Source: Lutjanus erythropterus
Lineage: Eukaryota; Chordata; Actinopteri; Lutjaniformes; Lutjanidae
Assembly: GCA_020091685.1 (NCBI GenBank)
Contig: CM034610.1
Location: 30,407,134-30,471,133 of the forward strand
Direction: 5' to 3'
DNA: 64,000 nt
The first letter of the stretch is position 1; the number at the start of each line of letters is the position of its first letter. Position numbers and translations under genes: made by a program. The notes under the pieces were generated by a model that saw only the letters and a list, made by a program, of their open reading frames with translations, had not been told where the DNA came from and ran no database searches. Positions 1 through 64,000 of the stretch are shown here, piece by piece.

Positions 1-183
1 CATCAAACTTGGTTGGTGTTGTGGAGGAGAGGTGGCCGGTGCTGCCTCCCAGCTGCTCTCTGAAGCAGTCAGTGAAAGGCAGCAGGAGACCCATGGCCAA
101 GATCCTGGAGCAGAGCCTCTCAGCCTCCTCCGGCTCCTCCTGCTGCTGCTGCTGCAGGAACAGCTTCTCCAGGAGAGTCCGAC
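1..183 (-). CDS. fmn2: fmn2 coding exon 3 (partial)
   Basis: On the minus strand a pyrimidine-rich tract ending in CAG (AG at 185-184) precedes an open frame that reads to the window edge with no splice donor. The first two bases GT complete a Gly codon with the last base of exon 2. The peptide contains RTLLEKLF, a short glutamine run, an acidic stretch, then [18 protein letters not shown], which matches the segment of vertebrate FMN2 lying between the N-terminal region and the FH1 domain. The plus-strand readings of the same bases are shadows. The glutamine run is coded by CAG repeats and may vary in length between individuals. Confidence 0.9.
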
Positions 184-945
184 CTGGACACACAAAGAAG
201 AAAACAAGGCTCATGTGAGAACCCAGACAGACATTTTATAGCTTATTTTTTCCTGGATGAATGTTGCAAAACTTGAGGTTTGTTGTAAAATTAAAAAACC
301 TCCTTCATATTGCATAAGTGTCTCTGTCTGCTGTGATTTTGGATACACAGGAGTGTTTGGATGTGTGATGTCTGACAGGTCCTGACATCATGAGGTGTTT
401 GTCTCACAGGTTTCATATACCTGTATGTGCTGTAACTGCTTAGTCAGACCGCTATGACTGAGTCAAGAGAATACAATATGACTCAGGAACTCATGGGAAA
501 GATAATATATTTTACATATGAAGTATTCTTTTGCAGTGCTGTTAGCACTGTTCAGGGGCAGGTCATTACTCAGCTAGTAATACTAGATACTAAATATGTA
601 TTTTTTTTTGTGTGCTTTGGCGTCTGCCCTCCACTGTTTTTCACACGCAAAAGTTAAGAATTTCAAAAATTGAACATTATCGATTATTAATGGTGATGAC
701 AGTGACCCTGCTCCTGGGTGTGTGTCATGGACTGTATCAGGGTTCCTCCATCTTTCACAAAGACAAATTCAAGCACTTTTCAAGAATTTTCAAGATGCAT
801 TTTCAAGATTTTTCAGCATCTTACAGCTGTGGTAAATTACATATTTATACATGTATAATCAAAGTGATTGTTTCACTTATTAATCTCTTAAACTATGTTA
901 TTGTGCTCTATGTTTTGTGATAAAATTAAAGGAAGACACAATAGT

Positions 946-1262
946 TTCACATATAGCTGCAATGATGAATCAATTATTAAACAACTATTAAATTATCATC
1001 AACTATTTTGATAATTGATTAATCAATTTGAGTCATTATTTGAAAAAAAAGGCAAAATTCTCTGATTTCAGCTACTTAAATTAAAGTTAAAGTTTTGGAC
1101 AAAACAAGACATCTGAGGACGTCATTGTTTACAACGTCAACATTTTTCCTCTCAAACAGTAAAGTGAATGTGAGAAACACTGATCAGCATTTTTCACAAT
1201 TTTTTGACATTTTATGGACCAAACAACTGATCAATTAATCCAGAAAGTAACTGACAGATTAA
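946..1262. repeat. Interspersed repeat family A, copy 1
   Basis: Begins near TGCAATGATGAATCAATTA and ends near AATCCAGAAAGTAACTGACAG. It carries the marker string ATTCTCTGATTTCAGC and later GACAAAACAAGACAT. The same order of motifs recurs at 1350-1545, 6170-6445, 12510-12830 and 32134-32405. The ends are near-palindromic (TAATCAATT runs). It is a common kind of short teleost repeat; I cannot give its formal name. Confidence 0.75.
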
Positions 1263-1349
1263 TAATAATATATTAATAATAATGAGATTGATCATTACAG
1301 GAAAGATTTGAAAAATAGGTCCAAACATGTGGAGCACACGGACGTATGA

Positions 1350-1545
1350 CAATTGATAATCAATTGAGTGCTTTGAGTTATTTTTTGAAAAAACAAAAAA
1401 AAAGTGTGATTTCAGCTTCTTAGATTTGTATATTTTCTGCTTTGTTTACTCTTGACTGACATTTTTCACCATTTTCTGAGATTTTATGGACCACACAGCT
1501 AATTCATGAATCGAGAAGATAATCAACAGATTAATCTACAATAAA
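1350..1545. repeat. Interspersed repeat family A, copy 2 (partial)
   Basis: A second, shorter copy directly after the first in the same orientation. It keeps the GTGTGATTTCAGCTTCTTAGA and TTTTCACCATTTTCTGAGA motifs and lacks the middle part of the first copy. It may be a tandem duplication or a separate insertion. Confidence 0.65.
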
Positions 1546-3893
1546 ATGATCACAATGAGGTTTCATGTTTCTAAATGTGTCACCTGTCAAAGCTCGAGCA
1601 GTCATTTTCATTTTGTCTGAAAGCCAAAAGCATTAACGTTCTCTGACTTATTTTATTTCTACATCTTTCTTTTTCTTTTTTTTAGTCAGACAGAAATTTG
1701 TTACGTAAGTAATGCAATTACAATTTGATACAGTTCCAAGTGCTTTGCAAACCTTGAAAACATGACATTACTATTCAAGTGTTTTCAAGGATTTCCAGCA
1801 CCCATAAGAAGTCCCTCTCCTTCTAGTGAACCACCATGGGACATTATTTTTGAAGTAACATGTTCATCAACAGCAAGAGACAAATAATCATTTGATCCCG
1901 TTTGAATGAATGTGATTGAATGTCCCATGAATAACACATATAACATTTGTCATTTTAAAATAAAATTTTCCAAATCATAAGTCACAGTTTGTTGTACACC
2001 GTTGAAGTATCAGACTGTGAAGATATGTAATTAGAAAAACTATACATCCAGAAGGTCCTGACCGTCTCCCTTCAAAAGCTAACATTAGCTGCTGAAGCTA
2101 CAGGGCATGTGTGTTTTCATACTGGGCTGTAGTCTGGACTCGCTTGTTGTTTCACTTCCCAGCTGGTAAAAGGACCACAAGTCACTGAATCAAACACATC
2201 AGGTTAGCAGTGTTGAGGGTAATAAACAGTACATTACTGTTACAATTTACTGCATTTTCACCACTTTTTTTATGTTTGACACAGAGGACAGACACAACGG
2301 TCACTGAAAGTGTGGAGAATCTCAAGGTGGGTCTCAGGATGGATGTATTGAACAAGTTTCCCATGATCAAAACTTTTATCAAGCCAATACACCGACATCA
2401 TCAAGAAGAGAGCTGTTTAGCCCTGGAAGTGTTGCACAGAGTAACCTACAGCATGTTTGGGTAAGACTGTGATGTGAAAAGCTGTGTGCTCCTTTATAGT
2501 TTGCAAGTTATGCAAGCTGTTGTTTTATTGTTTTCAGCTGGGTAATATGCCTCTGCTTAGTTCTCTGTCAGCAACTTTTTACAGATATGCAGTAGTAAGG
2601 GAGAGCGGGGCAAGTCAAGCCAGCAGGTAAAATGACCCCCTCACCATAAACAAAAGTAATCATGTGAACCCAAATTGAGGAAGTAGAGTTCACATTTGAA
2701 TACATGATGTTCCTTAAATCATTAGTCTTGCATCATAATTAAATATAAATAACTTTATGACATTATATCATATTAGTTTTAGACAGTGTATAAAACAAGG
2801 TCATAAACTTAAAACTGTGGATCTGAGTCACAATCAATGGCTCAGTGTTCCCCAAAAGTTGAATAGGCTACATATGTCCAGAGCAGCCTGCATATTGAAG
2901 TATTATTTTCTGATATTCTACAGATAAGATCAAAAGGGTAAGGCAGTACAAAAAAAAGACAAATCTAAAGATCTAAAGAGAGCAGCAAGGCGCCTGTCAG
3001 AGGCAGGTTGTTTCTTGCTATACGCAGACTAGGTGGTTGCACCGGGCTGCCGAAGCCACCAGCAGTATTCTGTTGGTATTCAAAGTAAGGCTGTCACTGT
3101 CCAGACACCACATCAATCACTTGAGCACACTTTGTAAGAATGCCTGCAGCTAGCTGGGATAGTTTTATATAATTTTTTAAAATTATAATTAGTGTTTTTA
3201 TGTCAAATTTGTTCATAACATTTAAAATAAACATTTTAAGGGAAATTGCAGCATCTGTCTTATTTATGTGCATTTGGGAGATGTTAGAATGCAGATTTTG
3301 TAAATCCTGTAAGCTTCTTGATATATAGGGGAGGTGCTCCCATCCTTTTCTGTAGGATTAAATTCCTGGATTCCTGCATTTAATTGTTAAATACATGCCA
3401 CAGGACCACGAATCCTCCCAAACATAGTTTCACAAAACAGGGGGTCCCCAAACAACATTTTGAACAAGGCCCCCAAAAAGCTAGAAACAGCCCTGGTCAG
3501 AGGGGAGGATCAGTGTGTGGTGAAGGACCAAAGACTGACAGAATGACACTGAAGAGCTACATCAACAAAACAAGTGCGGAGAAGTTCCAGAACAGGTTAT
3601 GCCAGGCTAGCAAAAGCTCATCAGATTTTTGAAGATATCACAGAGGTTGAACTTGCCAGACACACCCAGAAACATGCAAGCCAGATTAATGGACTAACTC
3701 TCTTTTAATGCAGAACTTGCATTGGAGTTAGCAAGAAATACATTTCTGTTCTGATAAACTGTGGCCTACACAAACACACTTTTATTTTGCAGTAAAATCA
3801 TTAAAAAGTGTCTCATAACACCTGGAGACACAAATGTATAATGTGGCGACAGGATGATAGAGTGATAGTGAAAACTAACTTCTACTGCTGACG

Positions 3894-4460
3894 GTGTGTG
3901 AATCAGTACAGCCCCTCAGACCCTCAGGCTCCAGTTTTATAGTTGTTCCAAAGTGCAGGACTGAAACCTTTGGTGCGGCAGCTTTTAGCAATTCTGCTGT
4001 GACTGACTGGAAGCTGGCAGTGCTGAAATTTTTAAACAATAAACTTAAGATCTACCTCTTCAGTCTGGCTTTTGATTAAGAATGGTTTACAGACATTAGG
4101 TATATTTATTTTCATTTCATTTTGTGATTTTTTCCCCCCAATTTTACTTAATTTATTATTTGTTTTTATCAGTTTTACTTATTTTATTATTTTTGTTCTG
4201 TCTTTTTAATATGTTTTTATCTAGTTCTTAGTCTAGGTTTTAGTTAACTCTATGTTATTGATATTGTTCTATTTAACTCTGTCTTTGTCAACAGTTTTAT
4301 TTCTTGTTTTTGAAACAGAGTATATAGTTGGTATTTCACTCTATTACTTTCACCTGTTCTGTCATATGGTCAGTTTGTTAGTCATCTGTTCAGCACTTTG
4401 AATTGCATTAACCTGTATGAAAATTGCTACACAAATAAAGTTTGACTGATTGATTGATAT
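3894..4460 (+). mobile_element. LINE 3' end, L2/CR1-like
   Basis: An open stretch reads FIVVPKCRTETFGAAAF, then SAVTDWKLAVLKFLNNKLKI and YLFSLAFD, the usual C-terminal end of fish L2/CR1-type LINE reverse transcriptase proteins. It is followed by an AT-rich 3' UTR, the motif CAGCACTTTGAATTGCATTA, and a short TGAT microsatellite tail at about 4447-4460. The 5' part is missing, as expected for 5'-truncated LINE insertions. Confidence 0.75.
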
Positions 4461-5265
4461 TGATCAACTGCATGTAAACAGTTTCACAGTGAGTGTGTTC
4501 TCTGAATTCCTACCCTATTATACTCAGTAATCTGGTTTCTCCCTCTGACCCCTCAAAAGACATCAAAGTTCAGCCTCTCAGCCCTGATAGAAACTGTAAC
4601 TTCCTGCCATTCATGAATGCAGATTTGAATTAAGCTGATTAAGCAGTTGATTGCTGTAAATCCTGGTTCTTGAAACAAACGTATAAAAGACAGAGGACAG
4701 GACTGTGAACCTAAAGCACAGCACACGAGCAGCCGATCAATGAATAAAGGTTGAGCTTGTTGCCAACTAAAAATACCTTCATGCATTTATTGATAGCAAA
4801 CTGCTGAACACAAATGCTGCCTGCAGTACGCCAAAGCTCAACAACATCTATTTTTAGAGGTGCGGCGGTCAGTTTTAAAGCTAGAGTGAAGATACCGGGA
4901 TTATATGAAACTAGAAGACTTAATGAATCCACTGATGTCAACTATGTCATGCTAGGTCAGGTCCCGTGACCTCTCACCTCAAGATAACTGAATGAAAGTG
5001 GGTTCTATAGGAACTATTGAGGTGGGACAGCTGAGTTTCTCCATCCTGCCAGAGGCCAGTCATGCTGTGGATGACTGGATCACTGTATTCTGACTTCCAG
5101 CTGCTAACCTTGAGATTCAGAATCAGCAGATGTCAAGGTTTAAAAGCAAATGATCTATTAGTTTTGTCCTCTGAGCCTTAAATACACACTTGTGCACACA
5201 CTGGTCTCTTGCTTTCTGGAGAGAATAATCTGACCGATCTGAAACTGAGGCAGTTCTGCACCGAC

Positions 5266-5516
5266 CTGTGAAGATATCCTGGAAGCCGCAGGTGGAAACC
5301 TGTCCACAGGAGGATCTCCTGGTGGCACAGATGGGTTGGCTGCCTCCTCCTCTGTAGCCCAGCAGATATTCTCCTGACCCTCCGGAGCCTCCTCCGTCCT
5401 CCTCTCTGCTCCTCAGCCTCCTCTCCAGCTCCTCCGTCCAGTCAGCCGAGCGACTCAGAGGCCCAGCGAGGCTTCGAGAGCGCTGCCTCCGCACCTGTTG
5501 ACCCTCGGCCATCGTC
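5266..5516 (-). CDS. fmn2: fmn2 coding exon 2
   Basis: 251 bp on the minus strand. Acceptor AG is at 5518-5517 and donor GT at 5265-5264 (context ACAG|GTCGGT). The peptide reads TMAEGQQVRRQRSRSLAG, then PLSRSADWTEELERRLRS, an acidic Gly-rich run, YLLGYRG, and RRSSCGQVSTCGFQDIFT. Basic and serine-rich patches (RQRSRSLAG, RRSSCG) look like phosphorylation or 14-3-3-type sites, which is inference. The acceptor has only a weak pyrimidine tract but a CTAAC branch-like motif upstream. The exon fits phase 2 on its 5' side and phase 1 on its 3' side, matching both neighbours. An internal ATG just after the junction makes it look like an independent start, but the phase agreement argues for an internal exon. 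Confidence 0.85.
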
Positions 5517-5756
5517 CTGTCAACATTGACATTAGTTAGCTCTAACCTTAGCATACAAGTTAAATATCATACTGTAGAGCACATCAAAATGATAAAATAA
5601 ACTAAAATAATCTTAAAGGACAAACCCAGTGTTGCTGCATTTTTTTCAAAGGATTCTGTGGTGACTCTTCAAGAAGCCGATGGATTTCATTCATTTACAC
5701 ATGTATGAAAATCAACTTTTAAAACCTACAACCTGCTTCTGTGATGTAACCAGGGC

Positions 5757-5985
5757 AGCGTACTGCTGCCATACCAGAAAAAGAAAAACAGATCAGTGTC
5801 AGGTTATAACTAGAGAGGTTTATTGTTATAACATGTTTTTCATGTTATAACAAGATACTTTCACGGAATTACAAAATGCAAACTAATGATGTTATAACAA
5901 CAAAGTTTTCTTGTTAAAACAATATACTATTTATGCTGTTAAAATGTAAAACATTTTATGTTGTAATGTGATAACTTATGTTGAC
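5757..5985. repeat. TTATAACA-rich repeat (family B), single arm
   Basis: Starts with TACTGCTGCCATACCAGAAA and continues with many copies of TTATAACA and ATGTTATAAC. Its start matches both ends of the 8566-10133 element, so it is probably one arm of the same family. Confidence 0.65.
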
Positions 5986-5989
5986 CAGA

Positions 5990-6748
5990 GTTGGGAAAGT
6001 TACGTTAGAAATGTATTCAGATACAGTTATTAATTACTTGTTAAAATATGTAATCAGTAGCACAATGCAAGTATCAAAATATTACAGTAATATAACTTGA
6101 TTACTTTCTGTTACCTCAGTATAAAATATGGTGAAATTGTTTAGCCTAATATGGTGTTTTGAGGCCTGCAACTAATGATTACTTTCATTGATTAATCGGT
6201 TGATTATTTTCTCCATTAATCAGTTAGTTGTTTGGTCCATGAAATGTCAGAAAATGGCGAAAAATGTTTTTTTTTGTCCACAACTCAGAGATATTCAGTT
6301 TACTGTCAGAGAGGAGTAAAAAAAAAAAAAAAAAACAGAATATAATCAGAGAATTTTGAATTTTCTTTCTTTAAAAAATGACTTAAACCAATTAATCGCC
6401 TATTAAAATAGTTGGTGATTCATTTAATAACTGATAAATCATTACAGTGTTTTATGTTGGTTATTAGGTTTATTAATTTGACCAGCTGCTCCTTCCTTTT
6501 TTGTACACAGTTTATTGACTGACTGATTGACTGATTCAAAGACAAAAAAAAAATTCACTAGAGTCCTGTGCATGATAGGATACTGTTCTTTATTTTGAAA
6601 CTGTAATCTTACTGATAATCCACATTTTTACTAAATGTATCTGTAGTCTGATTACATCTTTTTTTTTTATCTGTAACTGTAATGGAATACAGTTCCTTTT
6701 TTGGTTCAAGATTATGTAATCAGTTACATGTAATCTGTTACTCCCCAA
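5990..6748. mobile_element. Composite repeat C with family A inside, copy 1
   Basis: The left end reads GTTGGGAAAGTTACGTTAGA and the right end ATGTAATCTGTTACTCCCCAA, so the ends are roughly inverted (GTAAC near one, GTTACTCCCCAA at the other). Family A sequence occupies about 6170-6445. The same arrangement, with family A in the same place and orientation relative to the host element, recurs in opposite orientation at 31770-32558. Confidence 0.7.
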
Positions 6749-8565
6749 GGCTCCTTAAGAAACTTTACTTGTCATGTCTTTCTGGTGTGTTAGTAATACC
6801 CTGCCATAGCTAACCCATCTAAAGATCATGCATACTTTTATTGCTGTCAGAGGTATATTAATATTGTTTGCTTAATGCAGCTGAAATGGACATTGATTTT
6901 GAAAAGCACGCTCTGCATTTTCACACAATGAAAATACTTCAACAACAAGAAACGCAGGCGTGACGCTAACTGTGAAGGATGTTTTGTCTTTGCAAGTTCA
7001 CTTTAATACTGTATGAGATTAATGAAAACTAATGGCTATATGTCAGGAGAGTAGAAATGTGAAACATTAAAACTAAAGCTTCATCTATCTGTTAAAGTGA
7101 TGTCTTATTGTCGTTCAGACAGAGGTTTCTTTTGGCTTCATTCAGTCCTGACCGCACATCTACAGACAGAACTGCACGCTCGCAGATTATTCTCTCTCAG
7201 GCTGCATCACTGATGGATATGGAAACTTAGTTTGCTGCTGAGGCATTAATTAATGACTGAGAGAGACGCTCGATCTTCCCCGCTTGTCACAGTGAATCCA
7301 CTGAATTCACTTCAACTCAGTTTCATCATTTAATGTTATTAGAGAGTGAATCTTGCTGTGGGTTTTAAAATATCCAACAGTGACCAAACACTGAGAGACA
7401 GCACTCATTCAGACATGAGACTAATATGTTAAAATTACCAGCAGATTAACATGAAGGGGTGCAGGTCTGAATGTCTGGTACATTGGCTAACTCATGTAAA
7501 AACACTAGTAATGTATTTCTATCAATGAGTGCCTTTACCTGTGCATTAATATGTGCATTAATATTTTGGTTTTGAGCCTTTTCCTGTTTTTGAACATAGT
7601 ATTCATATCCCTGTGTACACGATCATGACAGTATCCAGGTTTCTGATCGTCTTCCTGCAGGTGCATCCAATATCAGCCGCTATGAAGCAGGTCAGAGACC
7701 AGTGGAAGGTGTTTACATCATGCAGTGTCTTCTAGCAAAGATCTACAGGCAGCATATGTAGTTTTCTCAAACACAGCATAAGGTCTTTTCCAGGTTTCTG
7801 AAACAGTGATAAGCTGTTGACATAGCTTTCATAGCTTTGGGTATTATTTCAGTAATAATATTATACTCAGGAGGTAAGTGTTGAGAATCCATACATTGTG
7901 TTCACAGCTAAGTCAGACTTCCCAGATAGTTCACCTTCATGCTGACTGAAGGTCAGGTTTAGTTTTTTAGTCTTGCGTGTGCACACCATCACACACACAC
8001 ACAGCTCAGACAGTGTGCGTGTGCATGCGACTGTGGCTCCACACTAAGGATCTACAATGAAGATTCAGACTAAAAACATGGTGTTGATGATGTGTTTCAA
8101 GTCAACTTTGCATGTCTGGTCTTTAAGAGACTTGGTTCACACCAGACGAGCAGTATGGTGGTTGTTTTTTCATTTGAAAACTGGTCACCATTGACTTCCA
8201 TTGTTTGGGAGATTCTGAAACACTGTTTTCCTGTGAAAGTCCAGCAGTGTTTTGTGGACTAAAAAACTAAACCTGACCTTTAATCAGCATGAGAATAGAT
8301 AATGACTGAAATTTTCTTTTCAGGTGAACCTTTGGCCAAGAAGTTGATGTGTAAACAGTGATGGATTATGATCTGACCTCAACAACAGACCTGGTGAGTA
8401 TTTACCAACAGGACTGATACCCACAATAAGGACCAAATTGTAGAGAAGTGGAGTTATCCTTAAAACATCTAACAAGCTGAATCAACTTTATCTGCAGCCC
8501 TGATTGGCATCACCTGATAATGGTTAAAACCAGTTAAAGATTTATGTTAAAAGCACAGTATCATG

Positions 8566-10133
8566 TGTAGATGTGTATTGCTGCCATGCCAGAAAAAGTA
8601 AATTCGATCACGTTATAATGTGAAAAGTTATAACAAGATATTTTCCTTGTTATAACAAGGATGTTCACGTTGTTATAACATGTTATAACAAAAACCTCAT
8701 ATTATAACAATGTACTTTTTATATTATTATGATGTTAAATACTTCAAGTTATAATGAGATTATCAACATGTTCTCATCCCAACTCGTCACATAATTTGTC
8801 ACCCCTTGCGCCTGATATTAAGCACAAGCTACCCTCGTCTTTTAGTCTTTTAACACTAAAATGGTCGCAGATTAGTTAGGTTTGGGATAAGATGTTGTGT
8901 ACATCATGTGAAGCCAGTAAATCAGCTCACACAATGAAGGTCATATGACATGACAACACAGGTGCCTTTCAACTTTTAATGTTTTGGTGTCACATGGGAC
9001 ATGAAGTTCAGTCTCCTGGGTGAAAGTCCTGTGTTTGTTTGAGACATCCATCCAATCCCAGTCTCCACCTTGACACTTTCTTGACTTTAACAACAACATA
9101 TACACAATTCATTGCACAATTCAAATGGAACCAAATAATAATTTGGCTCTTGTCATAGACAACTGTTCATATTTTTTCTGATGTTAGGTCACCGGAAGGG
9201 GAGGGACTTTAGCTCTCTATAATAAGTCAACAGCGTGGGACACCATAGCTGTGGATGGGTGCTGTCCATGTTTGTATGAGTCGCTGAGAGGCGGTGACAA
9301 ATCATCTGTATCTGACGAGTTGGGAATGAGGCCAGGTGTGAGCATTTATTGTTGTAACATAAAACTTTTCATGTTACTGTCATGGTTTGGGGATTTTTGT
9401 TAGTCATTTCCTGTTTTGTTTTATTTTTGTCTTCCCTCTTGTTTCTCTGACTTTACTTCCTATCTTAATCCTTTTTGATTACACTTTGTTTCACCTGTGT
9501 CTGATTACTTCCTTGTCTATTTAGTCCTTGTGTTTCTCTGTTTTGTCGTCAGCCTTTTGTGTCAGTCCCATGCGCTTTGGATTTCTGCCTTATTTTTTGG
9601 ACTTTGCATTTGTTTTATGGACTTTTGTGTTCCACTTTTGCCTTCTTTGGATTTGTTTGCATTTTTTGGATTTGTCTTTGGTTCAGGCCAGCCAGTCTCG
9701 TCTTTTATTATTAAAATACATTTGAACTGCTTACATTTTGCCTCTGTCTGCATTTCTGGGGGAGGGAGTAAAGATGCAGAAACAAGAACTACCAAATAAA
9801 ACAGGAAATAACTAACAAAAAACCCAAACCATGAGTTATAATATGGTTTCAGTCTTGTGACCTCTCTTTTTTGAATATGATTACTGGATTTTGGGTTTAT
9901 CACTCCACAGGGAATCCCATTTAAGCATGACCTCATTTTCCAAATAAGTTACTATGTTATAACATGCAACATTTCATGTTATAGCAAGATAAACAGTATA
10001 TTGTTATGATAAAGATGTATGTTATAATAACATGAAAATATGTTGTTAGAACAGTAAACTTTTAATGTTATAACTTGATACTGATCCGTTTTTCTTTTTC
10101 AACCCTGTGGCAGCAATACACATCCTGTCAAAG
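8566..10133. mobile_element. Probable TIR element of family B with nested insertion
   Basis: Both ends carry GATGTGTATTGCTGCCA in inverted orientation (about 8566 on plus, 10133 on minus), each followed inward by an AGAAAAAG-like motif and repeated TTATAACA units. This looks like a non-autonomous DNA transposon with long subterminal repeats. No transposase was seen. A second TIR element sits inside at 9380-9834. Confidence 0.55.
9380..9834. mobile_element. Non-autonomous TIR element, about 455 bp
   Basis: Left end TCATGGTTTGGGGATTTTTG and, on the other strand, right end TCATGGTTTGGGTTTTTTGT. The similarity extends about 40 bp (TTAGTCATTTCCTGTTTTGT inside the left end, matching the complement of the right). 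The interior is T-rich on plus and makes accidental long open frames on both strands, which I do not call genes. The class is uncertain; target-site duplications are not clear. Confidence 0.65.
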
Positions 10134-10191
10134 GTAAAATAGAAGCAAAGGTTTGAATATTCTAATGAACATGCTGTGATGCCACAGATAC

Positions 10192-11819
10192 CTGTGGAGG
10201 GTGTGGTGTCCCCTGCGCGGGGACAGGGGGCTGTGTGATGGGGACAGGGCCGGGGACTGTCCCGGGGAACTGAGCTGTCTGGTGGTGGTCTTGATGTAGG
10301 AGGGGAAGATGGGAGGGTAGGGTTTCACCACGGGGCTGGAGGAGGAGGATGAGTGGGTGGACCTGAGGAGCCGTTTGGCCAATGTGGGGCTCTCCTGGGG
10401 GGGCAGCGGGCTGAAGGACACACTGCTCCTCCTGACCTCCTCCTGCTGAGCGGAGGGGGAGGCGCCGGCCGCAGCAGAGTGGCTGGACCCGGCACTTAGG
10501 CAGTCCTCGAGGGACTCGGCACTGGTGGCTGAACCCAGCTGACCCTCGCCCTCGTCGAACACGGTCCCTGAGCTCGGCCCCTCTGTGGGCTCAGCGGGTG
10601 GAGGACTGAGCTCATCCACCTCGGGTTCAGTCTCATCCTCCTGCCGGGTTTCACCTCCTGCTTCCCCCTCCTCCCCTGGGGTTCTCCCAATACTGTCAAC
10701 TGTGAGATCAGGGAAGCTGTTACCACTGGTTGCCGTGGTGACCGGGCTGACTGCTGCCCCCCCTGTAGTCGCCATGGTGACGGCTGTAAGAGGGGGCTGC
10801 TGCAGCCAAGCATGCTGCTCTTTTGTGCCTGTGGCAACACAAAGAGAAGCTTCTCTCTCCTTCTCCCTCTGCCCCTTCCCATTTAGCTCCGGATGCCCCA
10901 CCTCCTCCTCCTCCTTCTCCTCCTTCTCTTCCTTCTCCTCCCTCCTCTCGTGCACCTCTGTTTGGAAGGGGAGGTGCAGCGTTGACGGTGGCTGGTCCAT
11001 GTGCTTGACAGAGCTGGATAGAGTCCCCGTCTCTAGGAACGACAGGGCGTCTGACCCCAGCTCTAATTCAGGGGTCAGGTCAAGCACCTCAGGAGGAGTT
11101 AATTTAACTCCCCCGTTGCTCTGCTTCCTCCCCTCTTCTCCTCCCCAGCTCAAATCCTTCTCTCCCCCGTTTGGTGCTTCCATGATCGAGTTAACCCCCC
11201 CATGCTGCTGGTGCTGCAGCCTGATAGCGAGCTGGATGTCTGCGAGCAGATCCTCGTGGTCAGCCGCTGAGTGGAAGCTGTAGATGTCGGTGTCTGACCC
11301 CGAGCTCCCTCCCTTCTGCCCTCCTTCCTCTGCGGGAGACGTCGCTGCTGTGGAGGCTTTCCGTTGCACCTCCTGCCTCTTCTCTCCTCCAGCTCTGTCT
11401 CCATCCTTCCTCCCCTGCTCAGCTTTCTTTTTCTTCTCGGGAAAAGCAGCCTCTGTGTCCGACTGTCCCAGCTCGTCCGCAGACATTTCAGGTGTTTTTG
11501 TATCCAGCTCATCATGTTGGGATGCTAACACGTCCTCCTTTGAGCCTGTCACCGATGAACACACGTCTCCTTTCCCTTTCAGGTTGCCCTTTCTCTTCCG
11601 GATGGAGAAAACAGAGGACTTGGACTCGGATTTGTTTTTCTTCCCTCCTCCTCCTCCGCTGCTGCCTGCTCCTTTACCTCCATGCTTACCCTGCTTCTTT
11701 CCTCCCTTTTTTGTCGTGTCCCCTCCTCCCTCTCTCCATCCTTCATCCAGTGAAGGGTAGCTTCCATTACCCGACGCTGCTGCTGCAGCTTTCCTCTGCT
11801 TCGCCTCCTGGTTGCCCAT
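10192..11819 (-). CDS. fmn2: fmn2 coding exon 1
   Basis: 1628 bp on the minus strand, 542 codons plus two bases. The start MGNQEAK sits in a good initiation context (CAACATGG) and Gly2 could be N-myristoylated, as suggested for FMN2. In order: alanine and glycine/lysine-rich basic region (1-85), a segment SKEDVLASQ (93-101), DTDIYSFHSA (176-185) followed by the DLLADIQLAIRLQHQQ helix (190-205), an acidic glutamate-lysine run near 291-304, a serine/proline-rich acidic middle, and PYPPIFPSYIKTTTRQL (about 500-516) followed by SP-rich repeats. The donor is CACAG|GTATCT with GT at 10191-10190; the frame stays open to 10128 only by read-through into the intron. Long open frames on the plus strand and in other minus frames are shadows caused by the GC-rich, stop-poor exon. 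Confidence 0.95.
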
Positions 11820-12300
11820 GTTGATGGAGAGTGACCTGAGCCTCTCAGGTCATGCCTGGGAGAGCTCCCTCCTGCCTGGGGGAGCCTTTAGATGCCTGTG
11901 ATGAAGAAGGTAGAAGCGTTTTAGGCTAATCTGTGGATGCACGTCTGGTGGAGGAGGAGGAGGAGCTGCTGCTGATGGTGTTTTTTTTCCCCCCACCAGC
12001 TCTCTTGTGCAATGATCTTCCTCGTTGTTTTCCGGTGACGAAGGCTGGCGTGGCAGTGATGTTGACGCTGATGCAAGAGAGAGATACAGCTACCCCTTTC
12101 CTCCTCCCCTTTCTCTCTCTCCGTCTTACCCTCCCCCTCCTCCCCCTCCTCCTCGTCCTCCTCCTCCTCCTCCTCTCCATCTGCTGAAAGGAGTGACGCA
12201 GGCACTGCATGCTCAGTGGAGAGCTGAGAGGGAGGCAGACTGGGAGAGATGGAGAGCAACTGGGATGTGGAAACATAGCCAAGCCTGCTGGCAAAAAGGG
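11820..12300 (-). promoter_or_regulatory. fmn2: fmn2 5' flank, probable 5' UTR region
   Basis: Immediately upstream of the fmn2 start. It contains purine/pyrimidine-biased tracts (CTCCTC-rich on plus at about 12090-12175) and a possible splice acceptor on the minus strand (TTCTACCTTCTTCATCACAG, AG at 11897-11896) that would place a 5' UTR exon boundary at 11895. I see no clear TATA box and cannot place the transcription start. Confidence 0.35.
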
Positions 12301-12509
12301 TAAAAATACTTGAGAGGAATAAAGATGCTGAAACTGGAGGTGCAGGGGACAGAAATATACACCCTTCTGTGCAGACTCCTGCCTACATTACCCATAGTGC
12401 TAAGTGTGGGCAAGGCTTCAATAAAGGGACCTCTTATGCAGCTCTCCATCACTGCAGGAAACTGGTTTTCAAAAGCATTTTCTATTTAACAGTTAAAACT
12501 GGCACTGCA
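12301..12509. other. Intergenic, no gene seen
   Basis: Unique-looking sequence upstream of fmn2 with no recognisable exon or repeat. Together with 12831-23987 it forms the chrm3-fmn2 intergenic interval. Confidence 0.5.
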
Positions 12510-12830
12510 ACATTTAATCGATAATTAATCAACTGTTAAATCAATTGCCAACTATTTTGATAAGCGATTAATCAGTTTGAATCATTTTTAGAGAAAAAAT
12601 GTCAAAATTCTCTGATTTCAGCTTTTTGGATGTGAATATTTTCTGGTTTCTTTACTCCTCTCTGATATTAAACTGAATATCTTTGGGTTGGGGACAAAAC
12701 AAGACATTTGAGGACGTCATCTTGGACTTTGATCAACATTTTTCACCATTTTCTCACATGTTACGGACCAAACAACTCTTAATTGAATAATCAAGGAACT
12801 AATCAGCTGATTAGTCAACTGTAATTAGCA
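12510..12830. repeat. Interspersed repeat family A, copy 3
   Basis: Starts near ATTTAATCGATAATTAATCA and carries ATTCTCTGATTTCAGC, GACAAAACAAGACAT and TTTTCACCATTTTCTCACA, then ends near AATTGAATAATCAAGGAAC. Same orientation as the copy at 946-1262. Confidence 0.75.
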
Positions 12831-13213
12831 TATATACATATTTGATAGTTTAATTATCTACAAAAATGGTTGTAAACTCAGTTTCTTGTTCAAATCAAGG
12901 AACGTTATGCTTTTGCCTGATCATGTGATCACTTGCATGCGTGCATGCAGCGGCGTCACCAGGGATTTTGGGCCCCATGAACAGATATCACATTGGGCCA
13001 CAAGCCACACCAACCCTGTGCTATTGCTGTACACATGATAATATATCCTTTAATATAATACTATTTGTAATAATATCATAAGAAAAATTTCAGTTGCTAC
13101 TATTTTGTTGACTTAATTTTAACTGCATGCATCACAGAAACAAATAATAATCCTGCAGAATACTGACCTAAATTCCTTCAGTGTGTATCACCACCACTAA
13201 TATCAAGTAAATG

Positions 13214-13265
13214 ATTTCAGTCTGCATCAAGCTATTACTAATAATACCTTGATGCAGACTGAAAT
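13214..13265. repeat. Perfect 18-bp inverted repeat (hairpin 1)
   Basis: Left arm ATTTCAGTCTGCATCAAG at 13214-13231, right arm CTTGATGCAGACTGAAAT at 13248-13265, with a 16-base AT-rich loop. The arms match at all 18 positions. Confidence 0.95.
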
Positions 13266-13283
13266 AATTTAGTATTATTTTAA

Positions 13284-13332
13284 AATTGGCTGTGACTCAG
13301 ACTCAGTGACTGAGTCTGAGTGACAGCCAATT
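13284..13332. repeat. 49-bp near-perfect palindrome (hairpin 2)
   Basis: Two 24-base arms around a single central G at 13308; 23 of 24 positions pair, the exception being G-G at 13294/13322. It lies 18 bp after hairpin 1. Confidence 0.95.
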
Positions 13333-13870
13333 GCTTCAAACTGTCCAGCATCCAGTACAGACTGCAGGCTGTTTTTGTTTCAAATAATAATCATTATCAT
13401 TACTTTTTTTCATAATAATACACAAATAAATTGCCATAGATCTCCTGTAATTATGCCAAGTGACACGTGATTCAACACAACGCTGCTCACCTCCTGCAGC
13501 TGAGAGTAGGACAGGTTCATTTGGGGGACAGGGACACAGGGCTGCTGAGGATGAAGCTGAATCTGCATCTGTGGGACCTGGCATCAGGGACAGCATCAAT
13601 AGTTTCATAAAGGTTTTCCTGCATTGATTAAATATCAGCAAAAAGAGAAGTGAGATGTAAACATTTCTGTGATAATATGAAGTAACTAATGTTAGAGTAG
13701 CAACAGTAGCTTATTACACTGTGGCCAAAACTGACCACTCACAGACTAAACCAGCTTTCTTTTTGAAGAATATGGTGACGTACTGTTGCCCTGTCTTATC
13801 TCTCTGCTCTCTTAATTTCCTTTCTTTACATTTTTGGAAGCCAGATTTGTCTTTAATATGACATCAGTCC

Positions 13871-14528
13871 AGAACAGCCCACACCACACCAGATCAAACC
13901 ACACCAGACCAGACCAGACCACACCAGACCAGACCACACATGACCACACCACACCAAACCAAACCAGACCAAACCAAACCAAACCAAACCAAAGCAGACC
14001 AGATCTGACCAGACCACACATGACCTGACCACACCACACCACACCACACCAGACCAAACCACACCACACCAAACCACACCAGATCACACCACACCAGACC
14101 AGACCAGATCAGACCAGACCACACATGACCAGACCAAACCAGACCAAACCAGACCAAACCAAACCAAACCAGACCAGGTCTGACCAGACCACACCAAACC
14201 ACACCAGATCACACCACACCAGACCAGACCAGATCAGACCAGACCACACCAGACCACACATGACCAGACAACACCACACCAGACCAAACCAGACCAAACC
14301 ACACCAGACCAGACCAGACCAGACCAGATCACACCACACCAGACCAGACCAGACCAGATCAGACCAGACCACACCAGACCACACCAGACCACACATGACC
14401 AGACCAAACCAGACCAAACCAAACCAGACCAGACCAGGTCTGACCAGACCACACCAAACCACACATGACCAGACCACACCACACCAGACCAAACCAGACC
14501 AAACCACACCAGACCAGACCAGACCACA
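13871..14528. repeat. Pentanucleotide (CCANA)n array, about 650 bp
   Basis: Uninterrupted 5-bp units of the types CCAGA, CCACA and CCAAA, with occasional CCAGATCA and ACACATGACC variants. A larger repeat is visible: the marker AGACCAGGTCTGACCAGACC appears at 14171 and again at 14431, 260 bp apart. Because the unit length is not a multiple of three and the unit has no stop codon, long frames are open on both strands (VWSGL-type on minus, PDQTR-type on plus); these are not genes. Confidence 0.97.
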
Positions 14529-15060
14529 AAGAAGAAAATGAAAATAAACTATTAGTTTTATTAGAACATTGTAAATAAAATGCTCCATTTAAGATGATAG
14601 GTTAAAAATTAAAGATTGAAGATTGCTTATATGACGTCAACAAACAGCAACAGGGAACGGAGTTATTGTTCCAACTTGAGGGGGTGTTCACAGTTGGGAA
14701 ATCAATTTGCCCATTATTCCCACACCACATGAATACATTATACAAGCAGGAATTTTAGCCTACATAGCTGATTTGATCAGAATATTACAAAACAAAATTA
14801 CTGATCCACTAATTCATGTAAACTTAACTTTTATTTAATTTAATTCAGATCTCAAGCAGAGTGTCACAAGACAACCCTTGTTTTAGTTTGTTCATATTAC
14901 TTTGGTCTGCTGAACACAAAACGGCAGCAATTTTCTGTGTTTTTACTAGCTCATTATTATACACACAATTTAATAAAAATGAGCCAAAGCAACATTTATT
15001 TTTGTGTAGGCACAGTATATTGGCAGACTTCCCAGCATGTATTGTGTGAGAGTCTTTTGT
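14529..15060. other. Intergenic, nothing recognised
   Basis: AT-rich unique-looking sequence. An open frame of 193 codons on the minus strand (15426-14845) overlaps the SINE copy and shows no protein family features. Confidence 0.5.
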
Positions 15061-15067
15061 TTTTAAT

Positions 15068-15240
15068 TTTCTGGGGGGATTTTTAGCCTTTATTTGATTG
15101 GACAGCTTTAGACAGACAGGAAATGGGGGACAGGAGGGGAGGACATGTAGCAAAGGGCCACAGGCTGGAATCAAACCCATGGCTGCTGCTGAGGAGCCTG
15201 TGCACACGAGCAGGACATCCATGTGGGAGTTATAAGACTT
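15068..15240 (-). mobile_element. tRNA-derived SINE, decayed copy
   Basis: Read on the plus strand it starts with the tail motif TTTTTAGCCTTTATTTGATT, then GACAGGAAATGGGGGACAGG, then a degraded tRNA-like head containing a B-box-like AATCAAACCCAT. The order matches the better copy at 44562-44757, so the element is on the minus strand. Confidence 0.65.
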
Positions 15241-17054
15241 CTTTTTATAGTTTGAAGGAAACATAGATGTGTCTTTAATACACTGAAATAAGTCCTGGCT
15301 GGTTGTTTTCACAATACTGAAAAATCTGTGAACCATGAAAAAGTGTTGGATTGAAGTTCCTACCTTCTTACACAACAGTATATTGTGTAATATTGGACCA
15401 AGCAGCTCCAACAGGAGCAGCTGCACCTCTGAGTTCTTTGTGTTAAATGAAGAACTGACTCTTCAAACTGAGAAAAAGTAAGAGGAAACTACATTTGTTT
15501 GTTTTGTTTGTCTGTGTGACTGAACAGATGCTGGTTGCACTTAACATCTTAAGCTTATTTAAAATGTTCAGTTCGCTTAACTCAAATAAGACTTTGAACC
15601 AGTTTTTCAATCTAAGTTCTGTTAACTTACATTTTGAAGTGGAACTAGACCAAAATTATTGAGAGTGCATGTTAAGAGTTTTGTGGGATTTAGAGTCATA
15701 TATATATATTCCTCATTGTGCGTTTTTCACTCTAATTTTTATTGAAGACAGCAAACAGAAAAATCAATCCAACCACAAGCTGTAGTGGAGCTTTCAATCA
15801 CATTAGATGATCTCCCTCATCAGAGGGAGTTTGACACAGCTGACACAGAAATGTTGATGTTACCGATTATTTTATGTATTTCTCATCCAGATTTACTCAT
15901 TTTTATGTTATAGTTGATCAGTTTAAACTGATTTTTAGCCTAATTTCAAATTTTCCCATATCAAGATTGTATTATATGTCAGGATTATATCATTTTAGCT
16001 GAGACAAAAGTGAACAGAAAGGTGAGAGTTGTGAAACCAGTAAAAAATGACTAGTAATGTTCTACCTCATTTCCAAATTTCATATCTTAAAATGATTGTA
16101 AACAAGCCAACAAACTCACGTTTTATCAAACTGAAAGCTACAATTTAAGGATTTGTTTGACTTCAAAACTATTGAAATCATGTACAAAGCAAAAAAAATC
16201 AACCAAACAGTAAGCATGATCTTAAAGGCCTGCATATGTTCAATAAACAATTGGTGAGGACAAAAGCAAAAATGCATTGTTTCACTGTCAAGGAGTTAAC
16301 CTATGGAACAACTGTGACCTGACCTGACACAGGATGTGTGAGGTGCCTTGTTTGACTTGTTTTGTTTTGTTTTGTTTTGTTTTGTTTTGTTTATTTTTGT
16401 TTCTATGCTGTTTCTTTTTTTCTCTTTCATTTTGTTTTGAATGTTTTTTTATGGTTTGACTTGAAAAGACAGATATTATTTATGATGTTAGAGATTTTGC
16501 AGAATATGTTCAGTTCTTTTAATCTGTTTTGATTTCCTGCTAATATAATTTATTTTATTTTAACATGGTCGGGAGAAAAAGATCCAAACAATAGTCACAA
16601 ATACATAAACTCTTCTCATCATGAAAATACTGTACCAGTACTAAAGTACCAAATTAAAAATGGATCATGACATTACATCCAGACTGGTAATATTACATTT
16701 GAACAGCATTATTATGCAAATTCTTGTTCAAAAATATAGTTGAGAGTGCTTGAAAAATATGATTAGTGACCATTTGCAAGTAAACATTAGTTTTACCTGG
16801 TTATTGTAGTCCATGAATATGATTTCTCCTATTAAACACACTGAGTCTGAAAAACGAGGCAGAGTTGAGAGCACAGATACCAAAAAGCCTCTTAACTTGA
16901 CACTTCATGCTGTGAGTATGTTCAAATATCTGCATGCATTGGTCAAAACTGAGATTACATATAATCAAAAAATCAAGATCATCCAATATAATCCTGCAAG
17001 CTTAAAGACAGACTTTAAGAGCCTAAATCAGACTGGTATAATTAGACTCGTGCT
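15241..17054. other. Intergenic, mostly AT-rich
   Basis: I see no exon. A (TTTTG)n microsatellite lies at about 16356-16390. Short AT dinucleotide runs occur near 15701. Confidence 0.5.
16356..16390. repeat. (TTTTG)n microsatellite
   Basis: About seven units of GTTTT in a row, visible directly. Confidence 0.95.
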
Positions 17055-17055
17055 T

Positions 17056-17200
17056 TTTTTATATGTATGTTTTGGGGGGTGTTTATGCCTTTAATATGTA
17101 GAACTGCTGAAGAGAAGACAGGAAAAGGAGAAAGAGAGGGGGGAATGACAGGCAGGAATCAAACCCACAGTCGCTGTACACAGAGCTACCAGGCCACCAG
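17056..17200 (-). mobile_element. tRNA-derived SINE, decayed copy
   Basis: Plus-strand order: TTTATGCCTTTAATATGTAG, then AAGACAGGAAAAGGAG, GGGGGGAATGACAGGC, then AATCAAACCCACAGTCGCTG and remnants of the tRNA-like head. Same family and same orientation as the copies at 15068 and 44562. Confidence 0.65.
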
Positions 17201-19339
17201 AATTATCCATTTTTAATTGGGAAATAAGTGATAAATCAATTAATATTATTAATAATATTCACACACATCACATACACAGTTATACAGTGTAGTGAAACAC
17301 ATTCTCTGCATCAGTTGGCAGCTGCCCCACCAACAATAAATCAGCTGTAATACAGTTCTAAGCCAGAGGTTTGTCACGGCAGCAGAACTAACCTACATTA
17401 ACTTACATGTTGTTGATAGTGAGGGAAAGTGGAGCACCCTGAGGAAAAACGATTGAAGATGATAACATGTAGGCTATATCACCCGACACCCACTAGAGGT
17501 CACCAAAGTTCCAGAGGGGATCGTGAAGCTTTCTCAATTTTAAGGGCTGAAAGGAAACTTTTAAAACATAAAAATGAGTGTATGTAAATATATATTGGAA
17601 TTTCTGGAGAGAAAACTAAATAAGAATGAAATTTTTAAAGTTTAGATTATTATGTGAGATATAAACTTAAAAAAATAAAAAATGAAAATCAAACTTTTCT
17701 TTGACTGGCGTGGCTCAAGTTAACATCAGATGAACTCACTGAACCAAAGCTGAAGCTGGCCAGAAGAAAAGCCAAAACATTCTTCTGTCTATAATAGCCT
17801 TCAATGTTGTTCTTTGCTCTTCCTTCAATGAAGAAATACTATTCTGATATAACTGATGCTATCACAGTATCTATGCTAACCTCTTCAAGAGCCACCACTG
17901 CTCAAGATGAGTCGTTTCCATGTCTGTGCACCTGAAACCACACATGTAGCTGCCAGTAGTCCCTCCCAGGACGCTGACTGGCTGCACCACCTCTGCTGCA
18001 GACACAAGCAGATAGCTTTGAGCCTGGCAAGATGGGTTCTAGCATGATCGGGAGATCTCATGATCTTGCAAATCCAGGTGCCTCGCAAGGTAAGGTCCAA
18101 ATGACTAATACAGGCATGGTATGAAGCCATTTCCCATACCATTTCTTTTACTTCAATTACTAATATATCCTACAGATTCTTACATTCCTGTGTTTATTTT
18201 TTTTTTTATTTAAAAGACAAATAGTGCTACTAATCACAACACAGCAGAGTGGGATCATAAAAATATAAAATCAAGCTTCTGTACTTTATTATAAGTCCAT
18301 AAAAAGAAATTGTACCTCTATTGTAACTGTTTTGACTAATTCAACCTCAGCATTCCATCATGAAATTTTTTTATCATATTTTATGACGTAGTATTGAAGT
18401 AAATTAACCTTGTATAAAAAAATAAAGTAGGATACATACAAAAGAAAACAATGCACATTTAAAAATGCTCATCACCATCCACAGTCGGTCAAACTAAGAT
18501 CCCGCCTCTCACTGGACAGATAACCCCGCTCCCCTCCTCTAGAAATGCCCCTGTATGGTGAACACCTGAACACAAGCTGCACAGACTTCACTCTCTGCTA
18601 AACAGCCTCGTACACAGTTAGAACAACCAAAGAGCTAAGAGAAAAATGGCCAAGCATCAGGGAGAAGAAAGCACTGAATTTGTCTTAAAAAGAAGCTTGT
18701 TAAGTATTTACAAATTAAAAGCTGAAAAATACATAAAACAGACATGGTTCATTCTGCACAAACTTTGTGAAGTTTATCAGTGATTCTGTACAGTTATTCT
18801 TATTCAGTACATAAAATATATCACTTAGTCAGTTTACTCAATGATAGAAAAGCTGGCTGGATTGTATCACTGTATAGTCTTAACTTTGCCTTTACTTTGG
18901 AGAAATAAATTTTCCTCAAATCAAGTTTTTGACTATAGTGTAGACAAAGTAAATATTATTTTGAGTGACTGTTGTTAAATAAATATTTCAATCATTTTAA
19001 ATACATACATAAAAACTACTTCTCTCTGGAATTATGAAGTTTACTGTGATATGGCTACATCCTTCATGAATGTCATGTGTGCAGAAGCATCAACCCTGCT
19101 CACATAGTAAAGTCAGTTTGACACCATCTCTTTGGCATTTTAATAATAAAGCCACTTGAGGGAGTTGTTGCACCAATATTACAGTGACAAACTGATCCAG
19201 GGTTGTGACAGAATGCCAGAATCTTTTTCAGCAGTCACTGATAAATATGATAAAGAGTATACATTTAATTTTATTGCTCTTCAACTCATATACACGTGAA
19301 CATCAATGAAAAAAAATAACATTTTGTACAGACACATGA
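17201..19339. other. Intergenic, nothing recognised
   Basis: AT-rich with no supported exon or clear repeat family. Short open frames here carry no recognisable domain. Confidence 0.5.
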
Positions 19340-19749
19340 ATTAAAGGTGCCCTGTGGAGTTTTCTTGTGAACAAACAAAAGTTATGTTTGTGCTCAGTGT
19401 TACTCACCAAAATGCATTGTCTGCATCCTTGAGCTCTATCAGATAAATCCAGTGCATTTTCTTCTTCATAAAACATGCAGAAAGCAGATTTTTTTAAGCA
19501 ATTTAAATCCTTCACTGTTTGCATCCATGTTTGCAAGTCAGCAGTCTTATTCTTTGCTGTCTTTGTTGGTGCATTGCACCATATTTTGGCTCATTACTGC
19601 CACCTGTTGGTCAGTAGGACCTCATCAGCAGAACTGAGTTTTCACTTGTAGGCTGTGCATGAAGGAGACAAACAAAACAGGAACTGAGTCATAGAAAAAC
19701 AGCTCCATAGCGCTACAAGAGGTCTAAAACTCCACAGGGAACCTTTAAT
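19340..19749. mobile_element. MITE, 410 bp, with about 23-bp TIRs
   Basis: Left end ATTAAAGGTGCCCTGTGGAG, right end (complement) ATTAAAGGTTCCCTGTGGAG. No transposase inside. The interior carries TACTGCCACCTGTTGGTCAG, seen in many fish repeats. A TTAA at the left edge could be part of the target site. Confidence 0.8.
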
Positions 19750-20482
19750 GCATTAATCAACACACAAGTGCAAAGTATTTATTATCTCACAGCAGTAGGT
19801 AACTCTTAGAAATGTTCTCATATCATTGTCAGTGGAAAACAGCAGAGGTGGTTGAAAGAGGATGTTGTGTTCAATTTCATCTGCCTAAACGAGGGACCTG
19901 GGTCCAGTTAATGAGTGTGTGAGAGAGTGATCAGGGTGTAATCATGCGTGCAGGAAACCTCAACAGAGCAACAAAACTGAAAGGACTTTATTTCACCTGT
20001 GGTTTCCATTGCACACAATTCTCTCTCTCTCTCTTTGATTAAAAACCTTGGATGGATCTGTGAATATTAAAGCTTCAGCTAACTACTGTAAAGTCCCACT
20101 GAGGGATGGTATTAAACATTCAGGGCTGCGTACCGGATACACAGAGCAAGAGCAAGAGGTCTGTGGAAACATGACCAGACTAAATTTATTAGTCCAATCA
20201 CTCACCCGAAACACAGCTTGGCCAGAATAAATCTTGTTTCTAATTACTTTCGTAATGTTTAGTCATAGTCAATTCTAAGTTCACCATCTTGATGTGCAAT
20301 ACACAATACCATGTCTCTTTTCTAGATGATATAATAAGTCTAACAGTTTTGAGTATGTAGTACATTCACTTAGGAAAATAAAATGTATTCATGAAAAGGC
20401 CATCATGTAGACTTGTAGACACAGCATGTCTGAATGTGCTACAGAAACAGAATACATCACTGACACAGAAGAGAAAATTGCT

Positions 20483-21345
20483 GTTTTCCTGAATTAGTAA
20501 GATTGCTTTCTTAAAATTCTGTCGTGTTTTTCTGAACACTAAGATAATTTTGAAAAAATAAAATCTGAATAAACAAGATCATTTTTGTGAAAAAAAAAAG
20601 TTTTTCTGAATTAACAAGTCAATTTTCATGAAAAAATCCCAGTTGGTTTTTTCTAAAGTAACAAGATAATCTTCATGAAAAAAAAACCCATCCTGCTCTG
20701 TTATTCTGAATCAGTGGAATACCTCCAGCAGGCTCTTCATACTGAAGACTGGCTCTCGGCACCAAATCCCAGAAGCAGCTTCCAGCATGTTCCAGTTGGC
20801 CAAGGTGGGGCTCTCATCCCGCTAAGCCTGTCCCAAACCCTCTAACACTGCGTTTCTCAGCCTCGAGACAGCCTCCAATGAGATCCAGGGGCCCAGGCAG
20901 GGCTCTTTGCCCCGAAACCTCATCTAAAGCCCCATAACATTGGGTCTACAGCCCCCACCCACTCTCCATCCAACTCCCAAGGCACATAATCCCCCCTCCT
21001 GGAATCTCGGCCTCCAACCAAACCTGTTGGCCCACTCTTCAGCAGCCCCTCCTCACATAGCTGGCAATTGTTCGGGCCCTTGGTACTCCATTTGACACTT
21101 TGTGCCCCTGGCACTAGTCTGGCACTTTGCATCCTTCACCTTGTGCCGTCCTGGCCCACGGGAACATGCTGGAAGCTGATTATGGGATTTGAGGGAGCTG
21201 AAAGTGAGCCCTGAGCATGGAAATTCTGCTGGAAGCTTATCCACAGCTGGAGAGCTGGTGTTAAGGGTTTGGTGTCACAATTCTGAAAAACTACTTTTTT
21301 GAAATTCAGAAAAACAGGGAACCTTTTTTTTTCATGTGAATGCAT
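20483..21345. mobile_element. Candidate element: GC-rich core between inverted AT-rich arms
   Basis: The left arm (about 20483-20715) has about five diverged units of roughly 40-45 bp of the type TTTTTCTGAATTAACAAG followed by TTTTCATGAAAAAA. The right arm (about 21283-21345) contains the reverse of the same motifs (AATTCAGAAAAAC, TTTTTTTTCATG). Between them is about 570 bp of GC-rich sequence with no recognisable protein. I take it as a non-autonomous element, but the class is unknown. Confidence 0.5.
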
Positions 21346-22995
21346 TATGCTTCCATAATGTGCTCTTTATAGACAACACAACACCAAATGAAAATTAACA
21401 AAACTACTAATCTAGTAATTAAGTAGACAATCTTTTACTTACTATCTCTGAATATTACAAAACGAAACTGCCAGCTGTGTTCCAAGCCTTCCAAGAACTG
21501 ACACACATCTGCACACATCATTTTATGTTAAGTATTATTTCTTGAATTCTAACCAACAGAACAGAGAACTGTCAACTTCATTTGTACCCCCACTGTGTGA
21601 TTTACTATAAACTGGGGTTACATGGTGTGATAAAATTTGCCCAGTTTCTCCCCTTCCATTGGCAACTCACGATGTGCTTTGCTATATTTTGCCATCAAAA
21701 GCACTGCTCCTGTTCCCGTGTTACTTTTAAATGTGCACCGGGCATTCACATTATTACACTCTGTAACATTTCTCAGATGAAAAGACAAAAGAGTCAGTGT
21801 CACACAGTGTTGTGTTTTCACATTGCTGTGAGCTTCATTCAAATACTACAATACTGAATAATACTCATTCAATACAAATCACCTCACTCAGCCCAGGCAT
21901 GAACCAGTTGGTGGTGTCTATACCTGAAAAATTCTCTCTATTTGTTCATTTCATCAAGTGTCTACATCACAGCCCCTGATCATAAAAATGAATGAACAGC
22001 TGTCTAAAACAGTTTCAACAAATAAGCTAGGTATACTAAATAAACTGACATCTGACTGTACATCATAGCTGACATCCAGGTTATCATTTATAACAAAGCA
22101 ATATTTCAGTTAACATGGCTATCAAATCTTTAACAAGCATTATATATTATATTTGTATGAAAAATAAAGTTATGCCCAGTAGTTCAGTAACTAAAATGTC
22201 ATTACCGAAAGTGTTACCTACTATTCTGAAAACAAAAAAGGCACAATGAAAACCATAAGCTGAGATCCAAATTGTCCTGGTAACATCAGTCTTCAAAACA
22301 AACAGAAGCTATGTTGCTTTAATTTTGGCAAAAAAAAATCCCACAAGGCTCTTAAATCCTTCGAGAAGTTCACTTCCTTAACTACACCAAGCTATAATTG
22401 AATTTTTCTATTATTAGAGCAGAAAATAATTAAATACAGACTACTAGACACCTTGATTCAACTGGGCACATCATGTCTGTGACATGGTTTTGATTTGTCC
22501 TCCACAGAGCTTCTTGCTCCACCAGATATTGGTCATTTTACTTTGATTTTTGTGCTTCTACCATTGGTGAGTAAGCTACGTAATTTCCTCTTTGTCTGTT
22601 TTTCCAATCTGAGTCTTTTATTTTGAAAATTGACCAGACTCGGTGCTGCTTCTACAGTATGTCTGACTTCCTGCTGGCTCAATCTGCTCTGTGCAGCTTG
22701 ACACGGTATCTGTCAAAAACAGACTTGGTGTGTATTGTCCATGGAGCAGAGCGGAGAGCTGCTTCTGGCACATGGCGAGGCGCTTCTGGTGGAATCACAA
22801 GCACTGTCTAAAATGACCGTGATCAGCTTCAGGGGCCGGGCACAGCTGGACTCAGTGGAATCAAGCAGTAAAACCCTGCTAGTCCCTCCTCCAGGCTATG
22901 TTTACTCGTTACACCCCAGAATACAAAATGTTAGAATAAACAACATGCTGAAACCTTTGCTGTTTGTCAAGCCTCATATGTACTTGGAGTAAAAA
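21346..22995. other. Intergenic, nothing firm
   Basis: No exon recognised. The part around 22600-22900 is less AT-rich and may be an old repeat, but I cannot name it. Confidence 0.45.
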
Positions 22996-23380
22996 CCATA
23001 GACTGTATAAAACATGGATGTAGTCTCTATGACCTCACCCATAAGTTTCTGAAGAGCCATAGTGAAGCTCTCAGTGCACCATCTTGGCAGTGCCTGACTC
23101 TGTCTAGCTCCTGGTTAATTAAAAATAGGTAAAGGGTGAAGCATGTTTGGAGCTAAAGTCAAACTAGCCACCTGTGACAGCTACCACTCATTACTCAAAG
23201 TGGGCATGCTCTTAATTATGCATAACTTAAGGCCTTACTTTAATTTAAACAGGTGAGTTATACAAAACCTCACCACCTGCACAGCTGTCATGAACGGGGA
23301 CATTAGCTATAGAGACAAAAACCACTGAGCCAGTCTCAAGTGGCCATTCCGCAATGGTTTCACTTTTCAGCCCAGGTTAG
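22996..23380. repeat. Fish interspersed repeat starting ACCATAGACTGTATAAA
   Basis: The opening ACCATAGACTGTATAAAACA, then GACCTCACCCATAAGTTTCT and CCATCTTGGCAGTG, is a familiar order in teleost non-autonomous repeats. The right boundary is estimated. Confidence 0.5.
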
Positions 23381-23987
23381 TATAATTATGAAGTCCATCC
23401 AGAGGGTGGTGTCAGACTTAAGGCCTCCTTATCTCCCTCTGTATTGGTAAAATTTTATTTTCCTAATTAGATTGTTAGATATGTTTTCTGCAACTGACAA
23501 ACTGACCTGACGGTGAAACTTGCAATGACTGCCTGGATAAATCAAAATGGTTTCGCATCTGGCAACAAGAATCTTCCTAGTAAATTCTCCTTGAACTTTA
23601 GATTTTGATCATTGTTGTGCCGAAATGTACATTTTGGCTTGAAAGCAAAGTTCACAGGTTCATGAGGACCATGAATATTCAAAGCAAACACTCCACAAAT
23701 TCTTCTATGGTGCCATGGGCCAAAATGGTGGCCAATATGAAATGAATGAGCTTGAGGGATCACCAGCTCATTAGTAGTTATGCTCTGGGACCATGAATCA
23801 TCAATCCATATATGCTAGACCAGCCTTAGCTTGACAAAACTCCCTGTAAGGCAAGAATTACTTTTGGTAAGCAAATTCAGTTCAGGATCTCTCCCCTGAA
23901 ATTTGAGTTCATATGCTGCATTCCAACTCTGAATATAGACCAGGAAATGTATCTTTAAAAACAGATCCATCCAAAAAATTTGCCACT

Positions 23988-24496
23988 CTACATTGGATCT
24001 TTTTTCTTGAATGCCACAGCCTTCCTCTGTTGAAACTGTGGCTTATTCTTCTTTTGATTCCACTGGCACATCAAAATGTCCCTGAAAGTTGTCCGGAAGG
24101 TCTTGTTACACAGGGCATAGCACATGGGATTGACTGTGCTGTTAACATAACACAACCAATAGCCCAGTGCCCATAGAGTCTCTGGAATACAGTCCTGACA
24201 GAAAGTGTTGACCAACACCATGATGTTGTACGGTAACCATGTTGTGATAAAGGCAAACAGGATGGCGCTGAGTGTCCGTGCTGCTTTCTTCTCATTTGCC
24301 TTTTTTTCGTTCTTGCGCTTGTTGATCTCTGTCTTGGCCTTTGAGGCAAAGCGTTTGGCCATTGCTGCATCTTTCATGGTTATGGACGAAGGTGACTGGT
24401 CAGTGGGTGATGGGTTTGACTGTGACCCTTTTCGACTTTTGCCAGATGATGGTTGTTTATCCTTGTTTTTCTTCCCCTTTTTAGATTTCTTACCAT
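23988..24496 (-). CDS. chrm3: chrm3 coding exon 5
   Basis: Acceptor AG at 24498-24497; the first bases AT complete Asp425 with G from exon 4. It codes the lysine-rich end of the third intracellular loop, TM6, TM7 and the tail. The stop is at 23990-23988. TM6 reads [12 protein letters not shown]; the residue after Trp511 is Leu where mammalian muscarinic receptors have Thr. Confidence 0.95.
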
Positions 24497-27400
24497 CTAG
24501 ACACCCAGATAGACAGATAGATAGTAGACATTAGACATTATGTATGTTTGTATTACCTTGATATACATCATGCAAAAAAAAGACCACATAGTAGGGTTAT
24601 GTCTAACCTGTTTGGCCTGCAGCTTCAGCTTCCTCCTCTGAACCTGATTGCTCCCCAACTTCATTGTTGTTGAAGCTGTCACAGCTGCTCTGCTCTGCCT
24701 CACCCACTGTGGTTGTCATGGTGTTGACAGACCTCTTGGATGCATGGCGACCTGGCAACAGTGAAGAAAACTGGAAGCAAAATGCACCACACCTCCCTCT
24801 GCCTCCCATTCCTCCTGGTATGCTGGCATTGTCCTTGTTGTTCTTTTCTGAAGCCAGCTGATTTAGTTCATAGCTGCTGCTGCTTTGAGAGCTCATTTGG
24901 CGTTGCATGGTTGACGAATCCTTCTGACTGTTAGTTGCACCTTCTCCGCCAGCTTTTCCACTACCACCTCCTTGATTCTGAGCCTGACTTGGCTTGTTGC
25001 CTGCCCCAGATCCCTTGAGACCTTGTACATCTTTTGCACGCTTCTCTGTCTCCTGATAGATCTTCCAAAACAGGATTGCCATAATAGTTACTGGCAAGTA
25101 GAATGCAGCAATAGCAGTGCAGAATGTAATGATGGGCTCAGACAGAAACTGGATGTAGCACTCATTAGGTTGGACTGTCCGCTCACCAACAATGTACTGC
25201 CAGAACAAGATGGCTGGGGCCCAAAGAATGAAAGAGATGGACCAGGCTAATCCAATCATGGTCATGGCCCGCTTGGTTGTACGCTTAGCCCGGTAGGTCA
25301 AAGGTCTGGTCACAGAGAAATACCTAAGAACAGCAAAAAGGAGCAATATACAGAGTAAATGTAACTGTGTTGTGCATTACTATCCACAACATTGTCTTTC
25401 TAAACAGCTGCATGTTCACACTCCCATCGTATCAAGTAAGGCAGCTTTATCTGTGCCCCTGTGGTTAAAAATATGACCCACTACACCTACCACTAGGCCT
25501 ACTCCACCAACGTCATTTCTGGAGGCACCCTTCTATTTATGTTTTGATGTGTCGTTAAAGTCAGATGATGCACTGTAGCATTAAGAGCAAGAAAGACAAC
25601 ATATGGTGGAGGTGGGATGGATAGATGGGTCAAACAGACGGGACTTTCACCCAAGAGACGGGTTTGTGACCCATGTGAAACCAGTGGTCAAGGTTGATTT
25701 TTTTTTTAACTTAGGTCACATACATCAGTTATGTGACCTACGTAAGTTATGTTATATAACATTATGTGTGTTAATTTGCCTAAGTAACATACTAGAAAAG
25801 TTAAGTAATCAGAATAATCACATTTTACAAACTAATCAGCATCCATAGGTGTAAAAAAAATTTAATTTCAGGTACTATGTTAATCAACAAAAAATTACAA
25901 CAAACATTCTGCTACCTGTCAAAGCTGATGACAAGCAGGTTCATGACTGAGGCGTTACTGGCAACGTAGTCTATGGCAAGCCACAAGTCGCAGACAACTG
26001 GCCCCAGGGCCCACTGGTCCATGATGATGTAGGTGGTATACAGGTTCATTGACAGCGTGCCAATCGTCAGGTCAGCAAATGCCAGGCTGAGCAGGTAGTA
26101 ATTGTTCACAGTCTTCAGTGCCTTATTGATCTTGAATGACACCAACACCAAGATGTTGCCGACAACAGTGACAAGAGAAAGAGATCCGGTGAGGAAGACA
26201 ATAATGATGACCTGAAGATGAAGAAATAAGAGGACAAAGAACCAAAGACGGTGGTTAAATGCATTGACACTCTTACTGATTTCCACAGAATGACTCAAAA
26301 TCTCAAAAGAAAATCCTATTGTTAACACCAACAAAGTTAAATTATCTAGATTTCTTGGGAATACATTCTTTTGGGGATTTAGGTCAACTGACTCACTTCA
26401 ATACAGAAACACCATTGTGCATAAGACAATGGGCAGCACACGTCTGTTGGTGACTGAGAGGACAGTGCAGGCAGGCAAAGTGCAGTGATATGTTTCATGA
26501 CTAGCATACAAACAGCTAAGCGAAGTTCGTAAATTATATGCCTATTTACAAATCTCATAGCCCCAACTGGCTGACATTTTACAGTGCATTACTTTTGCTG
26601 GCGAGAAGTTTTAATGTTGTGTTACAGAGTTTGGGTAGGGGAACACTTTTCTTCCATCACTTTCTCTACCCCCTCGTCTTGTATGTGTCGCCTCTTGTTA
26701 TGCAGTCATATACAGCTGTTATCTCATTGGCTGTGCTTTGAAGCAGCCTGTGCCAAAGTGAAATAATCTGAACTTTAAGCGCAGCAGGCCATGCCAACGG
26801 TAGTACCTCCACTTAGTTGGGTGCAGCTGTTCTCCCCGTAGGAAAACAATGACAAAGTCAGGGCAAAGTTTACCAGTGATCATCTGTGGGCACCTTTAAA
26901 ACTTTTAGAGTTATAATTTAAACCATGTCAGAGCACAGCAACTGCTACTTTACTTGTACCTAATGATATTGACAGGGCACTGGAAATTAAATAACATTCT
27001 ATTACAGTATTATTTTTAAAACCATCCTTTTTAGGCAATGATTTCATGACAAGGGTCTATTCTAAAGGTTAAAAGGTCTATAAAGGTTAAAAAGTAACTA
27101 ATGTCTGTTTCTCACACTGAAACTGACATTTTTATCCAGATGATACTCATATTAAATCTTGCTCTTATAAAACAGGAACTTATTTAAATGAAAGTGGATG
27201 GATGGACGACTACAATTTAAACAGACTTATGAAGGAACTTGCATAGAAAAAATCAAGTCATTAATTAAATAAGACAAGTCTCATAGCTTTCCATAGATGC
27301 AAAGTTTATCTTGGAACACCAACTATAAACGACAAATGAGCCATGAATTCCCTGGAGCTTTGGAGCAGCCATGTGAAGAGTACAGCCGAATGTTTGTCTG

Positions 27401-28065
27401 GCAGTTAGAATTGTTTGCTACGGAAGCCACAGCATTTACACAGCGAGGCCACAAAACTAACTTACTGGCTCTGCTCTGGAGTGCTTTCAACCTGCAGGTG
27501 ACACATGTCTCATGTCTGCATATTTAGGTGGCAATAACTGCAGCGATCGAACTGAGGAATCAATTACTACATGTCATAAAAACAGTACAACTGATGCAAT
27601 GAATCAGAAGTAGAAAGTAGAACTGCTGTTAAAATCACAGCTGATTGTTACCTGCCAGACAGTATGTCCTCCCAATGGGTCAAAGTCTTCTGCTGGCAGC
27701 ATTAAAGTCCCATTGACTGGTGAATCAGTGAAGTTTCCTCCTTGCCTTGAAACATGACTGACATTCTGTTGCTTCCACCCTCCAACACTGTCAGATAATA
27801 TGGCCAACTCCTGGTAAGAGCCACCTGAAGACGTGGAGAAGCAAGCATTTGACTTCCTGTCTTCCGCTTACATATCCTTGTGAATGTTTTTAAGAATATA
27901 CTTTAAAATGTGCACAAAACATCACAATATCTGCATTACTTCACCGCTATAAAGATACTCAGTGCTGTCGACAGTACCTAAGCTGGCAGGCTCGGCTTTC
28001 ATATCAGCACCAGGAGAACTGTTGCTAAGGAAGTGGAGAGAATCAGAGCTGGAGGTCAGGTTCAT
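23988..28065 (-). CDS. chrm3: chrm3, muscarinic acetylcholine receptor M3 (five coding exons)
   Basis: A Gq-coupled plasma-membrane receptor for acetylcholine. Coding exons (minus): 28065-27978, 27824-27652, 26211-25916, 25323-24608, 24496-23988; they sum to 1782 nt, 593 residues plus stop (human M3 has 590). Seen features: N-glycosylation sites NLT, NSS, NVS, NFT in the N-terminus; [10 protein letters not shown] before TM1; Asp134 in TM2; Cys161; ligand-binding Asp168 in [13 protein letters not shown] at 185-187; a long third intracellular loop with SSSYELNQ and GRCGAFCF typical of M3; LAKRF-like [13 protein letters not shown] before TM6; WLPYN at 511-515; NPMCY in TM7; C-terminus [10 protein letters not shown] resembling human M3. 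The loop motifs favour M3 over M1 and M5. Fish often have two chrm3 genes; a or b cannot be decided here. Confidence 0.96.
24608..25323 (-). CDS. chrm3: chrm3 coding exon 4
   Basis: Acceptor AG at 25325-25324 (pyrimidine tract TTTTTGCTGTTCTTAG); the first G completes Arg of the DRY motif. It codes the second intracellular loop, TM4, TM5 and most of the third intracellular loop. Donor GT at 24607-24606 (ACAG|GTTAGA). The next intron is only 111 bp and contains in-frame stops. Confidence 0.95.
25916..26211 (-). CDS. chrm3: chrm3 coding exon 3
   Basis: Acceptor AG at 26213-26212 after TTTCTTCATCTTC; begins GTC (Val88) in phase 0. It codes TM1 to TM3 and ends two bases into the Arg codon of DRY. 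Donor GT at 25915-25914. Confidence 0.95.
26212..27651 (-). other. chrm3: chrm3 intron 2 (1440 bp)
   Basis: GT-AG intron just before TM1. No repeat family or nested gene recognised. The other introns are 153 bp (27977-27825), 592 bp (25915-25324) and 111 bp (24607-24497). Confidence 0.85.
27652..27824 (-). CDS. chrm3: chrm3 coding exon 2
   Basis: Acceptor AG at 27826-27825; first bases GT complete Gly30. It codes the extracellular N-terminus ending PLGGHTVWQ, with donor GT at 27651-27650 in phase 0 (GGCAG|GTAAC). The ATG at 27807-27805 is not needed as a start: the frame of exon 1 reaches it correctly. Confidence 0.9.
27978..28065 (-). CDS. chrm3: chrm3 coding exon 1 (start codon)
   Basis: ATG at 28065-28063 gives [17 protein letters not shown] and so on, 29 codons plus one base; donor GT at 27977-27976 (TTAG|GTACTG). 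A strong acceptor (TCTCTTTTTCTTCCAG, AG at 28083-28082) lies just upstream, so this exon begins at 28081 and earlier 5' UTR exons are expected. An upstream ATG at 28081 is out of frame. Confidence 0.85.
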
Positions 28066-28081
28066 GATGACCAACGGACAT

Positions 28082-28542
28082 CTGGAAGAAAAAGAGAAAA
28101 TAGGTTATGGAAAGCAAAAATGACAGATTAAGATGTTTAACTTTTTTTTAACAAAAGATTTGGGACAAAAACGTAGATGTAGCTAAAGTAATTTAAAAGT
28201 GAAGTTACTATTTCAATCAGTGGAGACGGCAGTTTTGATGAGTGTGTTAAACTGGAGCAAAAGGCACTGTAGCCACAGGCAAGTAAACTGTATATGTTAA
28301 ACACTAATTACTGACCAGTACAGGTTTTGATATTGTGACTTGCTCATAGCACCCAGCTACAACCATCTGTTATGACCCCCAGCTGTAAGTATTGTATATT
28401 TCTGTGTGTTCTTGCATTAATTGTTTTTGGTGGAGTGTGAGAGGTCTTGTTCTCTTTGAGGATCTGTGTCTGTGACGACTGGCTGACCACCAGTGATGCA
28501 ACCACTGCAGTTTGATTGAGTCCTGAAGCCGGCCCCTATTTA
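28082..28542. other. chrm3 upstream sequence, nothing firm
   Basis: Presumably the 5' UTR intron of chrm3. It leads into an older repeat around 28420-28540 that is interrupted by the MITE at 28543. Confidence 0.4.
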
Positions 28543-28824
28543 TGGTGTGTTCCATTGACCTAAGAGGTTGGAAGTCGAAGCTGGGAGTGGCGTCACACCT
28601 GAGGTGACCATGTTCTAGTACAATAAGTTGGAAAAAACTTGCTGCTGTATTTTACACATAAAAACAGTGTAGCAGTATGTCAACAGACGGTAGTGTGTGC
28701 ACAATTGATTTAATGAAACAAAAGTGCTTATGAATAGCTTTTTTCATGTTGTTGTGTGGTGTAGCCATATTGGATTTTGAGACTTCAGGAAGTCTTCCCA
28801 GTTCAAATGGAATGGAACGCACCA
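28543..28824. mobile_element. PIF/Harbinger-type MITE, 282 bp
   Basis: TIRs TGGTGTGTTCCATT at the left and, on the other strand, TGGTGCGTTCCATT at the right. It is flanked by TTA on both sides (28540-28542 and 28825-28827), the 3-bp target duplication expected of PIF/Harbinger. No coding capacity. Confidence 0.75.
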
Positions 28825-28827
28825 TTA

Positions 28828-29720
28828 ACTTCCAGGTTTTCGAGGGGATGCTGAAGGTTGCTGATTGACAGCAGTGCTGCAGTCCCCCTCATCCTCACAA
28901 ATTTGTGTAAATCTGTGACTTTGTGTGTTGAGATCTGTGAGCCTAGATAACCTGCTGCATTTAACTGTTAGCTCTAGCTCCTTTGCTAACATTTATTTGC
29001 CCTTTGGAAGATGGCTGTTGTTTGCTTTAGCTTGTTAGCTTTAGCCTTCCTGCTAAATACCATGGTTTGTGCTTAGACAGCTGTTTCTTGTGTTAACCTG
29101 TGAAGTTGCATAGTATAGCCGTAGGTGTGAACTGACATTTTTGTTGATAACATTTTTCTCCTGTTTTTCATTAACTTTGGAAGTTGGGTTTAATGAATGT
29201 CTTTGGTTTATTCTGTTGTTTGGTTAGGGTTTAGTTAGCATTTAAACCTGAGAGTAGAAATGTTTTGTAAGTTATTTTATAAAAAACAGAAGGTTCAAAA
29301 GATAGTCCACAGACAGTGGGAGATTAATGCCATGGGCTCATGGGCTGCACTCTTTGTGTGCCCACCTACCATATTACTGAAAAAATGACAATTGAGTAAC
29401 ACTTCTCACACAACATGTGTGCAAGACCAAAAGACACATGAATAGCCTGTTTACACATATATGCTTAAAGCCTGCAATGTAAGCACAGCAATACCTTTTA
29501 ACATGTTTAGACCCACAGTTTATATAAATATTAAGCAGGCTGCAGTTATTCAGCATATATGAAAAGGTGGTGATGTCTCAATTAAATTTTTGCACCACCA
29601 ATCCAGATCTAGGTTCTTTAATATTGATTATCTGCTGATACCTAAATGTTGATTAAATATGTATCTGATACATTGAAATAACAGCTGAAGCCTTCTAATA
29701 AGATTATTTCTTCCTAAGAT
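28828..29720. other. No gene recognised
   Basis: AT-rich sequence without supported features. Confidence 0.45.
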
Positions 29721-29724
29721 AGAT

Positions 29725-29960
29725 AAGGGGTTCCCCAAGGTTCAGTGTTCAGACCACTGCTGTTCATTAAACACATGCTTCCATTGTGTCACGCAAACTT
29801 AGATATTATTGTTATGCCAGTAAAATGCAACTGCACCTTTAGACCCAAACTTCCACCTGCCTCTTTCCTCTGTCACTCATCAACTGTCTGATGACATAAA
29901 GAACTGGATGACATCAAAAATGTCTCCTCCACCACAGCAATAGTTTGTTACTATAGCAGT
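29725..29960 (+). mobile_element. LINE reverse transcriptase fragment, L2-like
   Basis: Reads GVPQGSVF then RPLLFIKHMLP, the conserved RT motif (GVPQGSVLGPLLF) of fish L2/CR1-type LINEs, followed by weakly similar sequence ending KELDDIKNVS. Both ends are lost. Confidence 0.7.
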
Positions 29961-30254
29961 AATCATTCAATTTTGTATTTCCAACATTTGATAATACCTT
30001 TGAATTTATTCTGCAGGGATGTGAAAGAAGTCACTGCACGTGTGGGTAACAAAGACTGCCATCACTGATGAATGAGTAAACACAGTATCACATCCCAAGA
30101 GTTCAACAAGGGAACCAAAGTCGGAAGTTAAAGTGTGTGCCAGTGCTGAAGGGAATAATAGATAAGACCAGATGAGTTAAGATGAGAAAAGACAGAACCT
30201 ATCTACCTACCTATTTGCGCTAATCCAGGGGATTTTGAATGTACTTTTGAAGTA

Positions 30255-31331
30255 CACTACCTGTCCAAAACAAAGTCACACACTCTAATATTTGTTGGAC
30301 GACCCTTTAGCTCTGATTACAGCACATATTTGCCGTGGCATCATTTTGATAAGCTTATGCAATATCACATTTATTTCTGCCTAGAGTTGCATTAATTTTT
30401 GGCCAAGATCTTGTATTGATGATGGAGAGTCGGACCGCTGCCTAAAGTCTTTTCCAACACATCCCAAAGATTCTCAGTGGGGTAAAAGTCTGTACTCTGG
30501 TGAAAATGTGTGAAAATAATGTCTCATGCTCTGAAACACTCTTTCATTATTTGAGCCTGATGAATCCTGACATTGTCATCTTGGAATATGTCTGTGCCAT
30601 CAGGGAAGAAAAAATCCATTGATGTAAAAACCTGTTCATTCAGTATATTCAGGTAGTGAGCCGACCTCAGTTTTTGGAGACATAAGAGAAGGCACTAGGC
30701 ATGATGGGATCATCACTTCATCCACCTCTCTTCTTACCCTGATCACTCTGGAACAGGGTAAATCTGGACTCATCAGACCACATGACCTTTTGCTCCAGAG
30801 TCCAATCTTTATCCTAGCAAACTTAAGCCTTTTTTTCTGATTATCCTCACTGATAAGTGGTGTTCTCTTCACACTGTGTGTGTGTGGAAATGCTCTTACT
30901 TTCAGTATTTAACATAGCCGTGAGTTCCACTGGGGAATTTTTATGATGTGATTTCATCAAATGACTCAAGATTTTTTTCTGACCACATTTCTTCCTCTAA
31001 GATGATGGTTCATCACTATCCTTTCAGGTTTTAATAATGTGTTGGACAGTTCTTAACCCAGTTTTAGTAGTTTCATCAATCTCCTTAGTTCTTTTCTTTG
31101 CTTGATGCAGGTCAATAATTTGATCCTTCTGAAACAGAGTAACATCTTTTCCACGACCACAGGATATGTCTTCTGACATGGTTGTTTCAGAAATGAGAAG
31201 CTGCTCAGTTAGAGTTCAATAACTTGTTACCAGCTGAAACATATTAATCACTGCAGTAATTATCCAGTGGAAGCCTCTTACCTGTTTGATTAGTTAAATC
31301 CAGTTGGTGACTTTTTTTTGGCCAGGCAGTG
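30255..31331 (-). mobile_element. Tc1-like transposon, copy 1 (1077 bp)
   Basis: Ends CACTACCTGTCCAAAACAAA at the left and CTTTTTTTTGGCCAGGCAGTG at the right, each next to a TA (30253-30254, 31332-31333), as expected for Tc1/mariner. The transposase reads on the minus strand, starting at about 31183 (MSEDIS-like). The open frame has stops and small deletions; the longest open piece is 78 codons. The same family occurs at 58551-59605 and 62703-63161. Confidence 0.9.
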
Positions 31332-31769
31332 TATTTCATCATACACGCTGATGCTACATTGGTGGGCTCATATTCTTAGCCTGATAATAAAACATTTCAG
31401 TAGTGGTGTTTATTTTAGCTAACAGTCTCCACCAGAGAACACTTAAGACTCCCTGTTTACAACACTCCACGAGCTGACAGGAAGAAAGACAGATGATCAG
31501 ACCACAGAGAAGCACAGAGTCAGAATCTGTTGCTCTGTTAAGTGTTTACTTTCTTCATGGCCAGTGTTTAGTTGTGAAATGGATTACTCAAAGTCTAACA
31601 AATGACACCAGGAATTCCTCTTTTCACTATAGAGCAATATTACACAACCTGACAAAAGTTGTCAACCAATAACTGAATGACATTTTGTGATTTGTGCAGC
31701 TACTGTCAGCCTCTGTGACAACTCCCCTCAGGTTTATCTTTCTTCTCATTCATTCTACATCAAACAGGT

Positions 31770-32558
31770 TTGGGGAGTAACAGATTACATGTAACAGGAT
31801 CAAGTAATCTGGATACAAAAAAGGTAACTGTATTCTATTACAGTTATAGATTTTAAAAAAAGGATGTAATCAGATTACAGATATATTTAAGTAAAAATGT
31901 TGATTATTAGCAGGATTACAATGTTAAAATAAAGAATGATATCCTACCATGCACAATACACACACTGCTGTCAATTCATTATCATGACCTCTAGTGAAAA
32001 AAAAGCTTCACTGGGTGGAAATTTCAGCACTTTTGTTTTTAAATCAATCAATCAATCAATCAATCAATTATGCACAACAAAGGAAAGAAAAGTTGGACAA
32101 ACTAATAAATGTAACAATTAACAGAAAACATGTAGAGCTGCAATGATTAATCTATTATTAATTGACTATTAAATTAATCTGCATCTATGTTGATAACTGA
32201 TTAATCTTTTTGAGTCACTGTTCAGAAAAAAAATGTCAAAATTCTCTGATTTCATCTTCTTAAATGTGAATATTTTACTCAGTTTACTAACAGTAAACTG
32301 AATATTAGTTGTGTACAAAACAAGACATTTAAGGACGTCATCTCTTTCATTAACATTTTTCACAATTTTCTGACAATTCATGGACCTAATCACAGCCCCA
32401 ATTTTATCAATATCATGTTCTATATTCAGGTAATCCAAAAGGAATGGGAAGTAATCAAGTTACATTACTTTAATACTGTCATACTTGGACTATGTTACTT
32501 TTTAACAGGTATTACTAACTGTATCTGAATACATTTTTAAAGTAACCCTCTCAACTCT
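31770..32558. mobile_element. Composite repeat C with family A inside, copy 2
   Basis: Inverse orientation to the copy at 5990-6748. Left end GGTTTGGGGAGTAACAG; right end TTTTTAAAGTAACCCTCTCAA. Family A sequence lies at about 32134-32405, at the equivalent position and with the same relative orientation. A (ATCA)n microsatellite at 32042-32068 corresponds to the GACTGACTGATTGACTGATT tract of copy 1. Confidence 0.7.
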
Positions 32559-35160
32559 AACTACAAATGTCACTGAAGTGGTGAATAAACTGCCGACTAA
32601 CTGACATCATGTCCAGTTGTTACAAGACGAAATGTTAAAAAGGAAATTAATTGAAAATTCAATTTGAAATTCAATAATGAGAATAATAGTAACATCCTTC
32701 ACTGAAGGCTGTGATCTTGTGGTATTGTTAATACTGTAATATGGACAGTTGCCAAAGAAACAAAGAAGAGTTTGTGTTTAATTAACTCAACACAAACAAT
32801 TAAAGGGATAGTTTTGGATTTTTTCAAGTGTGGTTGTATGAGGTACTAATCCACCTCAGTGTGTTACCTACAGTAGAGAGTAGCAGATCTGAGAAACAGA
32901 GGGGAGCAGATTATAAATGTTTGAACAGATTCAGTGGAAACCCTGAGAGGCAGCTGATCTAAACAGTTTTTGTTCCTCTATATGACTTAAAACTTTGATG
33001 CACACGCTCTACAAAGTGCTTCCAGTGCACAGCATGGGTCTGAAGTTCATGCATTGCTGAGTGTTTCTTTGAAATCAACTTATTTCATCATTTGATAACT
33101 CAAGTATTCATTCAGTATTGTTTTTGACTGACGCTGAGCACTATTTTCATTCTATTTCTTTACTGTATGACAAAAAAAGGAAATTTTTTGTATTACTACA
33201 TTAGTTTTACAAATGTGACTTAAAACAATAAAGATTTATTATAATAACAATAAAGTTATTATTATAAGAATATTGATAAAATAATTTGTTTAGCTGTGAT
33301 TTAGAACAGTGGTTCTCAACCTTGGGTAAAAGTCTGGGTACCCTGTGGGTTAGGAGGGATTCAGTGTCTCCTAGATTTAGTTTAACGCACCAAAACTACT
33401 TTGTTAGGTTTAGGAAAAGAAAAGGAAGAAAGCGGTTTATCTGTGTCATACAGATATAAATACCTACACGGCTTTTCCATATTACACTATTACACCAAAT
33501 ATCACTGTTTGCTACTAACACCTGGATTTTAATAGCATCTGCCATAAAAAACAATGATTTGTGCTGATCAAAAACAAGATATTTAATGAATAACTGGAAT
33601 ATTTAAATACATTTATTTATACATACACCAAAGAATCACTCAGCCATGCATGAAATCTCTTGGGAGATTAATACAGATTATTTTTGACCCATGCTGTGCT
33701 TTAGAAGGGCAGTGATACTAAAATGATTTACATTACAAAAAAGAAAATATGGATTTGGGATGATCAAATACATGTTAAATGGGGAAGAATTGGAATATGA
33801 AGTGATAACATTAATTTACTGCAGTTATATAGAAAATAAAAACTCAGCCGGGTCTTTTTAGACCCATGTTGTGCACCAAAGGGTTCAGAATATGTGAAAT
33901 AAACTTCTGCAGGAATCATCTTTATGAATTCCTTAAATATAAATAAATATAAATACGTTTTGGCCACAAGAGACCGAAGTACACCACAACTCCATGTTAT
34001 ACGTAGGACGAAAAGCATTCATGCATTCATTCAAGCATTCATTCATATGTAACTTGTGTTTAGAGTGTGTGAAGAAATCATAAATGCTTTCAGTCCCATT
34101 TAGAACAGGGGATAGTGGTGCACTTCGTCTCTTGTGGCCAACATGAGTATTACAACAACAAACACCAAAACTTTTTTCACCTGTTTTCACAGATTTAAAC
34201 TAACTATGAGAAACTTCAATTTCAACTTCAACTTCAAATTATAGATTGGATTTAGAAGATGGATCACCAGAAGTTTTTCCTCACTTCCCTCTCAGGGCTT
34301 TTATAAGTTCCACACAGGTTAGTATTTTTTTATTTTTTATTTTAATGTTCCTAAATCTTTAGAACATTAAGAGCATTATTTTTATTCTCTATCACTTCTA
34401 ACTTCAATCTTTATCTTTCAGAAGTTTTCCATGTGTTCGTCTTCATGTTTTCATGCACCGGTCACTAATCACAGCTTTATCAGCACCTATAGGACAGACT
34501 CGACCTCCTATCCTTGGTATGAAGGCCACTGTCCACACTGTCCTCTGCACAGTCTGTCTGACTGATGCTGTTGGCTGTTCCAGCTGACAGAGATGTTTTC
34601 ATTTGTTGTGTATTCAGCTCAGTGACCAGTGATAACAGTCTCTGGTTATTTGTGTAATTACTTTGAATAGAACTACATAACAAACACACTGTCTTCATAC
34701 ATTTATTGTGACATAAGTATTTCCTGTGGTCCTGTAAGTTGGGTTCATTTGGTCCTGATCAGGGGAAAAAACATGATATGCTGCATTTTAGTTCTGGTTC
34801 ATGTTCACATTGACTTTTTACAAATGAACCAAGAGGAGGAAACATGGCTTTAGACAGACTGACAGGTACCTCGGTGATTGGACAGTTTTGGTGATTGTCA
34901 TCCTGCTTCTTCATCATCATCATCATCAGGACCCATACAGGGAAATCAAATTGTGGTGACTGATACAAGTTTATGCAGCACTTTAATGCTTCTGATGTGT
35001 TTATTCATGTTGTCTGGTGTCACAACGAACTCACAAAGAAATAACCTGTTCTAAGTATTGTTTATCAAATCTGCACTTTAGCACTTTGCTAAATAATTCT
35101 TAGAATTGGTTATTTCTTGTTATAAATAATGACTAGAGACAGGATGAAAAGGGGCGTCTT
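32559..35160. other. No gene recognised
   Basis: AT-rich intergenic DNA. Around 33305 is the opening of a fish repeat (GTGGTTCTCAACCTTGGGTA). No exon with protein similarity was seen on either strand. Confidence 0.5.
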
Positions 35161-35600
35161 GTAGTCTACAGGGTCACACTTAATTTTACAGATCACTAAT
35201 AAAGCCTAACAAGCCGAATTTTGACTGGGAATAATATGTTCCTTATTTAGTTATACCCTAATTAGACATTATACACTTAATGGTAAACTATGAGGTGTTG
35301 CATGCTGTACTTTATATCAAATGAGATGAATAATGTGTTGTTTATTAGACCATGATCAACCCCTTATTAGGCCGTTATGAGTCTTTATTCAAGGGTAATT
35401 AGAGAAACAATACAACAGAACTGTTGTATTAACAAAAGTGTATTATTTCCCACTGTTAGACCCTTATTAGACAGAACTGCACAGTAAATGAAAATGAAAT
35501 CACACTGTTACTTTTTATTATTATACCATTAGATGTGTAATTATGCTCTAACTACTGTCTAATAAAGAACATATTACAGTCTAATTTAATACAAAGTACT
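35160..35600. repeat. AT-rich repeat with recurring TTATTAGAC motifs
   Basis: Motifs such as CCTTATTAG, TAATTAGAC and their complements recur about every 20-60 bp. It looks like a non-autonomous fish repeat, family not named. Boundaries are approximate. Confidence 0.45.
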
Positions 35601-35799
35601 GCTTGTTACAATGTTACTAGTTTAACTAGAAAATACTGTAAATTAAAGACCTATGAGACAGCCACCTTGTTAAACTGCAGTGTCTCGTATGTGTGTGGTG
35701 TCCTCACAGAGACAGTGTCGCTGCTGCAGCGCTGCTCCTGACAGACCTGTCTGTCTACACTGAGTTTACAGAAAAGTTGTGAAGAGAAGAAAAGAACTT

Positions 35800-36365
35800 G
35801 GTGACATCATCAGGAGGTCCAATGTATGTTCCCATAGTTATGCAGATGATACACAACTGTATATCTCCAAATGAACCAAATGATGCTGCAGCTATAAACT
35901 CCATTACTGTTTGTCTGTTGATAGTAAATAAATGGATGGAAAATAACTGGGACTCTGTTTTGCATTTTACTTTGCTTTTATACACCACTTATTTTAAAAT
36001 GCTCTATTTTCCTTCATTTTATTCTTTCTATATACTTTTTTTAATTTTGATTTTATATTATTCAATTTATTATCTGATGTTATGCATTCTAGTTTCATCC
36101 TTTTTTAATCTTACTTTTACTGGTATTATTTTGTGGGTTTTATACTTTCAAAGTTGAGTTCTATGTATTCTGTTCTCACTTTATCTTATTCATACACATG
36201 GGTTTTTACATGAATTTTACATGAATCATGACATTCTGTTCCTTTTATGTTTATTCTATGTCTTATTTATTTGAAGCATGTAAATTCTTTGTTGTCAAGC
36301 ACTTTGGGTGCCATTTCTTATATGGAAGTTGCTATACAAATACAGTCTATTATTATTAATAATAA
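35800..36365 (+). mobile_element. LINE fragment, L2-like, RT catalytic motif and 3' end
   Basis: Frame from 35814: RSNVCSHSYADDTQLYISPN then VNKWMENNW, with the YADD catalytic motif of reverse transcriptase. The following AT-rich part, CAAGCACTTTGGGTGCCATT, GCTATACAAATACAG and a TTA repeat tail are the typical L2-like 3' end. The rest of the element is deleted. Confidence 0.85.
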
Positions 36366-37980
36366 TCAGAAAGCAACGTTTAGGGCTTCACTTGTTCAAG
36401 AGAGAAAGGAAAAGAGAGAAAAATACTGACTTTTTCATGTCTATGAAATGTTACTGTGGGGCTGCTGTCACATTCTTTTAATCTGACATTTTACCTGCAG
36501 TTTTAACAGCTTTCAACCTGTTAATCAGAGAAAATACCTGTGCTTACGTGTTACTAAATGATTTGCAGAAATATATGAATGGTTTATACGGATTAATTAT
36601 TAATCACTTCCTGAACAGACTTGATGATCTGTTGATGGATTTATTTGTGGTTTAGCCTTCGAAACTGTGCTAAAGTGTCCCTGCTATCATAAAATCCTGT
36701 GGTTGGTTTGTTTGGTTTTCACACCATAAAGGAACTGCTTGGAACCAGACTGAGATCCACATTTTCAAGTGGAATCAGTCCAGTTGTTTGACCCACACCA
36801 TTCAAGGTTCAAGTCACAGCTTTCACACCGGACTAAACGGGCAAACGGACCACAGTCCATTTTAACTGAACCAGCCGAGGTAGGTGTGAGGATAAAATTC
36901 AAGTACGTTTATGGCACCTCAACTAGACACTTGAAGCCTTTATCATCACATCTGAATTAATATTAATAAAACTGTGATAATGAGTAAGGTGAGTGATCAT
37001 GTAAATCAAACACAAGATTATGTTGAAAATCTGTTTTTGAAAATCATGAAAATCATTGGAGTAGATTCAAATTCAAGAGTATTCCTAACCTTGACAACTG
37101 CATTTTCCAAACTTTCAAGACTTTGTACAAACCCTATTTCTTTCATGGTGGAAATCACTCAAACATGCTTATTGTTTCGGTCTCCAAAAGCATCTCTGAC
37201 TCCAGACCATCAGCCAAGACAGAATAGCGTGCACCTTAAAGGTACTAGACCAGGTGGAAAGACGTTCCACCAGAGTTCAGTCCTCAGCTTCCATTGCATT
37301 GCTGATTCTGGCATAGATTAGCATAGCCTGTAAAGAATAGATGACATTACTAATACAGGCTGTACTAATTAAAGCCAGAACCATCATTTCTCCTCAGAGA
37401 ATCTCTTCAATCCGTGCCTTTAGCTCTGAGGTATGATGGTGGAGAAGAGACAGGTTTGATAGGTTTGAGGCTCTTAGCTGAAGGGCTACAGCTCAACACA
37501 AATAAATACAACAAACATGAAACAACATGGAACCCCAAAGTGAAGTATTAAATAAGTGAAAAAAAATGTATTATGATGTCAAATGACTAAGTCATGTTAT
37601 TGGTGTTCATCAGTAACTCTAATGCAAACCATTTATTACCAAATCAAGAGTGTTTGAAATCTGAAGAGAAATAATTCATCTATCATCTGAAAAGATTAGT
37701 CATATTTTAAGATATTAAAGATTAATCATATTTTTCATATTTTATCTTAAACAGTACTCACATCAGACTGAAAGAGTTCCTGGTTGCTGCCTGTCTATAC
37801 TGCCTAAATCCTTCAGTGTGAAAATGCCTCTGGAAGTTGACTGGAAGCTAACGTAAAGCTTTAGCAGTATGTGTTGGAAAAATTCAGTGGATATCGTCCA
37901 GAGTTACTTCATTTTGGCAAATATTCTCTCTTGTTTCATTATCCCTTTATTACAGCTAAACAGGACAATTCTGTCTGGGG
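36366..37980. other. No gene recognised
   Basis: Intergenic; a few short open frames without recognisable domains. Confidence 0.5.
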
Positions 37981-38381
37981 CAGGGATCTGCAACCTGCGG
38001 CTCTTTTACCCCTCTCCACTGTCCCTGTGACTTTGACAAAAAATTTAATAAAACCACAAGTGTCATTGTTGTCGGCCTAAAGTGATTCTTACATTCTCCT
38101 AATATATAAAAAAAAATATATAGTCTACACACTGAATGGAAAAAAGATAATATTTCATCATATAAAAATGTGCATCATAGCCTATATTTTCAACTCAGGG
38201 CCATTTTCTCTAAATTTTGTCTGTGGCTAGTCTTAATTCTCCTTATTATAAAAATGGGTGTCAAATTTAAGAAAAGAAGAAAAGTCTCAGAGGCAAATAG
38301 TTATGGCGCAGGACAGATTTCATTTTTTTTTTTTTTTTGGCCCAAAATGTCTCTTTTGCTAGTACTGCTTGCAGACCCCTG
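37981..38381. mobile_element. hAT-type MITE, 401 bp, with 8-bp target duplication
   Basis: Ends CAGGGATCTGCAACCTG and, on the other strand, CAGGGGTCTGCAAGCAG. Flanks GTCTGGGG (37973-37980) and ATCTGGGG (38382-38389) match at 7 of 8 bases, the size expected of hAT target duplications. It has no transposase. Confidence 0.85.
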
Positions 38382-38690
38382 ATCTGGGGAAACACAAAAT
38401 GGGTCTAAAAAGACCACGACATCATACCCATTTAATTGTTCTCACTATTACATTTTACTGATCTTAAAAATGTATTTTTGCACAGGAACTTCTTCTCCAT
38501 CTCTTATACCAAAATTGTATTAGTGAGGGTTTTAGAAAGGTGATCACTTAGGGGCCAATGTGGACAGAAAGAATAATTACAAAAAGTAATATTTTTAATC
38601 CATATGGGCATGTCTGAACTGTTTAAAGAGACTGAAAAATTTTTAAACCTGTCTTAAAAATGAAATATTCCCCCTGGTCTGTCAAATTAG

Positions 38691-39165
38691 TATTTTGGTG
38701 ACACATTCTGTGAAGCCCATGTCTACACTGCATTATAATGGAATATAAACATACTTATAATGTTGATTTGCAACAATAATCACAAGGATTTTATAATAAC
38801 ATAAGGTCAACATCAGAACACTTAAGCTGATCATTCACAGTTTTTTGTAATGATCATACTGTATTGTTTTAGTGCATCAGAAAATTATTATAATGCATTA
38901 CACCTAAGGCAGTTATCATACACTATTCTTGCCAAAAAAAAAGTCAGTGAGTGACCAGCAATTATGACACATTATGATGCTTGACCTCTGAAATCATTGT
39001 AAAATGCTTTCTAATGTATTATGATTGTTACTAAGCGATATGACCATTTATGAGTAGTACTATAATTATGCATACTGTAAAACACAGTATAATGCATTAT
39101 AAGTGTGTTTATAATTCTTTATAACGCATCATAGACATGGGCTTCATAGAAATGGTTACCAGTAT
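38691..39165. mobile_element. MITE, 475 bp, with about 50-bp TIRs
   Basis: Both ends contain TGAAGCCCATGTCTA (inverted): left at about 38714, right complement ending near 39146. Similarity extends outward (GGTGACACATTC / GGTAACCATTTC) and inward (GCATTATAA / GCGTTATAA). CATTATAA-type motifs recur inside. Confidence 0.75.
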
Positions 39166-39244
39166 TTTTTTTTTAAGTTGCTTACAGGACCAATTTCTAC
39201 ATGAATCAAAAATAAAATAATATCAGCCAAGGCTGAAATTAGTT

Positions 39245-39286
39245 TAGTTTATATGTGTATACATATACATATGTGTATATATATAC

Positions 39287-39332
<46 letters not shown>
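39245..39332. repeat. (AT/ACATAT) and (GT)n microsatellite
   Basis: Alternating ATATACAT sequence followed by about 18 GT units. Confidence 0.95.
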
Positions 39333-39333
<1 letters not shown>

Positions 39334-40230
39334 TACTTCTGCATCATGGAATCTCCAGGAGATGTGTTACATGAAGTAAATCTGCATGAAAAATATGATA
39401 AAATTCTCATCAACTACTGAAACATTAAAAATCATTATGGAGCACTTGTTAACTCTAAGCTCTGTGTGATTTTCCAGTAATATTTCTTTTTAATGCTTCT
39501 ACTGGCCATGCTTTAATTTCAGATTCTTGTTAATTTGGCAGTGTTGACCAAACTATGTAGAAAAATGCAAGAAACATCTGTACATCTCTTTTTCTGTCAC
39601 CTTAAAAAATCCAAGTGACTTTTTTTGATGTTTTAAAGAAAACCAATGTTTATATGGAGCGTGCATTTCATCCAGGAATCAGTACTAAAAACCTTAAATC
39701 CCTGTGTTAATTGTTGCATCTTAGTTTACCACAAGCTAGTTCAGTGAAAAGTCATCACAGAAGACATTGATGCTACTTGTTTCTCATGCTTTTTCCCCCA
39801 AGAAATAAAGAGACTTCATCCTGTCCCTCACGATTGGCTTCATTTAGTCCCAGCTGGTGATGGAGTAGTTCTATGTAAACTGGGATCTGTATGATAAGAT
39901 TATGAGTACTTTAAACCATGGGCTACTCATTAAATCTTACTGATAGGATATAGTATTGTACAAAGTTAGTTGCAACTGCAAATATGCTTTACTGTAGAGT
40001 AAGTGATGGTGTCCAGAATGTATTTTTTTTTTTTTTTTTTTTAAAAAGCATAACTAACTCTATCTCTATCCCAAGAGTTTGAAATATTAATGGATTTCAG
40101 GTATTGGATGATAAAATACGGGGTTATGACTGTCTGACTGTGGCCTTGCAGCAATTTATGCACCATATTTAAGAATTCAAGGAAGCAAAAGCCAAATGGT
40201 GAGTCTTATTAAATGAAATGCACTTACCAG
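39333..40230. other. No gene recognised
   Basis: Intergenic, with a run of about 23 T at 40020-40042. Confidence 0.5.
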
Positions 40231-40400
40231 TCCACTTTAGTTCCCAGTATCCAATATGATATCCTGCTGGGGAGCTCAGCTGCGCTCATGCAGCATGCTT
40301 CCCTCTGCTGTGGCTAAAACTGCCCCGTTGGTGTGTGACTGGAACCTCCAGCTCCGCCTTTGACTGGGCTGTTACATGAAATGGGAGAGGGGCAGGGATT
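40231..40400 (-). other. Candidate 5' UTR exon, possibly of chrm3
   Basis: On the minus strand a near-consensus splice donor (GGACTG|GTAAGTG, GT at 40230-40229... read downward) follows a locally GC-rich, unique-looking segment. Mammalian CHRM3 has non-coding 5' exons far upstream, and chrm3 exon 1 here begins with a strong acceptor at 28083-28082. The upstream limit is arbitrary. This is inference only. Confidence 0.25.
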
Positions 40401-41179
40401 GTGACAAGCCTGAGCAGCCTGTGACAACGCTGATAATTAGTTAAAATAAAACATATATGTACTGTATGTTTTTCTCTTTTGCATAAAGTGGAAAGCAAAT
40501 GTTACAAAACAAAAGATTTTTAATGAGATTTAATTTGTAATCACCTAAAAAAGCAAGCTGAGTGTTTAAACTCATCTGACAAGGATTATTGAATAGACAG
40601 TTACCCCCGATATCCACTGAATGCAGTTGAGTCATATTTCTTCTGAGTAAAGTACTGCATTAAAATTATCTATGACTACATGGATCATAAATGAGCTACA
40701 AACAAGTATTTATTAAGGCTGTCGAATTACATAAAAAATGAAAAGTCAGAACAGCACGTCTATTGAATCAGTTCTGTTTCCATCATTAAATGAGACCAGA
40801 GTGATGCGTTTGTGGTGTACAAGCCGTGTTGAAAACCTAGCTCGTTTTATGAAGAGGCTTATCTGCATGTCACCCCCATTGTGTGATTATATATGACAAT
40901 ATGAAATACAGCAAATCAGTGCTGAATGCAAAAGAATGTTCTTGTTGATCTAAGAATTTGACAAATAACTGTTTAAATGTGTGAAAATCATATAATGATT
41001 AAATGAGGTGAACTGGGTTTGGACTATGTTCATGTTCAATATCAAGGGGTAGTCATTAAGCTACTCGAATGGTAAATTGTGGAAAATATAATCCCACCTG
41101 TCATCATCTAAATAAACAAATCAAATTTATGATTATGCCTCCTGTGTGGGAGAGGTACTCTCTCAAGTACACTGAGAAT

Positions 41180-41350
41180 GTAACACACAGGACCACACTT
41201 TCAGAACGTTCTTTTGGCAGAGTACGTGTCTGAAATTACTCATTATTCAATGTTTGACAAAGGTATACTTTCAAACTCGCCAAAATAGTTTGGTTTTTAA
41301 AAACTCTATAAGTAAGGAAGCCAACACAAAGGGTTCATCAGGGATTCCCC
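41180..41350. repeat. tRNA-cluster flank, duplicate 1
   Basis: Contains ACACAGGACCACACTTT, GGTATACTTT, and AAGCCAACACAAAGGGTTCA followed by TCATCAGGGATT. The same motifs in the same order recur at 41975-42165. Confidence 0.7.
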
Positions 41351-41427
41351 AGTAAAGCATTAAACCGTGGAGAAATCGTCATAAATTCATATTGCAGATG
41401 CCCCCTCACTGGACCCTGCTTTTCAGG

Positions 41428-41500
41428 GCCTGGATAGCTCAGACGGTAGAGCATCAGACTTTTAATCTGAGGGTCCAGGGTTCAAGTCCCTGTTCAGGCG
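41428..41500 (+). tRNA. tRNA-Lys (anticodon TTT)
   Basis: 73 bases folding into a full cloverleaf. Acceptor stem GCCTGGA pairs with TTCAGGC, discriminator G. A box TAGCTCAGACGGTAGAGC, anticodon stem TCAGA/TCTGA, loop CTTTTAA with anticodon TTT at 41461-41463, B box GGTTCAAGTCC. The sequence differs from the usual vertebrate tRNA-Lys-TTT, as I recall it, at one D-loop base. A TTTT pol III terminator lies about 30 bp downstream. It decodes AAA and AAG in the cytoplasm. Confidence 0.98.
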
Positions 41501-41700
41501 CACAGAGGGCCCTTGAAATGGTTCCTGCTTTTGGCTTTTCCAGAGGGTAGGGTTCAGAGTAACGCTCTTGCAAATCCTGGATGTGATTGACATGGCAGCA
41601 TCTCAGAAGGCTTAAGGTATCCCCCATGGTTCAACATATGAGAGTTTCTTACTTCAATAGGTAATCCAACATTGGGACGTGCTCATTTCCCTCTACGCGG

Positions 41701-41773
41701 GCCGAAATAGCTCAGCTGGGAGAGCGTTAGACTGAAGATCTAAAGGTCCCTGGTTCAATCCCGGGTTTCGGCA
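41701..41773 (+). tRNA. tRNA-Phe (anticodon GAA)
   Basis: 73 bases with a full cloverleaf: acceptor GCCGAAA paired with TTTCGGC, discriminator A; A box TAGCTCAGCTGGGAGAGC; anticodon stem/loop TTAGACTGAAGATCTAA with GAA; B box GGTTCAATCCC. It closely matches vertebrate tRNA-Phe-GAA. I see no TTTT within about 100 bp downstream, so the terminator may be weak or non-canonical. Confidence 0.97.
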
Positions 41774-41974
41774 ATAGCGACCTGCGTTCTCTATATGGCG
41801 CAGCTGCACTTGTGTAAGGTGCTGTTACAAAATCATGAGGCAGCTTATCCAAGGACCCGCTCTTGTGAGTGGGTGCTAGGACAAACTATACAGAAAGGAT
41901 AATGAAAGCTTAGTGCCTCTTCAGCTCCTGTGCATTAGCAATACCTTCAGGTTCATACAGAGGGTGTGACTTTG

Positions 41975-42165
41975 GCAACACAGGACCAGACTTTAACAGA
42001 TTTGCTGTATCTGACGGGGGTTCACTGGCAATCGGTTGTTATTAAACCTCCCTCGAAGGTATACTTTGGGTCACACTGCAGCTGGCTAAAATGGTTGGCT
42101 TTAAAACACTCTCTACGTACGAAAGCCATTTGACCAACACAAACGTGTCATCAGGAAAAAAGTGG
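41975..42165. repeat. tRNA-cluster flank, duplicate 2
   Basis: Contains ACACAGGACCAGACTTT, GGTATACTTT, and ACCAACACAAACGTG followed by TCATCAGGAA, in the order seen at 41180-41350. The offset is about 800 bp. No tRNA is seen after this second copy. Confidence 0.65.
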
Positions 42166-42557
42166 GATCCTGATTGGTATAACAAATGAATCCCTCAAAC
42201 ATTTAGCCCAACTATATGTGTCTATAGAAATTGGTTCTTCTTTTTGCAGTTGGTTATGTAGAAGTTCAGTCTTGTACAAAACGTAAGAAAAATTCACACT
42301 GAAAGATGAAAGCTATTTGTTTGTAGATTCATTTAACAGCGTGGTGCCCTTCCCTTTATGTTAGTTAACATTGAACATGTGTTTGAAAAGTCCAAAGTTT
42401 ATACCTCAAGTATTTTTCAGCGTCAATATTCTTCTCTGACATTTTGTGTTTAGGGGGTGTGACTGTGTATATTATATATCTTAAACTGAAGTGATGTGTT
42501 TTCTCTTACAAATGTTCCAGTGTCTTATCAAGCCAAAACTCTGGATTATTCTTCAGG
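42166..42557. other. No gene recognised
   Basis: Between the tRNA-cluster flank and the decayed coding copy; nothing supported. Confidence 0.45.
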
Positions 42558-43401
42558 ACCATGACATTCGAAAACTGGATTTACCTCATGGAATCCTTGG
42601 GACAATGGCTGAACTTGTCTGTTGTGAGACAGATATTTGGGCTTGATGGTAATTTTGCTTTGCATTATAAGGATGCTGATTTTGGAGAGGAATATTTTTC
42701 TCTTACATCAACAAGTGAGATCAAGGACTCAAGACAGAAGGTTGTTAACATTGCTGACTCCGCAACATTTGTTCTGACCTTGATTCTCAATGCAGTGCTC
42801 TGTACACTGTAAAGAGGAGAGTGATGACCCGAGTGTGTGGAAGAGACTGTATGTTACAGAGGATTTCTTTTTTTATTTACTTGTACAGAGACACCACCAC
42901 TACACAGTTTCCATTAAAGGACTAACTCGTAGATGTTTGCGGTCCAGGTCCTTCCTTCAAACATTACGGTCTGAGAACATAATTCAGATCACACGGCAGT
43001 CCATCTAGTTAGATATAAGACTGCCATGGGCCAGACACACCTGTTACACCTATAACATAGAGCTTGTGCTTGCCTCAGGAAATGTTTTTTTAGAAGGATG
43101 GAACTCAGCTCAACTTCATCACAATCCTTCCAGTCATCCATCACAAACTGGTTCAAAGCGTCTTTCAGTATGTTGTTGTTTGTATCCAACAAGTTAGCAG
43201 TTGTCAGATGTTGCTGAGGCACAGATTTGGAAGCATTCTTGTCTCAAGGAGCCGGGATCAATTAATAGTGATGTACTGATAACTGATCTGGCCAGTGCAA
43301 CCATTGTGATTGAAGGAGCAGAGGTCCTGGAAGTCCTGGATGTCCCAAGAGCCTGTGCGTTGCTGATGGGGCAGATCTATGCTGTGAACTCAGCTACCTA
43401 A
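42558..43401 (+). pseudogene. Decayed copy of an uncharacterised fish protein with PB1-like segment
   Basis: A frame at 42561-42812 reads IFGLDGNFALHYKDADFGEE, then YFSLTSTSEIKDSRQKVVNI. This resembles a PB1-like fold segment found in a large family of uncharacterised, multi-copy fish proteins. A second piece at 43235-43400 reads TIVIEGAEVLEVLDVPRACA then LLMGQIYAVN, like the C-terminal part of the same family. The middle is missing or scrambled and frames do not connect, so I call it a pseudogene. The family assignment is from memory and only moderate. Confidence 0.45.
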
Positions 43402-44561
43402 AACAAATGAAAAACACTTTTTAAATATTTCAAAAAAATTTTCTTGAGCTGGATGGTCTCAAAGCCGGTCTGAAAGTAATGTCAGTAAAGTAAGTAAACA
43501 GCTGGACTGAAAAGTGAAGAATGAGGCTGTCCTCAAACAAAGAAATGCATTACATTGCACTTGCAATGGTATATGTTTAGAAAGTTTTGTGTGTGCAACA
43601 TACAGCATCAGTACTGCTGACAGGTTGCAATTGGGTACACCTAGCTAAAACAAATGCAGTTTAATTCGGCAGCAGCACTGCAATAAATCCTACTAGAATG
43701 ACTGTTAAAATGTTCAGTATTTTCTGAGACTGTTTACAGGAGTGTTAGTTTAACTTCATGCTCATTTTGGATACTGCAGTTTGTGATGTTGAACTCTATT
43801 GTGTGGTATTGAAGTGTTAGTAATTGCAATATATGGTTGTATTTTATCTTATCTGCAAATAAAACATTTAATGTGTTTAATGTTTTGTGTGTGTGTGTGT
43901 GTGTGTGTGTGTTTCTTTTAGTTTTGGTTAATAATTCAGGTGTGGATTTTTTATTTTTTATTTTTTATTTTTTTGTCCATTACTGTACTGTCGGAAGTGG
44001 GCAGTGTTTATTTGGTGCAAAGAATGTTGGTGTAAGAATTGTTCAAAATGAAAAAAACAAAAAACAAAACATAAACTGACACTGGTAGACAAAAATAAAC
44101 AGTTTGTTCGTGGAATTCCTATAATTTATTCTGACTGAACTGAGTAGAGTGGAAGAAAAATAATTAATTTGTCCTTGTAGCAGACAAAGCAAATGTTCTG
44201 GTGGACTTTCAATTTTGTGAGTAGCAGAATAAAGCAGGATAATCCATTCATCCATATCATCTCAGTCCTTGTGTCTCTGTATGTTACATGGCGTCAAAAG
44301 GCTATCCAGCACAGACCTATAAAAGTGTAGTTACGGCTATTCCGCAGTTCGAACATCTTAAGATTGACGGAGATGCCACTGACCTATGTCAGGAGTTTGA
44401 CAGATTTAGAAATTTAGAACATACTCGTACTCATAAAACTACTCCAGTACCCAACACCCAATGCCACATCATGAAAAATAGCCATTCAACACAAGCAAAT
44501 ATCTAAAGATCCAACATGATGCAGAGTTCAAGAGGTGTGCTGATGCTTACCCTCCTTTCTT
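43402..44561. other. No gene recognised; (GT)n at 43886-43911
   Basis: Holds a GT microsatellite at 43886-43911. An open frame of 72 codons at 44288-44506 has no domain I can support. Confidence 0.5.
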
Positions 44562-44757
44562 TTTTTTTTTTTCCAAGTTATTTTTTGGGCATTTTTGCCT
44601 TTAATGACAGTGACAGCTGAAGGTATAACAGGAAAGGGGGGTGAAGAGACAGGGGATGACACACAGCAAATGGGATTTGAACCGGCGGCCGCTGCAGAGG
44701 ACTAACAGCCTCAATACATGGTGCGCATGCCCTACCGACTGAGCTATAGGGGCGCCC
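44562..44757 (-). mobile_element. tRNA-derived SINE, best copy, with target duplication
   Basis: On the minus strand the head reads GGGGCGCCCCTATAGCTCAG, then TCGGTAGGGCATGCG, with a pol III A box (TAGCTCAGTCGGTAGGGC) and B box (GGTTCAAATCC). Next comes CTGTGTGTCATCCCCTGTCT and a tail AGGCAAAAATGCCC followed by A-rich sequence. It is flanked by CTTACCCTCCTTTCTT (44546-44561) and CTTACCCTCCTGTCTT (44758-44773), 15 of 16 identical, a LINE-mediated target-site duplication. The 79-codon open frame here is accidental. Confidence 0.92.
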
Positions 44758-44773
44758 CTTACCCTCCTGTCTT

Positions 44774-46099
44774 AGTTGCACCATCATTATCAGTGGGAGA
44801 CATGTCCTCAACATCATCCACTAATGACCGCAGCAACTTTGGAAAATGTCCATAAAATCCCTTATAAAAGTCCATATAAAATTGAAAGTGAGTGCACCTG
44901 TAGAACACAGCCAGCTGCTGTCCAATAAGTCCCGGTGGATGTAAACTCTGTAACCCTCTTTTCTTAATAATAAGCTGCTACAACTTCTCTTTGTATACTT
45001 TTCCTTAGTCTCCTGTTAATCTTCATCGGCCTGACAGCACAGTACACCCAACTTCACTTTTTGGGGTTCACAGCAGGGCAAGCAAAACTGTTGCACACAT
45101 GGCATCACACTCATACCTGCCCCCCCTAAACAATGACAGGTAGGAACTAATTAGCTTTGTTCAAGTGCTGTAAATGATTAAATAATTATATGTAACACCA
45201 TTTGTAACAGTAAACTTAATTCTTTAAGTCCATAATAATACTGTGTAATTATTATACTGAAATATATCATGTACACAGTAAACTGCACAGCTTAATAAGG
45301 AACACAAAAACAGTAAAGTAACTTACTACAAATAACCAAAAATTGTAATGTGAACAGTTACTATGGTTACAGTAGCAGCTGGAAACAGCAACGATTGGTT
45401 ACATTTAAAAAGTGAGGAACATCTGATGAAAATAAAACGTGTTTTTAAAGTTACTGTAAGAACTGTACTTGTATCGGTACTCAGGTATATCAGCAAGTAC
45501 CCAAAGGTAAATACGTGTACTCAGTCTGAAAAAAGTGGTATCGGTGCATCCTTACACTGAACCCAATGGCATGCAGATTGACGCCACTATCACTGAAAAA
45601 AAAAAAAAAGAACGTGCAGGAAAGGCTAACAATAATATGAGATGGCTCCTAAACAAGTAAAATAGCCAGAGATTATGTTGCATTCTCTTAAGTGTCTGCA
45701 GTGACAGCTAAATTTAAGGTCAACCAAAATAAAAAGACACACTATCCAGATCATTAAAGGGTAGTGCAACAGAAGCTAACTAACTAACTTGTACTAGGAG
45801 CTGGAGCTGGTGTAGGAGGTGGAGCATTACCAGCTAGAAATAGCTGGGCTCACCTCTATACTCACAGCTCTGGTTTTGGAACCAAATGTGTGCTTTTCCT
45901 GAATTTTGTGGCTGTTGTTGTTTGTTTCTGGTACTGATTGTATCTGCTGCTGTGTTTGTAAAATCAGACCTGCAAACTCCTAAGAGGTGAAAAAGGTGAC
46001 ATGTTCAGTTCCCTGAAGGGGAGTCTGGGGGCTTCCTCCCCAGGAGAAAAAAATGTGTGATTTTAACATGTAAATAAAGCATTTGGGTGCATCTTCTGC
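44774..46099. other. No gene recognised; repeat fragments
   Basis: Mostly AT-rich. Around 45450-45560 (TCGGTACTCAGGTATATCAG) is a fragment of a common fish repeat. Confidence 0.45.
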
Positions 46100-46318
46100 T
46101 CGTGTTTATTGCAGACATTTCTACTTTTACTTTTACCTGAGTACTAAAGTAAAAAGTAATAAATAAGGCAATAAAGTAAAAAGTACTGCAATGAAATTAA
46201 AGTTACTTTAATTTTACTGTAGTACTTTATGAAGGACTTTAGATTTAAGCATTTTTGCATTTGTTGTGTTAATGCTTTTACTTAAGTAAAGGATTTGAGT
46301 ACTTTTTCCATCACTGCA
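46100..46318. repeat. Fish repeat with ACTTAAGTAAAGG...CCATCACTG end
   Basis: Repeated ACTTTTACCTGAGTACT, AAGTAAAAAGTA and the end CTTTTACTTAAGTAAAGGAT then CCATCACTGCAG are typical of a widespread teleost non-autonomous element. The boundaries are estimates. Confidence 0.55.
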
Positions 46319-47330
46319 GGGCACAGAAACTGATGGATCACCAAGTATGGTTGACAACATCATTGGCCAATACAACTAATTTTGCTGAGTCATCAGTTAA
46401 CACAGTCACTCATTAAACCAGAACACCATTACGTTTTTATTTCCCTCCTAACTTGTAACAATGATGGACATTAAAATGTGATGACAATACAGATGCAGTG
46501 GGAGTTATAATTCAGCAAAATGATTCTGAACTGTAACATTAATGCCGTAAATTAATACACAATTCACTGAAGTTAGCATTAGCTGACATGCTAACAAGAT
46601 GGCCCATTTTCCATTATATACAAGTTGGAAAATATTTGACTAGCCCACTACTATTCCATTGTACACACCCAAGTTGAAGAGGGAAAAGACGATGCAATTA
46701 TGTTGATTGTGATTGGCCAAAAGACTTGCAACGTCTCACCAAATATGTTTTATTGCAAAGAAGATTGTGACATGACACCAGCTGTCTGAATCAGTCACTG
46801 GTCTCACTCCAGTTGATGGGAAATTGTGCTAGCCACTGTGCAGGTTGGCACTGATCAAAATGCAAAAATCTCAGCATTCAAACTGTGTGTCATATGTTGG
46901 CATAGTAGTTGTGTGCTTCCAATCCTGTGTGTAAGTATTATTAATTGTTGTTGTTGCCTTCTCCATCTGACAAACCTTCAAATTCATGGATCTGTAATTC
47001 AAACTGGAAATCCGAGATTGTATTTCATGTCTCGCTACTGCTGGTACACAAAGTAACACTCTCCCCCCAACGCAGGCCTGATGTGATTTAAGTGCTTTTG
47101 TAAAAGTGAAGTCATGGTTTAGAGGTGAAAGAGGGCTCAAGCAAACTAAGGTCAGCCCAGTGTGCTTTTGTCTCCATCCACACAGTTCCTTCATTACACT
47201 TGGAGATTGACTGGTAAAACATGCTGAATTCTGCAGGACCTCTCCCAACCAAACAAGGACATAGATTGGTCACTCTTATACAGTGTGAGTGTGTATACAG
47301 AGACAGGCAAGTGGCTGGACTCCCATGACC
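46319..47330. other. No gene recognised
   Basis: A 125-codon minus-strand frame (47248-46871) shows no family features. No exon is supported. Confidence 0.45.
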
Positions 47331-47332
47331 CC

Positions 47333-47333
<1 letters not shown>

Positions 47334-47388
<55 letters not shown>
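47334..47388. repeat. (CA)n microsatellite, about 27 units
   Basis: Uninterrupted CA dinucleotides; creates false VCVC-type open frames on the minus strand. Confidence 0.98.
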
Positions 47389-47393
<5 letters not shown>

Positions 47394-47654
47394 TCAACTC
47401 TTAGCTCTGAACTTAGCACTGAGAATAGAATGAAGACTGAGGTGAAAGTGAAGTGCTTTGGTGAAACCTGCAGATATACGATTGTGCTGATTGCACAAAT
47501 GATACTCACTGGATGAGGTGAATTAAAAAGTAGTCCATTTAGACCAGCTTACAAAGAATACAAAAAGTAAGTTGTGTAGTACTCCATTTGGTTTTTCCCT
47601 GTGACTAGATCTTGTTTGTAACTTCTTGGGGCTGGACAGCTTTTAACCAGTATT

Positions 47655-47698
47655 CTTCTTCTTCTTCTTCTTCTTCTTCTTCTTCTTCTTCTTCTTCC
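47655..47698. repeat. (TTC)n microsatellite, about 14 units
   Basis: Uninterrupted TTC trinucleotides, read as poly-Arg or poly-Glu in the minus-strand frames, which are not genes. Confidence 0.98.
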
Positions 47699-48420
47699 AA
47701 AGAGATCTGGCTTTCCATGCATAAAAATGAGCCAAACTGGATGTAGGACCAGTCCTGTGCCAGACACCCTCCACTGGAATTGTGGGCCAATGTGGCACTA
47801 CAGCAACCATCTAAATTTTAAAACTTTGTAAATTAATTGTAAAAATCAATCAGCACTTTGCAACTTTCACCAAAATCAGGTAAGATGTTCAAATGCTTCA
47901 AGTTGGTAGGAATTACAAGGTATGAAAATAGAGAAGAAAAGAGCTGATCACACCAATAAATTTTGATACAGGAGCTTTTTTGGTGTGTGGATCCTTTCTT
48001 CTCTATTTTTGGGCTTTGATATTTTGTGATCCAGCATCCAACCCATTGGGCCTTGGGGATGAGCGTGTCTTTTTCTCATACTGCTTTTTAGGAATTGTTT
48101 TTCTTACTTAACTTAAACTGTACAACCAGATAAACTTTCTGTCATAGTTTTAGCTCAAGTGACACCGAACTCGCTTCACTGCATCTTTAGAACCCACCAA
48201 TCCATTCAGATTTAAGAATGATCAAAAATTGAACTTGATAACTGAATTTTTAAATAAAGAATAAATACTGCCTTTACATGCAACTGGTGATTGCCTGAGG
48301 CATAGTGTGTGACGGTGTCTCACTTAGCAAAATAACAAGATCACGACTTGACCATGGTTGTGAGTTTGACTCCAGGGTTATCGTGCAGAACAGACCATTT
48401 TCACAGCAAATGTTTTGACA
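47699..48420. other. No gene recognised
   Basis: Intergenic, no supported feature. Confidence 0.45.
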
Positions 48421-48423
48421 TTT

Positions 48424-48553
48424 TAACACAGGTGTTAGCAGTGATACTAATTTAAGTTTATTCCACTGGTCAAACAGAGTCAGAGTGCTGCTACTGTGCA
48501 TGTTGGCTCACTAAATGGGACCTTAATTAGTATCATTGGTAACACCTGTGTTT
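48424..48553. repeat. Inverted repeat with about 32-bp arms
   Basis: Left arm TAACACAGGTGTTAGCAGTG at 48424 and the complement of the right arm (48521-48553) AAACACAGGTGTTACCAATG, both continuing GATACTAATT. The spacer is about 65 bp. Probably a small MITE or part of one. Confidence 0.75.
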
Positions 48554-49785
48554 ACCCTGCTATTTCTCATCAATATGACTGCCAGTGAAAAATGTCTACC
48601 TAGTCAGGCGTTGTGCCATGTAGATCAGAGATATTTTCAAGATAAAACTATAAATAATTGTGGTCTGGATATTTCTGTTGGTGAGATTTGCCTTCCTCCC
48701 TTTCCTTATGGCTGGTTTACTCTGCCTGCATGTACCTGTGTGTGTCGACTACCTCTTTGATCTACTGCAGCTGTTGTGCCGGTGGCGTCCACACAGGCTG
48801 CATTTCTGCTGCAGGGTGGCTGCTGAAAGCCCCATCTTTCTATACTGAGTTTGCAGAGGATCTTGAAGAGAAGAAGAGAGCTGTAAACACAAGGCATCAG
48901 TTTTCCATTCATTCAGACAGGAGGAGGGAGCGATGGAGAAAGTGAAAAGAGAGGAAGAAAAAGAAAAGAGGTGCCCTGCACCTGATTTTTTCATGTCTGT
49001 GACATATTTTATATTTTACAGATATAGACAATGAAACTGTAGTGAAAGGTGTCCTGTTGCTGATACAATGTCAATATCACTGTTAACAGATAACTTTCAA
49101 TCCAAATATCTGGATCTTTGGTTCTCAAACTCTGTTCATTGTTGTCCACTTTATTTTCAACATATTAATATTTTATATTCATAATATTCTCCTCCTGATC
49201 TGCACCTCTCATCATAATAGTTCCTGTTTGAAGCCATGCTTATAATGTTTTTGAAGCATTTATTTTCAGTCTCTTTATTTTACCTCTGCTTACCATCTTG
49301 CCATCACAATTTAGCTCATAAGTACTGGTAATCATGGATGATGTAAACTTGCTACGTGCATGATCAAGACTATGATACTGAAACAAAAATAGAGGAAAGT
49401 CAACACTTATAGTTCAGTCAACTCATATTGCATATATTCATTGAAACTTTTGCAGCATTTTGCTAATTTTATTTTTGAAATACTTTATTTCATTTTAAGA
49501 CAATATTTCTGAAATTAATCTGCGTACCACCAGAAGGAGCTTGGATATTACTAGTGGTACATGAACCACAGTTAAAGAATCTAGAGTCTAGATGAGGCGT
49601 GACTGCAGTTGCACTTGAACAGTGGCTGCTCTTATCTGTTAATATGGGTGCTGAAACAAAAAACAACAGTTGACGCTATGCACATGTGCTGTGCTGCTCA
49701 AGCATGTAGTGTGAACCGGCCGATATTCCTCAAAATGCTCAGCTCTGAACATTTTTGGGTTGTGGACAAGACATTTCTGTGCTCA
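48554..49785. other. No gene recognised
   Basis: Overlapping short open frames at 48536-48994 show no domain similarity. Confidence 0.45.
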
Positions 49786-49789
49786 TTTG

Positions 49790-49935
49790 CAGACGTGGTG
49801 AAGGTGATACATGTTTTATTTCCTCTAGACTTGACTGATGTCCTTTATTCTGGTCTCAGCAAGCAAAGATCCAATTAGGCTGCTACCATGTTCTAAGAGA
49901 AGAGTAGACATCACACCGATCCATGCTGTCCCTCA
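49790..49935 (+). mobile_element. LINE RT C-terminal fragment, L2-like
   Basis: Reads VVKVIHVLF...LTDVLYSGLSKQRSN, similar to the EKVIHAFISSRLDYCNALYTGLS segment of fish L2-like LINE proteins. The same segment recurs at 55055-55200. Confidence 0.7.
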
Positions 49936-49984
49936 TGGACAGTCTCAACTGCATACTACCTAATTTTAATTTTCAAGGAATTCA

Positions 49985-50450
49985 ACTCCAGGCGCACCCT
50001 GGTTATCGATGATTCAATTATTAGGTATGTCAGGAGATGTTTGGCGGAGACATTCTTTTTTTTCCTAGCGCTAAAGTGGCTGACATCCTGGAAAAAGTCC
50101 CTGGCCTCCTGATGAAGGATCCGTGTGCTAGGAATGTTATTATCCATGTTGGATACAATGATTTCTCCAACCAGACTTCTGAAATTTTAAAGCAGGATTT
50201 TAGCAGGCTCCTTCACAGGCTGAAAGACTGTGGAAAGCGTATTTTCATTTCTGGACCCCTGCCTCTGCTGGGCCAAAGCGTTTCAGCAGGATCCTCAGCC
50301 TCCATACATGTTTCCAGTGTAGTATGCAGGATGGCTTTTAATTGACAGTTTTAACCTCTTCTGGGAATGTCCATCCTTTTATTTGAGGGATGGTGTCCAT
50401 CCTAGCAGGCTGGGTGCACGGATCTGTTTTAAATACTCCTACAGTTATCA
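49985..50450 (+). mobile_element. LINE first-ORF fragment with SGNH-esterase domain
   Basis: Reads TLVIDDSIIRYVR, VADILEKVPGLLMKD, NVIIHVGYNDFSNQTSEILK, RIFISGPLPLLGQ and, in another frame, RDGVHPSRLGARI. This is the GDS, GTND and DGxHPS block order of the esterase-like ORF1 of certain fish CR1/L2-type LINEs. The first and third blocks have changed residues (IDDS for GDS; GYND for GTND). It probably belongs to the same insertion as 51090-51835. Confidence 0.8.
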
Positions 50451-50691
50451 TCTACTATTATCTACCACATGCTCAGATGGCCAGGCTCGTCACAGGTCAC
50501 TTCCAGTCAACAACCGCTGGCCAACTTCTTCTCTGCACCACTGTCATCATCCCAGTCAGGTATTGGCTCAACAGCTTCCCCTTGTGCTCAGGTGGTTTCA
50601 ATGCCAATGCACTCTCCTCTGCTGGTATGTACATGAAGACCTTCTTCAGCTTCACAGGTTTTAAAGTCTGACCTCAGTGCTCCTCTAGAGG

Positions 50692-51000
50692 AGTGTTTCC
50701 CAACCCTGGTCCTCAGAGCTCACTGCCCTGCATGTTTTAGATGTTTCTCTGCTCCAACACACCTGATTCAAATGATCAGCTCATCATCAAGCCTCTGCAG
50801 AAGCCTGATAACAACCTGGGCCCCGTTTCCCAGAGCCTTCGTAGCGCTACGTGCATCGTAAGTTGTATCTTAAGGTCTCCCTTAAGCTTACAGGCTCTCT
50901 GGAAAAGGAAACAGCCTGGGAGACCTTAAAACGACGCACGTAGCGCTACGAAGGCTCTGGGAAATGGGCCCTGATTATTTGAATCAGGTGTGTTTGAGTC
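50692..51000. mobile_element. Outer MITE, interrupted by an inner MITE
   Basis: Left half: GTGTTTCCCAACCCTGGTCC, GATGTTTCTCTGCTCCAACA, CACACCTGATTCAAATGATC. Right half after the insertion: ATTTGAATCAGGTGTGTTTGA, the inverted counterpart of CACACCTGATTCAAAT. The right end is cut short. Confidence 0.7.
50818..50971. mobile_element. Inner MITE, strongly palindromic, 154 bp
   Basis: Left TIR GGGCCCCGTTTCCCAGAGCC then TTCGTAGCGCTACGTGC; the right end on the other strand reads GGGCCCATTTCCCAGAGCC then TTCGTAGCGCTACGTGC. About 36 bp with one indel and one change. A second inverted pair (AAGGTCTCCC / GGGAGACCTT) lies inside. It interrupts the outer element. Confidence 0.88.
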
Positions 51001-51089
51001 ACAGTCTATTCTACACCTGACCCTTACTCCTTTACATTTTAAGAATATTAGAGGTCTGGGTTTAATTCACTTCTGTAAGTGATTCTGAG

Positions 51090-51835
51090 CTGGCCTTGCA
51101 TGATTACAAGATTCAGAACTGATTGTACTCAGTGATTTCAAATTAAATTGGTTGAGTTCTGCCTCTGAGTATTTAAAAGAAGTCTGCAGTAATATTAATC
51201 TTTCACAGATAATTACTGACCCTACCAGACCAAACTTAAAGGACCCCTGTAAGTCATTTCTTCTTGACTTAATTTTAACAAACAGAAAAGAAAAAAATAG
51301 TGTATATCACTCTGCCTTAAGATTCATCACTGGAGATAGCTATAACATCCAACATCGTGACCTGTATACTAAGGGTGGGTGGCCATCTCTCAGTGTAAGA
51401 CGTGAAAGACACTGGGTTTTATTTATTTATAAAGCTTGTATCTTTTACCTTCTTACATCAGTTCATTGCTTTCTTTTAATGTGGTTTCTTATCAAACTCG
51501 GTCCAGTGATTGGATTACGCTGCAGGTGCCAGCTGTTTTTACTTGTTAAATCCACTTTTGCACACTGTGCACCTGCAACATGGAACAACATGCAGAACAA
51601 TTTAAAGCTTTCCTCATTTTTACCAGAGGGCAATTTAAATCTTTAACTGTATCACTGTTCTACATTTTAACTGTTTTTATTCATTATTTTATGTTTTTAT
51701 TTTTTTACATTTTTAATTTAATAATAATAATGATAATAATTTACTTCTTGTTGCCACTTTTATGTAAGTTTCTCTTTTTTCTCTACCTCAATGTATTTCC
51801 AAGTTAAAATAAAGGTTGAATGAATGAATAGATCA
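51090..51835 (+). mobile_element. LINE second-ORF remnants and 3' end, L2/CR1-like
   Basis: First SASEYLKEVCSNINLSQIIT and DPTRPNLKDPCKSFLLDLIL, the end of the endonuclease domain. Then, after an internal deletion, VYHSALRFITGDSYN, GWPSLSVRRERHWVLFIYKA and CAPATWNNMQNNLKLSSFLP, the C-terminal end of the RT protein. The 3' UTR ends with a TGAA/TGAATGAA tail near 51818-51830. The RT core is missing. Confidence 0.85.
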
Positions 51836-54800
51836 AATAATGCCAAACTGCACTGTTGATAACATCTGGGGCATATGGGCATTAAGGAGGGGAGGCAGGA
51901 AGCTGCATAACATCTCAGAGGCAACAGTTAACTACTGTTATACATTTATAAATAGTTTAGTATTTCAGGTGCCAACTTTAAATCAACCATACAACTAATG
52001 ACTAATGTCCCCAGTAACAACCTGTACATACTCAAATGTTACTAGTTCTGACCTTGTAAAGTTTTTATAACACTTTCAACATAACATCTGAATTGAATGC
52101 CATCAGACCAACATAAAGGCTGCAGCAACACAAGGTGAAACTGTTAAGGAGCTAGTTTTGAGAACCCAAGTGCAGAATACAAGACTGAGAGAGGACAGCT
52201 GGTACGTCAAAGAATTTATTAAGACAATACTGAAAGAATGAATGAGTCTCTTGGCCAGGGGAGAGGAGGGGCTGAGCCAGGGAATTTTAGCAGAGGGGGA
52301 TGCAGGCAGAGTGAGTCCAGAGATCCAGGAAAGAGAGTGCCGGAGGCGGGAGTCAGGCCAGGCAGGCAGAGGAATAACAGGGATTAGCAAAAGGGTGCAA
52401 AAACAGACAAAAAGAAGAGGACAGAAAGGCTAGAACAAGACTAATTGAGTGCTGAATCTATGATCTGGCAGAGTGGCGGAGCTGAATCTCAGTATTTAAA
52501 GAAGAGTTGACTGGAGATGATCTGCAGCTGCCGGCCAACATCTGACCACCTGATCCCACTCCTGTAATCTGTAAAGCACAGAGAGAGAGAGAGAGAAGCT
52601 CCTGGCCAGAATGAAGCAGAGGACGAGACAGAAACACGCAGAGAGAAATAACTTCATCTCTTATGCTCAAAGAAATTAATTACAGTTTTAAAAGGATTCA
52701 ACAGCATATTTATAAATCCATCAGTGACGAAGCCTGTGAGAGAACAAAAAACTTCTTCCTCTTTATTGTAACATTCTTAACTAACCCTGGTCCCTCAGGG
52801 CCTAAATATGCTTCCATAAATGTCCTGTCATGTCTGAATGGAGCCATAAGTAAAGTTAACATAAAAGCTGCCTATATATAAAATGACAAAAAGCCATCAC
52901 AGATAAATGAAGATAGATGAAACCAGTACAGCAACTGGATATTCAGCTCAGTCTAAAACTCCCCCCCAAAAAACTTTTCATTCTCACTCCATGTAGACCA
53001 TCAAGCCTTGAATATAACACCACACACTGAGAGAAATGAGAGAAATGAACATTATAGTGTTTTTTTAAATTCAGAAGAAACACAGCTCCCCTGTTTTATA
53101 CCAACATATATTACATTTAATACCAAAACACTACTAAAGTTTTAAGGCACATAATGTTGCGTGCATCATGTGACTTTCATTTTGCGAGTCGCTTCACATG
53201 AGTTGTGACACACAACTTTTGTGCTGAGTGTTGTTTTGCAAGTGGCTTTAGTGGCCTCGTGATGTATGTAACATAGTTATTGTAGCCCCGAACATGGTCA
53301 TATCCCAAACCTAACCAAACTACAACAGTTAAAGTTACAGTTAAAGGGTGTTGGGGTTGTATCCCTTCTGGTTTTCAGTTTAACTGGTTACCGTAAGCGT
53401 GTGTGTGTTGTCTGCAGCAGCTGTGTCTGTTCCTGTCACCAGATTCGTCACACATTTTCAAACATATCACTGCCGACTTCCAGGTCGCATCTGATACCCA
53501 CTGCAGCAAATATGGTCATAAAAGCATGCACTACATTACAGACAGCCATGAAGAAAAGAAAAAGAATTTTTTTTTTCAACATCGTATTGAGCTGAGTTCA
53601 AACTCACTCCAGTAAAAGCAAGAAATACTCCACACACTTTATTTTAACCAGTGAGCTACAGAAACAACACCTACAACAGCAACCTACCGATATATATTTA
53701 CTACATCAGCAGCCAGGTAGAACATTTTTCTGGGTTGATCTAAAACAACTGGTTACCTCTAGCTATTCTGACAAAATATCCCAACATGTTTACGTTTTTT
53801 TCTCGAACCTGCGGACAAATTGACCACCACATCACAGCCTCCTACAACACTACACATTTTCACAAACAAATACTTGAAAGATTACTTACAGGTGGTGAGA
53901 CTCTACCTACAATACAGTACTGAAGACGGAGATTTGGTCATTCTCCTACCTATTGTGCGTGTTATATAGTAAAATACAGAGGAACCCACTCAGACCTCTT
54001 TATAGTTGCCATCAAGTGTTTGTCGATACCGTATTATTTAAGTGCTGTACGCAGAATGAACCAAGCATGGCACACAACCAGTTGGGATGACTTGGTGACT
54101 TATATCAGTGGTTCCCAAGCTAGGGGGTGGAGGAGGGGCATGAACAACCTGGGGAGAAAGGAAAGTGAAACAAAGTTGGATGAATACACTTTTATCTAAA
54201 GAAGAAGAGTAAGTTCAATCAGGAAGACCTTCTATTACGCTGCCTTCTTTCACAACTTTCCTTTACTCAGTCTCTCTCCTCCTATTCCCTCTAATCAGCT
54301 GTTTGTGGGTGTTCCCCTTCCTCTTTACTATCCAATCAGATTTTGCCACGGTTGCGGTAGCAAGTCAATTTGCTGCTGACAAACTTTAAATCGCTTCTGT
54401 CTTTGCTCCATCAGTTGTCATTCAGTCAGACGTGTGACCCTCCTCCACCCCTCTCTCCTCCAGTCATTGGACCCAGGTAGCCACAAGATGTTCACCTCAA
54501 TCCTCCCTGACGCCCTCTCCTCCAGTCTTCAGGTCCAGGCAGCAGGAGTCTGGAGCCATTCACCTCATCAGTCTCTGCTTTGCACCTCTTCACCACCACC
54601 AGTGTCTAGACCCCGGGGTTCTCTTCACTACAGCTTTATCACCCCCATTTATATATGTCCTTATTGTTTCACCTCAATGGGGTCTAACCGCCAGAGACTT
54701 TTCATGTTTCATATCTCATGTACGTGTCAATAAACCATTTCTTTTACTCTTAGTCTCTCCTGATTGAACTAAACTTAATTAGTTGTTCAAAGAGTTGGGC

Positions 54801-55050
54801 TCAAAGCTCAATCTCAAATCTATTGAAGTAGGTTTCTTTGACATTTTACATTGTCTCAACTTTTTCAATTTTATGGTGTAGGATTTATGTAGGGAAATAA
54901 GCAAAAAGAGAGGACTGTAGGACATGTGCTGCAGGAGCCGCAGGCACGTCATATGTTGGTGATTTATGTAATGGCGTTCTGAGCAGGAGTTTCAAAATAA
55001 AAGTACTATATATTGTCTGAGAGCTGGATCTGGGGAACTTGCGGATGTAG
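51836..55050. other. No gene recognised; unassigned repeats
   Basis: 52130-52650 is purine-rich on plus and resembles non-autonomous fish repeats, but I cannot place ends or family. 54100-54130 has the start of a repeat (GGTTCCCAAGCTAGGGGGTG). No exon is supported. Confidence 0.45.
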
Positions 55051-55054
55051 CGAG

Positions 55055-55420
55055 ACAGCTACAAAGACCTTTATTCTGGTCTCAGCAGGCAAACATCCAA
55101 TGACTACAACTCACTACACTGCTGCCAGGCTTTGAACGTGTTCTAAGAGAGGGAGACACATCACACCAGTCTGTGCTGTCCTTAACTGGTTATCAGTTTA
55201 AAAGACTGTAAGATTTTAAGAGTTGTAAAATGTTTTAAAAGCCTTACCAATGCTGCTGCTTCTTCTGCTAATTCCCTGTGAGTCGGTTTCTCCTATGGCA
55301 GGGCCCTTTTAATGGCTAAGTGGTTTTGATTTTTATTTAATCTTATTTAATTTGTATTCATTTTTTACTGTAAAGCACTTTAACTTTTTGGAAGTTATAA
55401 TAGATAAAGCTATTAAGTCT
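55055..55420 (+). mobile_element. LINE RT C-terminal fragment and 3' UTR, L2-like
   Basis: Shares CTTTATTCTGGTCTCAGCA, GCAAACATCCAAT and GTTCTAAGAGA with the fragment at 49790-49935. It continues with an AT-rich 3' UTR containing GTAAAGCACTTTAACTTTTT, typical of L2-like 3' ends. Frames are broken. Confidence 0.65.
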
Positions 55421-56949
55421 CCTCAGCTGCAGAGTTTTTTATCTTGAACAGCTGCAGTATTGTCATCTGAACTTCAGAGAAAACAACGCTTGTTTCCATG
55501 TCCATGATTGGTGATGGGCCGTCTCACAGCAGTATGTCCACATTAGCTGGACTGTTTATTTTGGCTTGCTGTCTGGTTGCATAATAATCCCACTACATTT
55601 TCCATTAATTAGCTTCTCAGCTGTTTACTGCAGTGTCACTCTAGTGTGCATGGCACCATATTATCGTGAGTCCTCCTATTTTAAACTACATGGCACAGTG
55701 AGTGGTTATGCAGTCTGTGGTTGTGCAGGTTTTGTGGTTATATACTGTGATTTTATATCATACTGTACTGCCTCCAGCTATCACTGGGTGCATTTTACAC
55801 AATCTTTTCGACTAACAAACTGCTGTCTTAAAGATTTTCAAAAATCTTTTAACCTCCTTCTGGCAGATATGGCAAGTCCACACATTTTTTACTCAAGTAC
55901 AGATACTTGTGTTCAAAAAAGAACTGAAAGAACTGATTCAACTTCTTTACTGCATTTAAGTGAAAACGTACAGACTCTGAACTGTAGTCAGAGTATAAAA
56001 GTAAAAAGTCGTCCTCTGAGGGACATTTCAACCGACTATTTCTGTGCAAAGCTAACTGAACCTCACCTTTTCTCCATGGTTGAGTCTCCCTCTGTCTGTT
56101 TTGTCTTGTTACATCTTGACATCTAATTTGTCTTGTTACATTTTTAACATGTAATCTTGGGGAAGAGAAGCATACACTTTAAAAGACCAGTAGGCTTTAG
56201 AAGCATCTAGTGGTGAACTTGAAGATTGCAAACACGTCTAACCTCCCCTTCCAAGTGTGTAAGTGAACCTACAGTGGCTGTGAAACTCGCACAAAATGCA
56301 AAAGCCAGTGTCATGGAAGAGGTTGAATAGCCAAAGGAGACATGAAGAATTATTGCTTCAAATGAGAGCGTTGTAGGGTGTCCTTTGAGATTCTTTTGAA
56401 AGAAGTAAGGAAGAGTCACATGTTTGAGGGGGGTGGGTCAGTAATGCTCAATTGTGCCAACTGTTTCTACATTTTAAGTGTCTTTATATTTTTTTGCCAA
56501 ACGTGGTTCTGTTCTGATCACATAATATGTTGAGATTACTGTGACCCAGCCCTGTAATTTCGATAAGTCAGTTACAGTAAGCTGATCTTTAAGTGTTAAA
56601 TTATAAGACATCCAAACAGAAATATTTAAATCTATCCTCAGAATTCACAAAGTGCACGCATTTGAAACCGAGTTTGTGCTTTTTGACTCTTGTTTACTTT
56701 TTCGGGGGGGACTTTCTTTTAATGTAATTGTCATGTTAACAATGAATTGGCTTCTTTGAAATCACCAGCTAATATGACAAATGTGAAATAAACATGTTTC
56801 TCCTGAAACACAATCTTTTTTTGTCAACTGCAAAATAAAAAGAAAAGAGTTTTTAACTTTTTTCCTGTTTCCTGTTTTTCCTGTTTTACTTTGTAGTTCT
56901 GTTCTTCCCTCTTGTTTCCCTCACTGTCTCAAGGTGATCAGTGTCCTCA
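55421..56949. other. No gene recognised
   Basis: A 186-codon plus-strand frame (55566-56126) includes a stretch of common fish repeat (TTTACTCAAGTACAGATACT) and shows no domain or splice context. I treat it as accidental. Confidence 0.5.
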
Positions 56950-58550
56950 TGATAATCCATATCCTCCAATGGAATGTCAGAAGTTTAAATGGTAATGGGC
57001 AAGAGTTCAAGAAGGCTGTCGCTGATTTAAAAGTTAGACTTGATGTTATTTATGTACAAGAAACTTGATTAAGACCTCTCTTGGACTTACTTGTAATACA
57101 ACATCATTGCAAATATTCCATGAGGTCTCAGAAAGTGTTGGTCGAAGAAAAATATGGTGTGAGGATTGAAATGCTCAGGATACTCTAGGTGGAAGGGATC
57201 ATACAGACAGATAGGAGAAGCAGTTGAAGAGCTTGTATTTCTTAATGATGGAAGAGGTACTTGGGTGGATGTTACAAGAGATACAGTTTTATGTCTAGAT
57301 CTTATGCTAGTCTAGGGAATATATGGTATAGTATATATTAATTTATGTGAATGGAATATAAAGAGATACTAACAGGGAGTGATCACTTTCCAATATTGCG
57401 ATTTATAAATTTTGACTTGTATTTGCAGGAAGGTTATGTAATGAAAAAGATGGTGCTTTCCTAAAGCTGACTGGGGAAAATGTAGGAAATGTTACATTGA
57501 GTCCACTGAAAGAATATTAATGTAGGGTGATATAGATGGCTGTGCAGCAGCAGGGATTATTGATGCTGCATCAACATGTATCTCTAAGAGGACAGTGAAT
57601 GGGGAAGAAAGAAAGTGGTTCCATGGTGGAACAATGAATGCAAAAATGCTATAAAATAAAGACATTGTGCATTCTGAATTGAAGTCCAGACAATCTGACT
57701 ACCAAAGAAAGAGAGCTATGGCAAAGAAAGTTGAAGTCTTACAAATAATCATGCAACAAAGATAAGAATGCACTTTACATGAGCTGAAAATGGGTTTAGA
57801 GTGGATATATATACAGCTCCAAGACAAAAGCAATTATGCTATGTTTAGACAACTACCAGATGAAAATTATATTAAACCTGTTTCATATGATATGCAGAGA
57901 AGGTGTAATGCCTGGCAGCTGGAAAAGTGTTCTGGTTCTACCTTTTCCAAACCTGGTAAAGACCCAGCTAATGCAGGAAACTACAGACCCATAGCCACAA
58001 CATCTCACTTGTGTAAATGGATGGAAAATAACACTGTTTATAGGTTGACAGGACTGTTTAGTACATGTCAAAGTGGATTTTGTAAAAGATGTACAGTAGA
58101 TGCTTTAAAGTTAGTGATGAGGCAGAAGAAGCAGATAGTATGAAGGAGGTCATGGCTATAATATATTTTGATTTTGAGAAGACTTATGACTCAATGTGGA
58201 CGCTAATCAAAATGCATAAAATGGGTATTGAGGACTGTATAACTGGGTTCTAGAGCTCTTGTCAGATCAGACAGTCTGTGTTAAAGTATTATCCCAGTTC
58301 TGTTTAACATTATGATAAATTATGTCTTTATGAATGTTGGTGGAGATATTGGGTCATTGCTTTATGCAGATGAACAGACTATATGGAAAAGAGGGAGAAA
58401 CATTTGATGTGGTAAATTGCATTCAAAGTGCTATCATGTGTCATACGACTGGGGTTTAAGATGTTAATTGCAAAGTCCTGCTGCATGTTCTTTACCAGGA
58501 AGAGCAGGCTGGATAATGTGCAGCTCAAATTGCATGGACAGGGTGAATGA
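56950..58550 (+). mobile_element. LINE, I/Nimb-like, degraded
   Basis: Starts IHILQWNVRSLNGNGQEFKK, the N-terminus of the endonuclease domain, with VIYVQET soon after. Further along: FSKPGKDPANAGNYRPIATT, SHLCKWMENN, FDFEKTYDSMW (RT motif), LLYADEQTIWKRGRN in place of the usual YADD block, and CCMFFTRKSRLDNVQLKLHG. Many stops and frame changes are present. The order and motifs fit a fish I-clade (Nimb-like) LINE. It is cut on its 3' side by the Tc1 insertion at 58551. Confidence 0.85.
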
Positions 58551-59605
58551 GGTCAAAAGAAAAAGTTGCTGCCTGGATTTAACTAATCGAACAGGTAAGA
58601 GGCTTCCATTGGATAATTACCACAGTGATTAATATGTTTCAGCTGGCAACAAGTTATTGAACCCTAATTGGTGCAGTGAGGAGCTTCTCATTTTTTAAAC
58701 AACCATGTCAGAAGACATATCCTGTGGTCATGGAAAAGATGTTACTCTGTTTCAGAAGGATCAAATTACTGACCTGCATCAAGCAAAGAAAACAACTAAG
58801 GAGATTGATGAAACTACTAAAACTAGGTTAAGAACTGTCCAACACATTATTAAAACCTGAAAGGATAGTGATGAACCATCATCTTAGAGGAAGAAATGTG
58901 GTCGGAAAAAAATCTTGAATGATCGTGATTGGAGGTCATTTCAATGTTTGGTGAAATCACAACATAAAAATTCAACAGTAGAACTCACAGCTATGTTTAA
59001 TAGTGAAAGTAAGAGCACTTCCACACACAATGTGAAGAGAACTCAAGGAATTGGGACTAAACAGCTGTTTAACCACTTATCAGTGAGGATAATCAGGAAA
59101 AAAGGCTTAAGTTTGCTAGAGAGCATAAAGATTGGACTCTGGAGCAAAAGGTCATGTGGTCTGATGAGTCCAGATTTACCGTTCCAGAGTGATGGGGGCA
59201 TCAGAGTAAGAAGAGCGGCAGATGAAATGATGCTCCCATCATGCCTAGTGCCTACCGTACAAACCTGTGGGGGCAGTGTTCTGATCTGGGGTTTCAGGGA
59301 GCATGAGACATTATTTTCACACATGGACTGTCCAACACAAAAAAGTCCAGACCTCAACCCCACTGAGAAACTTTGGGATGTTCTGGAGAAGACTTTAAAC
59401 AGCGATCTGACTCTCCATCATCAATACAAGATCTCAGTGAAAAATTAATCCAACAGGATGGACAGAAATAAATGTTGTGACACTGCATAAGTTCATCAAA
59501 ACAATGCCATGGCAGATTCATGCTGTAATCCAATCGTAAGCTAAAGGCAGTCCAACAAAACATTAGAGTGGGTGACTTTTTTTTTTTTTTTTTGACCAGG
59601 CAGTG
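58551..59605 (+). mobile_element. Tc1-like transposon, copy 2
   Basis: The left terminus is worn (GGTCAAAAGAAAAAGTTGCT); the right end TTTTTGACCAGGCAGTG is followed by TA. The transposase starts at 58707 (MSEDISCGHGKDVTLFQKDQ) and includes CGRKKILNDRDWRSF and, near the end, HMDCPTQKSPDLNPTEKLWD, which is the second catalytic Asp region. The central part between GGSVLIWG and [12 protein letters not shown] is deleted and stops are present, so it cannot be active. Confidence 0.9.
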
Positions 59606-59884
59606 TATTTTGGATTATGGAATGATGAGAAATGAAGAAAATTGAGAAATCATGTTAAAAAGCTGGGAAAATAAAGGGAGGGCCCAGCTCCACCAGAATA
59701 CACAGTTAGGGCACCCGATCATGGAGGGGACTGAAGGTGGCTTTCAGTCAGATTTCTGTGCTGGCAGCTCCCAGCATAATTTGTTTGTCCAGGGTACGTT
59801 TAAGTGCTTTGATTGTAAAGTACTAAATGCCTATGTGTTGTAGTCATCAGGTGTTAAAAGTCTATATCTAATCTCCAGTTGAAG
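59606..59884. other. Between Tc1 and Harbinger relics
   Basis: No firm assignment. It could be the end of the Harbinger-like element or displaced LINE sequence. Confidence 0.35.
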
Positions 59885-60535
59885 GAGACACCATGGTATT
59901 GTTTACTGACCCTGCATTTACTGAGAGGTGCATTAAAGTGGCTCTGAGGTGGTGTCTCAGGGTCAAGATAAGGGGGTCATCAAGTATCTCGTCCAGGGAT
60001 AGCCTCTGTCCCCTACTAGTCAATCAAAGAGCCCTGTTAATAAAGGGAGAGATAATTATATTATCAGTGTTAACAATTAAACAAGAATAGAATAAAAAAA
60101 AATTGAATATTTGCCATAACTTGCTGAAACTGGTGACCCAGCAAAGACTTGTGAGTCGTGCACAGATCCAGACCACCTTGCTTCAACACTGACCATTAAC
60201 TGATGGTCACAAGTCATCTGCAACAGGCATTTCAGATTCATTTCACAATGAAAGCACTGAAACAAAGTGGTTTTTAAAAGGAAATCTTTAGGCTTATTAA
60301 TGGTGACAAAGTCTGTGCTACAAGTGAATATTTCTGACAAATGTGCATACTACTGTACAGCATATGTGCATATGTGCCACCAATCACCTAACAAAAATGA
60401 GTACCAAATAATTCATCTGGACACTGATACTGTGAAAGGACTTCCTGTTCACATAATCACCCTCATGTTCTCCCAAGGGTCCTGTGATGGGGATGTGGGT
60501 GCAGTCAGTAGCACCCATGACCCTGCAGAATGCTA
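59885..60535 (-). mobile_element. PIF/Harbinger transposase relic
   Basis: On the minus strand, from 60530 downward: VMGATDCTHIPITGP, GEHEGDYVNRKSFHSISVQM, then MTCDHQLMVSVEARWSGS and VHDSQVF, then LLVGDRGYPWTRYLMTPL. This is the block order of HARBI1-like DDE transposases (DGTHIPI, GDYVNRKSFHSINVQ, WPGSVHDSR, GDRGY). The first block has DCTH in place of DGTH. Pieces are in different frames and separated by insertions, including a duplicated or inserted stretch at about 60250-60380. The N-terminal part is not recognisable. Confidence 0.85.
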
Positions 60536-60539
60536 TTAA

Positions 60540-62700
60540 GGAATTCAATTTATGTAGTAGATGTCAACATGCAAGTAAATGTCAAACTGATTAATAAAGG
60601 AAAATATTAATGTGTACAACCATTACTATTGCATAGAAGCATTCCATCATTCACATAACAGATGATATGTTTTATTTGAGAAAACTCCACAGGATCCTCA
60701 AACTATCAGTGTGAAGTGACAGACACCATGCTGTGTTTATAGAGGGTGATATGTGTCACAGACACACTCCTATAGTTTTTAGTGATGTCTTCTTTCTGAT
60801 TCCACTCTGTGCTCTGGTGTGGCAGGGAGCCTGGCTGATTTTGGCACACTCCAGACGCAGGGTGCAAGCCGACTGTGATCTAGCTGCACTCCAGAGCCTT
60901 TGGTGTCTTCTTATGTGTCTATACTGGTTATTGACTTGCGAAGGTAAAGATAGAAAAATAAACACACTGCACAGAGAAATTCTGTCAGAGAATCTGATCT
61001 GAGGACAGGCAGGATGAAAATCTACAGTATCTGAAACATGACGCATCATTAATTATATGTTGAATTAAAAAAAAACACAAAACAGGTCATGGCTCATCAG
61101 ATGAGCTTGTTGCAGGTTTAAATCAGTTTGAACCCTGGTTCATACATATCAGTATTTAAATATTACATAATTAAATATCACATTTGATTTATTTCATTTA
61201 ATTATTAGGGTATTCTCTTCTAATTCTAATTTCAACCTCATTTTCTATCAACTTTGCTTAAGAAATGAAAGGATTACTGTCCTGAAAACAGCAAAACAGA
61301 GTTCTCCAATCAGATTTTTTTGTTGTTGTCTCTGGACAGAGAAAACTTAGAGCTGGCTCTGTCATTGGTTAGGACCTCATCACTGGGACAGAAGGCCACA
61401 GCCTGTGTGTTTATTTAGAAAGTGTGTAGTTTTTTGCAGCATAGTGGAGCATCTGCAAGGGACTGTGTTATCTTGAAGATGCGTTCGTCCCCAAGTCTGT
61501 TAGAAAACAATAATAAAACTGGACATCTGTGCTACGTGTGTGATACTGCAACAGAGAAATAACAGTGATAGAAAGAAACTCAGAATGAGTCATATAGATT
61601 ATTACAGCTCTTAATGTCAAACACAAACACATGTCACAAGCTACTAAAAAAAAGTATAGCATCTGTTACTTTAAGCGCTGTTTTTCCTCCTCTGTTTCAT
61701 TTATATATGCAAAGAAGCTGCCCCGCTGAGAGTTCAGCTGTGTGCACACTTGCCACAGAAAAATCAGTTCCTTCCAGTCAGTCATGTATTTATTTTTCAT
61801 TCACCTGGAACTCTTGGAGGATGCATATTTTTCTGATCACATGTCTTTTGTATTTGATGCCACCATCTAATCATCAGGCCAAAACTCTGGTTACTATTCC
61901 TGTTACATGAATTCTCTCACTGCATATCAGTTTACTGAAGCCTATCAAAGAAATGCCTTCCAAGCCCATTTCATTTGTCCCGACCTCTGTGGCCCCCATC
62001 AAATATAGACACCCCAAACTTAAATCCCATCAGCGTTTGGATTGTTCAGCCCATTCTCTTGGGCAGGCCTGTCAGCAGACTGAGCAGAGATAGAAAAATG
62101 ATCACTTCTTAGTTTTCTTTGAAATATTAAAAAAAAAGTCTGGCTAATTTTCAAATTTGAGCCAGACAAGCCAGGGCTAAATATTTCTCTGAAATAATCA
62201 GTAAACATTCTCACAGACCTAAAATTATGTGCAGCTTTATAAATGATCTCAATCCCCAAATTTATCGTGATACTGAAGTAAAAAAAAACCAGAAAACATT
62301 AGATGTGACTCTTCTCTCCCCCTGCTGAGAGCCTCTCCTCAAAAATCATTACAGGATGTTAAATGCTTAAATAACCACTGGCCTCTTTAAACGGCCATTT
62401 GTTTCAATAGTAATGAAGAGAATTGTCCTGTCACATGTGCAGCCATTGATGAACACCAATGAAATCCTTTATCTATTTCAATCAGGGTTTCATTTCAGTT
62501 TTATGGAGCACTTCCATGTCCTATCGCCTGACTCATGGGTTACTCTGACTCTTCTAAACACTCACTGTTTTAATAATAATTATAGGTTACATTTAAGACT
62601 TTTTCTTAGATACTCAAAGTGCTTCAGAGAGAAGAGGGGGAAATCTCTCCCCGACCACCACTAATGTGTAGCACAGCCATCGAAAAGGCTCAGCAGATAC
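60540..62700. other. No gene recognised
   Basis: May include the worn flank of the Harbinger element (about 60540-61050). The rest is AT-rich, unique-looking sequence with no supported exon. Confidence 0.45.
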
Positions 62701-62702
62701 AC

Positions 62703-63161
62703 ACTGCCTGGCCAAAAAAAAGTCACACACTAATATTTCATTGGGCCGCCTTTAGTTTTGATTATGGCACGCATTCGACATGGCATCATTTTGACAAACT
62801 TATGCAATGTCACATTTATTTCTGTCCAAAGTTGCATTAATTTTTCACCGAGATCTTGTATTGAGAGTCGGACCTCTGTGTAAAGTCTTCTTCTTCTGAT
62901 GTGTCATGCTCCCTGAATCACTCTTTCACAGTCTGAGCCCCATGAATCCTGACATATGCCCGTGTCATCAGGGAGGAAAAAAATCCATCAATGGAAAAAC
63001 CTTACGATATTGCTGAACCTCGACCAGACCATCTGAAGCAGCCCCAGATCATAACACTTAACCCAGTTTTAGTAGTTTCATCAGTCTCCTTAGTTGTATT
63101 CGTTGCTTGAGCCTTCCATTGGATGAGTGCAGGTGGTGACTTTTTTGGCCAGGCAGTGTAA
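62703..63161 (-). mobile_element. Tc1-like transposon, copy 3, largely deleted (459 bp)
   Basis: Left end CACTGCCTGGCCAAAAAAAA preceded by TA, right end TTTTTTGGCCAGGCAGTG followed by TA. The inside keeps the 3' part of the transposase (minus strand) and small pieces of the 5' part, joined by large deletions. Confidence 0.9.
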
Positions 63162-64000
63162 ACCATCGATCAGAATCATTCTGATAATGTAAGGTGTTTT
63201 CTTTCATGTGAATGAACTAGTTGGATGTGGTTGGCAACTGATCATCCAGCAGTAGTCAGTCAGGCTGAGTATTGATACTTAATACCTTTTAAGGTATTGA
63301 TTTAAATATCCCAGTACCAAGTGGTATCAAAACTCCTCCAGTCAAACCTGCATTCAATCCTTTTTGTAACTAGATTGAGGAAGAAAGAAAAAAAACATGC
63401 TGCAGCAGGTAATAAAGCATGAAGAAAACTTCAGGGTGGACAGCTGAGTTGGATATTTCAAATCTAGCTTACTCTTCCTGATTCCTCCAACGTTCCAACC
63501 CCCAGCTTTAAATCCTGGCTAAACAAACACTTTTGCCGCTGGTCTTTTTAGCTCACTAATCTTTCAGTCAGCTGTCATGTCACAATTTGTATATTTTGCA
63601 CAGTATTCCTGACAGATTTTTACATTTATACTGCATCATTTCTTACAATGCTGCTACCTTTGCACAGTCTCTATACCTGTTATTGTATATTGTACATTGT
63701 ATATAACATGTATTTTTGATACTGTATATTGTAATTGTACATAGTGTTCCTCAGTAACTTATCTCTCTGATATCTATATTTGTCTCTTGCATTTTTATAT
63801 TTTGTATTGGTATTTTCAAATTTTTTATACTTTATATTTTTCTTTATTTATATGTGTGTTTCCTTGTTCAGCAACATTCAGAGTGGAAGACAAAGGAAGA
63901 ATTTCATTGTACAGGAAAAAAAAACACTGACTTTTTGAAATGTGCTCTAGAAATAAACTTACTTAGTAAAATATAACTTTTAACCATATTTTCATTGCAA
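63162..64000. other. Intergenic; possible LINE 3' end
   Basis: Around 63475-63560 one frame reads NVPTPSFKSWLNKHF, which slightly resembles LINE C-termini, and near 63895 GAAGAATTTCATTGTACAGG resembles a LINE 3' UTR end. This is not enough to assign a family. Confidence 0.3.

Follow-up and report, generated by a model that had tools for sequence, protein, structure and literature searches.

The muscarinic gene of the window

The window, that is the whole 64,000-nucleotide stretch of DNA that was analysed, carries on its minus strand (28065–23988) a gene with five coding exons, which join into 1782 nt and encode 593 residues with no internal stops. The four predicted introns between them all have GT-AG borders and are located at codons 30, 87/88, 186 and 425, in phases 1, 0, 2 and 1; the mammalian counterpart has none of the four. 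The model of the earlier note, an M3 gene of five exons and 593 amino acids with these borders and phases and with introns in codon 30, after Gln87, in Arg186 of the DRY motif and in codon 425, was reproduced from the sequence. The strand had not been given in that note. The features, in the direction of transcription, are as follows.

28082..28100, minus strand: probable 3' splice site of a 5'UTR intron; pyrimidine tract with a CAG end immediately 5' of ATGTCCGTTGGTCATC-ATG
27978..28065, minus strand: coding exon 1, residues 1–29 and the first base of codon 30; ATG, GT donor, phase 1
27825..27977, minus strand: intron 1, 153 nt, phase 1, N-terminal region; GT-AG, 2 in-frame stops
27652..27824, minus strand: coding exon 2, ending with Gln87; a 10-residue stretch aligns with solved M3
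26212..27651, minus strand: intron 2, 1440 nt, phase 0, start of TM1, matching published 67a; GT-AG, 23 in-frame stops
25916..26211, minus strand: coding exon 3, TM1 to the AG of the DRY Arg codon; aligns to solved M3
25324..25915, minus strand: intron 3, 592 nt, phase 2, within the DRY Arg codon, matching published 166c; GT-AG, 20 in-frame stops
24608..25323, minus strand: coding exon 4, TM4, TM5 and the start of the third intracellular loop; aligns to solved M3
24497..24607, minus strand: intron 4, 111 nt, phase 1, third intracellular loop; GT-AG, 3 in-frame stops
23988..24496, minus strand: coding exon 5, TM6, TM7, C-terminus and stop; aligns to solved M3

Since each of the four introns contains stops in the frame of the exon upstream of it, the reading frame of the gene is not maintained by read-through. 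Upstream of the coding region a sequence resembling a 3' splice site, TTTTCTCTTTTTCTTCCAG, ends 16 nt 5' of the receptor ATG, which fits the presence of an additional intron in the 5'UTR. Directly after this presumed acceptor there is a further ATG (28066–28081, minus strand), which stands 16 nt 5' of the receptor start codon and in a different frame. It is possible that this ATG opens an upstream ORF overlapping the receptor frame.

In comparison to solved structures, seven M3 chains stand at the top of the 31 chains listed, ahead of M1, M5, M4 and M2. The best match is an M3 chain (E 2.6e-163, 548 bits), against 480 bits for M1 and 477 bits for M5, although the solved muscarinic chains are engineered constructs of unequal length and their bits are not strictly comparable. 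The Pfam domain 7tm_1 is matched across residues 105–551 with 217.8 bits. Judged from its sequence, the gene therefore encodes a receptor with the rhodopsin-family 7TM fold that is closer to M3 than to any other muscarinic subtype, which supports the earlier identification of an M3-type receptor with coding introns.

Muscarinic loci in the same genome

The genome examined, probably that of a fish to judge from its gene content, size and the intron pattern, spans 937.6 Mb in 444 contigs and contains at least seven muscarinic-type loci, these being the window gene, L016, L014, L011, L012, L015 and a locus on C24 (L043–L045). Single open frames are found at four of the seven (L016, L014, L011 and L012), and three are split. 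Five of these loci (L011, L012, L014, L015 and L016) come from a set of 14 candidate muscarinic stretches, of which the remaining nine were other receptors and were discarded.

L016 (C16:22504098–22505981) has one open frame spanning both receptor halves, with 652 residues from the first Met. Among the four paralogues compared, all from this genome, it has the highest TM-core identity to the window protein at 76.4%, the two M5-like copies being 69.6% and 69.3% identical and the M2/M4-like copy 64.0%. The two genes are alike in encoding M3-like receptors, yet L016 has no coding intron, a longer third loop and CGC as the Arg codon of the DRY motif. By these comparisons the window gene is one of two M3-like copies in the genome, the one that bears introns. 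Because a single-exon M3-like copy is present alongside it, the window gene and L016 are most likely the two teleost duplicates, chrm3b and chrm3a respectively. The name chrm3b follows the available text of PMC6298421 (Pedersen et al. 2018), where CHRM3b is the intron-bearing copy.

The two other split loci, with breaks as read from tblastn pieces, likewise resemble arrangements given in the available text of PMC6298421. In L015 one break falls where TM1 ends and another in the third loop, the arrangement reported for CHRM2b; the C24 locus is interrupted shortly ahead of TM5 and again in the third loop, which is the arrangement reported for CHRM4a. The joined L043–L045 sequence also contains, at about 4855–4973, what looks like a damaged and partial duplicate of the TM6-TM7 exon, approximately 1.2 kb past the last exon match of this CHRM4a-like gene.

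Correspondence with published intron gains

The earlier note left open whether this pattern of introns had been described. It has been, in PMC3151243 (Kumar et al. 2011) and in PMC6298421, as far as the available text of both papers goes, and an intron-bearing fish M3 gene is thus already on record. The former places CHRM3 introns 67a, in TM1, and 166c, in the DRY motif, in Takifugu, Tetraodon, stickleback and medaka; the CHRM3 genes of zebrafish, elephant shark and tetrapods are given as lacking both. Species-specific CHRM3 introns in the TM5-TM6 loop are also described there, and the available text does not say whether the teleost gene studied was the one copy or the other. PMC6298421, the sole match of a literature search for chrm3b and intron, describes teleost CHRM3b as having an N-terminal intron and another where TM1 begins, the N-terminal one being reported for fugu and inferred for stickleback. 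In its available text, intron gains in teleost mAChR genes are said to be unreported to the authors' knowledge, yet CHRM3 gains had been reported in 2011 (PMC3151243).

The CHRM3 genes of the four fishes in PMC3151243, which are probably of species other than that of the window, share with the window gene a phase 0 intron in TM1 and a phase 2 intron in the DRY motif, 99 residues apart, and also have a further intron between TM5 and TM6. By phase and spacing, introns 2 and 3 match the published 67a and 166c. The 99-residue stretch between the TM1 and DRY sites aligns to the solved M3 chain without gaps. The human residues at these sites are presumably Gln67 and Arg166. Teleost CHRM3b as described in PMC6298421 is, like the window gene, one of two CHRM3 copies and has an intron at the TM1 start, and its N-terminal intron is probably the counterpart of the one at codon 30 here; the window copy has a DRY intron, whereas the available text of that paper names none in CHRM3b. 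The parallel for the DRY intron therefore comes from PMC3151243 alone.

The best reading of the coding introns of the window gene is that they were gained. The one in the third loop may be specific to its lineage, a class already described in the available text of PMC3151243. Taken together, it is very likely that the window gene is chrm3b, intact and presumably expressed, with introns that belong to the described percomorph gains and to this lineage-specific class. The gene would then encode a Gq-coupled acetylcholine receptor, presumably expressed once the four coding introns are removed. The TM1 and DRY introns would be the gains described in spiny-rayed fishes, and would have arisen after the split from zebrafish. 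The N-terminal intron is probably also one of the described spiny-rayed-fish gains, and the third-loop intron would be a member of the lineage-specific class.

The rule that muscarinic coding regions are intronless breaks down in spiny-rayed fishes. The window M3 gene adds one more genome to the published intron gain in vertebrate receptor genes and changes no current view. What this genome supplies is a control from within, in the form of intronless chrm3a-like and M5-like copies.

Intron origin, exon 1 and integrity of the copy

The exonic borders of introns 1 to 4 are TTAG|G, CAG|G, CAG|G and CAG|A. The earlier note had described the upstream exon ends as mostly CAG or TTAG before a G, as expected of gain at protosplice sites. 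This holds in so far as CAG ends three of the four and TTAG|G occurs once, but the last border is followed by A rather than G. At the TM1 site the window gene reads CAG|GTC, the intronless L016 reads CAG GTT and the two M5-like copies have GAG. At the DRY site the window gene reads GAC AG|G TAT, L016 reads GAC CGC TAC and the M5-like copies have AGG and AGA without an intron. The idea of gain at protosplice sites is only partly borne out by these comparisons. Since CAG G at TM1 in L016 and AGG or AGA at the DRY motif in the M5-like copies all occur without an intron, a protosplice site alone does not bring an intron. The CGC codon also means that the state of the DRY site before insertion cannot be read from L016.

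An old interspersed repeat is located in the middle of intron 2, at about 747–1146 of the intron (window 26506–26905, minus strand). At least 41 other matching rows were found in the genome at 66–78% identity, with 40 of 309 candidates scored. A derivation of intron 2 from this element was considered and is unsupported, as the repeat stops short of the intron ends and so provides no evidence for an origin of the intron from it.

The acceptor tract of intron 4 sits in a short CTAT/CTGT microsatellite (tandem repeat 24506–24530), and the loop alignment between the window protein and L016 has a 64-residue gap beside this intron, a position that is not taken as exact in such low-complexity sequence. 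Intron 4 could be a gain private to this lineage, produced through local repair or intronization at a point of the loop from which some 64 residues still present in chrm3a have disappeared, with an acceptor tract supplied by the microsatellite. A search of 24470–24640 (intron 4 and its borders, seed 8) found no direct or inverted repeats of 10 nt or longer, so a mark of target-site or tandem duplication is not seen at that size. A private gain made in this way is considered unlikely; if true, it would make intron 4 a datable example of the birth of a new intron in vertebrates. Membership of the described class of lineage-specific gains is the preferred reading of intron 4.

Exon 1 (residues 1–30) is the least secure part of the gene model and rests on signals, these being its ATG, donor, phase and the N-linked sequons NLT and NSS. 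Comparison of exon 1 with the N-terminus of L016 gave no similarity beyond chance, the local score being reached by 922 of 2000 shuffles. In addition, the available text of PMC6298421 reports that its authors were unable to locate the first exon in either stickleback or medaka. The true start might accordingly be Met71, or lie in another first exon, in which case exon 1 and intron 1 as drawn are wrong and the remaining three introns hold. This is rather improbable, given the signals of exon 1, an exon 2 whose acceptor has a pyrimidine tract and whose phase is compatible with exon 1, and the N-terminal intron of fugu CHRM3b (PMC6298421, available text). The five-exon model is therefore retained.

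Over the ungapped TM1-TM5 region (195 codons) the window protein and L016 have 147 identical residues. Their coding sequences differ at 43 first, 18 second and 115 third codon positions (176 in total), with a dN of 0.16; dS was not computable (returned as -1), which is taken as saturation. The window protein looks constrained by this sequence comparison, in a signal that covers both M3-like copies jointly. An intronless chrm3 elsewhere, coupled with an unexpressed window copy, was named in the earlier note as what would speak against the split gene, and half of this was found, in the intronless L016 on C16. That the window copy is dying or unexpressed, leaving the C16 copy as the working M3 gene, has in its favour the presence of this paralogue and of a third-loop stretch including SHAIFSIVLSLPG that is missing from the window copy, but is very improbable against 593 codons without a stop or frameshift, GT-AG borders on four of four introns and the third-position share of the differences, even with that constraint belonging to both copies together.

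Elsewhere in the window, the open frames at 51104–51646, 57766–58143 and 58888–59448 (plus strand) appear by eye to be remnants of LINE-type and Tc1-like transposons; a Pfam scan of the latter two found no match. A 5-base tandem array with the consensus CAGAC (13865–14526, about 132 copies, 79% matches) is largely open in both directions, for 170 aa on the plus strand and 159 aa on the minus strand. A long open frame at 10128–11849 (minus strand) has no Pfam match and resembles what we take to be the N-terminal exon of formin-2 (FMN2). In human 1q43, FMN2 presumably lies next to CHRM3, and the two genes are ordered and oriented there as in the window.
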